This document shows positions 1 through 64,000 of a stretch of 64,000 nucleotides of DNA, in pieces. Origin of the DNA: Gammaproteobacteria bacterium (GTDB lineage: Bacteria > Pseudomonadota > Gammaproteobacteria > Porifericomitales > Porifericomitaceae); NCBI GenBank assembly GCA_014238615.1, contig JABAAT010000016.1, forward strand, positions 1 to 64,000, written 5' to 3'. A model generated the notes under the pieces. That model saw only the letters and a list, made by a program, of their open reading frames with translations, had not been told where the DNA came from and searched no databases. How positions within the stretch are numbered: the stretch's first letter is position 1; every line of letters begins with the position of its first letter. The position numbers and the translations under genes are program-made.

Positions 1-1047
1 ATTGGCCCGGAGATTATCACCCAGGCCGAGAACGTGTTGTTAGCGGTGCGGGATCGCTACGCTTTGAAGTTGCGCTGCAAGCATGCCATCATCGGGGGCG
101 CGGCGATCAAGGAGGCCGGGCGACCGTTGCCCGAGGAAACCCTGACCCTGGCTAAAAATTGCGCCGCCGTGCTGTTAGGGGCCGTGGGAGGCCCGCAATG
201 GGACGCCCTGTCCCGGGCCAGCCGTCCCGAAAGCGGCCTGCTCGCCCTCCGTATGGAACTCGGTCTGTTCGCCAATCTGCGCCCGGTGCGTCTGCACCGG
301 GAGCTGGCGGCGGCTTCCAGCCTGCGGGGCAGGGGCATCAAGGATCTGGACCTGGTCATCGTGCGTGAACTCACGGGGGGGTTGTATTTCGGCGAACCGC
401 GCGGCATTCAGAAGCTGGAGACCGGGGAGCGCCAGGGGATTAACACCCTGGTTTACCGGGAGAGTGAGATCCGGCGTGTGGCCCGTGTCGCCTTTGAAGT
501 GGCTCGCGGGCGCTCCATGCGCGTTTGCTCGGTGGATAAAGCCAACGTTCTGGAGTGCATGGAGTTGTGGCGCGAGGTGGTCAGCGATACGGCGGCGGAG
601 TACTCGGAGATCGTACTCAGCCATATGTACGTGGACAACGCCGCGATGCAGCTGGTGCGCCTGCCGCGCCAGTTTGACGTGTTGCTGACCGATAATATGT
701 TCGGCGATATCCTTTCGGACCTGGCTTCCATGCTGACCGGTTCCATCGGCATGCTGCCCTCGGCGTCGCTGGATGAGCACGGCCACGGGCTGTATGAGCC
801 GGTGCACGGCTCGGCTCCGGATATCGCCGGGCGCGATCAGGCGAACCCCCTGGCCGCGATCCTCTCCGTGGCCTTGCTGCTACGTCATTCCCTGGGTCAG
901 GAGGAGGCTGCAGCCACCGTGGAGCGGGCCGTGCACGAGGTGCTGAAGAGCGGACTGCGCACCCCGGACATTCACAGCCCCAGAACCCGTAAGGTGGGCA
1001 CCCGGGAGTTGGGTGAGGCGGTTCTGGCGCAGATTCCAACGGTTTAG
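1..1047 (+). CDS. leuB: 3-isopropylmalate dehydrogenase, 5' truncated by window edge
   Basis: Frame is open from base 1 ([13 protein letters not shown]...); [20 protein letters not shown] and [13 protein letters not shown] motifs of the IMDH/IDH family. Confidence 0.95.
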
Positions 1048-1052
1048 CCTGA

Positions 1053-2093
1053 ATGCCCGGCGCTGGAAAATGGCGCGTGGCGGTGGTCGGCGCTACCGGG
1101 GCGGTAGGCCGCGTCCTGCTGGAGTTATTGGCGCAGCGCGCTTTTCCCGTACGCCGGGTGACAGCCTTGGCCAGCGCCCGCTCCGCCGGCCGCTGCCTGC
1201 CTTGGGGCGCAGGCGAAGTGACGGTGCAGCATCTGGAAGATTTTGATTTCCGGGAGGCTGACCTGGCGCTGTTCTCGGCCGGCGCGGCGGTTTCCCGGGA
1301 GTATGCTCCACGCGCCGCGGCGTGTGACTGCGTCGTCATCGACAACACTTCCTGCTTCCGGGGCGATCCGGATGTGCCCTTGGTCGTGCCGGAAGTCAAT
1401 CCTGAAACCCTGGCTGCCTACGCGCGGCGCGGTATCATCGCCAATCCAAACTGCTCCACGATCCAGATGGTGGTGGTATTGAAGCCCTTGCATGACGCGG
1501 CCGGGCTGGAGCGGATTAATGTCTGCACTTACCAGGCGGTCTCCGGGGCCGGCACCCGTGCGCTCGGAGAACTGGAGGCGCAGAGCCGGGCCGTGTTGGA
1601 GGGCAAGCCGGTGCAGGCCGAGGTGCTGCCTGCCAGGATCGCTTTCAACGCCCTGCCGCATATCGATCGTTTTGAGGACAACGGCTACACTCGTGAGGAG
1701 ATGAAGATGGTCCACGAGACACGCCGATTGCTGGCGTTGGAAGAACTCCGGATCAATCCAACCGCGGTGCGGGTGCCGATCTTCCACGGTCATTCGGAGG
1801 CCGTGCACATAGAGACCTGCCGTAAATTAAGTGCGTCCGAAGCGCGTGAACTGCTGGCCCGGGCCCCGGGCATACGCCTGCTGGACGAGCCCCGGGCCGG
1901 TGGCTATCCAACCGCGGCCGGTGAAGCACAGGGCAGCGATGCGGTTTACGTGGGCCGCATCCGGGAAGATATTTCTCATCCCCGTGGCCTGGACTTCTGG
2001 GTGGTGTCCGACAACTTGCGCAAGGGGGCGGCGCTTAATAGCATACAAATCGCTGAATTGCTCATCAGCAAATACTTGAAGCCAAAAACTTAA
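1053..2093 (+). CDS. asd: aspartate-semialdehyde dehydrogenase
   Basis: N-terminal VAVVGATGAVGRVLLELL, NPNCSTIQMV active-site region. Confidence 0.95.
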   Translation: MPGAGKWRVAVVGATGAVGRVLLELLAQRAFPVRRVTALASARSAGRCLPWGAGEVTVQHLEDFDFREADLALFSAGAAVSREYAPRAAACDCVVIDNTSCFRGDPDVPLVVPEVNPETLAAYARRGIIANPNCSTIQMVVVLKPLHDAAGLERINVCTYQAVSGAGTRALGELEAQSRAVLEGKPVQAEVLPARIAFNALPHIDRFEDNGYTREEMKMVHETRRLLALEELRINPTAVRVPIFHGHSEAVHIETCRKLSASEARELLARAPGIRLLDEPRAGGYPTAAGEAQGSDAVYVGRIREDISHPRGLDFWVVSDNLRKGAALNSIQIAELLISKYLKPKT

Positions 2094-2106
2094 ATCTTGA
2101 TATAAT
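2076..2106 (+). promoter_or_regulatory. candidate sigma70-type promoter for fimV (TATAAT at 2101-2106, TTGAAG at 2076-2081, 19-nt spacer)
   Basis: Consensus -10 hexamer at the asd/fimV boundary; leader of about 200 nt before fimV. Motif reading only. Confidence 0.4.
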
Positions 2107-2329
2107 GGCGAGCCGTTAGGTTCTTTAATCGTGAGGGCAGTTAACCTTGGGCTGATTAAATGAGCAGTCTGAAGCTGGTGGAAGGTGGAATCCCCAGGTA
2201 GGGAAATCAGGGCGGCCCAGGCGGCGCGGGTCTTCGTCGTCGTTTAAAAGGGATGGACGTGCCGCGTGGCCAGGTGCCTTAAAGCGCCCTTAAAGTACGT
2301 TGTTCTGGAGGGTCGGTCGAAAGCTCGCG

Positions 2330-5300
2330 ATGGACTCTGAATCGAAGCATCTACTGATGAAACTCAGAAAAAAACCATTGATGATTCAGTTTTTCACCTG
2401 GTTCTTACAAGGGGGGCGGCTGGCGCGGCGCCTGGCGTCCGGATTCCGTCTGTCGGCTTGCCTGGGGTTGATGTTGTCGTTTTGGCCGGGTTCGGCGTGG
2501 GCTGTCGGGCTGGGTACCCTGGAAGTTGATTCAACGCTGAATAAACCACTCAGCGCCAAAATTTACCTGCGTTCGGTGACGGAGCAGGAACTGGGGACGC
2601 TCGTGGTGGGACTCGCCGACATGCAGACCTACCGGCGCGTTGGACTCACCTATCCGGGGGGGTTGCGGGATATACGCCTGGAAGTGAAAGGTGGGCCGGA
2701 GAGCGGCTATTTTATTGCTCTCAGCAGTCGCGCGATCATTCGTGAGCCGATCGTGGAACTGCTTGTGGAAGTCTATTGGAGCGGCGGTCACCTGGTGCGC
2801 CGATATCCCTTGCTGCTGGATCCACCCGGGTATCAGGACCTGCTGCGGGCGCTGCCGGGTGCCGCTCCGCTTGAGATACCACCGCCGGAGGTTGAAGCCG
2901 TGGAACGGCGTCCCGTTCCGGATGAAGCCCGCCGCGGTGCTCCCGATTCTCCCACGGCACCCGCCGAGGCAGTGTCGCTTCCGGATCTTCCGGAGGCACC
3001 CCCGGTGCCGGACACGGGATTTCAGGGCGACACGTTCCGGAGCACCCGCCAGGGGGATACGCTCTGGGAGATCGCCGGGATCGTCCGGCCCAGCCCCGCG
3101 CTCAGCAGAAACCAGGTCATGCAGTCCCTGTTGCGGGCCAACCCGGAAGCCTTTTTCCTGGAAGGTAATATCAACGCCTTAAAAACCGGCCAAGTGCTGC
3201 GGATACCTTCCAGGGAGGAAATAGGGCGGATCGAGCCCGCCGAGGCGTTGGCTGTATCCCGTCAACATCACGAAGCCTGGCAGCGTTACCTGCTGGCCGA
3301 GAATCTAACGGTGCAGCCCGCGGTGAGCGGCCCCGGCCCCGCGACGCCCACGCCGCCTGCCCCGGAAGAACCCGTGGCGGCGGAGCCGTTTATCGAGGCA
3401 CCGCTTCCCGACGCTGAAGTGCGTGTGGTCGGCGCTGGATTGGGAGCAGCGGGGATCCCGGGGACGGGCGCGCCGGCGGATCGTGAGGGAACGGCGGAGC
3501 AACAGCAGGAAATTCTCTTGCTTCAGGAGCAGGTTGACTCCCTGGGACAGGAAAGGGATGAAGCGGAAGATCGTCTGCGGGAAAGCGACACCATCAGGCA
3601 GGATCAGCAGCGCCTGTTGCAGCTCAAGGACGAAGAACTGAAGAATCTGCAGGACAGGCTGCGCGATTCCGAAGAACGTCTGCGGCGGTTGGAGCAGCAG
3701 CGTTTGGAGGGCGGGGATCGGCCCGCCGATGTGGAGCCGCCCCCGGAAAGTGAAGAGGAGCTTGTCGCCGTCCTTCCCGGGGCAGACGGTTTAGCCCAGC
3801 CCCCCGGGCAGGAAGCCCCGTTGGACGGGGAAAATATCGTACAGGAGGAGGCCCCGGTCGAGGCGGTGAGCGCCCCGGGTGACCCGTCAGGGAGGTTCCC
3901 GCGGGGGGGGATATGGCTGCTCATCATTGCGTTGTTTGCCGGGTTGCTTGTGCTCCTGTTCAGGTGGTCTCCCCTTCGGGAATCCCTGGGGCGGCGCAAG
4001 CTGATGCCAGGCTTTAGCTTCGCGCCAAGATGGGCTGCCGAGCCGACAGCGGGCATGGCGGACATGGACGATGACAAGACCAGCGTGGAGGCGACAGCCG
4101 TTGAAATGGCCGTCACCGGGCCTGTTTCGCCGGCGCCGCGTGGGCGCATGGCGCCGCGTGGGCGCATGGCGCCGCGTGGGCGCATGGCGCCGCGTGAGCG
4201 CATGGATGATCGGACGGTGCCGGCTTCCCCAATGGACTCGGACATTACGGAAATTGAAGGGATCGTGGATTTCGAGAGGCGGGTTGAGGAGCAGTCAAGC
4301 GATTTTACGCCGGTGGCCCCGGTGACCGAAGCCATGCCGTCTGTTGAGGAGCCGCCGGAAGAGGAACAGTTGCCCCGGGAGGCCGGTGGAAGCGCGGGAG
4401 CCAGGGAAGGGAAAGATGAACTCTCGCTGAAAGAGCTTGAAGAAATTATTGACATGAGCAACTTGCCTGAATTCGATGAGCAGGCAGCGGTGAGCAAGGG
4501 GAAAACGTCCGGCGGCGAAGCCCGCATGGCTGAGATCAACGTGTTGATCGCCTATGAACAGTACAATCGGGCGGCCGAGTTCGTCAGGGAGGCATTGAAG
4601 GAAGAACCTGAGAACGTTTCCTACCATCTAAAACTTTTAGAAATATACAAGGCGATGAACGATCAGAAGAAATTTGAGGAGGCGGCGCGTATCTTTCATG
4701 ACAAGGTGGGCGGCCAGGGGGAGGCCTGGCAATCCGTTCAGGAGATGTGGAGCGGCATCTCCCCGGACCGGGAATTGTTCAAGGAAAGCGAACAAGCGGT
4801 TATGGCGGCTACGCAGCGCCTTAGCGAAGAGGCCAGCCACAAGCTGTTGGAGCAAGGTGCAACCCAGGCGGAGGATCCGGCGGATGGCCAGGCGGATGGG
4901 AAGTATGGCCTGGAGTTTGAAACAGGTGATAAGCAAACCAAACAGGAGGAACCTAAGTTACAGACATTGGTTCTAGGAGACTTGGACACCGACTCCAGTG
5001 AAATCTCGGATGATGAGCTGAAAACCGCCCTGAATGTATTCAAATCAGACGATGTGGATGTTTCAGAGGGGGAGGGCGATGTCGTGGAAGCCACGGGTGA
5101 CACCGTGCAGGTTGAGTACGACGTTTCGGAGGATGAAGCAGGTGAGGAAGGTGTCCTCGAAGCGGGGGAAGAGGAACTCCCGGATGAATCAGAAATCGAT
5201 GAAATCCAGGAGAAATTGATTTTGACCTTGGGAGGGGGAGACTTGGAACCCGAGCTTTTGGAGGTGCGGAAAAGTCACGAAGCCGGGGAGTTGCCGCACG

Positions 5301-6655
5301 ACGACGTGGAACTTAAGCCTGAAGCAGTGTCCCTGAAATCCGTGACCGAGGAGCAGGTGGATTCCGGGACAGAGGAACTGCCCAGGGAAAGTGCGGCGGG
5401 AACGGAAGCGGTGCCGCCGGTTCTGGAACCGGCGGGTGACACGAACAGCAAGGCGGAAAGGTTGTTGAGCCGGGAGGAAGTCACCGAAGAAATCTCCCAA
5501 GGTGGCGGCGCCGCCGCGGAGATGGAGCCTGAAGCGGCGTTCCTGGAGATTCCAGGGGAGGATGTAGAGCAGCCTTCCGTGACGGCTGAAGGCGCTGTCC
5601 CTTCCGGAACAATGCCGCTGGATTCGGAAACCGCGGATGTCGCGTCGCGACGCCCGTTGTTGAGCCGGGAGGAGGCTGCCGGGGAGCCTTTGAGCAACCT
5701 GGATGCCGCGGTAGTCAGCGACCAGGAACTGGAAGGGACCATCTCGGAGTTAATGAGTGAGGCCGGAATGAGCGCCCTCGACCAGGTGGCCGCCGGCACT
5801 AAGGAAAAAGTGGACCTGGAGTCTTTGGATCGTGCTGTTATGGCGGCGGCCGAGAGCAAGACAACGGATCTCCAGGGACAGGAGACGGCCGATGCAGAGA
5901 AGCAGCCAGGGGTGCCTGAGGAGAACTGGCTGCATCTTGACAGCGTTGTGGAGCAGGAGGAAACGACGGGGGCGGGGCGGGCGGCCCCCCCCGCGGAAGA
6001 AAGCGCGCATTTGCGCTCGCTCCAAACCGGAGAAGCCACACCTGCCAGTGAAAGCATTGAGGTCACCACCGAGGAATTGGAATACACGATCAGCAGCCTG
6101 ACGATCGACGAGAAGGATTCGGGAACAAGCCCAGGGAGTTCTCCAGGAGATGTTACCGAGGACATTCAATCCAGAAAGTCGCCGTCGGTGTTGGAACTGA
6201 CGGACAGGGAGGAGGGGGATGTGACTGCAGCCAGCTTGCTTAGCCAGATGGAAGAAATTTCCGTAGATGAGACTCATTCCATTGTTGAGGCGGACGCCGA
6301 GGAGGAGAAATCCGCCCGTCTCCATATTTCTGAGGGTGAAACCGAGGTAGATATGGATTTGAGCGAAGATGACAGCAATGACAGCATGGAGGCCGTATCA
6401 AGTCAGCTTATCGAGGATCTCGGAGGCAAGAGCAGTATTACGAGTTCGATACTGGGTGGTATCTCCCATGAGTTGGACGAGGAAGAGAAAGGCACCGAGG
6501 AGGAGATGGATATTCAGCTGGATCTGGCGCGGGCTTATGCGGAACTGGGAGACAGGGGAAATGCCAGGAATTCCATTGAAGCCATCATGGCCGGCGGCGA
6601 TGAGGAGCAAAAATTCAATGCCAAAGAGCTGTTGAAAAGCTTGGGAGAGGAATAA
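2330..6655 (+). CDS. fimV: FimV/HubP-family pilus assembly / polar hub protein (LysM, single TM, long acidic region, C-terminal FimV TPR)
   Basis: VGLGTLEVDSTLNKPLSAKIYLRSV N-terminal domain; LysM-like TLWEIAGIVRP; C-terminal DIQLDLARAYAELGDRGNARNSIEAIMAGGDEEQKFNAKELL; located upstream of truA. Start codon uncertain (TTG 2300 also possible). Confidence 0.9.
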   Translation: MDSESKHLLMKLRKKPLMIQFFTWFLQGGRLARRLASGFRLSACLGLMLSFWPGSAWAVGLGTLEVDSTLNKPLSAKIYLRSVTEQELGTLVVGLADMQTYRRVGLTYPGGLRDIRLEVKGGPESGYFIALSSRAIIREPIVELLVEVYWSGGHLVRRYPLLLDPPGYQDLLRALPGAAPLEIPPPEVEAVERRPVPDEARRGAPDSPTAPAEAVSLPDLPEAPPVPDTGFQGDTFRSTRQGDTLWEIAGIVRPSPALSRNQVMQSLLRANPEAFFLEGNINALKTGQVLRIPSREEIGRIEPAEALAVSRQHHEAWQRYLLAENLTVQPAVSGPGPATPTPPAPEEPVAAEPFIEAPLPDAEVRVVGAGLGAAGIPGTGAPADREGTAEQQQEILLLQEQVDSLGQERDEAEDRLRESDTIRQDQQRLLQLKDEELKNLQDRLRDSEERLRRLEQQRLEGGDRPADVEPPPESEEELVAVLPGADGLAQPPGQEAPLDGENIVQEEAPVEAVSAPGDPSGRFPRGGIWLLIIALFAGLLVLLFRWSPLRESLGRRKLMPGFSFAPRWAAEPTAGMADMDDDKTSVEATAVEMAVTGPVSPAPRGRMAPRGRMAPRGRMAPRERMDDRTVPASPMDSDITEIEGIVDFERRVEEQSSDFTPVAPVTEAMPSVEEPPEEEQLPREAGGSAGAREGKDELSLKELEEIIDMSNLPEFDEQAAVSKGKTSGGEARMAEINVLIAYEQYNRAAEFVREALKEEPENVSYHLKLLEIYKAMNDQKKFEEAARIFHDKVGGQGEAWQSVQEMWSGISPDRELFKESEQAVMAATQRLSEEASHKLLEQGATQAEDPADGQADGKYGLEFETGDKQTKQEEPKLQTLVLGDLDTDSSEISDDELKTALNVFKSDDVDVSEGEGDVVEATGDTVQVEYDVSEDEAGEEGVLEAGEEELPDESEIDEIQEKLILTLGGGDLEPELLEVRKSHEAGELPHDDVELKPEAVSLKSVTEEQVDSGTEELPRESAAGTEAVPPVLEPAGDTNSKAERLLSREEVTEEISQGGGAAAEMEPEAAFLEIPGEDVEQPSVTAEGAVPSGTMPLDSETADVASRRPLLSREEAAGEPLSNLDAAVVSDQELEGTISELMSEAGMSALDQVAAGTKEKVDLESLDRAVMAAAESKTTDLQGQETADAEKQPGVPEENWLHLDSVVEQEETTGAGRAAPPAEESAHLRSLQTGEATPASESIEVTTEELEYTISSLTIDEKDSGTSPGSSPGDVTEDIQSRKSPSVLELTDREEGDVTAASLLSQMEEISVDETHSIVEADAEEEKSARLHISEGETEVDMDLSEDDSNDSMEAVSSQLIEDLGGKSSITSSILGGISHELDEEEKGTEEEMDIQLDLARAYAELGDRGNARNSIEAIMAGGDEEQKFNAKELLKSLGEE
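4135..4205 (+). repeat. 18-bp tandem repeat, about 4 copies (gcgccgcgtgggcgcatg), coding for APRGRM units inside fimV
   Basis: Translated APRGRMAPRGRMAPRGRMAPRERM; DNA repeat directly visible. Confidence 0.95.
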
Positions 6656-6984
6656 CCGGGAGCCCGTATTCCGTAGATTCTCCGTAGGTTGAGTCAGTCG
6701 CTTGGCGCAATCCATCCATTCCCCCGCCGATCTTTTGCAAAACTTTCGCGGAACCCGGCGCCTGGCCGGGGGCGGGTGCTCCCTCCCGCCTGGTGCGCAT
6801 GACCTCGAGGACGGACTCCGGTGGTGCGCACGCCCAGGTTTTTTGCATGGATCAATCTTCATCCGGCTCCATCCATCCCGCGGCGGCTATCGCCTGTGTG
6901 CCGGTCCCCCCGCGTTGCTTTTGAACCTGCCGCTTTTGCTGTTATGGGGGTGTTTATCGGCGACCGCCGGAAGCATGGAGAGGT

Positions 6985-7461
6985 GTGCCCGCGGCTTTGC
7001 GGCGCATGCGTTTCCCGGTTCCCGCCCAATTCCTGTCCCGGGTCTGGACGCGGGGCGGCCCAGGCGGCGTTGCGTTGGACCTGCTGTTGATGTGTGCCTT
7101 CCGACCGGCCCTGCTGTTGCTCGTGGCCCGCGTCATGTTGCCGCTTGAGAAGCAAGCCTTACTGGAAGGTCTGTACTGGTGGTGCGGGCCCCTGGCAAGC
7201 TGTAGGCTGCGAGGCCGCCTTCCGGCACCACGCCTGGGATTGGCCGTGCACTACAGCGGCGTTCCGCAACGCGCCCCGTTGCCGGACGCGGGAACGGCGG
7301 TCCGCTTGGAGCGGAGCGTAGGCTTGCAGCGCCCGGCGCCGCACCGTCGTGCCTGGCTGTTGCCGGGCGCTTCGCTGTTTTATGACGGCGGTTGTGATGC
7401 CTTGCCCCAAGGCGCCTTCCGGGCGGCGGCGGATGCTGTTTTCCAGGGAGCGGCGCCTTGA
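6985..7461 (+). CDS. hypothetical ORF upstream of and overlapping the truA start; may not be real
   Basis: Open frame whose TGA overlaps the candidate TTG start of truA (TTGA at 7458-7461); no recognised domain. Confidence 0.25.
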   Translation: MPAALRRMRFPVPAQFLSRVWTRGGPGGVALDLLLMCAFRPALLLLVARVMLPLEKQALLEGLYWWCGPLASCRLRGRLPAPRLGLAVHYSGVPQRAPLPDAGTAVRLERSVGLQRPAPHRRAWLLPGASLFYDGGCDALPQGAFRAAADAVFQGAAP

Positions 7462-8354
7462 TACCAGGAGACTACCCCGCTCCGGAGGAGCCTGCGGATC
7501 TGCGGAGTGAGGTCCTGAACGAAGCGCCCGGCGCGCGGCGTATCGCTCTGGGGGTCGAATATTGTGGTCGGTACTACCAGGGCTGGCAGTGCCAGGATGG
7601 GGTTCCAACCGTGCAGGGGAAGCTGATGCAGGCCCTGTCCAGGGTGGCCGACACACCGCTGCGAGTGCATGGCTCGGGGCGCACCGATGCGGGGGTGCAC
7701 GCCACCGCCCAGGTGGCGCATTTTGATACGCGTGTGCGGCGTGCCTGTCGGGACTGGATGCTGGGCGCGAACGCCTGTTTACCTGAGGACATCCGGGTGC
7801 TGTGGGTCCGCGAGGTGCCGAGTGATTTTCATGCGCGCCACAGTGCCTTGCGGCGGCGCTACCGCTACCTGGTGCATAATGCTCTAAGTCGTTCCGCGCT
7901 GTACACAGGCCTGCTCAGCTGGGAGCCCCGCACCCTGGTGTTGGAAGACATGCGAGCCGCCGCCCGCCACCTGGAGGGACACCATGATTTCACTTCCTTC
8001 CGGGCCGCCTCCTGCGGCGCCCGCAATCCATGCCGCACCCTCTACGAATTGCGGGTGTGGACTGTTGGGGAATTACTGATCGTGGAAGTGGAAGCCGATG
8101 CTTTTCTGCACCATATGGTGCGCAACATCGCCGGGCTGCTGCTTGAAATCGGCCTGGGCAGACGGCCTCCCGAGTGGGCGGCTGAAGTGTTGGCGCTTCG
8201 CGAGCGGCGGCGCGCCGCCCGCACGGCGGCTGCGGCCGGCCTCTACCTGGTGCACTTGCGTTATCCAAGGCGTTTCCGGTTGCCGAGCACGGTGGCGCGC
8301 CCGGCCTGGCCGGCGCCTGACCCGCCGGTTCCCGGAATGGCGGGCGGGGTGTGA
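7458..8354 (+). CDS. truA: tRNA pseudouridine(38-40) synthase TruA
   Basis: IALGVEYCGRYYQGWQ, GSGRTDAGVHATAQVAHFDT, FLHHMVRNIAG motifs; non-ATG start likely. Confidence 0.94.
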   Translation: MIPGDYPAPEEPADLRSEVLNEAPGARRIALGVEYCGRYYQGWQCQDGVPTVQGKLMQALSRVADTPLRVHGSGRTDAGVHATAQVAHFDTRVRRACRDWMLGANACLPEDIRVLWVREVPSDFHARHSALRRRYRYLVHNALSRSALYTGLLSWEPRTLVLEDMRAAARHLEGHHDFTSFRAASCGARNPCRTLYELRVWTVGELLIVEVEADAFLHHMVRNIAGLLLEIGLGRRPPEWAAEVLALRERRRAARTAAAAGLYLVHLRYPRRFRLPSTVARPAWPAPDPPVPGMAGGV

Positions 8355-9004
8355 AGGGCGCCAAGTTCCTGGCGGCGCGGGAGCAGCCGGAAGTGCGTGT
8401 GAAATGCTGCGGCCTGAACCGGGTGGAGGAGGCCATGGCCGCGGCGCAACTGGGGGTGGACGCCATCGGCCTGGTGTTTTACCGGCACAGTCCGCGCCGG
8501 GTCAGCATGGCCGCGGCACGGGAGATCAGTTCCGCCCTGCCCCGGGAGGTCGCCCGAGTCGGTCTGTTCGTAAACGCCCCGATATCCGAAGTGGAGGCGG
8601 TGCTCGCCGAAGTGCCGTTAGACCTGTTGCAGTTTCATGGCGACGAAACGCCGGCTTATTGCGGCCGTTTTGGCCGCCCGTATCTCAAGGCGCTGCGCTT
8701 GAGTGACGCCGGCCCGCACCCGCCTTACCCTTTTACGGAGGCCTTTGCTTTACTATTGGATAGTTTCCAGGAAAGATGCTACGGCGGCACCGGTAAGACC
8801 TTCGCATGGTCCCTGGCCCGGGACTTTCACGGCGCGCGTATCGTTTTGGCGGGCGGCCTGGATGCCGCCAATGTGGCGCAGGCCATCCGTGCGACAACGC
8901 CCTATGCCGTGGATGTCAGTAGCGGCGTGGAAGCGGCGCCGGGGCGTAAGGATACTGAAAAGATCGCTTTTTTTCTGCGTGAGGTTAAAAATGCCTTTAC
9001 ATGA
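8351..9004 (+). CDS. trpF: phosphoribosylanthranilate isomerase
   Basis: [45 protein letters not shown] overlap with truA. Confidence 0.93.
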
Positions 9005-10223
9005 TTCCGCGGCGGTTGCTGCTTCCGGGGTGCCGGATGCTTCTGGCCATTTCGGTCCCTACGGGGGGCGGTTCGTGGCGGAGACCTTGATGGCGCCGCT
9101 GGCCGAGCTGGAAGCGGCCTGGCGGCGTTACCTGCCCGACTCGGAATTCCAGCGTGAACTACGGGATGAACTGCGTGATTTCGTAGGCCGTCCCACGCCG
9201 CTCTACCTTGCGGCGCGCTGGAGCCGCAGCCTGGGAGGAGCGCGCATCTACCTGAAGCGCGAGGATCTAAGCCATACCGGTGCTCACAAAATCAACAACA
9301 CGGTAGGGCAGGCCCTGCTGGCGGTGCGCATGGGCAAGCGCCGCATCATCGCGGAAACCGGCGCCGGTCAGCACGGGGTCGCTTGTGCCGCGACGGCGGC
9401 CCGCCACGGCTTGCCCTGCGTGGTTTACATGGGAGAGGAGGATACCCGCCGCCAGGCTCCGAATGTCTCGCGCATGCGCCTCCTGGGCGCCGAGATCGTG
9501 ACAGTGAACAGCGGTTCGCGCACCCTCAAGGACGCGCTGAACGAGGCCCTGCGGGACTGGGTGGCGAATGTTGACGAGACCTTCTACATCATCGGTTCGG
9601 TGGCCGGGCCGCATCCCTACCCGGCCTTGGTGCGCGATCTGCAGACGGTCATTGGACGTGAGGCCAGGGAGCAGTGCCTGGAGCGGCTGGGACGGCTGCC
9701 GCACGCGCTGGTTGCCTGCGTGGGTGGCGGTTCCAACGCCATCGGCCTGTTTCATCCCTTCCTGGAAGATCGGGACGTGGCGTTGTACGGGGTGGAGGCG
9801 GGCGGTCTGGGCCTGGATTCCGGCCGCCACGCCGCACCGCTGAACAGCGGCGCGCCCGGAGTGTTGCACGGCGCCCGCAGCTACCTGATGAGCGATGCCG
9901 ACGGACAGGTTCTGCCCACGCACTCCATCTCGGCCGGGCTGGATTACCCCGGGGTCGGACCGGAACACGCCTGGCTCAAGGACAGGTGCCGGGTGCACTA
10001 CGATGTGGTGGAAGACGCGGAGGCCGTGGAGGCCTTTCATGCATTGAGTCGCAACGAGGGTATTCTCCCGGCGCTGGAGAGCAGCCACGCCCTGGCTTAC
10101 GCGGCCCGGTTGGCGCGTGAACTCGGCCCCGAGGGGATCATCCTGGTCAATCTTTCGGGCCGGGGTGACAAAGACTTACAGAATGTGCTTGAGGCCCAGG
10201 CCGTTCCTGGCGCCGCCGCGTAG
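8991..10223 (+). CDS. trpB: tryptophan synthase beta chain
   Basis: [26 protein letters not shown]-lysine region, [11 protein letters not shown] at 8991 chosen over the longer ORF start at 8703. Confidence 0.96.
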
Positions 10224-10256
10224 TGCGCCAGTGGCGATCTGCGGGGAAAGATCACC

Positions 10257-11090
10257 GTGAGCGTTGGGCGTATCCAGGAATGTTTCCAACGCCTTGCCGC
10301 GGAACGCCGCAAAGCGTTGATTCCTTTTGTCACCGCCGGCGACCCGGGAACGGAGCAGACAGTGCCGATCCTGCAAGCCCTGGTCAGCGGAGGAGCGGAC
10401 CTGCTGGAATTGGGAGTGCCTTTTTCAGACCCCATGGCGGATGGCCCCGTGATCCAGGGTTCCAGCGAGCGCGCCCTGAAGCGCGGCGTCGGCCTGCGGG
10501 CGGTGTTGCAGATGGTCAGCACGTTTCGCGAGACGGATTGCCGTACTCCGCTGGTGTTGATGGGCTACCTGAACCCGGTGGAAAGGATGGGCCACGCGGA
10601 GTTTTGCGAGCGCGCGCACGCGGCCGGAGTAGACGGTGTGCTGATCGTGGATATGCCGTTGGAGGAAGCAGGTCCGTTGCGCGCCGAACTGCGGGCGCGG
10701 CAATTAGACTGCGTGATGCTGGCCGCGCCGACCACCTCCGCCGCGCGCCTGCGACGCATCGGCCGGCAGGTGAGCGGCTTCCTTTACTACGTGACACTGA
10801 AAGGGGTGACGGGCAGTACGCGGTTGCAGGTGGCGGCCGTGACCGAGGCCTTGCAACAGGTGCGCGCCTGCATCGGCGCCTTGCCCCTGGCGGTCGGTTT
10901 CGGCATCAAGAACGCTGCCGGGGTGGCGGCGTTGGCGCCGCTGGGGGACGCGGTGGTGGTGGGTAGTGCGCTGGTGGACAACTTGGCGGCAGCGGCGCGG
11001 CGGGGTGAGTCACCGGCGCAAAGCGCCGAGGATTTTGCGCGCACCATGCGCGCCGCCCTGGACAGTGCTTCGCGGAACCAGGAATCATGA
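10257..11090 (+). CDS. trpA: tryptophan synthase alpha chain
   Basis: [39 protein letters not shown] motifs. Confidence 0.96.
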
Positions 11091-11992
11091 ATTGGCTCAG
11101 TAAACTGTTGCCCTCCCGGGTCAACGCGGGACAGGGCCGGCGGCGCTCCGTACCGGAGGGGCTGTGGACCAAGTGCAGCCATTGCTGCGCCGTTTTGTAT
11201 CGTCCGGAACTCAAGCGTAACTTGTGGGTTTGCCCCAAGTGCGCTTTCCACATGCGCATTTCGGCCGATACGCGCCTGAAGATATTGCTGGATACCGAGC
11301 CGCCGCCGCGGGAGATTGGCGCCCAGGTGGCCAACATGGACCTCTTTAAATTCAAGGATATGAAACGTTACAAGGATCGCCTGCAGGATGCCCGCAGGAA
11401 GAGCGGTCTGAGTGAGGCCCTGTTGGTTTGGGAGGGGCGGTTGCGGGGTCTCCCGGTGGTGGCCTGCAGTTTTGAATTTAAATTCATGGGTGGTTCCATG
11501 GGGAGTGTTGTGGGAGAACGTTTCGTGCTCGCCGTGCAGGCCGCCCTGGAGCACGAGGCGGCGCTGCTGTGTTGCTGCTGCAGCGGCGGCGCGCGCATGC
11601 AGGAGGCCCTGCTTTCCCTCATGCAAATGGCAAAGACCGCGACCGCCCTGACGCTGTTACGCCGCCGCGGCCTGCCTTACGTGAGTGTTCTCTGTGATCC
11701 AACCACCGGGGGGGTTTCCGCCAGCCTGGCCGCCTTGGGAGACGTGATCCTGGCCGAGCCGGGCGCCCTCATCGGTTTCGCCGGACCGCGTATCATCGAA
11801 AAGACCGTGCGCGAAAAATTGCCGGAAGGCTTTCAACGCAGTGAGAGCCTGCTCAAGCGGGGCGGGGTGGATCTGATCGTGGACCGCCGGAAACAGCGGG
11901 AGCACCTGGCGGAGTTGTTGGCGCTGCTGATGCGGCGCCCGGCTCCGGCTCCCGTCACGGAGCTCAAGGCGCTCCCCGAAACGAGTGCGTGA
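11087..11992 (+). CDS. accD: acetyl-CoA carboxylase carboxyltransferase subunit beta
   Basis: N-terminal zinc ribbon ([23 protein letters not shown]); [21 protein letters not shown]. Confidence 0.95.
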
Positions 11993-13302
11993 AGGTGCTC
12001 GAACAGACGCAGCCGTGCGCTTCCCTGAGCCTGGAGAAATGGCTCAGGCGGCAGGAGCGAATCCATTTCCCCATGGTGGAGATGGGCCTGGAGCGTTGCC
12101 GCGAGGTGGCAGGTCGGCTTGGATTGTTGGAGCCCGGATACCAGGTCGTTACCGTGGCCGGTACCAACGGCAAGGGTTCCTGCGTGGCGATGCTGGAGTC
12201 CGTGCTGCGTTCCGCCGGCTACACAACGGGAGCTTATTATTCGCCTCACCTGCTGCGCTACAACGAGCGCATCCGCATCCATAGCCGGGAAGTGAGCGAT
12301 GCGGCGCTTTGCACAGCTTTCCAAAAGATTGAAGCGGCCCGTGGAGATATTGAACTCACCTACTTTGAATTTGGCACCCTGGCCGCTTTTTACCTGTTCC
12401 GAGAGGCGGCGGTGCAGATCACCGTGCTGGAGGTCGGCCTGGGAGGGCGCCTGGACGCCGTGAACCTGCTGGACCCCGATGTGGCCCTGGTGACCAGTAT
12501 CGATCTCGATCACCAGCGTTGGCTGGGTGCGGATCGTGAGAGCATCAGCCGGGAAAAAGCGGGGATCTTCCGGGCTGGTCGGCCTGCTGTCTGTTCCGAC
12601 CCGGAACCGCCGGAGGGATTACTTCGCCGTGCCTCGGAACTGGGTGCCCCGCTGTCTCTGCCCGGTAAGGACTACCGCCTGAAAAATGGTGGAGGTGCGT
12701 GGGACTGGTATGGGCCGGACGCCGCCTGTTACCAGGAGTTGCCGCATCCGGATCAGAGGAACTCCTGCCAGTTGCAGAACGTCGGAGGCGTACTCATGGC
12801 CTTGCACTTGTTGCGCGACTGTTTTCCGGTGCGGGAGCAGGATTTGCGTGACGGATTGAGCAAAGTGCGGTTCCCCGGGCGCTTCCAGGTCCTTCCTGGA
12901 CCCCGCTGTTATATACTGGACGTGGCGCACAATCGGCAGGCGGCGCAACAGTTGAGACGCAACCTGGAGGCCTTGCCGCGGAGTGGGGCCCAGCATTTCC
13001 TGGTTGGTATGCTGGCAGATAAAGACTATGTATCGGTACTTGAGATCCTGGCACCGCTGGCCGACAGCTGCCACCTGGTGGATCTACCGGCTCCGCGCGG
13101 TGCCTCGGCGACGCGCCTGGCGGCCGCCCTGGGCGACCTTGATGTCAGCGGGTTGCGCACCCACTGTCATCCCGACGTTGCCCGGGGTCTGGGTGTGCTG
13201 CGCCGGGAATCGCGGGATGGGGATCGGATCGTGGTCTGCGGTTCTTTCCTGACGGTGGGGGAAGCGCTCAACTGTCTTGGCGCGCAGGAGTCAGGCTGGT
13301 GA
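11989..13302 (+). CDS. folC: bifunctional folylpolyglutamate / dihydrofolate synthase
   Basis: [45 protein letters not shown]; next to accD. Confidence 0.94.
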
Positions 13303-13820
13303 ATCGAAGCTTCTGGGAGCGCGTCTTGGGCGCGGCGATCCTGCTTGCGGTGGGAGTGCTGCTTATCCCCATGCTGCTTGGTGAACCGGTGCCGCGGCCG
13401 CCGCCGCGACCGGAAAAACTGCTGCCGGAGCAGCTGTTACCCGACCTGGACCTGGAAATCCCGGCCGTGGAGGTCGCGCGCCCCGGGGAGGCTTTACAGC
13501 AAGAGCGGGAAGGCGGGTTGCTCGGCATGCAGTCGGCGCCGCCAGGCGTGGCGGCTCCCACGCCGCCCCCGGCGCTTGCGGGGCAGACGACCTGGAGCGT
13601 GCAGGTTTCCAGTTTCAGGGAACGGGCCCCGGCCGAAAAACTGCGGGACAAACTGCGCCGTGCGGCCTATCCGGCCTTTATCCGTGATGTGGATCGGGGC
13701 GGGGTCTCGTGGTACCAGGTGAAAGTTGGAGCGGAGACGCACCGAGACGGGGCGGAACGCTTGCGCCAACGCTTGCGGCAGGTTTTCGCCTTGGAGGGGC
13801 TGGTGACCCGCGAGCCATGA
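13299..13820 (+). CDS. SPOR-domain protein (DedD-like)
   Basis: Single N-terminal TM plus C-terminal WSVQVSSFRERAPAEKLRDKLR...VKVGAETHRDGAERL SPOR domain; conserved folC-dedD-cvpA order. Confidence 0.85.
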   Translation: MNRSFWERVLGAAILLAVGVLLIPMLLGEPVPRPPPRPEKLLPEQLLPDLDLEIPAVEVARPGEALQQEREGGLLGMQSAPPGVAAPTPPPALAGQTTWSVQVSSFRERAPAEKLRDKLRRAAYPAFIRDVDRGGVSWYQVKVGAETHRDGAERLRQRLRQVFALEGLVTREP

Positions 13821-13875
13821 ACGGCGCTCCGTCAAAACGGACGAAAGCCCCGCGGCGGCGCCCGGAAGTCACGGT

Positions 13876-14391
13876 ATGAATTACTGTGACTGGGGTTTCG
13901 TGGGGGTGATACTCGTCTGCTCGTTGTGCGGATGGCTGGGCGGCCTGTTTAGCGCGCTTAGCACCATGCTTGCCTGGGGAGGGGCCTTGTGGCTGGCGTT
14001 TCTCTCCGCGCCCAAGGCGGTGGAAATATTGCAAGGCTTCAACATGGAGAGCGATCTTGTCGTACTTGTTTCGGTGCTGGGCGGTTTCGCCGCCTGGCTG
14101 ATCCTGGTGCTGCTGTTGATGCATTTACTGCTGTTGCTGGTACATAGATTCCCCGGGAAACGGCTCCTGGGCGGTCTCTTGTGTGGCATGCTGAACGGCC
14201 TGTGGATCTCCCTGGTAGTGGTTTTCCTGGTGGGCTTTACCGTCCTTCCGGAGGTGTCTATATGGCGCGAGAGCCATGTGCAAAAGTTTTTGACCCGGCC
14301 GGCCGGGTGGTTCTGGCGGGTTCTGCCGAATGCCTCGTCCGAGGTCCGTGACGCGTGGTCGCCGCCGCCCGCTGACAGCTGGGAGCCATAA
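13876..14391 (+). CDS. cvpA: CvpA family membrane protein
   Basis: Four-TM CvpA-like protein directly upstream of purF. Confidence 0.85.
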   Translation: MNYCDWGFVGVILVCSLCGWLGGLFSALSTMLAWGGALWLAFLSAPKAVEILQGFNMESDLVVLVSVLGGFAAWLILVLLLMHLLLLLVHRFPGKRLLGGLLCGMLNGLWISLVVVFLVGFTVLPEVSIWRESHVQKFLTRPAGWFWRVLPNASSEVRDAWSPPPADSWEP

Positions 14392-14394
14392 GCG

Positions 14395-15891
<1,497 letters not shown>

Positions 15892-15915
15892 CGAAGTCCC
15901 ACCCGGAGTCACGAC

Positions 15916-16488
15916 ATGGCCGCATACAACACCAACGAATTCAAAAGCGGATTGAAAGTGCTGATTGATGGGGACCCCTGTTCCATCATTGAGAATGAAT
16001 TCATTAAGCCCGGCAAGGGCCAGGCGTTCAACCGCGTGAAATACCGCAACCTGAAGAACGGCCGGGTGCTCGAGAGGAATATTCGCTCCGGGGAGAGCGT
16101 GGAAGCCGCCGAGGTGCAGGAACGGGAGATGCAGTTTCTTTACCAGGACGACGCGACCTGGAATTTCATGGATCCGGTCAGCTACGAACAGGTGGCCGCC
16201 GGGACGGGGGCGATGGCGGAGGCTGGGCGCTGGTTGCAGGGGCAGGAAATGTGCCAGGTAGTGGTTTGGAAGGGGTCGCCCATCAGTGTGTCGGCCCCCC
16301 AGTTCGTGGTGTTGCGCGTGCGCGAGACCGCGCCGGGGGTGCGCGGCGATACGGCCGGCGGCGGCGGTAAACCGGCAACCGTGGGAAATGATGTGGTCAT
16401 CAGGGTGCCGCTCTTCGTGGAGCAGGGGGAACTCGTGAAAGTGGATACGCGTACCGCGACCTACGTGGGCCGCGCCGTAGAGAACTAA
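15916..16488 (+). CDS. efp: elongation factor P
   Basis: NEFIKPGKGQAFNRVKYRNLKNG loop with modifiable lysine. Confidence 0.96.
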   Translation: MAAYNTNEFKSGLKVLIDGDPCSIIENEFIKPGKGQAFNRVKYRNLKNGRVLERNIRSGESVEAAEVQEREMQFLYQDDATWNFMDPVSYEQVAAGTGAMAEAGRWLQGQEMCQVVVWKGSPISVSAPQFVVLRVRETAPGVRGDTAGGGGKPATVGNDVVIRVPLFVEQGELVKVDTRTATYVGRAVEN

Positions 16489-16524
16489 CTGGCTTTCCAG
16501 CGACAAGGACCGGTACCGGGGCGG

Positions 16525-17073
16525 GTGCGCATTATCGGCGGCCGCTGGCGGCGGCGCCTGTTGCCGGTGGAAATTCTGCCCGGGCTGCGTCCCACCCCGG
16601 ATCGGGCCCGGGAAACCCTGTTCAACTGGCTTGGAGCGCGACTGCCAGGGGCGCATTGCCTGGATCTGTTTGCGGGAAGCGGGGTGCTGGGCCTGGAGGC
16701 CTTGTCGCGTGGCGCGGCCGCGGTTGTGCTGGTGGAGAGGCACCCGTTGCTGGGTCGGCGGTTGCGCGAGCAGCTGCGGCGCCTGAAGGCCGGTCCCCAG
16801 GCGCGCTTGTGGGAGGCGGAGGCCGTTGCCTGGCTGCGGCGTGCGCCCGGCGTCTTTGACATTGTCTTTTTAGATCCGCCTTACACGAGCGGCCTGGCGG
16901 GCCCCTGCTGCGAACTGCTGCTGGAGCGCGGTCTGCTTACCCCGGGAGCGCGGCTTTCCCTGGAAAGCGATGCAACGGCGCCGCCGCCGGTGTTGCCGGC
17001 GAGCCTCCAAAGGCTGCGCTGCCGCTGTTTCGGCCGCAGCCGACTTTGCCTGCTCGGCTTACCCGACGGTTAG
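16525..17073 (+). CDS. rsmD: 16S rRNA (guanine(966)-N(2))-methyltransferase RsmD
   Basis: RIIGGRWRRRLLPV, LDLFAGSGVLGLEALSRGA, DIVFLDPPY motifs. Confidence 0.93.
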   Translation: MRIIGGRWRRRLLPVEILPGLRPTPDRARETLFNWLGARLPGAHCLDLFAGSGVLGLEALSRGAAAVVLVERHPLLGRRLREQLRRLKAGPQARLWEAEAVAWLRRAPGVFDIVFLDPPYTSGLAGPCCELLLERGLLTPGARLSLESDATAPPPVLPASLQRLRCRCFGRSRLCLLGLPDG

Positions 17074-17138
17074 CCTGGCGACGGTTAGCCTGGCGACGGT
17101 TAGCCTGGCGACGGTTAGCCTGGCGACGGTTAGCCGGG
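17065..17138. repeat. 15-bp tandem repeat, 5 copies (gacggttagcctggc), overlapping the rsmD stop codon
   Basis: Units begin at 17065, 17080, 17095, 17110, 17125; four perfect, the last diverging at its end. Confidence 0.97.
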
Positions 17139-17179
17139 TTGTCAGCTGTTCCCTTGGGAGGATGCGCCCTGCGAAAGCT

Positions 17180-19981
17180 TCAGGTGGCCGGAAGAGTTTC
17201 GGCGGCCGCCTCGGCATAAGACGTGACACGCACCGCGCAATACTTGAACTCGGGGATCTTACCCTGTGGATCCAACTTTGGATTGGTGAGCAGGTTCGCG
17301 GCCGCCTCCCGGTAGCAAAAAGCCATGAAAACGGTGCCCGGCTGCAAGCCGGAATCCTTCCGAACGATGGCCCGCAGGAGGCCGCGCCTGGATTCCACCT
17401 GAAGCAAGTCTCCGGGTGCCGCCCCCAGGGTCTGGATGTCGTCTGGGTGCAGGGATACCACCGGCTCAGGCTCAATGGCGTTCAGCACCGTGGCGGCGCG
17501 CGTCATACTGCCGGTATGCCAGTGCTCCAGCTGCCTGCCGGTGATGAACACGAAGGGATATTCCTCGCTGGGAAGTTCGTCGGCGTGGCGGTACACGGCC
17601 GGTACGAATTTTCCCTTGCCGTCCGGGGTGGGGAAGCCGCCCTGAAACAGGATCGGCTGCCCGGGGTCGCCTGGTTTTGTGAGCGGATAAGTCAGGGAGT
17701 CCTCTTTTTCCAGCCGTTCCCAGGTCATGCCGCTGATGCTGGGCATGGCCTTCAGGAGTTCATCAAAGACCTGCCTGGGAGATTCGTAGTGCCAATCCAG
17801 TCCCATGCGCCGGGCCAACTCCTGGATGATCCAGAGGTCCTGGCGCGCCTCACCGGGGGACTCAATGGCCTGGCGTCCCAGTTGCACGCGGCGATCGGTG
17901 TTGGTGAAGGTGCCGGTTTTTTCCGGGAAGGCCGAGGCGGGCAGGATCACGTCCGCGAAGCCGGCCGTCTCCGTGAAAAAGATATCCTGCACCACCAACC
18001 AGTCCAGCTTCGCCAGCATCTCCCTGACATGCTCCAGGTCGGGGTCGGACATGGCTGGATTCTCTCCCATGACGTACATGCCGCGGATATCACCCTGCCC
18101 GATCCCGTTAATGGTTTCTACCACGGTGAGCCCGGGTTCGGGATCCAGGTGCGCATTCCAGAGCTGTTCGAAATGACGCCGGGCTTTCAGGTCGCTGACT
18201 GCCTGGTAATCGGGGAAGACCATGGGGATCAGGCCCACGTCCGAGGCGCCCTGTACGTTGTTTTGGCCGCGCAAGGGGTGCAGTCCGGTGCCGGGGCGTC
18301 CGATCTGCCCGGTGAGCAGGGCCAGGGAAATCAGGCAGCGGGCGTTGTCGGTGCCGTGTGTGTGCTGCGAGATGCCCATGCCCCAGAAGATCATGGAGCC
18401 GGAGGCCCTGGCGTACAGGCGTGCCACCTCGCGCAGGGTCTCTGCGGGGATGCCGCAGATGGGGGCTACCTGTTCGGGGCTGTAGTCTGCGAGGTTGGCC
18501 TTCAATGCGTCAAATCCGGAGGTATGTGCGCGTATGTAGGCATCATTCTGCAGTTTCTCGTCCAGGATGGCGCGCATGATGCCGTTCAGCAGGGGCACGT
18601 CGGTGTCCGGCCGGAACTGCAGGAAGTAACTCGCATGGCGCGCCAGGTCGGAGCGGTATGGGTCGATCAGGATCAGGGTCTTGCCCTGGCGGACGGCGTT
18701 TTTTATGAAGGTGGCCGCCACCGGGTGGTTCACGGTGGGACGGGCGCCGATGATCAGAATGACTTCCGCATCCGCCACGTCGGCCACCTGGTTGGAAACG
18801 GCCCCGGAGCCGATGCATTCAAGCAGGGCGGCCACCGAGGATGCATGGCAGAGGCGCGTACAGTGGTCCACGTTGTTTGAGCCGAAACCGGTGCGCACCA
18901 GCTTTTGGAACAGGTAGGCTTCTTCGTTGCTGCCCTTGGCGGAGCCGAAGCCAGCCAGGCTGCGCGGCCCGTCCCGCTCGCGCAGTTTGCACAGTCGCTC
19001 GGCGGCCGTGTCCAGGGCTTCATCCCAGTCGACCTCTCGGAACACTTCGTGCATGCGCTCGGGTGGAACGAGGGTGGCATGCTTTGGAGCGTCAGGGCGC
19101 CGTATGAGCGGTCGCAGCAGGCGTCCCTGGTGATGGACGTAATCGAAGCCGTAGCGTCCCTTGACGCACAGGCGGGAATGGTTGGTCTCCCCGTCACGGC
19201 CGTTGACATACAGGATGCGGTTGTCGCGCACGTGGTACTTGAGCAGGCAGCCCACCCCGCAATAGGGGCAGACCGAGTCTACTTTGCGTTCGGTCTCCTG
19301 GAGCACGTTCTCGCCAGCCGGCATGAGCGCGCCGGTGGGACAGGCCTGTACGCATTCGCCGCAGCCTACGCAGGTGCTTTGGCCCATGGGATCCTGCATG
19401 TCGAAAACAACCAGGGAATGTTCGCCGCGATGGGCGTAACCCAGCACGTCGTTGACCTGCTCCTCACGGCAGGCGCGCACACAGCGGGTGCATTGGATGC
19501 AGGCGTCCAGGTGCACGCTGATGCCGGGGTGAGAGTTGTCCGGGGGCGGCTGGGAACGGCCCGGGAAACGCGGCTGCTTTAGCTGCAATGCCTGGGCCCA
19601 GTGGTGCAATTCGGAGTCGCGCTGGTAGGGCGCCTGCTCCCGCGGCGGCATGTCCGCAAGCAGCAGTTCCAGCACCAGCTTTTGGGAGAGCCGGGAGCGT
19701 TCGTTGGCGCTCTCAACCCGCATGCCCGCGGTGGGGCGGCGCCAACAGGAGGGGGCTAACACCCGCTCGCCCTCGATCTCCACCATGCAGGCGCGGCAGT
19801 TGCCGTCCGGGCGGTACCCGGGTTTGTGGCACAGGCGAGGGATTTCCACGCCATGGCGGTCGGCCGCCTCCAGGATGGTTTCTTCCGGCAGGGCGCTGAT
19901 TTCTCGTCCGTCCAGGGTGAAGCGCACGGACTGGGGCGGAGCCTGGATTGTTGGAGCCTGGGCTGTTGCTTGAGTGGCCAT
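17180..19981 (-). CDS. fdhA: NAD-dependent formate dehydrogenase alpha subunit (NuoG-like 2Fe-2S/4Fe-4S N-terminus plus Mo/W-bis-MGD catalytic domain)
   Basis: CHKPGYRPDGNCRACMVEIEGERVLAPSC; CTRCVRACREEQ; CVGCGECVQACPTGAL; CPYCGVGCLLKY; NNVDHCTRLCHASS (Cys at the metal-ligand position). Start ATG at 19981 overlaps the upstream gene's TGA. Confidence 0.95.
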   Translation of the reverse strand: MATQATAQAPTIQAPPQSVRFTLDGREISALPEETILEAADRHGVEIPRLCHKPGYRPDGNCRACMVEIEGERVLAPSCWRRPTAGMRVESANERSRLSQKLVLELLLADMPPREQAPYQRDSELHHWAQALQLKQPRFPGRSQPPPDNSHPGISVHLDACIQCTRCVRACREEQVNDVLGYAHRGEHSLVVFDMQDPMGQSTCVGCGECVQACPTGALMPAGENVLQETERKVDSVCPYCGVGCLLKYHVRDNRILYVNGRDGETNHSRLCVKGRYGFDYVHHQGRLLRPLIRRPDAPKHATLVPPERMHEVFREVDWDEALDTAAERLCKLRERDGPRSLAGFGSAKGSNEEAYLFQKLVRTGFGSNNVDHCTRLCHASSVAALLECIGSGAVSNQVADVADAEVILIIGARPTVNHPVAATFIKNAVRQGKTLILIDPYRSDLARHASYFLQFRPDTDVPLLNGIMRAILDEKLQNDAYIRAHTSGFDALKANLADYSPEQVAPICGIPAETLREVARLYARASGSMIFWGMGISQHTHGTDNARCLISLALLTGQIGRPGTGLHPLRGQNNVQGASDVGLIPMVFPDYQAVSDLKARRHFEQLWNAHLDPEPGLTVVETINGIGQGDIRGMYVMGENPAMSDPDLEHVREMLAKLDWLVVQDIFFTETAGFADVILPASAFPEKTGTFTNTDRRVQLGRQAIESPGEARQDLWIIQELARRMGLDWHYESPRQVFDELLKAMPSISGMTWERLEKEDSLTYPLTKPGDPGQPILFQGGFPTPDGKGKFVPAVYRHADELPSEEYPFVFITGRQLEHWHTGSMTRAATVLNAIEPEPVVSLHPDDIQTLGAAPGDLLQVESRRGLLRAIVRKDSGLQPGTVFMAFCYREAAANLLTNPKLDPQGKIPEFKYCAVRVTSYAEAAAETLPAT

Positions 19982-21702
19982 CAGTTGAACTCCTGTGGGA
20001 AGTAGCGCATGGCACAGAGCAGGGGATTGGGTGCGGCCTGCCCGAGACCGCAGATGGAGGAATCGGCCATGACCTGTGAGAGTTCTTCCAACAGCGGCCG
20101 ATCCCAATGCTCCCGTTCCATCAGGTGTACGGCCTTGATGGTGCCTGCCCGGCAGGGGGTGCATTGACCGCAGGATTCGTGCGCGAAGAAGCGCATGGCG
20201 TTTAGCGCGGCGCGGCGTACGCTGTCCTTCTGGGAGAGTATGATGATGGCCGCGGAGCCGATGAAGCAGCCGTGTTCGTGCAGGGTGTCAAAGTCCAGCG
20301 GCACGTCCGCGGCCAGGGAGGCCGGCAGGATGCCACCCGAGGCGCCGCCGGGGAAGAAGGCGTACAACTCGTGACCCGGCAGCATGCCGCCGCAATATTC
20401 GTCGATCAGTTCGCGCGCCGAGATGCCAGCCGGGGCCAGGTGCACACCCGGTTTACAAACCCGGCCGCTCACCGAAAAGGAGCGCAGGCCCTGCCGCCCG
20501 CGCCGCCCATGGCGGGAGAATTCCTCACCGCCCTGCTGCACAATGTCCCGCACCCAGTGCAGGGTTTCCAGGTTGTGTTCCAGGGTAGGACGATTGAACA
20601 GTCCAACCTGGGCCACGAAAGGGGGGCGTAGCCGGGGCATGCCGCGCTTGCCTTCGATGGACTCGATCATGGCCGATTCCTCGCCGCAGATGTAGGCCCC
20701 CGCGCCGCGCCGCAGTTGCAGTTCCGGCAGCGGCGCACCGGGCGGGTCGTTGCGCAGGGCCTCCAATTCCTCTTCCAGCAGGCGCCTGCAACCGGCGTAT
20801 TCGTCGCGCAGATAGAGATAGACGGTCTGCGCCTCGATGGCCCAGGCTGCGATGAGTGTGCCCTCCAGGAAGCGGTGCGGGTCGCGCTCCAGGTAATAGC
20901 GATCCTTAAAGGTGCCGGGCTCACCTTCGTCAATGTTTATCGCGATGAGGCGCGGCCCCTGCTGCCCGCGCAGTATCTCCCACTTTTTGGCCGCCGGGAA
21001 GCCGGCGCCGCCCAGGCCGCGCAGGCCGGATTTTTTCAGTTCCTTCAGTATCTCGTCAACGCTGCGCCGGCCTTCCAGGCAGTCAGCGAGGAGGCGATAG
21101 CCGCCTGTCTCCCGGTATGCCTGGTAACGGATCACGTCCGGCGGTACGTTGTCTTCAACCCGGCCGGTGCGTACGGTTTCCATGACCGCGTCCGGTGTGG
21201 TCCGCTCCAGGGGAAAAGTCCCCGCCACAGCCACGGGAGCGGCCGCGCACCGCCCCACGCAAGGCACCCGCTGCACCCGGAAGCGCCCCCCGGAGTGTTG
21301 CGCCTCCCGCTCCAACGTTTCGGCCAGGCCCGTCGCACCGAACATCTCGCAGACCACCGAGTCGCAGACCCGCACGGTCAATTTCGGGAGCGGGGGCGCA
21401 TCGTCCTCGGGCAGATCGAAGTGGTGATAGAAAGAGGCGGTCTCGTAAACCTCCACCATGGACAGGCGTAATTCTTCCGCGAGTGCGCCCATGTGGGCCC
21501 TGGATAGTTGCTGATAACGATCCTGAATGCGGTGCAGGTACTCGATAAGCAGATCGCGGCGGCGCGGCTCTTCCCCGAGCAGGGCGCGCACTTCGTCGCG
21601 CGCCCGGACCGACACGGTGCGCCCGCGCACCTGGCCCCGGCGGCGTTTGGAGGGCACGGGCCGGCGGTCTGTTTTTCCCAACTCTGGCTCAGACTGCGAC
21701 AT
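19981..21702 (-). CDS. fdhB: NAD-dependent formate dehydrogenase beta subunit, NuoE-NuoF fusion
   Basis: NuoE-like N-terminal part (TVRVCDSVVCEMFGATGLAETLE...PCVGRCAAAPV) fused to NuoF-like FMN/NADH/4Fe-4S part (GLRGLGGAGFPAAKKWE, GAGAYICGEESAMIESIEGKRG, ESCGQCTPCRAGT). Confidence 0.93.
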   Translation of the reverse strand: MSQSEPELGKTDRRPVPSKRRRGQVRGRTVSVRARDEVRALLGEEPRRRDLLIEYLHRIQDRYQQLSRAHMGALAEELRLSMVEVYETASFYHHFDLPEDDAPPLPKLTVRVCDSVVCEMFGATGLAETLEREAQHSGGRFRVQRVPCVGRCAAAPVAVAGTFPLERTTPDAVMETVRTGRVEDNVPPDVIRYQAYRETGGYRLLADCLEGRRSVDEILKELKKSGLRGLGGAGFPAAKKWEILRGQQGPRLIAINIDEGEPGTFKDRYYLERDPHRFLEGTLIAAWAIEAQTVYLYLRDEYAGCRRLLEEELEALRNDPPGAPLPELQLRRGAGAYICGEESAMIESIEGKRGMPRLRPPFVAQVGLFNRPTLEHNLETLHWVRDIVQQGGEEFSRHGRRGRQGLRSFSVSGRVCKPGVHLAPAGISARELIDEYCGGMLPGHELYAFFPGGASGGILPASLAADVPLDFDTLHEHGCFIGSAAIIILSQKDSVRRAALNAMRFFAHESCGQCTPCRAGTIKAVHLMEREHWDRPLLEELSQVMADSSICGLGQAAPNPLLCAMRYFPQEFN

Positions 21703-22029
21703 GATGAAACTTGCAGTTTTCCAACACAAGAGACCTTAAAAACCAGGAGATTTAAAGATCCATATGACCGGCAGGAACCAGGGTTGCCCCGTAGCCCGGC
21801 CGCCACGCGCGCCCGGCCCGAGTTCAGACACCCGTCCCAGCCACCAGCTGCAGCCCCACCTGAAAACAGGATGTGACATGCGGCGGATTAATGCACGGTC
21901 CGACTCCCCGACACCTTCAGGCCACCGGAGTCTGATCCTTCGAAGCAGAAAGCATAGCAGGTTTTACGGGGCCACGCCGCCCGGCGCCGGTCTCGGCCGG
22001 TGGGTGTCCCATGCTTCGGATCGCCGCTG

Positions 22030-24216
22030 TCACCAATGCGGTCGGGCATCTGGCGCAGGTGGGTGGTTGCGTGGAGGGGTGGCGGACGGGGGCTGCTCCG
22101 TGACCTGGGCGGTGGTGTGCGGCTGCTGCCGCGTGATGAAATCGTTCAGGATGAGGGCCGATTCGTAGAGGAAAAAATCGACCTCGTGCGCCTCGGCCTC
22201 CGGCCCAGCCGCCTCACCGGATTGGACGGGCCGCGGCAGCGTCTTATATTTTGGTAAGTTCTCAATGTCCTGGATGAATTTTTTTCTCTGGTCGTATTCC
22301 TCGAGGCGGACGGCATTGTTCAGCGAAATGGATTTAATCTCGTTGAGTCGCCTGGCGTATGCGGAAGCTTCCTGGAAGAGCAGGAAGACCTCGTTTTGCT
22401 CAAGCCTTTGCAGATGCTTACGCCGGAGCTCGCTATAGAGGCTGGCGGCATGCGGCCGGGTCGTATCAGGGTAGCCAAGCGCATCGACTGAATCCGAGGG
22501 CAGGGCGTTCTTCAAGGCGCGTTCGCCGAAGGAGTCCACCACCTCTGTTCGTGGAAAGAAGATATCCGGTTGGACGCCGTGGAATTGATTGCTTCGGCCG
22601 CTCACACGATAGAACTGGGCGACCGTCAGCTTCAGGTGTCCCAGGTCCTGATGTTCCCCCTTATGGTAATCGTTCAGGTTAAGAAGGTTCTGTACGGTGC
22701 CCTTGCCGAAGGTTGTTTCGCCGACAACCATGCCGCGTTGATAATCCTGGATGGCTGCCGCGAAGATCTCCGAGGCCGAGGCGCTATGCCGGTTGACCAG
22801 AACGGACAGGGGGCCGGCGTAGGCCAGGGAGGGATTCGGATCCTTCTTGACAGCAACCTGTTTCAGCCTGTTCCGGGTTTGCAGCACGGGGCCTGAAGTG
22901 ATGAACAGGCCGGTCAGGCTCGTGACCTCGTCCAGGGAGCCCCCGCCGTTGTTACGCAGGTCCACGACCAGGCCGTCGATCCCCTGCTCCTGCAGCCGCA
23001 GCAGTTCCCGGCGCGCATCCCGGGTGGTGCTGCGGTAGTCGGCGGCGTTCTCCGCGCGGCCTTTGAAGTCAACGTAGAAGGAGGGAATCTTGAGGATGCC
23101 TATGCGCGCACTCTCCGGCTGCAGTTCCAGTATGGAAGAGCTGACAGCGCTCTCTTCCAGCTTGATGGTATCCCGTACCAGGCGCACGATGCGGGTGGGC
23201 CCGCCGAGGCCGGCTTCCCTGGGCAGGAGTTTCAGGCGCACCATGCTGCCCCTGGGGCCGCGGATCAGTTTCACCACGTCTCGCAGGCGCAGTCCGACAA
23301 TGTCCTGGACATTCCCCGTTTCTCCCTGTCCCACTCCCACGATCTGATCCGCCACCTGTACCTCACCGCTGAGCATCGCCGGCCCACCGGGCAGGAGACC
23401 GCGGATTTCAGTCATATCCAGGTCGTTGGTGGACAGCATGGCGCCGATGCCCTCCAGGGAAAGCCGCATGTGGATGTCAAAGTTTTCCGCCTGGTGTGGA
23501 GACAGGTAAAGGCTATGTGGATCAATGGCGCTGATGAAGGCGTTGACGAACGTATTAAATACGTCTTCGGGAGTGATCAGAGCGATTCTTCTACGCAGTT
23601 GTCGGTAACGTTGCTCCAGGCTTTTTTTAGCTTCTTCCTGCTCTTTGCCTCCAAGATGTAAATTCAGCAGTTCATACTTGATGCGCTTGCGCCAGGTATG
23701 ATTCAGCTCCTCCGTGTGCGCGCTCCAGGGCTGTTCGCCGCGGTCGGGGATGTAGTGTTCGTCCAGGCTGAAATCGTAGTTTTGTTCCAGTAATTCCAGG
23801 GCATAGTCCACGCGTTCCAGGACCCGCATCCGGTAGAAGACGAAATGTTCGAAGGCCGGTTGCAGCCGGCCCGTCCTCAGCATGTCTTCCATATCGTATT
23901 GGTAGTCGCTGAAGCGTTTCACGTCAGCCGCCGTGAAATAGACTCGATTGGGGTCCATCGAATCCAGGTAACGGTTAAAGGCGCGCCGGGAGAATTCGTC
24001 GTCCAGGGACGGACCGCTGTAGTGATGGCGATCCAGAAGGTAAAAGATGGCCTGGCCTGCCTGTTGATGCCCTTGTTCCGGTTTCAGGGAAGGCGCGTTT
24101 AGTCCCGGGTTCGGTGGGTCCGAACTCCGGAGATCCACTCCCTGGGCCGGGCCGACCAGGAGTAGAGTGAGCAGCGCCGTGAGGTTCCTTGCTCGGTCAA
24201 ACATGTAGGGATTCAC
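22030..24216 (-). CDS. prc: carboxy-terminal processing (tail-specific) protease, S41 family
   Basis: PDZ plus S41 core: GLVVDLRNNGGGSLDEV, VLVNRHSASASEIFAAAIQDYQRGMVVGETTFGKGTVQ; N- and C-terminal Tsp/Prc domains. Confidence 0.94.
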   Translation of the reverse strand: MNPYMFDRARNLTALLTLLLVGPAQGVDLRSSDPPNPGLNAPSLKPEQGHQQAGQAIFYLLDRHHYSGPSLDDEFSRRAFNRYLDSMDPNRVYFTAADVKRFSDYQYDMEDMLRTGRLQPAFEHFVFYRMRVLERVDYALELLEQNYDFSLDEHYIPDRGEQPWSAHTEELNHTWRKRIKYELLNLHLGGKEQEEAKKSLEQRYRQLRRRIALITPEDVFNTFVNAFISAIDPHSLYLSPHQAENFDIHMRLSLEGIGAMLSTNDLDMTEIRGLLPGGPAMLSGEVQVADQIVGVGQGETGNVQDIVGLRLRDVVKLIRGPRGSMVRLKLLPREAGLGGPTRIVRLVRDTIKLEESAVSSSILELQPESARIGILKIPSFYVDFKGRAENAADYRSTTRDARRELLRLQEQGIDGLVVDLRNNGGGSLDEVTSLTGLFITSGPVLQTRNRLKQVAVKKDPNPSLAYAGPLSVLVNRHSASASEIFAAAIQDYQRGMVVGETTFGKGTVQNLLNLNDYHKGEHQDLGHLKLTVAQFYRVSGRSNQFHGVQPDIFFPRTEVVDSFGERALKNALPSDSVDALGYPDTTRPHAASLYSELRRKHLQRLEQNEVFLLFQEASAYARRLNEIKSISLNNAVRLEEYDQRKKFIQDIENLPKYKTLPRPVQSGEAAGPEAEAHEVDFFLYESALILNDFITRQQPHTTAQVTEQPPSATPPRNHPPAPDARPHW

Positions 24217-24433
24217 TTGGAGGGATGGTGTGCGGCCGGGGTGGGCGGGGCCCGTGGATTGGGAGTTTTTCGACCTTACCTAAGCCCACCCCGGATTCTA
24301 GAAGAATTGTAAAAGCATTCCAAGAGGTACGTGCTGATTCCTAACGGGCATGCCGGCGACTCCTTGCGCTTCTGAAGTTCCACGGTTTAAGATGAGGTTC
24401 AGCCATCCAGCTGCTTTCTGGGTGCAGAAGATC

Positions 24434-25495
24434 ATGACAACAGGACACCATCGGTCCGGATTCCGGCGAACCAGGGTCTCGGTCAGCGAGGCGCCGTGGC
24501 GCTTCTGGGGCTTTTGCCTGCTGTTGTTTTTGGCGTCGGGCGCGTCCGCGGATCTGGATCCGTACACGGGGCCGCCGGGGCGCCTGTTGCAGGTAGGAGA
24601 TTCCCGCCTGCACTTATACTGCACGGGGAGCGGCGTGCCTACCGTGCTGTTTGAGGCCGGCCTGGGGGGCTTTTCCCTGGAGTGGTGGCGGGTGCAGCAC
24701 GCGCTTGCCGGTTCGGTACGCGCTTGTGTTTATGACCGCGCCGGCTATGGCTGGAGCGATCAGAGACCCAGGCCGCGCACCAGTTCCCGACTCGCCGGGG
24801 AACTTGGAGAACTCCTGAAGAAGGCGACCCTGGAACCTCCTTATGTGCTGGTGGGGCATTCATTCGGCGGTTACGTGGTGCGCTGTTTCGCAGGGCGCTA
24901 TCCGCAGCGCGTGGCCGGCCTGGTGCTGGTGGAATCTTCGCATCCGCAGCAGGCGGCGCGCATCCCGGAAGTGCGCGTGCGACAACAGGTACCATTGTCG
25001 CGGCGGCGCAGCTGGGTGGTGGGGTTCTTTCAAGATCGCGGAACCCTGCGGAAATACCCCAGGGAGGTGCGTTACGCGGCGGAAGTCATCCTGAGGTCCC
25101 AAATCACCGCGCGCGCCCAGAGCCGGGAACTCCTGGATATCAGGACCAGCGCCGCCGAGTCAGGGTGGGCGCGGTTGCCCCACGTGCCGCTCCTCGTAGT
25201 GACGCGCGGCCGGAGGTCCTGGCCCGACACGCCGCTTGGCCGGGCGCAGGAGCAAAGCTGGCTTGAAATGCAGCGGGAATTGGTGGAGCTGGTGCCGGGC
25301 GGTGAGCAACGCATCGCCGCGCACAGCGGGCACCAGGTGCATCTTGATCAACCCGAGGTGGTGGTGGAGGCTGTGCGGCGCGTTATCGAGCGTTACCATC
25401 GGGAACCCGCGCCGCCGTCGGGGCGCCGCGCCGTCGGCCCGCAAGCCACGGGGGATGGGCGGAGCGGGTGCGGGGTTTCCCTGGCCCGGTCGTAG
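24434..25495 (+). CDS. alpha/beta hydrolase, predicted exported
   Basis: Signal-like FWGFCLLLFLASGASA; VLFEAGLGGFSLEWW, VYDRAGYGWSD, LVGHSFGGYVVRCFAGRYP nucleophile elbow, HSGHQVHLDQPEVV. Start within ORF 24350..25495 uncertain. Confidence 0.88.
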   Translation: MTTGHHRSGFRRTRVSVSEAPWRFWGFCLLLFLASGASADLDPYTGPPGRLLQVGDSRLHLYCTGSGVPTVLFEAGLGGFSLEWWRVQHALAGSVRACVYDRAGYGWSDQRPRPRTSSRLAGELGELLKKATLEPPYVLVGHSFGGYVVRCFAGRYPQRVAGLVLVESSHPQQAARIPEVRVRQQVPLSRRRSWVVGFFQDRGTLRKYPREVRYAAEVILRSQITARAQSRELLDIRTSAAESGWARLPHVPLLVVTRGRRSWPDTPLGRAQEQSWLEMQRELVELVPGGEQRIAAHSGHQVHLDQPEVVVEAVRRVIERYHREPAPPSGRRAVGPQATGDGRSGCGVSLARS

Positions 25496-25574
25496 CCGGG
25501 GTGAATACGACGGCACGGCCGGAGTGGTTGCCGAGGGCATTCCCGGCGATGATGTAAGTATAAGGAGTACCGGT

Positions 25575-26216
25575 ATGAAAAAACTCGTGAAGATACAAAA
25601 CGCCTCACGGGTGCACAGCGCTCCCATGGGCGCGCTGTGCGCTCGTGGTGCGCTGTTGTTGCTTGGCTGTCTGCTCAACCCCGCCGCATGGGCGCATCGA
25701 GACCCGGGCCACCAATCCGGGAAGTACTGCAGGCACGGCGGCGAGCTGTCTTCCCACCGCATGCATGGAAAGAAGGACATGCATGGAAAGAAGCGGAAAC
25801 ACGGCGGATTCCAGCGCATGGATCGCAACGCTGACGGACGTATTGATGAGGGGGAAATGCTGCACATGGCCCAGCGGCATTTTGCCCGCATGGACCGCAA
25901 CGGCGACGGACGCCTGGCCGGGGATGAATTCCGGACCCGGAGCCGTTTCGTGCGCCTGGAGCTCAAACGGCTTCGAGACACCGTGGATCGGGATGCCGAC
26001 GGAACCTTGAGCCGTGCGGAAATGATAGAGGGTATGCGTGAACGCCGACGGGAGATGGACAGCGATGGAGATGGTTTCCTGACACGCTCGGAGATGCACG
26101 GCTACAGGAAATTACAGCACTTCCAGGCCCTTGATCGGGACGGCGATGATCGGCTGTCCAGGGAGGAATTCCTGGGGGGCCGGGGTCCCGGGGGAGAGAC
26201 CCGCCCCGGTCAATGA
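25575..26216 (+). CDS. secreted EF-hand protein with five EF-hand loops and a His/Lys-rich N-terminal segment
   Basis: Signal peptide (LLLLGCLLNPAAWA); loops DRNADGRIDEGE, DRNGDGRLAGDE, DRDADGTLSRAE, DSDGDGFLTRSE, DRDGDDRLSREE. Confidence 0.88.
   Translation: MKKLVKIQNASRVHSAPMGALCARGALLLLGCLLNPAAWAHRDPGHQSGKYCRHGGELSSHRMHGKKDMHGKKRKHGGFQRMDRNADGRIDEGEMLHMAQRHFARMDRNGDGRLAGDEFRTRSRFVRLELKRLRDTVDRDADGTLSRAEMIEGMRERRREMDSDGDGFLTRSEMHGYRKLQHFQALDRDGDDRLSREEFLGGRGPGGETRPGQ
25761..25796 (+). repeat. 18-bp direct tandem duplication (atgcatggaaagaag...), coding MHGKKD/MHGKKR
   Basis: Two adjacent 18-bp copies differing at the final bases. Confidence 0.9.
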
Positions 26217-26330
26217 ATAGGGAATGAATGGGGAATATATGAGGTATAAATGGGAATAAACGGGGTGTAAATAGGAATAAATGAGGATAAATGAGAATGA
26301 ATAAGGAATGAATAAGGAATAGATGAAGGG
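26213..26330. repeat. degenerate A/G/T-rich short tandem repeat (ggaatRaatg-like units), almost no C on + strand
   Basis: Low-complexity tract gaatagggaatgaatgggg...ggaatgaataaggaatagatgaaggg between convergent genes. Confidence 0.85.
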
Positions 26331-26450
26331 CTGGGCCAGGGACTCACGGCTTTCGGGTCCGTGCCTTCAGGGGACTCTATAAAGAGGGGTCTGAAAGCTC
26401 CTGGTATCACCCGGAGCCTGCCCCGGGGTCGAACGTCGGCCACAGGCCGG

Positions 26451-27296
26451 TTATCCGTCGGTGCGGTCTCCAGAAGGGAGCGGCACGAGCAGCTCAGCTT
26501 TACCGAGCCCCACCAGGTCGCCCATGTAGCGGTGCACGCGGGGTGGTTCAGGAATCAGTGCCGCGCCCAGGCCGCGTTGCAACCTGTTCAGGTGCCGCCG
26601 CAACAGCCGCAGGTAGCCGATTTCCAGGGAGGCGCAGAACGCGAAGCCGGGTGGTGTTCCCCGGGGCGCGCGCGCCAGGAATAAGGTGCCGCGCCGCATG
26701 CGGCGCCCCGGCATCCGGCCGCTTTTGCCCAGAACGGCGAGTGTGCCGGCGTGCATCCCGAGCGCACAACAGTCGCCGCAGTCGCCCTGGATGACAACCA
26801 GGCCGCGTCGCATGTATTCTCCGGCGCGTGCACCGCAGGAGCCGCGCAGCAGGATCAAGCCGCCCTGCATGCCGGTCTGCCGCCCCGGCGCGGCACCGCC
26901 CAGGGAGTCGCCGCAGTCACCCTGGATGCGTAACAGGCCGCCCTGCATTTCAAGCCCCGCGCCGTGCCCCGCGGAGCCGCGCAGCAGTAACTCACCGCCA
27001 CTCATACCGCGCCCGCAGTAGTCGCCCACATCGCCGTGTACCAGGAAGCGGCCGCTTTTCAGGCCCGCACCGACTCGCTGCAGAAAGGGCTTGGCTTTGC
27101 GGAGTTCCAGGTCTACATCGTGTTTCGTGGCACCGACCTGGAATAACTTGCCCAGGGCCACGCGGCGGCGGCCCTGCCACAGCTGCACCCGCCGCAATGC
27201 TTCCAGGCTGGGGGCCCTTGTGACGGCCGTGCTCAGGGGTTCCAGGTCCAGCGGCAGGATCGACTCCGTCTCCAGGCGCAGCAGCACGCGTTTCAT
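26451..27296 (-). CDS. fhcC: formylmethanofuran dehydrogenase subunit C / formyltransferase-hydrolase complex subunit C
   Basis: GxGxxxG-type beta-helix repeats (GDVGDYCGRGMSGGELLLRGSAG...IQGDCGDSLGGAAPGR...IQGDCGDCCALGMHAG); ATG at 27296 overlaps the fhcD stop. Confidence 0.93.
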   Translation of the reverse strand: MKRVLLRLETESILPLDLEPLSTAVTRAPSLEALRRVQLWQGRRRVALGKLFQVGATKHDVDLELRKAKPFLQRVGAGLKSGRFLVHGDVGDYCGRGMSGGELLLRGSAGHGAGLEMQGGLLRIQGDCGDSLGGAAPGRQTGMQGGLILLRGSCGARAGEYMRRGLVVIQGDCGDCCALGMHAGTLAVLGKSGRMPGRRMRRGTLFLARAPRGTPPGFAFCASLEIGYLRLLRRHLNRLQRGLGAALIPEPPRVHRYMGDLVGLGKAELLVPLPSGDRTDG

Positions 27297-28198
27297 TTCG
27301 CCAGGCCTCGGCAGATTTCCCGCAGACGCAGGTGGACAGGGCCCAGCTTGCCTCCGTAGTTGCCGGCGCTGATCGCAAGCAGGTTGCCGCCGCCGCGGCA
27401 GGCGGCCTGGATGCCCTTGCGCATGGCCGTGGCCACTGCCTCCCGGTGCACGCCGTCTATCACGATCTCGAGGACGCAGGCGGCCCCCCTGGGCAGGGCA
27501 CTGTCGGTGGCGCCTCTCAGGGTAGGACAATAGCGGTGATTGGTGGAGGCCGGCAGGGAGGAGTACTTGGAACCAACCTTGGAGCCGGAGCGCACCACGC
27601 CGCCCGGGAAGGGTGTGATGACACCCGGCAGTTTCCCGATGGCCTCCACCGCCCGCTCGCAGGCCTTCAACACGCCCGCCGTATCGCGCCCTATGATCAG
27701 AAAATTCCCCCCGCCCACCGCGTCCTTACGGTAGTGCGCGTATTCCTCGCAGAGAAATTCTCCGTCCATGACCGGGATGCGCCAGTAGCGCTTCCCGTGC
27801 AGTTGCTTGGAGACCTGGAAGCCGTCCCCGAAATAACGCAGGGAACCACCCATGGGCAGGGTCTCTCCCTCCTCAAATCCCGAGAAACAGGCGCTCGAGG
27901 GGCAGGTGAGCACGCATTGCCCGACCCGGAGCTGCAGCTGCTTCGCCAGTTGTTTACCGGACATGGCGAAGAGCAACAACGCAAACCCGGGACGTCCGTC
28001 CGGACTTTCCCGGGCCTTGAGCTCGCGCTCGATGCCCGCCTCGCAGCCACAGGCGATGACCGAGGTTGCGCAGCCGGTGGTGGCGCGTGCCGCATGCAGG
28101 GCCCAGGTGCGATCATGCCCGGTCACGATGAGGCGGGTGACCCGCATGGGAAAGGCTTCCGCGAAGGTCGCCTCGATAGGTATGCCGTTGACCTGCAT
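27293..28198 (-). CDS. fhcD: formylmethanofuran--tetrahydromethanopterin N-formyltransferase
   Basis: IEATFAEAFPMRVTRLIVTGHD...TGCATSVIACGCEAGIER; FFGDGFQ-like RYFGDGFQVSKQLHGKRYWRIPVMDGEF; within the fhc operon. Confidence 0.95.
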   Translation of the reverse strand: MQVNGIPIEATFAEAFPMRVTRLIVTGHDRTWALHAARATTGCATSVIACGCEAGIERELKARESPDGRPGFALLLFAMSGKQLAKQLQLRVGQCVLTCPSSACFSGFEEGETLPMGGSLRYFGDGFQVSKQLHGKRYWRIPVMDGEFLCEEYAHYRKDAVGGGNFLIIGRDTAGVLKACERAVEAIGKLPGVITPFPGGVVRSGSKVGSKYSSLPASTNHRYCPTLRGATDSALPRGAACVLEIVIDGVHREAVATAMRKGIQAACRGGGNLLAISAGNYGGKLGPVHLRLREICRGLAK

Positions 28199-28212
28199 CT
28201 GCCGTGCGCCGT

Positions 28213-29859
28213 TCAGGACGCGCCGCCGTTTTCGATCTCTTCCGCCGCCAATTCAAAGTGCTCCAGGCGCATGCTCATGTGGCGTTCAAAATAAGGGCGC
28301 AGGGCACGGCGTATGGAGGGGTCGAAAGGCGGGTGCGCGCGGTGGGTGCGGCCTTGACTCAGGGCCGTCAACCTGCCGTTACGCGCTACCAGGCGACCGT
28401 CCTTGAAAACATAAGCGGGCCGCGCGAACATGCGTTCCTGGTTGCGTTGTGGTTTATAGACCGTAATATCGGCCGTTGCACCGGGACCCAGGTGCCCGTA
28501 ATCTCGCAGTCCCAGGCTGCGCGCCGGTCCGGCCCGGGTGATGATCGCGATTTCGTACAGGCTGTACTCGCGCCGCAGGCCGGGCAGGGCGCTCATGCGC
28601 GCCGCTTCCGGGTGGATGGTGCGCAGCATGTCGTCACGGAAACTGCTGTCCATAAGCAGCCTGATCAAGTGCGGGTAACTTTCGAAGGGTGCGCCGTTCG
28701 GGTGATCGGTGCTTAGGAAAACGCGCCAGGGGTCCTTGAGCAGGAGGAACAACTCCAGGCCGATGACCCATTGCAGGGCGTTCACGAAGCTGTGATGCCG
28801 GTAGCGGAAGGGCACCACGCCGCAGCCGGCGTCGCACTCGATGTCCATGCAGACCCACTTGCGCGGATGGGCGGCGTGGTGTCCGGCATCGTACTGGTGC
28901 ATGCTGTCGCCCGAGGTGCTGACGGTCTGGCCGAACTGTATGTGTCCGATATCGACGGAGACATTCTCCTGGGAGTTGACGAGTTCCGCCAACCGTGTCG
29001 CCCCGGAGGAGAAGCCGCGCCTGCCTTCCTTGCCGTAGCAGTGGAATTGCACGTGGGTCATGTGTGCGGGCAATCCTTCCAGGGCTTGAACGGTGCGCAG
29101 GGTGGTGTCAATACCGCCGGGGATCCCCAGGTTGCAACCGTGTATGTGCAGGGGATGGGCCAGGCCGCGCGCGTGCGCGGCGCTGGCCAGGGCCAGCAGC
29201 ACTTGACGCGGGGTGACGCCGTAAGCGCGATTCGGCTCATCCAGGTCCAGGCTGCGTTGGTTGAATTTAAAGGCATTGATGCCGCCCGGGTTGACGACCT
29301 TCACCGCCAGCGCGCCGGTCGCCTGCACCATCCAGGCGAGGTAGTCCTCCAAGTGTTGCGGATCCCGGCGCGCGGCCAATTGCCGCAACAGGTAGTCATC
29401 GTTGCCGAGCAGCACGTAACAGCCTTTATCAATCAACGGGGTGTCGGCGAACTCCATGTGCACCTGGCGTGCGTTGAAAGGCAGCACGGCCGGTTCAAAG
29501 CAGGCGGTGTAGCCGAGTTCCGTGTAGCGATAGCCGGTGAGTGCGGCGCTCGGCGTGACCAGGCCGGAGCCGGGACGCCTGAGGGAATCGCCGGGCACCG
29601 GGTGCAGCGCCTGCTGTTCGGACATCAGCACCCGTGCCAGGTTGAGTTTCCCGCCGGCGATATGAGTGTGTATATCAATGCCGCCGGGCATCACGATATG
29701 GCCGCTTAAGTCAATCACCTTGTCCGGCGCGGTGTGCCGTTTCGGCGCCTTCTGAATGCGTCCGTGCGCCAGCAGCAGGTCCCCCGCCACGCCGTCCACA
29801 CCGTTTTGCGGATCGTAGATTTTACCGCCTCGGAGCAGGGTGTAAGAAGAAGAACTCAC
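28213..29859 (-). CDS. fhcA: formylmethanofuran dehydrogenase subunit A / formyltransferase-hydrolase complex subunit A (amidohydrolase)
   Basis: GGKIYDPQNGVDG, MPGGIDIHTHIAGGKLNLAR, STDHPNGAPFESYPHLIRLLMD. Confidence 0.95.
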   Translation of the reverse strand: MSSSSYTLLRGGKIYDPQNGVDGVAGDLLLAHGRIQKAPKRHTAPDKVIDLSGHIVMPGGIDIHTHIAGGKLNLARVLMSEQQALHPVPGDSLRRPGSGLVTPSAALTGYRYTELGYTACFEPAVLPFNARQVHMEFADTPLIDKGCYVLLGNDDYLLRQLAARRDPQHLEDYLAWMVQATGALAVKVVNPGGINAFKFNQRSLDLDEPNRAYGVTPRQVLLALASAAHARGLAHPLHIHGCNLGIPGGIDTTLRTVQALEGLPAHMTHVQFHCYGKEGRRGFSSGATRLAELVNSQENVSVDIGHIQFGQTVSTSGDSMHQYDAGHHAAHPRKWVCMDIECDAGCGVVPFRYRHHSFVNALQWVIGLELFLLLKDPWRVFLSTDHPNGAPFESYPHLIRLLMDSSFRDDMLRTIHPEAARMSALPGLRREYSLYEIAIITRAGPARSLGLRDYGHLGPGATADITVYKPQRNQERMFARPAYVFKDGRLVARNGRLTALSQGRTHRAHPPFDPSIRRALRPYFERHMSMRLEHFELAAEEIENGGAS

Positions 29860-31181
29860 GTACGGCTCCCGGTGCGGCGGGAGGGAGGCGCCGCGCTGCG
29901 GATGGCATCCAGAACGTGCGCCGCGGCGGGCGGCCCGTTGTCGTGTAAAGCACCCAGGCGCAGGGAGATCACGTTATCGCAGCGGAACATGCTCCCGGCG
30001 TGATCCAGGCCGGGGGTGCCGATCGGCAGGTAAACATCCTGATCGCCCAAACCGCCTGGAGCCGGGGGAGGGCACAGCATGACCAAGGGCGCCCGCCGCG
30101 GGCGCGGCGGCTCCCGCTTGAAGGCGTCCACCCAAAGTATGGCCTCCGTTGCGTCGCTTTCCAGCAGGCGCCGCGCGGTGTGGGTCTGCGGGTCGTATTC
30201 GGGGTATCCCCGCTGATAACTGACCCGCAGGGGATAACCGCTTTGCCAGGTACAGACATGGACGGCCGTGGCGGCGCCGTCGCTGCCGCCCAGGGGCAAC
30301 CCGGCGGCCCGCGTCCGAAGATTCAACTCCTGGACCAGGTCGTGCAGCGCGGTGATGATGGAGGAAGCCAGGTGGGCCGGGAACTGCTGCGCATTCCAGG
30401 CTGCCACGCAGTAGTTTGCCTGGCCCAGGGCGTTCAGCAAGCCTTGCAGCTCTCGGGTCGTCGGGCGCGCCGCGGAGCTTTGCGCCGGGAGTTTCCCCGT
30501 GCGCAACCCGCGGGTCAGGGCGTCCAGGGCTGCCGGTAAGCGTTCATGGGTACAGGGCAGGCGCAGCGTCGGTCTTGCTTCCGCGTTTCGTCTTGCATCC
30601 CGTCCCCGGGGGACCTGCCCGAGGTAGCAGAGCCGCCGCCGCAGGGGCACCGCCTGCTGACCGCCGAACCTGGGTTGTGGCGGTGGCGCATGCCAGCTGA
30701 TACGATCCAGAAAACGTGGGAAGGCATCGGTGGCCGTGGTGCCCGTCAGCAACAACAGGTCGGCGCGGTTTTTTACCTCGGCCAGCGTGGTGTTGTAACC
30801 GCCCTGGCGTTGCAGTACGCGGAGGTTGGCGTGCAGTGCGTCTCCCGCGGCATGATCCAGCACGGCGCCGTTTTGCTCCGCCAGGCGCACGGCCGCACGC
30901 ATCCCCGCTACATCCAGTCCGAGGCCGCCGAGCAGCACCTGCCGTGCGCCGCGCAGCAGCTCGGCCGCGGCTGTCACAGCCTGCTCCTGGGGCACGGGGC
31001 GTTGCCCGACGCGGGCCGACGCGTCGCCCGGCGTACGCTCAAAGCCGGCGGCCGCCCTGGGACAGGCCGGGCGTTCCAGGTGGAAGCCGCCCGTTTCTCC
31101 GGGCGATAGTTCCAGATCGTCGCAGAGCAGAGAGCAAAAAGGGCATACCACGTGCCGGAGTGCGCTCCGGGGCGTGCTCAT
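29856..31181 (-). CDS. fhcB: formylmethanofuran dehydrogenase subunit B-like / formyltransferase-hydrolase complex subunit B
   Basis: CPFCSLLCDDLEL N-terminal motif; WVDAFKREPPRPRRAPLVML...DVYLPIGTPGLDHAGSMFRCDNVISLRLG; first gene of fhcBADC. Confidence 0.9.
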   Translation of the reverse strand: MSTPRSALRHVVCPFCSLLCDDLELSPGETGGFHLERPACPRAAAGFERTPGDASARVGQRPVPQEQAVTAAAELLRGARQVLLGGLGLDVAGMRAAVRLAEQNGAVLDHAAGDALHANLRVLQRQGGYNTTLAEVKNRADLLLLTGTTATDAFPRFLDRISWHAPPPQPRFGGQQAVPLRRRLCYLGQVPRGRDARRNAEARPTLRLPCTHERLPAALDALTRGLRTGKLPAQSSAARPTTRELQGLLNALGQANYCVAAWNAQQFPAHLASSIITALHDLVQELNLRTRAAGLPLGGSDGAATAVHVCTWQSGYPLRVSYQRGYPEYDPQTHTARRLLESDATEAILWVDAFKREPPRPRRAPLVMLCPPPAPGGLGDQDVYLPIGTPGLDHAGSMFRCDNVISLRLGALHDNGPPAAAHVLDAIRSAAPPSRRTGSRT

Positions 31182-31341
31182 TCGGGATCACCCGCGCACG
31201 TGGGAATCGGCAATGGTGTTGTCAAGGGCGGGGGTCCGGAAGGGTGGAACGGTTTGGCAGGGTGTCATTCGATAGAGAGTCAATTAAGTCATAGCCATAA
31301 CGTAATTAGTATAATATAGGATTCCGAAGGCGCATAATGCC
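31182..31341. promoter_or_regulatory. divergent fhc / beta-RFAP synthase promoter region, with AT-rich core and TATAAT at 31310-31315
   Basis: AT-rich island (aattaagtcatagccataacgtaattagtataatatagg) in a GC-rich background between divergent genes; no clear -35. Confidence 0.4.
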
Positions 31342-32445
31342 TTGGAGCCGGTTCCCCAGGTGAATGGGCATGCAGCCCCGGGTGAATCCTTGGTTAAGAG
31401 CTGCCTGTCGCGGGTGGCGGCGACTTGGTGTGGGTTGGCTAACAACAGGGGAACCTTTGTATTGCAGGATGGTGTAGAGAAGGTCAGCATTGAGACTCCC
31501 GCCCGCCTGCACTTAGGTTTTTTAGATCTTCATGGCGGGTTGGGGCGCAGCTACGGCGGCCTGGGTATGGCCATTGATGGCTTTGGAGTGCGCCTGGAGG
31601 CTTTCCCGGCGGCTGTTTGTGGTGCCACCGGCCCCGCCGCGCCGCGCGCCGCCCGCGTTGCCGGGAAAGTATGCGCCGCGTTGCAGCTGCGTGGCGCCGT
31701 ACACATCCGCATTCAGGAAGCCATCCCGCCTCACGTGGGCCTGGGTTCCGGCACCCAGTTAGACTTGGCGGTGGCGCGCGCTATCCTGGAACTCTGGTCC
31801 TTGTCCGTGCCCCTGTGCGGACTGGGCTTGGATATTGGACGCCGCAGCCGCTCCGGCATCGGCATGGGGGTCTTCGATCAGGGGGGCCTGGTGGTGGACG
31901 GTGGTTATGGAGAGGAGAGCAGCGCACCCCCCGTACTCTGCAGGCTGGAGGTTCCCGCTTCCTGGCGTTTCCTGCTCGTGCGGGAACGCTGTGACACGCC
32001 TTACTGCGGCGACCGCGAACGCCAGGCGTTTAACAGGCTGGGGCGCATGTCGGAGGAAGGCGCCGGCAGGCTGTGCCGCCTGGTGTTGATGGGTGTCTTG
32101 CCGGCGGTTTGCGAGAGAAACTGCGCTACTTTTGGACGCGCCTTATCCAGCCTGCAGGAGGGCATGGGAGCTCATTTTTCCTCGGTGCAGGGCGGCAGCT
32201 TCAGCAGCGCTGCAGTGGCCGGGGCGTTGCGTTGGTTGCGCCGCCACGGTGCCCTGGGTATCGGTCAGAGTTCTTGGGGACCCACCGGTTACGCGGTTTA
32301 CCCGGATCCGGAGTCTGCGGACGCGGCGCGGGAGCATTTTGAGCGACACCACGGCTCCGAGGGCGGGTTGCAGTTGCAGGTGGTGGCGGCGCGCAATACC
32401 GGCGCCTGTGTCCGGCGCCACGGCGTGCGCGCGGTGAGCGCCTGA
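31342..32445 (+). CDS. beta-ribofuranosylaminobenzene 5'-phosphate (beta-RFAP) synthase, tetrahydromethanopterin biosynthesis
   Basis: SIETPARLHLGFLDLHGGLGRSYGGLGMAID, PPHVGLGSGTQLDLAVARAI (GHMP-like), RRSRSGIGMGVFDQGGLVVDGG; adjacent to fhc. True start may be near 31462. Confidence 0.9.
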   Translation: MEPVPQVNGHAAPGESLVKSCLSRVAATWCGLANNRGTFVLQDGVEKVSIETPARLHLGFLDLHGGLGRSYGGLGMAIDGFGVRLEAFPAAVCGATGPAAPRAARVAGKVCAALQLRGAVHIRIQEAIPPHVGLGSGTQLDLAVARAILELWSLSVPLCGLGLDIGRRSRSGIGMGVFDQGGLVVDGGYGEESSAPPVLCRLEVPASWRFLLVRERCDTPYCGDRERQAFNRLGRMSEEGAGRLCRLVLMGVLPAVCERNCATFGRALSSLQEGMGAHFSSVQGGSFSSAAVAGALRWLRRHGALGIGQSSWGPTGYAVYPDPESADAAREHFERHHGSEGGLQLQVVAARNTGACVRRHGVRAVSA

Positions 32446-32464
32446 ATCAAAAATCAGGCCTGAG

Positions 32465-32482
32465 TACCAGGAATACCTGGTA
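32465..32482. other. perfect 7-bp inverted repeat TACCAGG-AATA-CCTGGTA after the beta-RFAP synthase gene (possible 3' stem-loop)
   Basis: Read directly; no T-tract follows, so terminator status is unclear. Confidence 0.5.
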
Positions 32483-32679
32483 ATGAAAACCTGCTGTAGA
32501 TCAAGGCATCGGCACTGTCTTCAGGCTTGTCAGGAGCACGCACTTGCAGGCCCGCCGCCCCCATGGCAGGTTGTCTTTTTCGGGCTGTCTTTTTCGTTTG
32601 GGAGTGAACCTGCTGATGCAGGGGCAAAAGCCTGTGACAAAAGCCTGTTGGGTGCGATAGGGGTGCGCCCGGGTTTTTT

Positions 32680-32721
32680 GACAGGCCCCGGGACAGGCCC
32701 CGGGACACGAGGGGACACGAG
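32680..32721. repeat. two short tandem repeats: (g)acaggccccggg x2 then acacgagggg/acacgag
   Basis: Adjacent copies visible between convergent genes. Confidence 0.85.
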
Positions 32722-32774
32722 AAGTGCGGCACAGTTTCCGGGGCCGCTTCGAGCCCGGACTTGTGGAAGAGAGA

Positions 32775-33752
32775 TCAGCCCAGGGCGGTGCTTTTTTCCC
32801 CTTCCAACTCCCGGCGGGTGCGTTCCATGCGCTCCCTGCTGTAGGAGCTGATCGGCAGGTCCGGGACAATGTGGTAGCGGCCCCCGCTGCAGGTGACGGG
32901 GAAGGAATAGACGAGACCTTCGGGGATGCCGTAGCTGCCGTCGCTGGGGACAGCCATGCTGGTCCAGTCACCTGCGGGAGTGTTTTCCCTCCACAGGCGC
33001 ATATGCTGAATGGCGGCGTTCGCGGCCGAAGCCGCGCTCGAGGCGCCGCGCACCTTGATGATCTCAGCGCCGCGCTGGGCCACGGCGGGGATGAACTCTT
33101 TTTCCACCCAGTCCGCATCGAGGCTTTCCAGAAGCGGCCTGCCGTCTACGAGGGCGTGGCTGAGGTCTGGGTACTGGGTGCCGGAGTGGTTACCCCAGAC
33201 GCAGAGGCGGCGCAGCAGGCTGACCGGCTGTTGGAGCTTGTCGGCGACCTTGGCCAGGGCGCGGTTATGGTCCAGGCGGGTCATGGCGGTGAAGTTCCGG
33301 GCGGGCAGATCGGGAGCGTGCCGCTGAGCGACCAGGGCATTGGTGTTGGCCGGGTTGCCAACCACCAGCACCCTGGTCTCACTTGTCGCGTGTTCGTTCA
33401 GGGCGCGGCCCTGGGTCTTGAAGATGTCGGTGTTCTGGAGCAGCAGGTCGCTGCGCTCCATGCCCGCGCCGCGCGGTTTGGCGCCCACCAGGAAGGCGAG
33501 GTCCACATCTCTGAAGCCTGCCCCGAGATCGTCAGTGGTGACGATGTCTCGTAATTCCGGGAAGGCGCAGTCTTCCAGCTCCATGCGTACGCCCCGCAGC
33601 GCGGGCAGGGCGGCCGGTATTTCTACGAGGTGCAGGATGAGCGGCTGCCCGGCGCCGAGCAACTCCCCGGAGGCGATACGGAAGACCAGGGCGTAACCGA
33701 TTTGCCCGGAGGCCCCGGTGACTGCCACGCGTAACGGCGGCCGGGCGTTCAC
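32775..33752 (-). CDS. mdh: malate dehydrogenase
   Basis: [50 protein letters not shown] motifs. Confidence 0.96.
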
Positions 33753-35068
33753 GAGCGCTTTTTCCGGGCCGGACCGTCGCGCTGCTCAATGGGTACGTAG
33801 GAGCGCTTTTCGCTGCCGATGTAGAGTTGTCGAGGGCGGCCGATACGAAAATCCGGATCGGCGACCATCTCCAGCCAGTGCGCGATCCAGCCAGCGGAGC
33901 GGCCCAGCGCGAAGATCACGGTGAACATGGAAGTAGGGATGCCCAGCGCCTGCAGAATAATGCCGGAGTAGAAGTCCACGTTGGGATAGAGTTTGCGCTC
34001 TACGAAGTATTCGTCCTGGAGGGCGATTTCCTCCAGGCGCATGGCGATATCCAACAGGGGCTGGTTGATACCTTGCAGTTCGTTCAGCAGTTCGTGGCAG
34101 GCCTTGCGAATGATGGCGGCGCGCGGGTCGTAGTTTTTATAGACCCGGTGGCCGAAGCCCATGAGCCGGAAAGGATCGGACTTGTTCTTGGCGCGCTCAA
34201 TAAATTTCGGAATGTGCCGGGGGTGCTGAATGTCATTCAACATGCGGACGACGGCCTCGTTCGCGCCGCCGTGAGCGCGGCCCCAAAGCGTCACGCAGCC
34301 AGCCGAAATACAGGCGAAAGGATTCGCCTCGGCGCTGCCGGCCAGGCGCACGGTGGAGGTGCTGGCGTTCTGTTCGTGATCGGCATGCAGGATCAGCAGT
34401 TTCTCCAGGGCCTTGCAGGCCAGCGGGATGGTTTCGTAGGGCAGGTGCGGCCGGGTGAACATCATCTTCAGGAAGTTTTCCATGTAGCCGAGTTCCGGCC
34501 AGGCGTAGGCGAAGGGATGTCCCATCGAGTGCTTGTAGCAGTTGGCCGCCAGGATCGGCATCTTGGCGATGACGCGCCGGGCGGTGAGGTCGCGGTCATC
34601 CGGGTCGTTAATGTCCAGCGCTTCGTGGTAGTAGGAGGAGAGGGCGCCGGTGACGCCGACCATGATGGACATGGGATGGGCGTCGTAGAGGTAGCCGGAA
34701 TAGAAGCGCAGCAGGTGCTCATGGACGACGCTGCGTTCGCGAATCTGGTTCTGGAAGTCAGTCATTTGGTTGCTGGTGGGCAGTGTGCCGTACAGCAGCA
34801 GGTAACAGACTTCCAGGTAGTTGCTGTGCTCCGCGAGCTGCTCAATGGGGTAGCCGCGGTGTCTCAGAATGCCCGCCTCACCGTCCAGGAAGGTGATCGA
34901 GCTGCGGCAGGAAGCGGTGGAGAGGAAGCCGGGGTCCAGGGCGAACATGCCTAATTCCCGGTAGATTGCGCTGGCGTCCACAACATCCGGCCCGTTGGTG
35001 CCGGACAGCACCGGGCATTCTATTTTTTTGCCGGTGGCGTTATCAATGATAGTCACGGTGCGGCTCAT
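33749..35068 (-). CDS. gltA: citrate synthase
   Basis: [66 protein letters not shown]. Confidence 0.97.
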
Positions 35069-35214
35069 GCGCGATACTCCGGGTCAGCATTTTTAACAAG
35101 AAAAAATCGATTTGCCCCTGGATACCTTAAGTCTGAATCCCTTGGTTCGTAATCCTTTAGCCTGGCTGGACAGGGTGGGGCCGGCGGCGCCGGTGCCTGA
35201 GACTGGACGGGCCA

Positions 35215-35228
35215 TGCATTGCAATGCA
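35215..35228. promoter_or_regulatory. 14-bp perfect palindrome TGCATTGCAATGCA in the divergent gltA/sucA region (candidate operator)
   Basis: Perfect dyad in the intergenic region; function inferred. Confidence 0.35.
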
Positions 35229-35447
35229 GCATTTTGCCCCGGATAATGGGTAATTGCAAGCACTCCGGGATACCGATGGGGGAGCCGGCGGCGTTTTCGG
35301 TGTGCAAAAGACGGCGCGGCGGGTTTTCCGGCGCGGGAGCGATTCGGGTTAGGCTTGCTGCTGATGAAGCCTGGTATCGCCCCCGGTCGCGGCGGGAACA
35401 AGGTCTGCCGGGCGGTTGCCTGGTGTCAAGCGGTGGAGAGCAGGGTT

Positions 35448-38204
35448 ATGAGTCATGAACCATCTTACGTAAACGCGGTCTATTTAGAGCAGCTGTTGGA
35501 GCGCCTGCGGACCGACCCTGAGAGCCTTTCCCCCGATTGGCGCCGTTGGTTTGATACGTTGGAGCGGGACGGCCCCGGGGGGGCGCGGGAAGACGATGCG
35601 CATATCGCCTGGGAAGAGCGTAAGCAGGTGGGTGTGCTGCAGTTGATCAACGCCCACCGTTTCCGCGGCCATGAGGCGGCTGATTTGAATCCTTTGCGGC
35701 ACGTGGAGCGTGCGCGCGTGGCAGAACTGGAGCCGGCGTACCATGGCTTGGACGCAGCGGACCTGGATCGGGTCTTTGACAGCGGCTCGTTATTCGGCCT
35801 GGAGCGGGCGACCCTGCGTGAGATCCTGGAGCGGGTCAGCGGCGTGTATTGTGGCCGCATCGGCGCTGAGTACATGCACATCAACGATACCGAGGAGAAG
35901 CGCTGGTTCCAGGAGCGCCTGGAAGCCGGGTTTCCCTGGCCGCGCCCGGCACCCGAGGAGCGCTTGCACATCCTGGAGCGCCTGACCGCGGCACAATCCC
36001 TGGAGCAGTTCCTGGCTACCCGCTACGCGGGGCAGAAACGCTTTTCCCTGGAAGGAGGCGAGAGCCTGATCCCGCTGCTGGACAGCCTGGTGAGTGATGC
36101 CGGCAGGCTCAAGATGCAGGAATTTGTCATCGCCATGGCGCATCGAGGGCGGCTCAATGTATTGGTGAACATTATCGGCAAGAATCCGGCGGTGCTGTGC
36201 GGTGAATTCGAGGGGAACGGGCACAGCGTGGGGGCCGGGGACGTCAAGTACCACCTGGGTTATTCCTCCGATGTCCGCACCGCTTCCGGTTCCATTCACC
36301 TGACCCTGGCGTTCAATCCCTCGCACCTGGAGATCGTCGCGCCGGTGGTGGAAGGTTCGGTGCGCGCCCGCCAGGAGCGCATCGGCGCGCTGGGGCAGCA
36401 GCGCGCCCTGCCGGTGTTGATCCATGGTGATGCGGCCTTCGCCGGCCAGGGTGTGGTGATGGAGACCTTCAATCTTTCACAGACCCGCGGCTATTCCACC
36501 GGCGGCACCCTGCACATCATCATCAACAACCAGATCGGCTTTACCACCAGTGATGTGCGGGACGCACGCTCCACTCCGTACTGCACCGATGTCGCGAAGC
36601 TGGTGCAGGCGCCCATTCTCCACGTCAATGCCGACGACCCCGAGGCCCTGTTGTTTATCGGCAAACTGGCCCTGGATTACCGCATGCACTTTCACAGGGA
36701 TGTGGTGATTGACATGGTCTGTTACCGGCGCCATGGGCACAGCGAGGTGGACGAGCCTTCCGTCACCCAGCCTGTCATGTACCAGCAGGTGCGCGCCCAT
36801 CCCGGCACCCTGAAACTTTATAAGCAGCGTCTGCTCGAGGAAGGCGTGTTGGAGGAGGAGCGCCAGGAGCGTATGCGGCGGGATTACCTGGAGGCCCTGG
36901 AAGCGGGGCGCGTGGTGGCGGCACCGCAGGCGCCGGACAGCCATGCCGAGTGGCGCATCGACTACAGTGAATATGCTGGCAAGCCTTTGAATACGGCGAG
37001 CGATACCACGCTTGCGGAGACCGAGGTGCGGCGCCTGGGAGAGCGGCTCGTGGCGTTACCGGAAGCTTTTAAGCTGCATCCCAGCGTCCAGCGCATCCTG
37101 GCCCGGCGCGCCAGGATGGCGCACGGAGACCTGCCGGGGGACTGGGGTTTCGCCGAGACCCTGGCTTATGCCTCCCTGGTGGACCAGGGCTACCACGTGC
37201 GGGTTTCGGGACAGGATTGCTGCCGCGGCACCTTTTTCCATCGGCATGCGGTGTTGCATGAGCAGGAAGACGGAACCTGTCAAATCCCACTGGAAAGAAT
37301 ACGTCCCGGCCAGGGCAGGTTTTTGATCGTGAATTCCCCCCTTTCCGAGGAAGCCGTGCTGGCCTTTGAATACGGTTACAGCAGCGCCGAGCCGCGCGCG
37401 CTGGTGGTATGGGAGGCGCAGTTTGGTGATTTTGCGAACACCGCCCAAGTGGTTTTTGACCAGTTTCTGAGCTCCAGTGAGCGCAAGTGGGGGTTGTATT
37501 GCGGGCTGACGGTGTTGCTGCCGCACGGCTATGACGGCCAGGGTCCGGAGCATTCCTCGGCGCGCCTGGAGCGTTACCTGCAGTTATGCGCCGAGGAAAA
37601 TTTTCAGGTCTGCGTGCCCAGTAACGCGGCACAGATGTTTCACCTGCTGCGGCGCCAGGTGCTGCGGCCCTGCCGTAAACCGCTGCTGATCATGAGCCCG
37701 AAGAGCCTGCTGCGCCACGAGCCCTCCGCTTCGCCCCTGAAGCACTTCAGCGAGCGCGGCTTTCAGCCCGTGCTGGATGATCCGGATGCACCGGACCCGG
37801 GGCGCGCGCGGCGCCTGTTATTCTGTTGCGGCAAGGTCTACTATGAACTCACGAAGAAACGGCGTGAAGAAGGGCTTGAACATATCCCCATCCTGCGCAT
37901 TGAGCAGCTTTATCCTTTCCCCTCCGGGGAGGTGGAAGAACTGCTGCATAAATACAAGGCCGCCGCCGAAGTGATCTGGGTGCAGGAGGAACCGCGCAAC
38001 CAGGGCGCCTGGAATTACATCAAGTCGCGTCACAACATGTTGGGCCGGCTTGGCAGACACCAGCGCCTGGACTATGTCGGGCGGGAGGCCTCGGCCTCTC
38101 CGGCCACGGGTGCGCTGCGGCTGCATCAGCGGCAGCAGCAATGCATTTCGGAGCAGGCGCTGGAACTGGACGCGCATGTGGGTCTGCGCCGCAAGCGGGG
38201 CTGA
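35448..38204 (+). CDS. sucA: 2-oxoglutarate dehydrogenase E1 component
   Basis: [81 protein letters not shown]. Confidence 0.96.
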
Positions 38205-38253
38205 TCCGGAACGTGCGGTCGGAAATTGGACAGCAAAGTGGAGTAACGGAGTC

Positions 38254-39579
38254 ATGCAGGTAGAAATCAAGGTGCCGACGCTGGCCGAGTCGGTCAGCGA
38301 GGCCAGAGTTTTGGACTGGCACAAGCAGGAGGGGGCCCCGGTGCAGCGCGGTGACAGCCTGGTGGATATCGAAACCGATAAGGTCACCCTGGAGTTGAGC
38401 GCGCCGGAGCATGGTGTGCTGGAGCGCATTCATAAGCAGCGCGGCGCGCGGGTGGACAGCGGTGAGTTGCTCGCCGTGCTGCGCACCGGGGAGGCCGCGG
38501 CCGCCGGAGCGGACGTCCCGGATGCCGTGGAACCGCGGGCAAGCGCCGTGACGCCGGTGCCGGAGGCCGCGGAGCCGAAGGCGGACTCCGTTGATCCCCA
38601 ACTTGCTTTAGAGCCGGCGCCGGTCACCCCCAAGCTTAGCCCCGCCGTGCGCGCGTTGCTGCGGGAGCATGATTTGGCGGCGGAGCAAGTGCCGATCATC
38701 GGGGGTGGGAAGCGCCTGAGAAAGAAGGACGTTCTGGCTTATCTAAAGACGCTACGGACGGACGGTGGCACCGTCGCCGAGCCCGTGGAGCCGCCGCCGG
38801 TACCTGCTCCGAAAGCGGACCCGGAGCCCGGTGCGGATTCCGGGGAGCTTGTTTCCACCCCCGCGGCGCCGTCGCGGGAGCGGCGCGTGGAACGCGTCCC
38901 CATGTCCGGATTGCGCCGTTACATTGCCCGGCGGCTCCTGCAGGCCCAGCGTGAGCACGTGATTCTCACCACCTTTAACGAAGTAGATATGCGGGACGTG
39001 CTGGAGTTACGCAAGAGTTACCGGGATGAATTCGAACGCCGCCACGGGGTACGTTTGGGCCTCATGTCCTTTTTCGTGCGGGCGGTGGTGGGCGCCTTGC
39101 GGCGCTTCCCCCTGTTGAACGCCTCGGTGGAGGAGGATCACATCGTGCAGCATCACTATTTCGATATCGGTGTCGCGGTGAGCGTGCCGCGCGGCCTGGT
39201 GGTGCCGGTGCTGCGTGATGTGGATAGTTTGTCGCTCGCCGCCATTGAATGCGGCATCCGGGAATTCGCCTCGAAGGCGCGTGATTCCACCCTGAGCGCC
39301 GAAGAACTCAGCGGCGGCACCTTCACCGTCACCAACGGCGGCGTTTTTGGCTCCTTGCTGTCCACCCCGATCCTGAATCCGCCGCAGAGCGGCATCCTCG
39401 GCATGCATAAAATTCAATCCCGCCCGGTGGCCGTGGCCGACCAGGTGGAGCTGCGGCCCATGATGTACCTGGCCCTGTCCTATGATCACCGTATCGTGGA
39501 TGGCCGGGAGGCGGTGGGCTTCCTGGTTGCGGTGAAAGAGCAACTGGAGGATCCCGCGCGCATGCTGCTGGAGCTCTGA
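38254..39579 (+). CDS. sucB: 2-oxoglutarate dehydrogenase E2 (dihydrolipoyllysine-residue succinyltransferase)
   Basis: Lipoyl domain ([20 protein letters not shown]), E3-binding domain ([36 protein letters not shown]), catalytic [20 protein letters not shown]. Confidence 0.96.
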
Positions 39580-39599
39580 GCGGCGCCCTTGCAGCGAAC

Positions 39600-41045
39600 A
39601 TGTCAGGAAGACACATGGAAAAATATGATGTTGTTGTGATTGGAGCGGGCCCGGGAGGCTACGTGGCCGCGATTCGCTGCGCCCAGCTTGGACTAAGCAC
39701 CGCCTGCGTGGAAAGCTGGCTGAATGTGCGCGGTCGCCCTGCGCTCGGCGGTACCTGCCTGAATGTCGGTTGCATCCCGTCCAAGGCGTTGCTGGATTCC
39801 TCTCACCTGTACATGGAGCTGCGTCGGCACGGTGCCGAGCACGGCATTCAGGCGCAGGATGTGACGGTGGACCTGGGGCGTATGATGGAACGCAAAAACA
39901 AGGTGGTGGACGACCTGACGCGGGGGGTGGCCGGCCTGTTTCGCAAGCACGGTGTGCAATGGCTGCGCGGCCACGGCCGCCTGTTGCCGGAGCGGCGCGT
40001 GGAAGTGACGCTGCTCGGCGAGCAGGCCGGCGAGCAGATACAGGTGCAGGCCGAACACGTGATTATCGCCACCGGCTCGGTGCCCGGCGCGTTGCCGGAA
40101 GCCCCGGTGAACAATGATTTACAGGTGGTGGATTCCACCGGAGCGCTGGCGTTTGATGCGGTGCCTGAAAACCTGGCGATCATCGGCGCCGGTGTCATCG
40201 GCCTGGAATTGGGCAGCGTCTGGAACCGTCTTGGCTCCAAGGTCGTGCTGCTGGAGGCGTTGCCGAGGCTGCTGCCGATGCTGGATGATGCGGTGTCCGG
40301 GGCACTCTCAAAACTGTTCAAGAACCAGGGCCTGGAGGTTCTCCTGGGGGCCCGGGTCAGCGCCACCAGGACGAAAAAACGGCGGGTCACGGTCAACTAC
40401 GAGCAGCAGGGGGAGAGTAAGAGCCTGGAAGTAGATCGCCTCATCGTGGCGGTGGGACGGCGCGCCAATACCGCCGGGCTGGGTCTCCAGGAATGTGGAG
40501 TCAACCTGGATGCGCATGGATATATCAAGGTGGATCGGCATTGCCGCAGCAGCTTACCGGGGGTGTACGCGCTGGGAGATGTGATCGGCGGACCGATGCT
40601 CGCCCACAAGGCATCCAAGGAAGGGACGATGGTCGCCGAGCTGATTGCCGGGAAGCGCCACAGTCCGGTGAATTACGACAGGGTGCCCTGGGTCATCTAT
40701 ACCTGGCCGGAGATCGCCTGGGCCGGCCTGACCGAAGAACAGGCCGAAGAGCGCGGCCACCGGTGCCGCAGCGGCCGCTTCCCGTTCCGGGCCAGCGGCC
40801 GGGCACGGGCCATGGGTTCCTGGGATGGCTTTGTCAAGGTGGTGGGCGAGGTGGAGACGGATCGCCTGTTAGGAGTGCAGGCTGTCGGTCCGAATGTCTC
40901 TGAACTCATCGCCGAGGTGGTGTTGGCCCTGGAGTTTGAAGCGAGTACGGAGGACCTGGCCCGCACCATCCATGCTCACCCGACGCTTTCCGAGGCACTC
41001 CACGAAGCCGCGCTGGCTGTCAGCGGCAGGGCGCTGCACGCATAG
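39600..41045 (+). CDS. lpd: dihydrolipoyl dehydrogenase
   Basis: YDVVVIGAGPGGYVAAIRCAQLGLSTACVE; GGTCLNVGCIPSKALL redox-active disulfide; C-terminal HAHPTLSEALHEAAL. Confidence 0.96.
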   Translation: MSGRHMEKYDVVVIGAGPGGYVAAIRCAQLGLSTACVESWLNVRGRPALGGTCLNVGCIPSKALLDSSHLYMELRRHGAEHGIQAQDVTVDLGRMMERKNKVVDDLTRGVAGLFRKHGVQWLRGHGRLLPERRVEVTLLGEQAGEQIQVQAEHVIIATGSVPGALPEAPVNNDLQVVDSTGALAFDAVPENLAIIGAGVIGLELGSVWNRLGSKVVLLEALPRLLPMLDDAVSGALSKLFKNQGLEVLLGARVSATRTKKRRVTVNYEQQGESKSLEVDRLIVAVGRRANTAGLGLQECGVNLDAHGYIKVDRHCRSSLPGVYALGDVIGGPMLAHKASKEGTMVAELIAGKRHSPVNYDRVPWVIYTWPEIAWAGLTEEQAEERGHRCRSGRFPFRASGRARAMGSWDGFVKVVGEVETDRLLGVQAVGPNVSELIAEVVLALEFEASTEDLARTIHAHPTLSEALHEAALAVSGRALHA

Positions 41046-41058
41046 CGAGCCGACCCCC

Positions 41059-41095
41059 GAGACCCGAACTGAGATCCGAACTTGAGATCCGAACT
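41059..41095. repeat. 12-bp tandem repeat gaga(c/t)ccgaact, 3 copies, abutting the mtaB stop codon
   Basis: Copies at 41059, 41071 and 41084 (1-nt spacer before the third). Confidence 0.9.
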
Positions 41096-42411
41096 CAGGC
41101 GGCCGCGGGGGTAGCCAGCAGAAAGCCGCCCTCCGGCGCCGCCGCCAGGCGCACTTCCTGGATTTCTCCCAGGGGCGCCCGCCAGCCGCGCGCCCGTACC
41201 GGCAGGTAATTCGGGGTATAGCCCAAAGATTCGCCCGAGGATTCACCCAGGGACTTATCCGTCTTTCCCTCGCGTCGTTGTTCCCACAGCACCGGCAGCA
41301 CACGGTCCTGGTGGCGGGCGATGAAATCCTCGCGCCGCCGGGCGGCCAGGGCCAGCAGCCACCGGCAACGCGCCTTGCGCTCATCCGCCGGAACCTGTTC
41401 CCCGAAGCCCGCCGCCGGTGTATCGGGACGCGGCGAATAGGGAAAGACATGGATGCCGGAGAAGTCCATGCGCTCGATGAAGCGCAGACTTTCCTGCCAG
41501 CGCGCCGCACTCTCCCCGGGGAAGCCGACGATGATGTCGGTGCTCACCGCCAGGTCCGGCACGCAATCCCGGGCGCGCGCAAGCAGCGCGGCGAAAGCGG
41601 TGCTGCGGCCGCGCCGCGCCATGCGCTTCAGCAGGGCGTCGCTGCCGCTCTGCAGGGGCAGATGCAGGTGCGGCATGAGGCGCCGCTCGGCCGCGAACAG
41701 CTCCAGCAACCGGGGCCGCAGTTCCCAGGGTTCCAGCGAGCCCAGGCGGATGCGCGGCACACCGGTCTCATTCAGCAGCAGGCGCAGCAGCTGCTCCAGG
41801 CACAAACCCAGGTCGCTGCCGTAAGCCCCCAGGTGGACGCCGCTGAGCACGATTTCCCTGGTGCCCGTGCTTGAAAGCTCCAGCACCTCGCGCAGAATGG
41901 CCTCGGCCGGACGGCTGCGTTCCTCCCCCCGGGCCACGGTGACGGTGCAGAAAGTGCAGCGATGGCGGCATCCGTCCTGCACCTTGATAAAGGCGCGGCG
42001 GCGCTTCAACGTCGGAGACGCGCAGGCAGCGGGCGAAGCGGAAGTTTCCAGGTCCAGTTTCTCCAGCACCTGCTGCACCAGTTGATCCTTTTGCGCATTG
42101 GACAGCACCAGGTCGGCTTCCTCCAGGGCCGTGGCCGAGGGCTCCAGGGTGGCGTAGCAGCCGGTCACCACGATCCGGGAGTGCGGATTGCCGCGCCGCG
42201 CCCGCCGCAGCAGCCGGCGTGACTTGCGGGCCGCCTCGGCGGTCACCGCGCAGCTGTTCAGGACCAGCAGCGAAGCCTGTTCTGGAGTGGGGCTCAGCCT
42301 CCAGCCGCCGCGCTGAAATTCCCGCCCCCATTGTGCGCTTTCGGCCTCGTTCAGGCGGCAGCCGAGGGTATAGAGGAAAACCCCCGGCGCTGCCTCGCTC
42401 TCAGTCTTCAC
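41095..42411 (-). CDS. mtaB: tRNA (N6-threonylcarbamoyladenosine(37)-C2)-methylthiotransferase MtaB-like
   Basis: YTLGCRLNEAES, VVTGCYATLEP, radical SAM CRHRCTFCTVTVARGEERSR, STDIIVGFPGESAARWQESL. Confidence 0.9.
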   Translation of the reverse strand: MKTESEAAPGVFLYTLGCRLNEAESAQWGREFQRGGWRLSPTPEQASLLVLNSCAVTAEAARKSRRLLRRARRGNPHSRIVVTGCYATLEPSATALEEADLVLSNAQKDQLVQQVLEKLDLETSASPAACASPTLKRRRAFIKVQDGCRHRCTFCTVTVARGEERSRPAEAILREVLELSSTGTREIVLSGVHLGAYGSDLGLCLEQLLRLLLNETGVPRIRLGSLEPWELRPRLLELFAAERRLMPHLHLPLQSGSDALLKRMARRGRSTAFAALLARARDCVPDLAVSTDIIVGFPGESAARWQESLRFIERMDFSGIHVFPYSPRPDTPAAGFGEQVPADERKARCRWLLALAARRREDFIARHQDRVLPVLWEQRREGKTDKSLGESSGESLGYTPNYLPVRARGWRAPLGEIQEVRLAAAPEGGFLLATPAAA

Positions 42412-43375
42412 AGGGAGGGTCTCCCGTCGCCCGCACCCTGCCCAGCAAACCCTCCAGGTGCGTGACTACGCAATCCGGCATGGCGCGCAGGTGATAACCA
42501 CCCTCCAGCAGGGAGAGCACCCGTCCTTCCGCGTGGCGCTCGGCTATCTCCAGCACACGCCGCGTCATCCAGGCGTAGCAGGAGGTGCTCAGCTGCACCT
42601 GCGCCAGCGGATCGTCACGGTGCGCATCGAAACCTGCCGAGATCAACACGATATCCGGCCGGAAGGCTTCCATGGCCGGCAGCACCCGCTCCTGGAAAGC
42701 CGCTTCGTAGTCGCTGTCCCCGGAGGCGGCCGGCATGGGGCAGTTCACGGTAGCGCCGTGGCCGCGCCCCAGGCCGGTTTCCTGCAGCGCGCCGGTGCCG
42801 GGGTAAAAAGGATACTGGTGCAGGCTGATGTAGCAGACCGAGGGGTCTTCCTCGAAGGCGTGCTGTGTGCCGTTGCCGTGATGCACGTCCCAGTCCAGGA
42901 TCAACACTTTTTCCAGGCCATGACGGCGCTGTAGGTAGCGCGCCAGCAGGGCGATATTGTTGAACAGGCAAAAGCCCAGCGCCGCCGCTTTTTCCGCGTG
43001 GTGGCCGGGCGGGCGCAGCAAGGCGAAACCGTTGTCGATGGAGCCGTCCATCAAGGCGTCGGCCAGCTGCAGCCCGGCGCCCGCCGCGAGCAGGGCCACG
43101 GCCTGTGAGTCCGGACAGATCCCCACGTCCGGCGTATCCAAAAAAGGCAGACCCGCCGCGCAGCCGCGCCGGACGTGCTCCAGGTAATCCCCGCTGTGCA
43201 CCGTACGCAGCCATTCCTCTTCCGCCGGGCGCGGCGCGACCTGCCGCAACTCCCCAAACCAAGGCTGGGCCTGCAGCGCCCGCAGGGCGTTTTGCAGACG
43301 CTGCGGCGACTCCGGATGCCCGGCGCCGGCGTGGTGATCCAGGAAGCGCGGTGTATAGCAGATCGCTGTGCTCAC
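42401..43375 (-). CDS. histone deacetylase family protein (class II HDAC-like / acetylpolyamine amidohydrolase)
   Basis: LLRPPGHHAEKAAALGFCLFNNIAL, ILDWDVHHGNGTQHAFEEDPSVCYISLHQYPFYPGTG, LISAGFDAHRDDPLA. Confidence 0.94.
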   Translation of the reverse strand: MSTAICYTPRFLDHHAGAGHPESPQRLQNALRALQAQPWFGELRQVAPRPAEEEWLRTVHSGDYLEHVRRGCAAGLPFLDTPDVGICPDSQAVALLAAGAGLQLADALMDGSIDNGFALLRPPGHHAEKAAALGFCLFNNIALLARYLQRRHGLEKVLILDWDVHHGNGTQHAFEEDPSVCYISLHQYPFYPGTGALQETGLGRGHGATVNCPMPAASGDSDYEAAFQERVLPAMEAFRPDIVLISAGFDAHRDDPLAQVQLSTSCYAWMTRRVLEIAERHAEGRVLSLLEGGYHLRAMPDCVVTHLEGLLGRVRATGDPPCED

Positions 43376-43428
43376 AACAGGACGTGCACCATGTTGTGTT
43401 TTTTCATGCTCCGGATTATATTCAAAAG

Positions 43429-43484
43429 GTCGCGCCGATTTGATTTCAGCTTGCGGGCGCGAAACAAATACAGCTAAAGCGAGT
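43429..43484 (+). ncRNA. SAM-II-type S-adenosylmethionine riboswitch aptamer upstream of metZ
   Basis: tCGCGCC gATTTGatttcagCTTGCgGGCGCGaaaCAAATacaGCTAAAGCGAG: P1 CGCGCC(43431-36)/GGCGCG(43456-61); pseudoknot ATTTG(43438-42)/CAAAT(43465-69); GCUAAA signature at 43473-78; resembles the SAM-II consensus from memory; precedes a Met-biosynthesis gene. Confidence 0.82.
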
Positions 43485-43574
43485 CAGGCTAAGACGCGTA
43501 CGCCCACTTGGTAGAGGGCCGCCACGCGGGGTTTGGCTCGGACACTTGGTTGCGATGCGACCGGAGGTGCGCCC

Positions 43575-44801
43575 ATGCCCGATGACGACCCCATTCTGAG
43601 AGCCCCTTCTCAAGCCGTACCCGCGGCCGTACCGGCAACCGCGCTACAGACCCGTGCTGTACGCGCCGGGCACAGCCCCACCCCGGAAGGAGAGCACAGC
43701 GAACCCCTGTTCCTGACCTCCAGCTTCGTTTTCGAAAGCGCCGAGCAGGCCGCCGCCCGGTTTCGTGGCGACGAACCGGGCAATATCTACTCGCGCTTCA
43801 CCAATCCCACCGTGCGTGCCTTTGAGCAGCGCCTGGCCGTGTTGGAGGGGGGGGAGCGTTGCATCGCCACCTCCTCGGGCATGAGCGCGATCCTGTCCAC
43901 CTGCATGGCCCTGCTCTCCGCCGGTGACCACATTGTGGCCGCCCACGGCCTGTTTGGCACCACCGTGGTCTTGTTGCGCGATGTGCTGACGCGCTTTGGG
44001 GTGGACACCAGCTTTGTGAAGCTGAGTTCCTTACCATCCTGGGAGGCGGCCATCCGCCCCCAAACCCGCATGTTGTTCCTGGAGACGCCCTCTAATCCGA
44101 CCACCGAGATCGCCGACCTGAAATGCCTGGCGCGTCTTGCTCATGCCCACGACGCTCTTTTGGTGGTGGACAACTGCTTTTGCACCCCGGTTTTGCAGCG
44201 GCCCCTGGAACATGGCGCCGACCTGGTGATCCATTCCGCCACCAAGTACCTGGACGGCCAGGGCCGCTGTGTGGGCGGTGCCGTGGTCGGCCCGAAGGAA
44301 CTCCTGGAGCAAAAAGTGCTTTCTTTCCTGCGCGGCGCCGGACCGAGCATGAGTCCCTTCAACGCCTGGGTTTTTCTAAAGGGCCTGGAGACCCTGTCCC
44401 TGCGTATGCGGGCGCACAGTGAACACGCCCTGTTCCTGGCACGTGAATTGCAAGGGCGGCCCGAGATCGATAAGCTCCACTACCCGGGCCTTCCGGAGCA
44501 CCCCCAGCACCAGCTTGCAAGCTCTCAACAGCAGGCCGGCGGCGGTATCCTCAGCCTGGAGCTGAAGGGTGGGCGGGATGCCGCCTGGCGCCTGGTGAAC
44601 CGTCTGCGTCTGTTTTCCATCACCGCCAACCTGGGCGACGCCAAGAGCACCGTGACGCATCCCGACACGACCACTCACTGGCGTCTCACTCCCGGGGAAA
44701 AACAGCAATGCGGCATCACTCCGGGACTGGTGCGCCTCTCGGTGGGCCTGGAAGACCCGCGCGACCTGCTCCACGACCTGCGGCAGGCGCTTGAGAGATA
44801 A
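43575..44801 (+). CDS. metZ: O-succinylhomoserine sulfhydrylase
   Basis: EPLFLTSSFVFESAEQAAARF, IYSRFTNPTVRAFEQRLAVLEGGE, VDNCFCTPVLQRPLEHGADLVIHSATKYLDGQGR; GGAGGT at 43560-43565 supports ATG at 43575. Confidence 0.94.
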   Translation: MPDDDPILRAPSQAVPAAVPATALQTRAVRAGHSPTPEGEHSEPLFLTSSFVFESAEQAAARFRGDEPGNIYSRFTNPTVRAFEQRLAVLEGGERCIATSSGMSAILSTCMALLSAGDHIVAAHGLFGTTVVLLRDVLTRFGVDTSFVKLSSLPSWEAAIRPQTRMLFLETPSNPTTEIADLKCLARLAHAHDALLVVDNCFCTPVLQRPLEHGADLVIHSATKYLDGQGRCVGGAVVGPKELLEQKVLSFLRGAGPSMSPFNAWVFLKGLETLSLRMRAHSEHALFLARELQGRPEIDKLHYPGLPEHPQHQLASSQQQAGGGILSLELKGGRDAAWRLVNRLRLFSITANLGDAKSTVTHPDTTTHWRLTPGEKQQCGITPGLVRLSVGLEDPRDLLHDLRQALER

Positions 44802-44812
44802 CAGGATTTTTA

Positions 44813-44854
44813 AGGCAAAAAAAGAGTCCGGGCACTAGGGGTGGCCCGGACTTT
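44813..44854 (-). terminator. intrinsic terminator, best read on the minus strand (AGTCCGGGC stem then CTTTTTTTG), possibly bidirectional
   Basis: Perfect 9-bp stem agtccgggc(44825-33)/gcccggact(44844-52); 7-A run on the + strand immediately 5' gives a U-tract for minus-strand transcripts. Confidence 0.7.
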
Positions 44855-45039
44855 AAGAGGGAAGTGAGGTTCACCCGGAACCTGCGATGCCTCATCCGGG
44901 TCCCCTCCCCACTGAAAGCGTAGCAGCAACTAGCAAGCCAACTATCAGTCTTCCTTAATTTAGGCCCATAAGACGGGCCTTCCCACGGGTCAAGCTCCGT
45001 CCGACACCACCACCAACCGACTAGATAAGCAAAAAAGCG

Positions 45040-45235
45040 ACAATTTTGGGCGCCTGCCGTTTCCCGGGAGCGCATTGCCTCCCGGGAGGGGCGGACAGCG
45101 CCATGGAACCCATGGCCTGGCTTTCCAGAAGCAGCTCACTCGCGCGCGCTCTCACTACCTTGCTGTCATGTTCACCAGCGTGCTGCTTCGGGAAGGGCGG
45201 TTCCCTGTATAGATTATCCTCACCTCGAACAGGTT
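45040..45235 (-). ncRNA. candidate structured small RNA (long hairpin with central bubble, 6S-like architecture; identity unproven)
   Basis: Stem CTTTCC.GAAGCAGC (45121-35)/GCTGCTTC.GGAAGG (45182-96), hairpin GCCATGG-AAC-CCATGGC (45100-116), hairpin TCCCGGGAG/CTCCCGGGA (45062-87); no plausible CDS. Confidence 0.35.
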
Positions 45236-45578
45236 GCGCGCTCACTGTGTCAGCTTCCGGTCAGTGATGCGCTTGCCGACCGTATCCCGAAACAGCACCT
45301 CGAAGTTGCATGCATTGGGCCTGGAAAGAGAACGTGTCAATGTAGCGCTGTAAGCGCCCTGCGCTTACCTGGGCGACAGGCTTCGTTATGGTCGTTTCAG
45401 CATCGCCCGTCAGCTTTCAGGCTTTTTGTATGCGCCCTCCTGTTCACAAACTCTTTTACCAGCCGTTACGTTAAGTGTTGATGTTTTTTTTACCACAGAT
45501 CGGAGCATCACCCCTCTGCGGGTGCTGAAATACCGGCCTGATCCGCCCCTGGGGACTGCTTGTCAGTTCCGCAATGGA

Positions 45579-45670
45579 TGGCGGAGAGAGAGGGATTCGA
45601 ACCCTCGGGCCGCATGACGCGTGCCGGCGAATTTCAAGTCCGCTGCCTTAAACCACTCAGCCATCTCTCC
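45579..45670 (-). tRNA. tRNA-Ser (anticodon UGA), CCA encoded
   Basis: Minus strand GGAGAGATGGCTGAGTGGTTTAAGGCAGCGGACTTGAAATTCGCCGGCACGCGTCATGCGGCCCGAGGGTTCGAATCCCTCTCTCTCCGCCA; acceptor GGAGAGA/TCTCTCC, long variable arm. Confidence 0.97.
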
Positions 45671-45924
45671 GGGCGCCGGGCCTCCGGGCGGCTCGGCATA
45701 CAGAATCCATATCATAACGCTGCTCGCCGGCGTGGTAGATGCCGCCTGCCAAGGTGGAGACTGTGGTCATTGGCGCGGGGTTGCCGGTTGCCAGGCCGAG
45801 ACTGGATCTCGGCCCCCGGGGTCTGTCCCGGGATCTGCCGGGGGGATCTGGACGGCCTGGTTTCGCGGTTCAGCGGGGCGGATTCAGTTGTGGTTTGCCG
45901 GGCCGGTTTTGTCTGGAGGGGGTA

Positions 45925-45933
45925 TGCTATACT
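45925..45933 (+). promoter_or_regulatory. extended -10 promoter (TGCTATACT) for the downstream Bax-inhibitor-1 gene
   Basis: TGn-TATACT match about 185 nt upstream of the start; weak -35. Confidence 0.4.
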
Positions 45934-46118
45934 CCCTTGAATCGGCTTGCCGGGCAAGGTCGCCCGGGAGTGTTTCGTGCCGGGACCGGGCTGAGTCCGC
46001 AGGGCTTGGCGGGGCTTGGCGCCAGGCCCGGTGCCCTGGGGTGCCGGTTCTTGAATTCAGGCGGCTGGACAGCCGCGTTACTTTCGTTCTTGGATGACTC
46101 TACAAGAGGTTCAATCTC

Positions 46119-46778
46119 ATGGCTCAATCAGCAGTTGCTTTTTATCCTAAGTCTGTAGCGCAGATAGGCGTCTCAAAGACCTTACGTAACACTTACTTGC
46201 TGTTGTCGATGAGTCTGCTGTTCTGTGGGCTTTGCGCTTATGTTTCAAGCCGTATGGGATTGTTTATTTCGTCTCCCTGGCTTTTTCTGATTGGCTTTTT
46301 AGGCTTCAGCTGGGGCGCCCAGGTGTTGTGCAACAGCGTTTGGGGTCTGGCCATGGTTTTCGGCCTGACGGGCTTCACCGGGCTCTACCTGGCCCCGATA
46401 TTGCTCTTTGCAAGTGTTCCAGGCGGAAAGGAGTTGGTGATAACCGCCGCGGGCGGTACGGGCGCCATTTTCCTGGGTTTATCAGGTTACGTACTGGTGA
46501 CCCGCAAGAACTTCAATTTCCTGGGAGGCATGATCTGCGTTGGCTTCCTGGTGGCTTTTCTGGCCATGCTGGCAAGTATCGTTTTCCAGATGCAGGCGCT
46601 TTCTCTCGCGGTGTCGGCGGCCTTCATGTTTCTCTCCGCGGCTGGCATTCTGCACGCCACCAGCCGCATGGTGCATGATCCCTCCACGAATTACATCGTG
46701 ATGACAGTCACCCTGTTCGTCTATATCTACAATATCTTCATCACCTTGCTGCACCTTCTGAGTTTTTCCAGGGACTGA
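46119..46778 (+). CDS. Bax inhibitor-1 / YccA family membrane protein
   Basis: MAQSAVAFYPKSVAQIGVSKTLRNTYLLLSMSLLFCGLCAYVSS...; seven hydrophobic segments ending FVYIYNIFITLLHLLSF. Confidence 0.92.
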   Translation: MAQSAVAFYPKSVAQIGVSKTLRNTYLLLSMSLLFCGLCAYVSSRMGLFISSPWLFLIGFLGFSWGAQVLCNSVWGLAMVFGLTGFTGLYLAPILLFASVPGGKELVITAAGGTGAIFLGLSGYVLVTRKNFNFLGGMICVGFLVAFLAMLASIVFQMQALSLAVSAAFMFLSAAGILHATSRMVHDPSTNYIVMTVTLFVYIYNIFITLLHLLSFSRD

Positions 46779-46834
46779 AAGCCGGGGATTGGCGGCATCA
46801 GCGGCGGGCGGGGGCTTCGCTGCCTGCGTAGAGG

Positions 46835-46867
46835 CATCCTCTCTTCCTGGAGGATGGGCGCCTTTTT
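46835..46867 (+). terminator. intrinsic terminator after the BI-1 gene
   Basis: CATCCTC(46835-41)/GAGGATG(46850-56) stem followed by ggcgccttttt. Confidence 0.45.
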
Positions 46868-46896
46868 CCTTTCCATCCATGTCCTTTCCATCCAGG
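46867..46896. repeat. 15-bp direct tandem repeat x2 (tcctttccatccatg / tcctttccatccagg)
   Basis: Adjacent near-identical copies at a convergent junction. Confidence 0.9.
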
Positions 46897-46936
46897 GATA
46901 GGACGGGGGGCCGCGGGGGCTTACGAGGACGGCTTT

Positions 46937-47908
46937 TTAGAACCAGAAGCGCAGGCCGGCCAGGTAGCGGGTTTCATGGGCGGCGGTTGCATCGGCCCTG
47001 GCGTAGTCTTTCGTCTTGCCGAATTTCCCCATCCACTCCACCCCGATGTAGGGGGCGAAGCGCGGCGAGAGCTGGTAGCGCAGGCGGATTCCGGCCGTGA
47101 GGTCGGAGAGTCCTTTGCCTCTTCCGCCGGCCTCGTCGTTTTTGCCGTGGAGGGTGATTTCCACGCGCGGTTGCAGGCCGATGCGTTGGCTGATCAGCAA
47201 GTCGTATTCGACCTCAATGATCAGCGCCGTGCGCGTGCCTGCCCCGAGATAGGCCGTGGCGTCGATCTCGAACCAGTAAGGTGCCAGTCCCTGTGCACCC
47301 AGGGCCAGCCAGAGGCGATCCGGCCCATCCCCGGTGTCATAGCGGATTCCCACCTGTGCGTCCCAGAAGCTGGTGACGGCCTGGCTGTATAACAGGTCGG
47401 TGCCTGATTCTTCCAGGCCGCCCCGTGTGTAGTCGCCTTCCGCCTTGATGACCAGTTTCCGGTAAGTGCGGCCGAACCAGGCCTGGACGTCGTAGATGCT
47501 GACGTTGTTGTCTGTCCACACCTGTTCCAGGCGATGCACCAGCAGGGCGCCGGAGGAATGTTCGTCGGAGAGCCGGAAGCGGGGAGCGTCGGGGAGGGAG
47601 TAGGGAGCGTTCTCCAGGCTGTATCCGCCCGAGTAAGCGTGCGGGTCGCGCGCGTCCGGTGGGGCGGCTCCACCCTGCGCTCGTGCGTGTGTGCCGTGCT
47701 CGGGTGTGCCGTGCTCGGGTGTGCCGTGCTCAATGGGTGGTGCCTGCGTGTCGGGTGAGGCTGCTTCAGGGCGCCTGGGGTCGTGCCCCGTGTCCGTGTG
47801 GGTGGACTGCCGCTCCGACGCGGCCCCGACCTCGTGGGCGTGGTGTGCGCCGTGGGGAACGTTGTTTCGAGGTGGTACGCATGCTGTTGCCTGGAGCAGT
47901 AGCAGCAT
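46937..47908 (-). CDS. copB: copper resistance protein B (CopB/PcoB family), predicted outer-membrane beta-barrel with His-rich N-terminus
   Basis: LVHRLEQVWTDNNVSIYDVQAWFGRTYRKLVIKAEGDYT...; C-terminal RLRYQLSPRFAPYIGVEWMGKFGKTKDYARA...LRFWF. ATG at 47908 probably not the true start. Confidence 0.88.
   Translation of the reverse strand: MLLLLQATACVPPRNNVPHGAHHAHEVGAASERQSTHTDTGHDPRRPEAASPDTQAPPIEHGTPEHGTPEHGTHARAQGGAAPPDARDPHAYSGGYSLENAPYSLPDAPRFRLSDEHSSGALLVHRLEQVWTDNNVSIYDVQAWFGRTYRKLVIKAEGDYTRGGLEESGTDLLYSQAVTSFWDAQVGIRYDTGDGPDRLWLALGAQGLAPYWFEIDATAYLGAGTRTALIIEVEYDLLISQRIGLQPRVEITLHGKNDEAGGRGKGLSDLTAGIRLRYQLSPRFAPYIGVEWMGKFGKTKDYARADATAAHETRYLAGLRFWF
47691..47735. repeat. 15-bp tandem repeat x3 inside copB, coding EHGTP units
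   Basis: gtgccgtgctcgggt at 47691 and 47706, gtgccgtgctcaatg at 47721; translated HGTPEHGTPEHGT. Confidence 0.95.
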
Positions 47909-47995
47909 GGCCGCCGCCAGGGAGGCTTTAGGCGCCAGGGGGTCTTTAGGAGTGGATTTCAGGGGGGCTTCTGGGGGGCTGAAGGCGTGACTTTG

Positions 47996-49792
47996 CTAGG
48001 ATATCACCACTTCGCGGAACATGCCGGCCGTCATGTGGAACATCAGGTGGCAGTGCCAGGCCCAGCGTCCAAGCGCGTCGGCTGTCACCAGGAAGCTGAT
48101 GCGCTGCGCCGGTTGCACCGGGATGGTATGGCGGCGGGACATGAACCGGCCGCGGTCGTTTTCCTGTTCGCTCCACAGGCCATGCAGGTGCATGGGATGA
48201 GTCATCATGGTGTCATTCTGAAGAATCACCCTGAGTCGTTCGTTGTGGCGCATGTGCACCGGGGTGCTGGCGCCGAATTCAAGGCCGTCAAACGACCAAC
48301 TGTAGCGCTCCATGTTGCCGGTGAGATGCAGTTCGATTTCGCGCACCGGGATACGCGCGTCCCGCGCTCCGCCGATGGTATGCAAGTCGTCCAGCGTCAG
48401 TACCCGGCGGCCGTTATCGCGCAGTCCAATGCCTGGATCATCGAGGTTGGTGCGCGGCGCATCGACGCGCATGTCCACCGAGGGGCCGTATTCGGTGCGT
48501 GCGTGGCGTACCTTTCCCGATGGCATGGCCAGTGGGTTGCCGTGGTTGGCATGCGCCCCGTGCTCCTGTGCCATGTTCGCGTGGTGCATGCCTTCGCCCG
48601 TGGCCTGCTTTCCGTGCCCGTGCATGTGTGTTCCATGCTGCATGGCTCCCATCATGTCGACCGGGGTCAGCCATGTGACCGGGTCAAGGGCTGGAATTGG
48701 GGCGCTTAATCCCGGGCGCGCGGCCAGGGTGCCGCACGCGAAGCCCGTGCGATCCATGCCCTGGGCAAACAGGGTGTAGGCCTCCTCTTCAGGCCCAATG
48801 ATCACGTCATAGGTCTCGCCGGGGCCGAAGCGGAATTCATCCACCGTCACCGGTTCCACATCCTGGCCGTCGGCCTGCACCACGGTCATCTTCAAGCCGG
48901 GGATGCGCAGGTCGTAGAAGCTGTTCCCCGAGCTGTTGATGCAGCGCAGCCGCACCCGCTCGCCGGGATGAAACAAGGCGGTCCAGTTGCCTTCCGGCGT
49001 GGTGCCGTTCACCAGGTAAGTCAGCACCGCTGACGAGAGATCCGCCAGATCGGTGGGATGCATGCGCATTCGGTTCCACATGCGGCGCCTGTTCAGCGTA
49101 TCGCCTAAACCCACTTGTGACAGGTCGGCAAAGAAGTCCTGTACGGTGGGAGGATTGAGATTGTAAACCGCGCTCTGTTTTTTCAGGCTGGCGAAGGCGC
49201 GCATCGGAGTTTCACCGGTCCAGTCTGAAAGCTGCACGATGTAGTCCCGGTCGGCGTGAAAACGCTCGGCCCGGCGCGGCTCAATGATGAGCGCGCCGTA
49301 CATGCCCGTCATCTCCTGCGTTCCGACGTGAGAGTGATACCAGTAAGTGCCGCTCTGCCGCAACCGGAACCGGTAGGTGAAGGTTTCCCCCGGTGCGATG
49401 CCGTTGAAACTGATGCCGGGTACACCGTCCATCTGGTAGGGCAGAATCACGCCGTGCCAGTGGATGGAGGTTATTTCCCGCATCCGGTTGGTGACGTGAA
49501 TGGTGACCTCGTCGCCTTCGCGCAGGCGCAGCGTTGGCGCGGGAATCGATCCGTTGATGGTGGTCGCTGTCTGTGGCGTCCCGGTGAAGTTGACCAACGA
49601 TTTTGCTACCACCAGGGTGATTTCCGTCCCTTTCAGTACAGGTGCGGTCCCAGAGCCGGCGAAACGATGTAGTGGAGCCGTCGCATGCGCCAAGGTTGGT
49701 ATGCCGGCCAGTACGCCGCTCGCGGCCAGTCCCTGCACGAAGCGGCGGCGGGACATGGGGAGACGGATATCCCTGGGTGGCGCGGTCTTCAT
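47996..49792 (-). CDS. copA: copper resistance multicopper oxidase CopA, Tat-exported
   Basis: MSRRRFVQGLAASG twin-arginine signal; HWHGVILPYQMDGVPG, TYWYHSHVGTQE, MTHPMHLHGLW, WHCHLMFHMTAGM copper ligands; Met/His-rich insert. Confidence 0.94.
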   Translation of the reverse strand: MKTAPPRDIRLPMSRRRFVQGLAASGVLAGIPTLAHATAPLHRFAGSGTAPVLKGTEITLVVAKSLVNFTGTPQTATTINGSIPAPTLRLREGDEVTIHVTNRMREITSIHWHGVILPYQMDGVPGISFNGIAPGETFTYRFRLRQSGTYWYHSHVGTQEMTGMYGALIIEPRRAERFHADRDYIVQLSDWTGETPMRAFASLKKQSAVYNLNPPTVQDFFADLSQVGLGDTLNRRRMWNRMRMHPTDLADLSSAVLTYLVNGTTPEGNWTALFHPGERVRLRCINSSGNSFYDLRIPGLKMTVVQADGQDVEPVTVDEFRFGPGETYDVIIGPEEEAYTLFAQGMDRTGFACGTLAARPGLSAPIPALDPVTWLTPVDMMGAMQHGTHMHGHGKQATGEGMHHANMAQEHGAHANHGNPLAMPSGKVRHARTEYGPSVDMRVDAPRTNLDDPGIGLRDNGRRVLTLDDLHTIGGARDARIPVREIELHLTGNMERYSWSFDGLEFGASTPVHMRHNERLRVILQNDTMMTHPMHLHGLWSEQENDRGRFMSRRHTIPVQPAQRISFLVTADALGRWAWHCHLMFHMTAGMFREVVIS

Positions 49793-49932
49793 CCGATAGT
49801 CTTCACCCGACTTGCCGTTTCCCCGGAGCGGAAGCCGGCGCGCCGTCTCTCCGGGACGTGGTCACCAGGGCGAGGCCGCCCTTAAGTGGGTCAGGGCCGC
49901 CTTTAAGTTCCGGGGAAGTATCCGGAGGATTG

Positions 49933-50826
49933 CTAGGGGCTCGCATCATAAGCGCGCACCGTGCCGTTTTTCATCATGGGGATGAGCAACAGGTCCAGTT
50001 CGGGGATGTACTCCAGATCGGCGCTGCCCTGTTCCAGGTCCAGCAGTTCGGTGGCCTGTCCCTGTGCATCAATGTACAGCAGGCTCCCGACCATCCAGTC
50101 AGTGACATAATAGCCGCCCCCCTGGGCCGGCTCGATGCCGTCCAGGTTGCCCTGCGCCGAGCCGTCTCCCAGGCTGCCGAGCCCCTGCCCGGAATAGTCC
50201 ACGCTCTTGAGGTGTCCGGGAATCGTCGTTTCAAAGCCTCCCCCGGTGCGTACCCCCCAGGCGCCGATGAGCAGGCGTCCTGTTTCCGCCAGCAGGCCGT
50301 TGGGGGATTCAAGTCCAGGGGTTTCCAGCCAGGGAATGAGTTGCCCGCCGCGCAGGCGGTAGATGACATCGCGCATCATGTCGGAGAGATAGACGCTGCC
50401 GTCCGCCGCCACGGTCACGTCATTCAGAAAGCCCGGTTCACTGACCGGGTGTTGGGCGCGTTTCGTACCCTCGGGCAGGTTGATTTCGACCAGGGCTTCC
50501 CGGTCGCCGATGTAGAGGATGTCGGCCTGTATGTCCAGGCCCCTGGGCTCCAGCAGGCCTTCGACCCAGCGTTGCTCCAGCAGTTTTCCGTCCGGGGCCA
50601 GGCGGGAAATAAAACCGCCGCCTTCGTTGCCTTGGTTCATGTTGGAGACGTACAGGACCCCGCGCCGGGCGTCGTAGGCCACTGATTCCGGGCTGCTGAA
50701 GCCGGGTGTTTCCCAGGCGAGCCGAGGGACGGGGGGATTGGCCAGGGCTGTCGTCGCCAGGACCGTCGTACATAAGGCTGTTACAGCCAGAATATTGCAA
50801 AACGGGGGGTTGGGGTTACTTTTCAC
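49933..50826 (-). CDS. SMP-30/gluconolactonase/LRE-like beta-propeller protein with signal peptide
   Basis: FSSPESVAYDARRGVLYVSNM..., LEPRGLDIQADILYIGDR, ESPNGLLAETGRLLIGAWG repeats typical of SMP-30/NHL propellers. Confidence 0.78.
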   Translation of the reverse strand: MKSNPNPPFCNILAVTALCTTVLATTALANPPVPRLAWETPGFSSPESVAYDARRGVLYVSNMNQGNEGGGFISRLAPDGKLLEQRWVEGLLEPRGLDIQADILYIGDREALVEINLPEGTKRAQHPVSEPGFLNDVTVAADGSVYLSDMMRDVIYRLRGGQLIPWLETPGLESPNGLLAETGRLLIGAWGVRTGGGFETTIPGHLKSVDYSGQGLGSLGDGSAQGNLDGIEPAQGGGYYVTDWMVGSLLYIDAQGQATELLDLEQGSADLEYIPELDLLLIPMMKNGTVRAYDASP

Positions 50827-50841
50827 GTTTGGATCCTTTAT

Positions 50842-50886
50842 TCATGTTTTAAGAGGGCATGTTTCAAGAGGGCATGCTCGCGAAGG
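50842..50886. repeat. 15-bp imperfect tandem repeat, about 3 copies (gcatgttt(t/c)aagagg)
   Basis: Units at 50842, 50857, 50872 upstream of the SMP-30-like gene. Confidence 0.8.
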
Positions 50887-51177
50887 CACTGTAAAACCTT
50901 AAACTCGTTCTAATCTAACATGCGCCGGTGCGGCCGTGGGAGAAGTCAATGCGGCGGCGATCCTGGGTCTTAACCCCGGGTTTTCTCCGGGCGGCCGGCT
51001 ACGGACGCGGCTCCTGGTTTGTCCGTGCGGGCTGTTTCCCTGTAAAATACCCGGCAAATGCCGTGTCATTGACCGCCCGCCCGGAACGGATTGAGCACAG
51101 CCGTCAGGCTGCAACACCGCACCGTCACGATGCGCCCCCGTATTTTACCTGCAGACTTCTGAAGTCCGCCTCACGCC

Positions 51178-52299
51178 ATGCAAACTTACCTGAACACAGT
51201 CGCCTTCTTCACGCCCCTCGCTTTGGCCCTGTTCCTGGCCGGCGTCCAGTTCTGGTTGTTCAAGGCGCTGGCCCGGCACGCCAGGCGCAACGACCGAACC
51301 ATGTTCCTGGGGAACGTGCTGCAGGCCGCGCGCCTGCCGGTGACGGTGTTGATCCTGTTTTTCGGCTTCCGACACCAGTTAGAGAACATCGTCACCCTGT
51401 ACTGGGAGTGGGACAAGCGCCTTGACACTTTTTTTGAGCTGGTTGGCCTGCTGCTGCTGTTCTGGGTGTTGCTGCGCCTGTTGCACGAGGGGCAGCAGCG
51501 CGTCCTGATGCTGCTTGGCCGGCGGCGGGATCTCACGATACGGGACAGAACGAATGTGGGCATGGTCGTCAAGATCCTGCAAATGCTGCTTGCGCTTGTA
51601 TGGTTCATGGCTGTCCTGCAGCTTTTCGGCATTCAGATCACCTCCCTGCTTGCCCTGGGCGGCGTCGGCGGCCTGGTGTTTGGCTTGGCGGCCAAGGATT
51701 TGCTGGCTAATTTTTTCGGCGGCGCGATTGTCTATATGGATCGCCCCTTTGAGGTCGGTGACTGGATTCGCTGTCCCGAGCATGGGGTTGAGGGCGTGGT
51801 AGAGCATATTGGTTGGCGCATGACGCGTATTCTGACCTTTGAGAAACGCTTCCTGTACGTGCCGAATTCAACCTTCACCACCGCGGTGGTGGAGAATCCT
51901 TCACGCATGCTGAATCGACGTATCTACGAATACCTGGGCGTGCGCTATGAAGACCATGAAAAGGTCGCGGGCCTTCTGGAGGCGGTGCGCGGCATGCTGC
52001 AGGAACATCCGGAGATAGACCAGCAGCAAACGCTCATGGTGAACCTGGATCGCTATTCCCCCTCCTCGCTGGATTTTTTCATCTACACCTTTACCCGTAC
52101 CACCGACTGGGTGAAGTTCCATGAGATCAAGCAGGACGTGATGCTGCGCATTCTGAAACTTATCGCCGCGCACGGCGCCGAATGCGCGTTTCCCACCACC
52201 ACGGTTCAGCTCAAGCCGGAGCCGGCCCCCGGGCGCGTCCCGGGCGTGCCCCTTACCGATGGAACTATCCTTCCTGAAAGCGCAAGCCCTGGGCAATGA
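51178..52299 (+). CDS. MscS-family mechanosensitive ion channel
   Basis: LLALGGVGGLVFGLAAKDLLANFFGGAIVYMDRPFEVGDWI pore/beta domain signature. Confidence 0.93.
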   Translation: MQTYLNTVAFFTPLALALFLAGVQFWLFKALARHARRNDRTMFLGNVLQAARLPVTVLILFFGFRHQLENIVTLYWEWDKRLDTFFELVGLLLLFWVLLRLLHEGQQRVLMLLGRRRDLTIRDRTNVGMVVKILQMLLALVWFMAVLQLFGIQITSLLALGGVGGLVFGLAAKDLLANFFGGAIVYMDRPFEVGDWIRCPEHGVEGVVEHIGWRMTRILTFEKRFLYVPNSTFTTAVVENPSRMLNRRIYEYLGVRYEDHEKVAGLLEAVRGMLQEHPEIDQQQTLMVNLDRYSPSSLDFFIYTFTRTTDWVKFHEIKQDVMLRILKLIAAHGAECAFPTTTVQLKPEPAPGRVPGVPLTDGTILPESASPGQ

Positions 52300-53098
52300 C
52301 TTCATGCTCGTGGACGCGCGGACATCCGCTCCCGGGTGGGCCGCCGTCCTGAATCCCCCCTGGGTGCGGCGGGTCGCCGATCGGCGCCTGGGGGTGGGAT
52401 TTGACCAGCTGCTGTGGTTGGAGCCCGGGACGGAGGGCGTCGCGGCCGGTTTGCGCATTTTCAACGCCGACGGTGGGGAGGTCGGCCAGTGTGGCAATGG
52501 TCTGCGTTGCGTGGGACGCTACCTGTTTGAGCGTGGTGAAGGCGCGCGGGGAACGTTGCGCGTGGCTTGCGCGTCCGGTGCGGTGGTGCTGGGTCTGCGG
52601 GCGGACGGCTGGGTGCAGGCGGAGATGGGAGCACCCTGCCTGGAGCCCGCGCGGGTGCCTTTTGAGGCCGCGGAACAGGCGCGGAGCTATTCCCTGGAGG
52701 TGGCGGGGGAGGTCGTGGAAGCGATGGTCCTGGGGCTCGGGAATCCACACGCGGTGCTGCGCGTCGAGCGCCTGGAGGAGGCGCCCGTGGCGCGCCTGGG
52801 GGCGGCGCTGAACGCCCATGCCCGTTTCCCGCTCGGAGTGAACGTCACGTTTATGCGGGTCGCGGCGCCGAACATGATTCAACTGCGGGTCTACGAGCGT
52901 GGCGCCGGTGAAACCCCGGCATGCGGCAGCGGCGCCTGCGCGGCGGCGGCGGCCGGCCGGCTACGTGGTTGGCTGGAAGATCGGGTGCGGGTGTGCTTCC
53001 CAGGCGGTGAACTGGAAGTACACTATGAGGGCGGGGAGAATTCCATGCTGTTGGCGGGTCCGGCGGCGATCGTGTACACGGGAAAAATGCAGGCCTGA
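52259..53098 (+). CDS. dapF: diaminopimelate epimerase
   Basis: FLKAQALGNDFMLVD, NADGGEVGQCGNGLRC, ERGAGETPACGSGACAAAAA catalytic Cys motifs. Confidence 0.96.
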   Translation: MELSFLKAQALGNDFMLVDARTSAPGWAAVLNPPWVRRVADRRLGVGFDQLLWLEPGTEGVAAGLRIFNADGGEVGQCGNGLRCVGRYLFERGEGARGTLRVACASGAVVLGLRADGWVQAEMGAPCLEPARVPFEAAEQARSYSLEVAGEVVEAMVLGLGNPHAVLRVERLEEAPVARLGAALNAHARFPLGVNVTFMRVAAPNMIQLRVYERGAGETPACGSGACAAAAAGRLRGWLEDRVRVCFPGGELEVHYEGGENSMLLAGPAAIVYTGKMQA

Positions 53099-53102
53099 GA
53101 CA

Positions 53103-53822
53103 ATGAAATGTTCCACAAAAGAGGCGGATAAGACGGCCGGAGAGATCAGCGAGGCCCAGGTGGTCGCCCACCTGAAGCGGCACTCGGACTTCTTCAGGCG
53201 GCACATGGAGCTGTTGTCTCAGCTTGATGTGCCGCATGACGTGGACGGTGTGACCTCGTTGATCGAGAGCCAGGTCAAGGTGCTGCGCGGAGAGAACAAG
53301 CGCTTCCGCAGGGAACGCGGGGAGCTTCTGGAGGCCGTGCGCGCCAACGAGGTGCTTGCCAGGCGCCTGCATGGGGCCCTGCGGAGTTTGCTGGCCGCGG
53401 ACAGTCCCGGGCGGTTTTTTGAGGCGGTGGCGCAGCAGCTACCCGGTCATTTCTCGGTGCAGGCCGTGAAACTGGTGTTGTTCGGCGCCGCGCCGAAGGG
53501 GCGTTCCGGGCAACTTCCATGGAGTCAATTTGAGGGCAGTGATTCCAGGGAGCACACCCGGTACGGGCATTTACTCAGGCACGGCAAATCCCAGGCCCTG
53601 CTCTTGGACCGGGACAAGGCTATCCTGTATTTCGGGAAGGAAAGCGAGGGTCTGCATTCCGCCGTGAGCCTGCCGTTGCAGGGGCGTTCCTGGCAGGGCC
53701 TGCTGCTGGTGGGGAGCGACAGTTCCGAACGCTTCAGCGGCGAGGTGCGCTTCGAAATGATCGACGCCTTCGCGCAGTTGCTGGCGACTGTCCTGGAGCG
53801 CTGGATCGGCACCCCGGCATGA
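53103..53822 (+). CDS. DUF484 family protein
   Basis: [43 protein letters not shown]; conserved dapF-DUF484-xerC order; ATG at 53103. Confidence 0.9.
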
Positions 53823-54808
53823 TGCCCCTCGCGTCCCGCCGCCTGGACGAGTTTCTGAACGCCTGTGTGCACCTGTCGCCGCATACGCGGCGTGCCTACC
53901 GCGCCGACCTGGAACGGTTGCGGCGCTACTGCGACAGCCACGGGATCAGCGATTGGAAAGGCCTGGATCGGAACGCGGCGCAGGCTTTCGTAGCCTGGTG
54001 CCGGCAGGGGGGTCTGGGGGCGCGTTCCGTGCAACGCGTGCTCTCGGTGCTGCGTTCCTTTTTCCGCTTCCTGCTGGAGCGCGGCCTGGCGTCGTCAAAC
54101 CCCACGCGGGAGTTACGGGCGCCGCGGCGGCGGCAGCGTCTGCCGCGTCTGCTGGATGTCGATCAAGCCGGTCACTTCGTGGCGCCTCCGGTGCTGGATT
54201 CAACACCTCTGGTGGTTCGGGACCGCGCCATCCTGGAGTTGTTTTACTCTTCCGGCTTGCGGCTCTCGGAGTTGGTGGGTCTCGATTTAGGGCATTTTGA
54301 GGCGGGTGTCGCCTGTGTCCAGGTTGTCGGTAAGGGCGGCAGGCAGCGCCGTCTGCCGGTGGGGCGTTGCGCCCTGGAAGCGTTGGAGCACTGGTTGCGC
54401 CTGCGTCCCGGGCTGGCGGCGGCGCATGAGAAGGCGCTCTTCGTGGGTCGCCACGGGCGGCGGTTACAGCAGCGCGGCGTGCAGCACCTGTTCCGGCGGC
54501 GCGCGGCGCAGAGCGGCGGCGCGGTGGTGCATCCGCACATGTTGCGCCATTCCTTCGCCAGTCACCTGCTGGAATCCGGCGCTGATCTGCGCTCCGTGCA
54601 GGAACTGCTGGGCCATGCCAGCGTGCGCACCACGCAAATCTATACCCACCTGGATTTTCAACACCTTGCCGGAGTTTATGACCGTGCGCATCCGCGGGCC
54701 CGGCAACGTACCGCCGCCTCCGATGCCATGACCAACCCGCTCCGCGCTCAACCTGGAGCCAAGCCCGCGTTGCGCCCGGGCGCGGAACCAGGCCGGCGTC
54801 GACGGTGA
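53819..54808 (+). CDS. xerC: tyrosine recombinase XerC
   Basis: [62 protein letters not shown] (R..HxxR..Y). Confidence 0.94.
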
Positions 54809-55392
54809 CCGGCGCATCCGGAGGCGCCTGGGCGGGGGCGCGCGGCACCACCGTGCTGTGTGTACGCCGCGCGGGCGAGGTGGTGATGGCGAGTGACGGC
54901 CAGGTCACCATGAACGGGCTGATCCTGAAAGGCAACGCACGCAAGGTGCGTCGCCTGGGCAAGGAAAGCCAGGTGCTGGCTGGATTTGCCGGCGGCACGG
55001 CGGACGCCCTGACACTTTTTGAATTGTTTGAGGCGAACCTGGAACAGCACCAGGGCAACCTGCGCCGGGCGGCCGTGGAACTGGCCAAGAGCTGGCGCAC
55101 CGAGCGCCGCCTGCGGCGCCTGGAAGCCCTGCTTTGCGTGGCCGATCTGCAGATCACGCTGACCTTGTCCGGCAACGGAGACGTGCTGGAACCCGAGCAC
55201 CAGGTGATAGGCATCGGTTCCGGTGGAGGTTACGCCATGGCCGCGGCGTGTGCTTTGCTGCGGCACAGTGAGCTCGGTGCCCGTGCCGTGGCCGAGAGCG
55301 CCATGGAATGCGCCGCGGAACTCTGCATCTATACGAACCGCAACCTGGTGCTGGAGGAGTTGCCGTTACGCGCCAGGGAGCAGGCTTCGTGA
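54805..55392 (+). CDS. hslV: ATP-dependent protease subunit HslV
   Basis: [22 protein letters not shown]...[35 protein letters not shown]. Confidence 0.95.
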
Positions 55393-56768
55393 GCCGTGCG
55401 CCGGTGATTCCCCTGCCGGACACGCGCGGCGCTGCACCCGAACCGCACTCCCCGGACATTGAGTTCACGCCGCAGCAGACCGTCCTGGAACTGGACAAGC
55501 ATGTGATCGGCCAGCAGGCGGCTAAGCGGGCGGTGTCCATCGCCTTGCGCAACCGCTGGCGGCGCAGCCGCATCGATGAGCCCATGTGCAGCGAAATCAT
55601 GCCCAAGAACATTCTCATGATAGGTCCCACCGGGGTGGGTAAGACCGAGATTTCACGGCGCCTGGCGCGCCTCGTGGATGCGCCCTTCATCAAGGTGGAG
55701 GCGACCAAGTTTACGGAAGTCGGCTACGTGGGGCGTGACGTGGAATCGATTATCCGTGACCTGGTGGAGGCTGCCATCAAGATGCTGCGCGAGCACGCCG
55801 TGGGGCGCTTTAAGGAGCGCGCCCGGGAGGCCGCCGTGCAGCGGCTCCTGGACGCCCTGTGCCGGGAGCAGAGCGAATTGGTCGGAGTGCCGCGCGAAGA
55901 CCTGCGACAACGCCTGCAATCCGGGGAATTTGACGCCATGGAAGTGGAATGTGAGTTTCGCGACCTACGCCTGGGGGTGGAGATCATGGGGCCGCCGGGC
56001 ATGGAGGAAATGACCCGCCAGCTGCAGGACATGATGCGGGGGCTGTCCGGCCGGCAACAGCGCACCCGCCGCCTGCGTGCCGATGCGGCGTTGCGCCAGC
56101 TGGTCGATGAGGAAGTGCAGCACCTCGTGGATGAAGAGGAATTAAAGACTGAGGCGATTGACAAGGTGGAGCAGAACGGCCTGGTGTTCATCGATGAGAT
56201 CGACAAGATCAGCAGCCGTGGAGAGCCTGCGCACAACGCCGAGGTCTCCCGTGAAGGTGTGCAGCGCGACCTGCTGCCCTTGATTGAAGGCTGCACCGTT
56301 TCCACCCGCTACGGTACGGTCAGCACCGACCATATCCTGTTTATCTGCTCCGGCTCCTTCCATCGGGCCAAGCCCTCCGACCTGATCCCGGAGTTACAGG
56401 GCCGTCTGCCGATCCGAGTGGAACTGAAATCCCTGAAAGTGCAGGACTTCAAACGCATTCTCACCGAACCCGATTGCTCGCTGACCGAGCAGTACCGCGC
56501 TTTGCTGGCCGTGGATGAAGTGGAGCTACGCTTCTCCGAGGATGGCATCCAGCGCCTCGCCGAGATCGCCTGGCAGATCAATGAACGCACTGAGAACATA
56601 GGCGCGCGCCGGCTGCACACAATTTTAGAGCGCCTTCTGGACGAACTTTCCTTCCAGGCCCCGGAGCCGGGTTACCGCGGTTCCGCCGTGACCATTGACC
56701 AGGCCTACGTCAACCGGCAACTGGAGAGCCTGGTGGAAGATGAAGATCTGAGCCGCTACATCCTGTAA
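55389..56768 (+). CDS. hslU: ATP-dependent protease ATPase subunit HslU
   Basis: [40 protein letters not shown] Walker [12 protein letters not shown] Walker B; GTG start 55389 overlaps the hslV stop. Confidence 0.96.
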
Positions 56769-56783
56769 GCCGTCTTTTCATCC

Positions 56784-57155
56784 ATGCCTCCTTCTTCCCC
56801 CACGGCCCCACAGACGCCGCTTGTGATTCGGCTGCGGCGGCGCGTCCGCCGCCTGGAATTGAGTTTCGCTGACGGTGCCGAGTTCAGTCTGCCTTTCGAG
56901 TTGCTGCGCGTGTATTCACCCTCGGCCGAGACCGCGGGGCACGGTCCGGGACAACGGCGTTTCCCGTCCGGTAAAGCCGATGTGGACATTACCGGGGCGG
57001 ACCCGGTGGGGAACTACGCGGTGCGCCTGCTGTTTGACGACGGCCATAACACTGGCCTGTACACCTGGGAATACCTTTATGAACTGGGCCGCGACCGGGA
57101 GCTACTGGAACGACGCTACCGGGAGGCCCTGGCAGCCCGGGAGCAGCCGCGGTGA
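56784..57155 (+). CDS. DUF971 / gamma-butyrobetaine hydroxylase-like N-terminal domain protein
   Basis: LELSFADGAEFSLPFELLRVYSPSAE...VGNYAVRLLFDDGHNTGLYTWEYLYELG; conserved hslU-DUF971-ubiE order. Confidence 0.9.
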   Translation: MPPSSPTAPQTPLVIRLRRRVRRLELSFADGAEFSLPFELLRVYSPSAETAGHGPGQRRFPSGKADVDITGADPVGNYAVRLLFDDGHNTGLYTWEYLYELGRDRELLERRYREALAAREQPR

Positions 57156-57907
57156 GTCCGCCGGACGCGGAGCGGGCATGCTTTGGTTTTGAGGAAGTCT
57201 CGCGCACCGAGCATCGGCACCGGATCGGGCGGGTTTTCTCGGACGTTGCGTCCCGCTACGATCTCATGAATGATTGCATGTCCCTGGGGTTGCACCGGCT
57301 CTGGAAAAGATTCGCGGTGCAGTTGGCGCGGCCGCGGCGGGGCGAGCGGGTCCTGGACCTGGCCGCCGGAACCTGTGACCTGGCGGCCCTGATCGCGCCG
57401 CGGGTGGGGGCGGAAGGCCTGGTGTTGGCCTGCGATCGCAATCCCAGGATGCTCAGCCTGGGCCGGGATCGCATGCTGCGCCGCGGCCTGGTGAGTAACC
57501 TGCGCTACGTCGTGGGCGCCGCCGAGGACCTGCCCTGTCGGGAGGGCGTGTTCCACCTGGCAACCATTGCTTTTGGCTTGCGCAACATGACGGATCGGGC
57601 CGCGGCGCTGCGCGGCGTGTACGCCAGGCTGCGCCCGGGCGGGCGCCTGCTGGTGCTGGAATTCTCCCGGCCGCGCCCGCGCTTTCTGCGTCCCGCCTGG
57701 CGAGCTTATTGTCTCTCTTGTTTGCCGCGCCTCGGCGCCTGGATAGCCGGTGACGGCCCAAGTTACCGTTACCTGGGTGAGTCGGTGCTGTCCTTCCCGG
57801 GCGCGGCGCGGATTGCAGGAGAGTTGGAACGCGCCGGATTCCGCGAGTTGCGGCGGCATGCGCTGGCGGGCGGCGTGGTGACCGCGCACCTGGCCTGGAA
57901 ATTGTGA
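57152..57907 (+). CDS. ubiE: ubiquinone/menaquinone biosynthesis C-methyltransferase UbiE
   Basis: VFSDVASRYDLMNDCMSLGLHRLWKRF; FGLRNMTDRAAALRGVYARLRPGGRLLVLEFS. Confidence 0.96.
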   Translation: MSPPDAERACFGFEEVSRTEHRHRIGRVFSDVASRYDLMNDCMSLGLHRLWKRFAVQLARPRRGERVLDLAAGTCDLAALIAPRVGAEGLVLACDRNPRMLSLGRDRMLRRGLVSNLRYVVGAAEDLPCREGVFHLATIAFGLRNMTDRAAALRGVYARLRPGGRLLVLEFSRPRPRFLRPAWRAYCLSCLPRLGAWIAGDGPSYRYLGESVLSFPGAARIAGELERAGFRELRRHALAGGVVTAHLAWKL

Positions 57908-58545
57908 AGAGCGCTCCCCAGGCCGGCCGCGCGTCCCTGGAGTGGGCCTTGAACCGCCTGTTGGACCTGGATCCGCAAACCCGCATGCGGCTGGCGGAGT
58001 ACGCCGGCCGCCGCATTGAACTGTGTCTGCCCGGTGGCGCTTGTGCGCTGCGTCTGCTCCTGGAAACGGAGGGGCTGCGCCTGGAAGACGCCGCCCGAAA
58101 CATCGATCCGGGCGTGGAGCCGGACCTGCGCGTGGAAGCGGCGCCGGTGGCTTTACTGGGTTTCTGGCTGCGGTCTCGGGGGAGCGCGCCGCCGGGTGCG
58201 CGTGAGTATGTGCAAGTCAGCGGGGACGCCCGGTTGTTGTCCGATCTGGCCGCCGTGCTGCGCGATTTCCGCCCTGATTTTGAAGGCGCCCTGGCGCCCT
58301 GGGTGGGTGATGGTGCGACCTTGCAGTTGCTGCATTGGGCGCGCGCGCTGCTGGAGTGGTTGCGCGGCGTTCTGCTGAAGGCCGCCCGGGACGGCAGGGA
58401 GCGCTTGCGTTATGAACACGGCTTGCTGCCCGGTCGCCCGGAGGTGAGGAATTTCCTCGAGGAAGCGGACCGCCTGCGGGATGCCGTGGAACACCTGCGC
58501 CTGCGGCTTGAAGCACTGGAGCGGCGGCGCGCCGCCGACTCCTAA
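57904..58545 (+). CDS. ubiJ: ubiquinone biosynthesis accessory factor UbiJ (SCP2 domain)
   Basis: SCP2-like N-terminal half, coiled-coil C-terminus; position between ubiE and ubiB. Confidence 0.87.
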   Translation: MKSAPQAGRASLEWALNRLLDLDPQTRMRLAEYAGRRIELCLPGGACALRLLLETEGLRLEDAARNIDPGVEPDLRVEAAPVALLGFWLRSRGSAPPGAREYVQVSGDARLLSDLAAVLRDFRPDFEGALAPWVGDGATLQLLHWARALLEWLRGVLLKAARDGRERLRYEHGLLPGRPEVRNFLEEADRLRDAVEHLRLRLEALERRRAADS

Positions 58546-58554
58546 GCGCGCGCC

Positions 58555-60231
58555 ATGCTGCGACCGGGCCTGCTGCTGCGTGTTTTCAGTATCCAGCGCC
58601 TGCTTATCAGGTACGGCCTGGATGAAATGCTGCTTAACTCGCCGCTGTTCCGCTCCGTACGCTTCCTGTTTTACCTGTTGCCCTGGAACTGGACGCGGCG
58701 GCCCCACAAGGAGCAGCGCGGGCGGCGGCTGCGCCTGTTGCTCGAGGAATTGGGCCCGGTTTACATCAAGTTCGGCCAGTTGCTTTCCACGCGGCCGGAC
58801 CTGACGCCGGAAGATATCTCCGAGGAGCTGGCCCTGTTGCAGGATCGGGTGGCGCCCTTCCCCGGGGCGGAGGCGCGTCGCCAGGTGGAAGCGGCCCTGG
58901 GCCGTCCGATCGATGATTTATTCCGGGAGTTCGAGGAACAGCCCCTGGCCTCCGCTTCCATCGCCCAGGTGCATGGTGCCGTGCTGCTGGACGGTCGCCG
59001 GGTCATCGTCAAGGTGCCGCGTCCAGGGTTGCGGGGGAGCATCCGTTATGACCTGGAACTGCTACGCCTGGTAGCCGTGTCGCTGGAGCGTTACTGGCGT
59101 GAGGCGCGCGCACTGCGGCCCACCGGCGTGGTGGATGAATTCGAAAAAACCCTCTACGCCGAGTTTGATTTCCTGCGGGAAGCGGCTAACGCCGCGCAGT
59201 TGCGGCGCAACCATAAAGACTCCGCGAGCCTGCATATTCCGGCCGTGATCTGGGAGTACAGCCGTTCCGAACTGCTGGTCATGGAACGCGTCAGCGGGAT
59301 TCCCATCGGCAATCGAGCCGCCCTGGAGCGTGCCGGGGTGCAGCTGGATTGGATCGCCGAGGAACTGGTGCGCCTGTTCTTTACCATGATCTTTCGCGAC
59401 AGCTTTTTTCACGCGGATCTGCACCCGGGCAATCTCTTCATTCTGCCTGCCTCCGAGGGGCAGCCCTGCCGCATCGCCCTGGTGGACTTCGGCATCACCG
59501 GAACCCTGAGTGAGCGCGATCAACGCTACCTGGCGGAGAATTTCCTGGCGTTCCTGGAGCGCGATTACGCGCGGGTCGCGCAATTGCACGTGGAGTCCGG
59601 CTGGGTGCCGCCCGGCACGCGCACGGATGAATTCGAAGCGGCCGTGCGCACGGTGTGCGAACCCCTGCTGGATCGGCCATTGCGCCAGATCTCCTTCGGA
59701 CTCCTGTTGCTGCGCCTGTTGCGTATCGCCCGCCAGTTTCGCATGGAGATCCTGCCGCAGTTGCTGCTGTTGCAGAAAAGCCTGGTGAACCTGGAGGGAC
59801 TGGGTCGATCGCTCTATCCGGACCTGGAATTGTGGAAGACCGTGCGGGTGCAAATGGAGCAGTGGCTGAAAAGCCGCGTCGGGATGGGGGGGATTTGGCG
59901 GCAGTCGAAGCGGCGCCTGCCGCATTGGCTGGAACGGTTGCCCCAGGCGCCTTCACGCGCCCTGGAAGCCCTGGAGCGCCTGCATGAAAATCGCCTGGAG
60001 CTGGGATTCCGATCCACTGACTTGCGCGCCTTGCACGTGGAACTGCGTGCCGGCATGCGCCGGTTGTTCATGGTGCTGGCCGGCGGCCTGCTGCTGGTGA
60101 CCGCCGCCGTGCTCGCCCTGGGGGAGCCCTCCGGCTGGCTGAGGCTGTGCTCTTGGGGCGCGACGTGCGGGGGGCTGCTGTTACTGGCGCTGGGATTGCG
60201 TGCACTGTTTTTCCAGGAGCCGCGCGACTGA
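58555..60231 (+). CDS. ubiB: ubiquinone biosynthesis protein kinase-like UbiB
   Basis: LGPVYIKFGQLLSTRPDLTPEDISEELALLQDRVAPF; PLASASIAQVHGAVL; FFHADLHPGNLF; C-terminal TM pair. Confidence 0.96.
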   Translation: MLRPGLLLRVFSIQRLLIRYGLDEMLLNSPLFRSVRFLFYLLPWNWTRRPHKEQRGRRLRLLLEELGPVYIKFGQLLSTRPDLTPEDISEELALLQDRVAPFPGAEARRQVEAALGRPIDDLFREFEEQPLASASIAQVHGAVLLDGRRVIVKVPRPGLRGSIRYDLELLRLVAVSLERYWREARALRPTGVVDEFEKTLYAEFDFLREAANAAQLRRNHKDSASLHIPAVIWEYSRSELLVMERVSGIPIGNRAALERAGVQLDWIAEELVRLFFTMIFRDSFFHADLHPGNLFILPASEGQPCRIALVDFGITGTLSERDQRYLAENFLAFLERDYARVAQLHVESGWVPPGTRTDEFEAAVRTVCEPLLDRPLRQISFGLLLLRLLRIARQFRMEILPQLLLLQKSLVNLEGLGRSLYPDLELWKTVRVQMEQWLKSRVGMGGIWRQSKRRLPHWLERLPQAPSRALEALERLHENRLELGFRSTDLRALHVELRAGMRRLFMVLAGGLLLVTAAVLALGEPSGWLRLCSWGATCGGLLLLALGLRALFFQEPRD

Positions 60232-60306
60232 GCTCCAGTGGAGGCGTAGCTCCACCCGCGCGGGCGCCCTGACAGTCCCTGGATAAGCGTTCCGGCGATG
60301 ACTTTT

Positions 60307-61980
60307 TCAGTCGCCTTCCGGAGCGGGCGGAGCGGGCGGGGGGGGCGTGGCGCGGAAACCGGAACTGATCGGGTAGCGCCGCTCGCGTCCGAAGGCGCGG
60401 TACGTGACCTTGGGTCCCGGAGGCGCCTGGCGGCGTTTGTGTTCGCTGCCCAGGATAAGGGTTGCGATCCTTGTCAGTAGCTCCGGCTCCAGGCCTTCCG
60501 CCGCCAGTTCCTCGAGGGTGCGATCCTGCTCCACGAAGCCGGTGATGATTCGATCCAGTACGGCGTAAGGCGGGAGGCTGTCCTGGTCCACCTGCCCGGG
60601 CCGCAGCTCGGCCGATGGCGGGCGCTCCAGGATGCGCTTCGGGATGTCGGCGCGCCGCCGGTTGCGCCAGCGCGCCAGGCGGTACACCCAGCTTTTGGAG
60701 AGATCCTTGAGCGGCGCGAAACCGCCTGCCATGTCACCGTACAAGGTCATGTAACCGACGGCCGCTTCACTCTTGTTGCCGGTCGCCAGCAGCAGTTTGC
60801 CGCGTTGATTGGCGAGCGCCATGAGCAAAGTGCCGCGCACACGCGCCTGTAGGTTTTCCTCCGTGACTTCCCTCGGCGTGTCCTCAAAGATGCCGCGCAG
60901 GGCTTTCCGGAAGGCGTCAAACAACGGATCGATGGGCAGCGTGTAGGCGCGCACGCCCAGGCGTGTCGCCAGGGCGGCGGCGTCCGTGGTGCTGATCCGG
61001 GCGCTGTAGCGGGACGGCATGAGCAACGTTTCTACATGTTCCGCACCGAGCGCGTCCACCGCCAGGCACAGGGTCAGGGCCGAATCGACGCCGCCGGACA
61101 GGCCCAGCACCGCGCCGCGCAAGCCGCTTGCCCCAAGATAGTCACGCAGGGCCGTGACCAGGGCCGTGTAAACCGCTTCCTCATCGTTTGGCAATGGCTC
61201 CGACGCGACCTCCGTCACCACGGTCACACCGTCCGCGACGCCGCGCAACTCTACGGGGAACAGGCCTTCCTGGAACTGCGGGGCCTGCAGCCGTGTGACA
61301 CCATTCGAGTCCAGCACCATGGAGGCGCCGTCGAATACCAACTCGTCCTGGCCGCCCACGAGATTCACGTAAGCGATAGGCAAAGCGCTCTCGCGCGTGC
61401 GTTCTTGCAGTTGCCGCAAGCGTTCGGCGTGCTTGCCAAGATGGTAGGGGGAGGCGTTCAGATTCAGGATGACCTGTGCTCCGCTCTCCCGGATAGAGGC
61501 CAGGGGCTCCGGATGCCAGAGATCTTCACAGAGGGTCAGGGCCAGGCGCAGCCCGCCCAGCGTGCAGAGCACCACCTTCCGCCCGGGACTGAAGTGGCGC
61601 CTTTCATCGAAGACACCGTAGTTGGGCAGTTGTTGCTTGCGGTAGCGGGCGCGCAGGGTGCCTTGCGCGTAGAGGCTGCAGGCGTTGTACAGGCGTCCGT
61701 CCGGGGTCCGTTCCGGATGTCCCAGGAGCAGCGCCGGCAGGGCGCGCTCGCCGGCCAGGGCGCGGAGGGCCTGTTCCACCTGCGCGTGCAGTTCCGGTCG
61801 TGCCAGCAGATCGTCCGGAGGATAGCCGGTCAGGCAGAGTTCGGGAAACAGCACCAGCTCGGCCCCCAGTTCGCGCCGGGCCCGCGCCGCGGCTTGGCGC
61901 ACACGGCGCAGGTTCCCGGGTACGTCCCCGACCGGGAAATGCAACTGGGCCAGCACCAGGCGTAGGCGCCGCCCGCTCAT
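60307..61980 (-). CDS. nadE: glutamine-dependent NAD+ synthetase (nitrilase plus NAD synthase domains)
   Basis: LVLAQLHFPVGDVPGNLRRV nitrilase domain; VLGLSGGVDSALTLCLAVDALGAEHV PP-loop; LLATGNKSEAAVGYMTLYGDMAGGFAPLKD. Confidence 0.95.
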   Translation of the reverse strand: MSGRRLRLVLAQLHFPVGDVPGNLRRVRQAAARARRELGAELVLFPELCLTGYPPDDLLARPELHAQVEQALRALAGERALPALLLGHPERTPDGRLYNACSLYAQGTLRARYRKQQLPNYGVFDERRHFSPGRKVVLCTLGGLRLALTLCEDLWHPEPLASIRESGAQVILNLNASPYHLGKHAERLRQLQERTRESALPIAYVNLVGGQDELVFDGASMVLDSNGVTRLQAPQFQEGLFPVELRGVADGVTVVTEVASEPLPNDEEAVYTALVTALRDYLGASGLRGAVLGLSGGVDSALTLCLAVDALGAEHVETLLMPSRYSARISTTDAAALATRLGVRAYTLPIDPLFDAFRKALRGIFEDTPREVTEENLQARVRGTLLMALANQRGKLLLATGNKSEAAVGYMTLYGDMAGGFAPLKDLSKSWVYRLARWRNRRRADIPKRILERPPSAELRPGQVDQDSLPPYAVLDRIITGFVEQDRTLEELAAEGLEPELLTRIATLILGSEHKRRQAPPGPKVTYRAFGRERRYPISSGFRATPPPPAPPAPEGD

Positions 61981-62020
61981 GCCGTCGGCCGCGCCGACCA
62001 TGCGCCAGGGGAGGCGGCGT

Positions 62021-62902
62021 TCAGCCGTCTCCGGCCAGTAGTTCAGCCAGCGCGGAGCCCAACTCGGCGGGGGAGCGCGTAGTGCGTACGCCGGCCGCTT
62101 CCAGGGCCTGGTATTTCTCCAACGCTCCGCCCTGTCCGCCGGCGATGATCGCGCCGGCGTGGCCCATGCGCCGCCCGGGTGGTGCGGTGAGGCCGGCGAT
62201 ATAGGCCGCCACCGGCTTCTGCATCCGCTCGCGGATATACGAGGCGGCGCTTTCCTCCGAACTGCCGCCGATCTCTCCCACCATGATGACGCCCCGGGTA
62301 TCGGGGTCCTGTTCAAAGAGCTCCAGGCAGTCCACAAAATCCAGGCCGTGAATGGGATCGCCGCCGATGCCCACACAGCTGCTCTGTCCGAGACCGGCCT
62401 GGCTGGTTTGGTGCACCGCTTCGTAGGTCAGGGTGCCGGAGCGGGAGACGATGCCGATACAGCCGGGCCGGTGGATCGAGCCCGGCATGATGCCGAGCTT
62501 GCATGCGCCTGGTGTGATCACTCCCGGACAGTTGGGCCCCACCAGGTGCACCTCCGGCAGGGTTTCCAGGCGCGCCGCCACTTTGACCATGTCCAGAACC
62601 GGGATGCCTTCGCTGATGCAGACGATGAGTTTAACGCCGGCTTCCGCCGCCTCCAGGATCGCCTCCGCGGCAAAGGGCGCGGGGACGAAGATCAGGCTGG
62701 CGTCGCCGCCGCATGCATCGACGGCTTCCGCCATCGTGTCGAACACCGGCACGCCCAGGTGTTTCCGGCCGCCTCGGCCCGGCGTGACACCGCCGACCAG
62801 GCGGGTGCCGTATTCCAGGGCCTGTTGGCAGTGGAAAGTTCCCTGTTGCCCGGTGATGCCTTGGCAGATGACGCGCGTTTCGCGATCGACCAGGATGCCC
62901 AT
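62021..62902 (-). CDS. sucD: succinate--CoA ligase subunit alpha
   Basis: [69 protein letters not shown] phosphohistidine. Confidence 0.97.
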
Positions 62903-64000
62903 CAGTCGGCCGCCCCGGCGGCGGCCACCGCCTTGCGTGCCGCCTCGTCCAGGTCCTCGGCCAGGGTGATATTCAGGCCGCTTTGCGCCAGCAACTCGCG
63001 GCCCTGCGTCACGCGGGTGCCTTTCAGGCGCACCACCAGGGGAGTCCGCACACCGACTTCGCGGACGGCCTGGATGATGCCTTCGGCGATCAGATCGCAG
63101 CGCACGATGCCACCGAAGATGTTCACCAGCAGCGCGCGCACCAGGGGCGCGGCGCTGATCAGTTTGAAAGCCTCGGTGACCCGTTCCACCGTGGCGTTGC
63201 CGCCGACGTCAAGGAAGTTGGCCGGCTCCCCGCCGTGCAACTTGATGATGTCCATGGTCGCCATGGCCAGTCCGGCGCCGTTCACCATGCAACCGATATT
63301 GCCTTCCAGCGCGACATAGTTCAGATCAAAAGCCCTGGCGGCGCGTTCGCACTCGTCCTCCTGGCTGGGATCGCCCTGTTCCGCCAACGCGGCCTGGCGG
63401 AACAGGGCGTTGTCGTCCACCGAGACCTTGGCGTCCAGGGCCAGGAGCCGTCCCTGCTCATCCACGATGAGCGGGTTGATTTCAGCCAGACCCAGGTCTT
63501 TTTCCAGGAACAGGCGGTAGAGTGCGCGCAGTATCGCGCACCACTGGACGCGCTGTTGCTTGTCCAGGGACAGTTGAAAGGCCAGGGCGGCCGCGTGGTA
63601 GTTCAACAACCCGGTGCCGGGGTGGACACCGACCTGGTGGATGTGTTCGGGTTGTTCGGCGGCGATTTCCTCGATATTCATGCCGCCGCAGGGGGAGGCG
63701 ATGACCCGTATTCGCCGAGAGCCGCGATCCACCAGCACCGCCAGGTAGAGTTCCCGGGTGATCTCCTGTATTTCCTGCACGAGTACACAATGCACGGGTT
63801 GGCCCGCCGGTCCGGACTGGCGTGTGACCAGGCGCTTGCCAAGCAATTCGCGCGCCGCCTGCTCCAACTCCTTGAGGCCGCGTACGGCCCGGATACCACC
63901 TGCCTTGCCGCGCCCGCCCGCGTGTACCTGGGCTTTAACGATCCACTGCTCTCCACCCAGTTCGCGAGCGCATCGCAAGGTTTCTTCAACGCTGTGCGCC
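62902..64000 (-). CDS. sucC: succinate--CoA ligase subunit beta, N-terminus beyond window
   Basis: [68 protein letters not shown]; frame open to the window end. Confidence 0.96.

Follow-up and report, generated by a model that had tools for sequence, protein, structure and literature searches.

A SAM-II-type aptamer before metZ in a gammaproteobacterium and the place of its class among relatives

Upstream of a metZ gene in the 64,000-nucleotide stretch of gammaproteobacterial DNA analysed here (the window), the first-pass annotation had placed a SAM-II-type riboswitch, and the locus raises the question of whether the element belongs to that class, which strands build its pseudoknot and how it might act on the gene that follows. 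The identity of the gene is clear from its product, an O-succinylhomoserine sulfhydrylase that scores 629.7 bits with NF006003 (cut-off 522) and 546.9 with TIGR01325 (cut-off 510). A MetX-like gene elsewhere in the genome scores 432 bits against a cut-off of 500. The divergent neighbor of metZ, 42401-43375 on the minus strand, looks by eye like a histone-deacetylase-type hydrolase and has no NCBIfam match.

The aptamer and its pairing

The aptamer occupies 43431-43483 of the plus strand, 91 bases upstream of metZ. When all 4227 Rfam families are searched with an E-value threshold in place of Rfam's gathering cut-off, RF00521 (SAM-II) matches over its full length (30.6 bits, E 2.3e-5, model positions 1-79 at 43422-43499), and across the whole 1.67 Mb genome this is its one strong match (E 3.3e-5, next best E 2.9). 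The gathering score of the family is 36 bits, so the element falls below it, and at Rfam's own cut-offs a tRNA is the sole match reported in the window. That score is a curator's threshold and not a structural feature; because it is missed, a strict reading of the test by which the first-pass annotation proposed to refute its own suggestion would wrongly reject a true SAM-II. Relatives came from two sources, the RF00521 matches found across genomes of this class and the leaders of metZ relatives, and gave an alignment of 43 aptamers (A1) and a model built from aligned aptamers (R1). A second model (R2), from 41 relatives with this genome and its nearest relative, L035, left out, finds the window element at 43428-43490 with 76.5 bits and E 2e-18, the next place in the window reaching 9 bits. 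R1, made from gamma- and betaproteobacterial sequences, also recovers matches across the phylum, including outside this class. The parts of the aptamer, all on the plus strand, are as follows.

43431-43436, P1 5′ strand, CGCGCC (97.7% of cells paired in 74 relatives)
43437-43443, loop L1, GAUUUGA, near-invariant (invariant in A1)
43445-43455, P2 5′ strand: P2a UUC 43445-43447; P2b U43451, G43453 and C43454; plus G43455
43456-43461, P1 3′ strand, GGCGCG (covariation in 74 relatives)
43462-43470, loop L3 with conserved AAAU at 43466-43469 (A1)
43471-43483, P2 3′ strand with the GCUAAAG signature at 43473-43479 (A1 and covariation)

In SAM-II RNAs of known structure P2 arises by pairing of the P1 loop with the 3′ strand that carries GCUAAA (PMC5352136, PMC1273637); a triplex joins L1 (GAUUUA) to P2b, and L3 lies packed against P1 (PMC5352136). 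Such RNA binds SAM and P2 is needed (PMC1273637). Over 74 distinct relatives 93% of the cells of P1 and P2 together are paired, with double changes at 9 of the 13 pairs, values reached in none of 500 shuffles, and every slid register is far lower. P1, which had been proposed from the window alone, changes on both sides at all six pairs. P2b is 99.7% paired and invariant apart from one covarying pair, G43455-C43471, that appears as GC, AU or CG among relatives, in line with the prediction of Barrick and Breaker (PMC2258182), while in P2a 75% of cells are paired and two pairs show double changes. All seven P2 pairs form in the window: C43454-G43473, G43453-C43474, U43451-A43476 and G43455-C43471 on the P2b side, and C43447-G43481, U43446-A43482 and U43445-G43483 on the P2a side. 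The covariation sought by aligning orthologous leaders is thus present for P1 and for this P2.

It is a different pairing from the ATTTG/CAAAT pseudoknot first put forward as covarying. The segment GATTTGA is indeed at 43437-43443, but its pairing is not P2: neither the 43 nor the 74 relatives have a single both-sided change in it, its G-N pair is broken in 19 of 43 and 25 of 72, and the supposed compensatory replacement of UUUA/UAAA by UUUG/CAAA is mistaken, there being no double change in either set. The complementarity stems from two separately conserved motifs, one in L1 and one in L3. A further suggested pairing, CUUGC (43450-43454) with GCGAG (43479-43483), is complementary as described and shows no covariation. 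The AGCTAAA signature was read correctly, at 43472-43478. The element thus has both the full-length covariance-model match and the core that is invariant in A1 and, with covarying P1 and P2 and with metZ downstream, an arrangement shared by 35 of 82 other metZ loci, it is by its sequence a genuine SAM-II riboswitch and a member of the known class. The call of the aptamer is firm; ligand and direction of control follow from the class, and by that analogy the metZ 5′ leader very probably carries an OFF switch responsive to SAM.

Expression platforms in relatives and at this locus

Downstream of GCUAAAG, in the P2 3′ strand, most relatives have ACCUGCUUUAGC, with GCGGGUUUUUUU after it. An intrinsic terminator is found in 88 of 106 leaders (10-29 after shuffling) and a partner for an antiterminator in 68 of 106 (15-26 in shuffles), GCUAAAG with CUUUAGC being the antiterminator and overlapping the 5′ arm of the terminator. 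The choice between antiterminator (GCUAAAGC/GCUUUAGC) and U-tract terminator would then be decided by the P2 3′ strand: with SAM bound, P2 would take GCUAAAG, the terminator would form and transcription would stop. Such a platform agrees with what was proposed for alpha- and betaproteobacteria (PMC2258182), and in Sinorhizobium meliloti metZ is under SAM-II control with a predicted stop at a typical terminator (PMC9373788).

The leader in the window is built otherwise. Neither a terminator scan nor a custom scan finds an intrinsic terminator in the window, and both the window and L035, which is of the same family, have no U-tract. The features that matter here, again on the plus strand, are these.

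43417-43422, possible −10 box TATATT, weak, which would put the transcript start just before P1
43480-43490, 5′ arm of an alternative helix, CGAGUCAGGCU, excluding P2a
43530-43540, 3′ arm of the alternative helix, GGUUUGGCUCG, making 11 contiguous pairs with 43480-43490
43563-43567, Shine-Dalgarno sequence GGAGG, predicted to be partly paired in a local hairpin
43575-44801, metZ, O-succinylhomoserine sulfhydrylase, from ATG 43575 (TTG 43533 is the start in the open reading frame list)

A consensus scan gives no full sigma-70 site for the leader. The alternative helix competes with P2a. Its 11 pairs are reached by 17 of 2000 shuffles, and L035 has 12 pairs at the same position (21 of 2000 shuffles). 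In folds that end at 43545 or 43560 its probability is about 1, and in longer folds 0.15-0.6. L035 has a strong hairpin over its Shine-Dalgarno sequence, which the 3′ arm of the helix can cover there as well. When SAM is abundant, P1 and the P2 pseudoknot would fold around it and occupy 43471-43483; when it is scarce, the P2 3′ strand would be free to enter the alternative helix and metZ expression would be allowed, so that homocysteine synthesis would be halted once SAM is sufficient. With a terminator absent and a helix competing with P2 common to the window and L035, control of translation is favored for both, and on balance repression of metZ in these two leaders may well act on translation start. 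Folding energies lend this step no support, since masking the aptamer leaves the predicted exposure of the Shine-Dalgarno sequence in the window the same (0.25 free, 0.26 bound), and the least certain point is the expression platform at this locus.

The same aptamer could instead still work through a transcription terminator, or through Rho, which is possible though on the unlikely side. A candidate hairpin at 43495-43528 or 43480-43540 is followed by a poor U-tract (GGGGUUUGG), its position and form resemble the terminators of relatives, and in the class termination is the usual mode; against this stand the missing U-tract, the empty scan, and L035, which also has no terminator and carries its strong hairpin over the Shine-Dalgarno sequence. 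The loss of the terminator could also be taken as a mark of decay, the more so with an Rfam score under the cut-off and with a member of the family whose metZ has no aptamer, and the element would then be a degenerate, non-functional SAM-II remnant. That reading is very improbable: the core nucleotides are all intact, the 76.5 bits are as good as those of terminator-bearing relatives, and most relatives miss the RF00521 cut-off too. A riboswitch of the SAM-V or SAM-II-long-loop kind deserves next to no credence, for the weak long-loop match (RF01726, 16.6 bits, E 0.97) is far from its cut-off of 44, the suggested check against SAM-V (RF01826) gives no match in the window up to E 10, and RF00521 scores far higher.

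Spread, variants and the opposite strand

The SAM-II aptamer of the window is an ordinary element taken singly; it is the comparison with relatives that corrects three records. In the class as defined by GTDB (gamma- plus betaproteobacteria), sampled by 369 species genomes, RF00521 matches at E≤0.01 in 135 and above its cut-off in only 30, and among 20 metZ leaders with an R1 match Rfam reports 6. Of 69 class aptamers, 52 are upstream of the O-succinylhomoserine sulfhydrylase gene, and other genes found downstream are metN, metF, metK, a MetY-type gene and once cysB. SAM-II was reported from gammaproteobacteria, as sporadic, in 2007 (PMC2258182), a 2009 paper gave Alpha-, Beta- and Gammaproteobacteria as its hosts (PMC2704228), and an Rfam-based survey of 2014 had it only in Rhizobiales and Rhodobacterales (PMC4239095); a literature search gave no paper combining SAM-II, metZ and gammaproteobacteria. 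Its presence there is therefore not new, and the rarity on which the first-pass annotation rested its interest was overstated, as about one third of the sampled species of the class have it. It is far commoner than the Rfam cut-off shows, and pipelines that use that cut-off overlook about three quarters of these switches. The family of this genome has three further members in the sample: the aptamer is present in one alone (G001), another (G003) has metZ without it, and in the third (G002) neither was found.

Some SAM-II variants have an extra hairpin in L3, set precisely between AAAU and the 3′ strand of P1. The exact pattern is present in 8 of 369 class genomes, from several unrelated families and with differing hairpin sequences; the loci are L164, L165, L167, L168, L171, L172 and L173-L180. 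Tandem aptamers also occur, the second being weaker (22-49 bits) and sometimes after the terminator of the first, at the following places.

L024, 1509-1571 and 1395-1458, minus strand
L015, L117, L124 and L029, and L170 at about 138-330
G374, contig C1, 10578 and 10719; G630, contig C75, 75319 and 75439

One genome (G360, contigs C8, C9 and C30) has six SAM-II matches. At L126 an aptamer at 110-172 precedes the open reading frame of a CysB-family regulator (390-1508), an arrangement that would tie SAM level to sulfur assimilation.

The DNA of the window aptamer is also matched on its other strand by RF02424, at 43498-43431 (29.7 bits, E 4e-5). Within the class 65 of 66 RF02424 matches are antisense to SAM-II: 56 lie over a SAM-II match (55 of RF00521 at E≤0.01 and one, in G001, of R1), and of the remaining places six have a full aptamer on the facing strand by R1 and three have its P1 half. 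A match above the RF02424 cut-off, L168 at 74-276 of the minus strand with 107.5 bits, lies opposite a SAM-II core whose L3 contains a hairpin. What RF02424, 'Bp2_287', describes is the SAM-II riboswitch read on its antisense strand, and the family should be retired or flipped. The match in the window, and RT-PCR of the family in Burkholderia (PMC3521395), could be read as signs of a small antisense RNA transcribed from the minus strand here; with the 70-bit cut-off not reached, with nearly every RF02424 match opposite a SAM-II aptamer, and with P1 and P2 covariation, downstream met gene and terminators all on the plus strand, this is extremely unlikely.

Comparison with known systems

Quite probably SAM-II is a standard regulator of metZ and metX in GTDB Gammaproteobacteria, the metXZ element discussed below and RF02424, on the wrong strand, are the same RNA, the L3 hairpin marks a subtype, and some lineages, this one for example, have swapped the terminator for a platform at the level of translation.

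The likeness to SAM-II (SAM_alpha, RF00521) lies in P1, the H-type pseudoknot P2, the core of GAUUUGA, GCUUGC, AAAU and GCUAAA, and the position before metA, metX or metZ genes; the differences are a score under the Rfam cut-off and the absence of a terminator in this genome. From the crystallized Sargasso Sea SAM-II RNA, as quoted in the first-pass annotation, the window differs in its L1 motif, with G and not A. The S. meliloti switch shares aptamer class and gene with the window, and differs in the typical terminator predicted there and absent here (PMC9373788). RF02424 (Burkholderia sRNA Bp2_Cand287_SIPHT) is the same DNA as SAM-II, annotated as a small RNA of the opposite strand; its authors proposed a cis-acting methionine element (PMC3521395).

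The metXZ RNA element of betaproteobacteria was described by Leyn et al. in 2014 as a new pseudoknot element with terminators and with its ligand unassigned (PMC4239095). Like SAM-II it is before metX or metZ, with six conserved blocks, a pseudoknot and a terminator/antiterminator (PMC4239095), and Methylophilales metZ leaders are named for it, while a Methylobacillus locus of the present set (L113) carries SAM-II before metZ. It differs in having been described as new and not as SAM-II, and the comparison is with its text description; on that basis the metXZ element is probably SAM-II too, and an orphan element would thereby probably gain its ligand.
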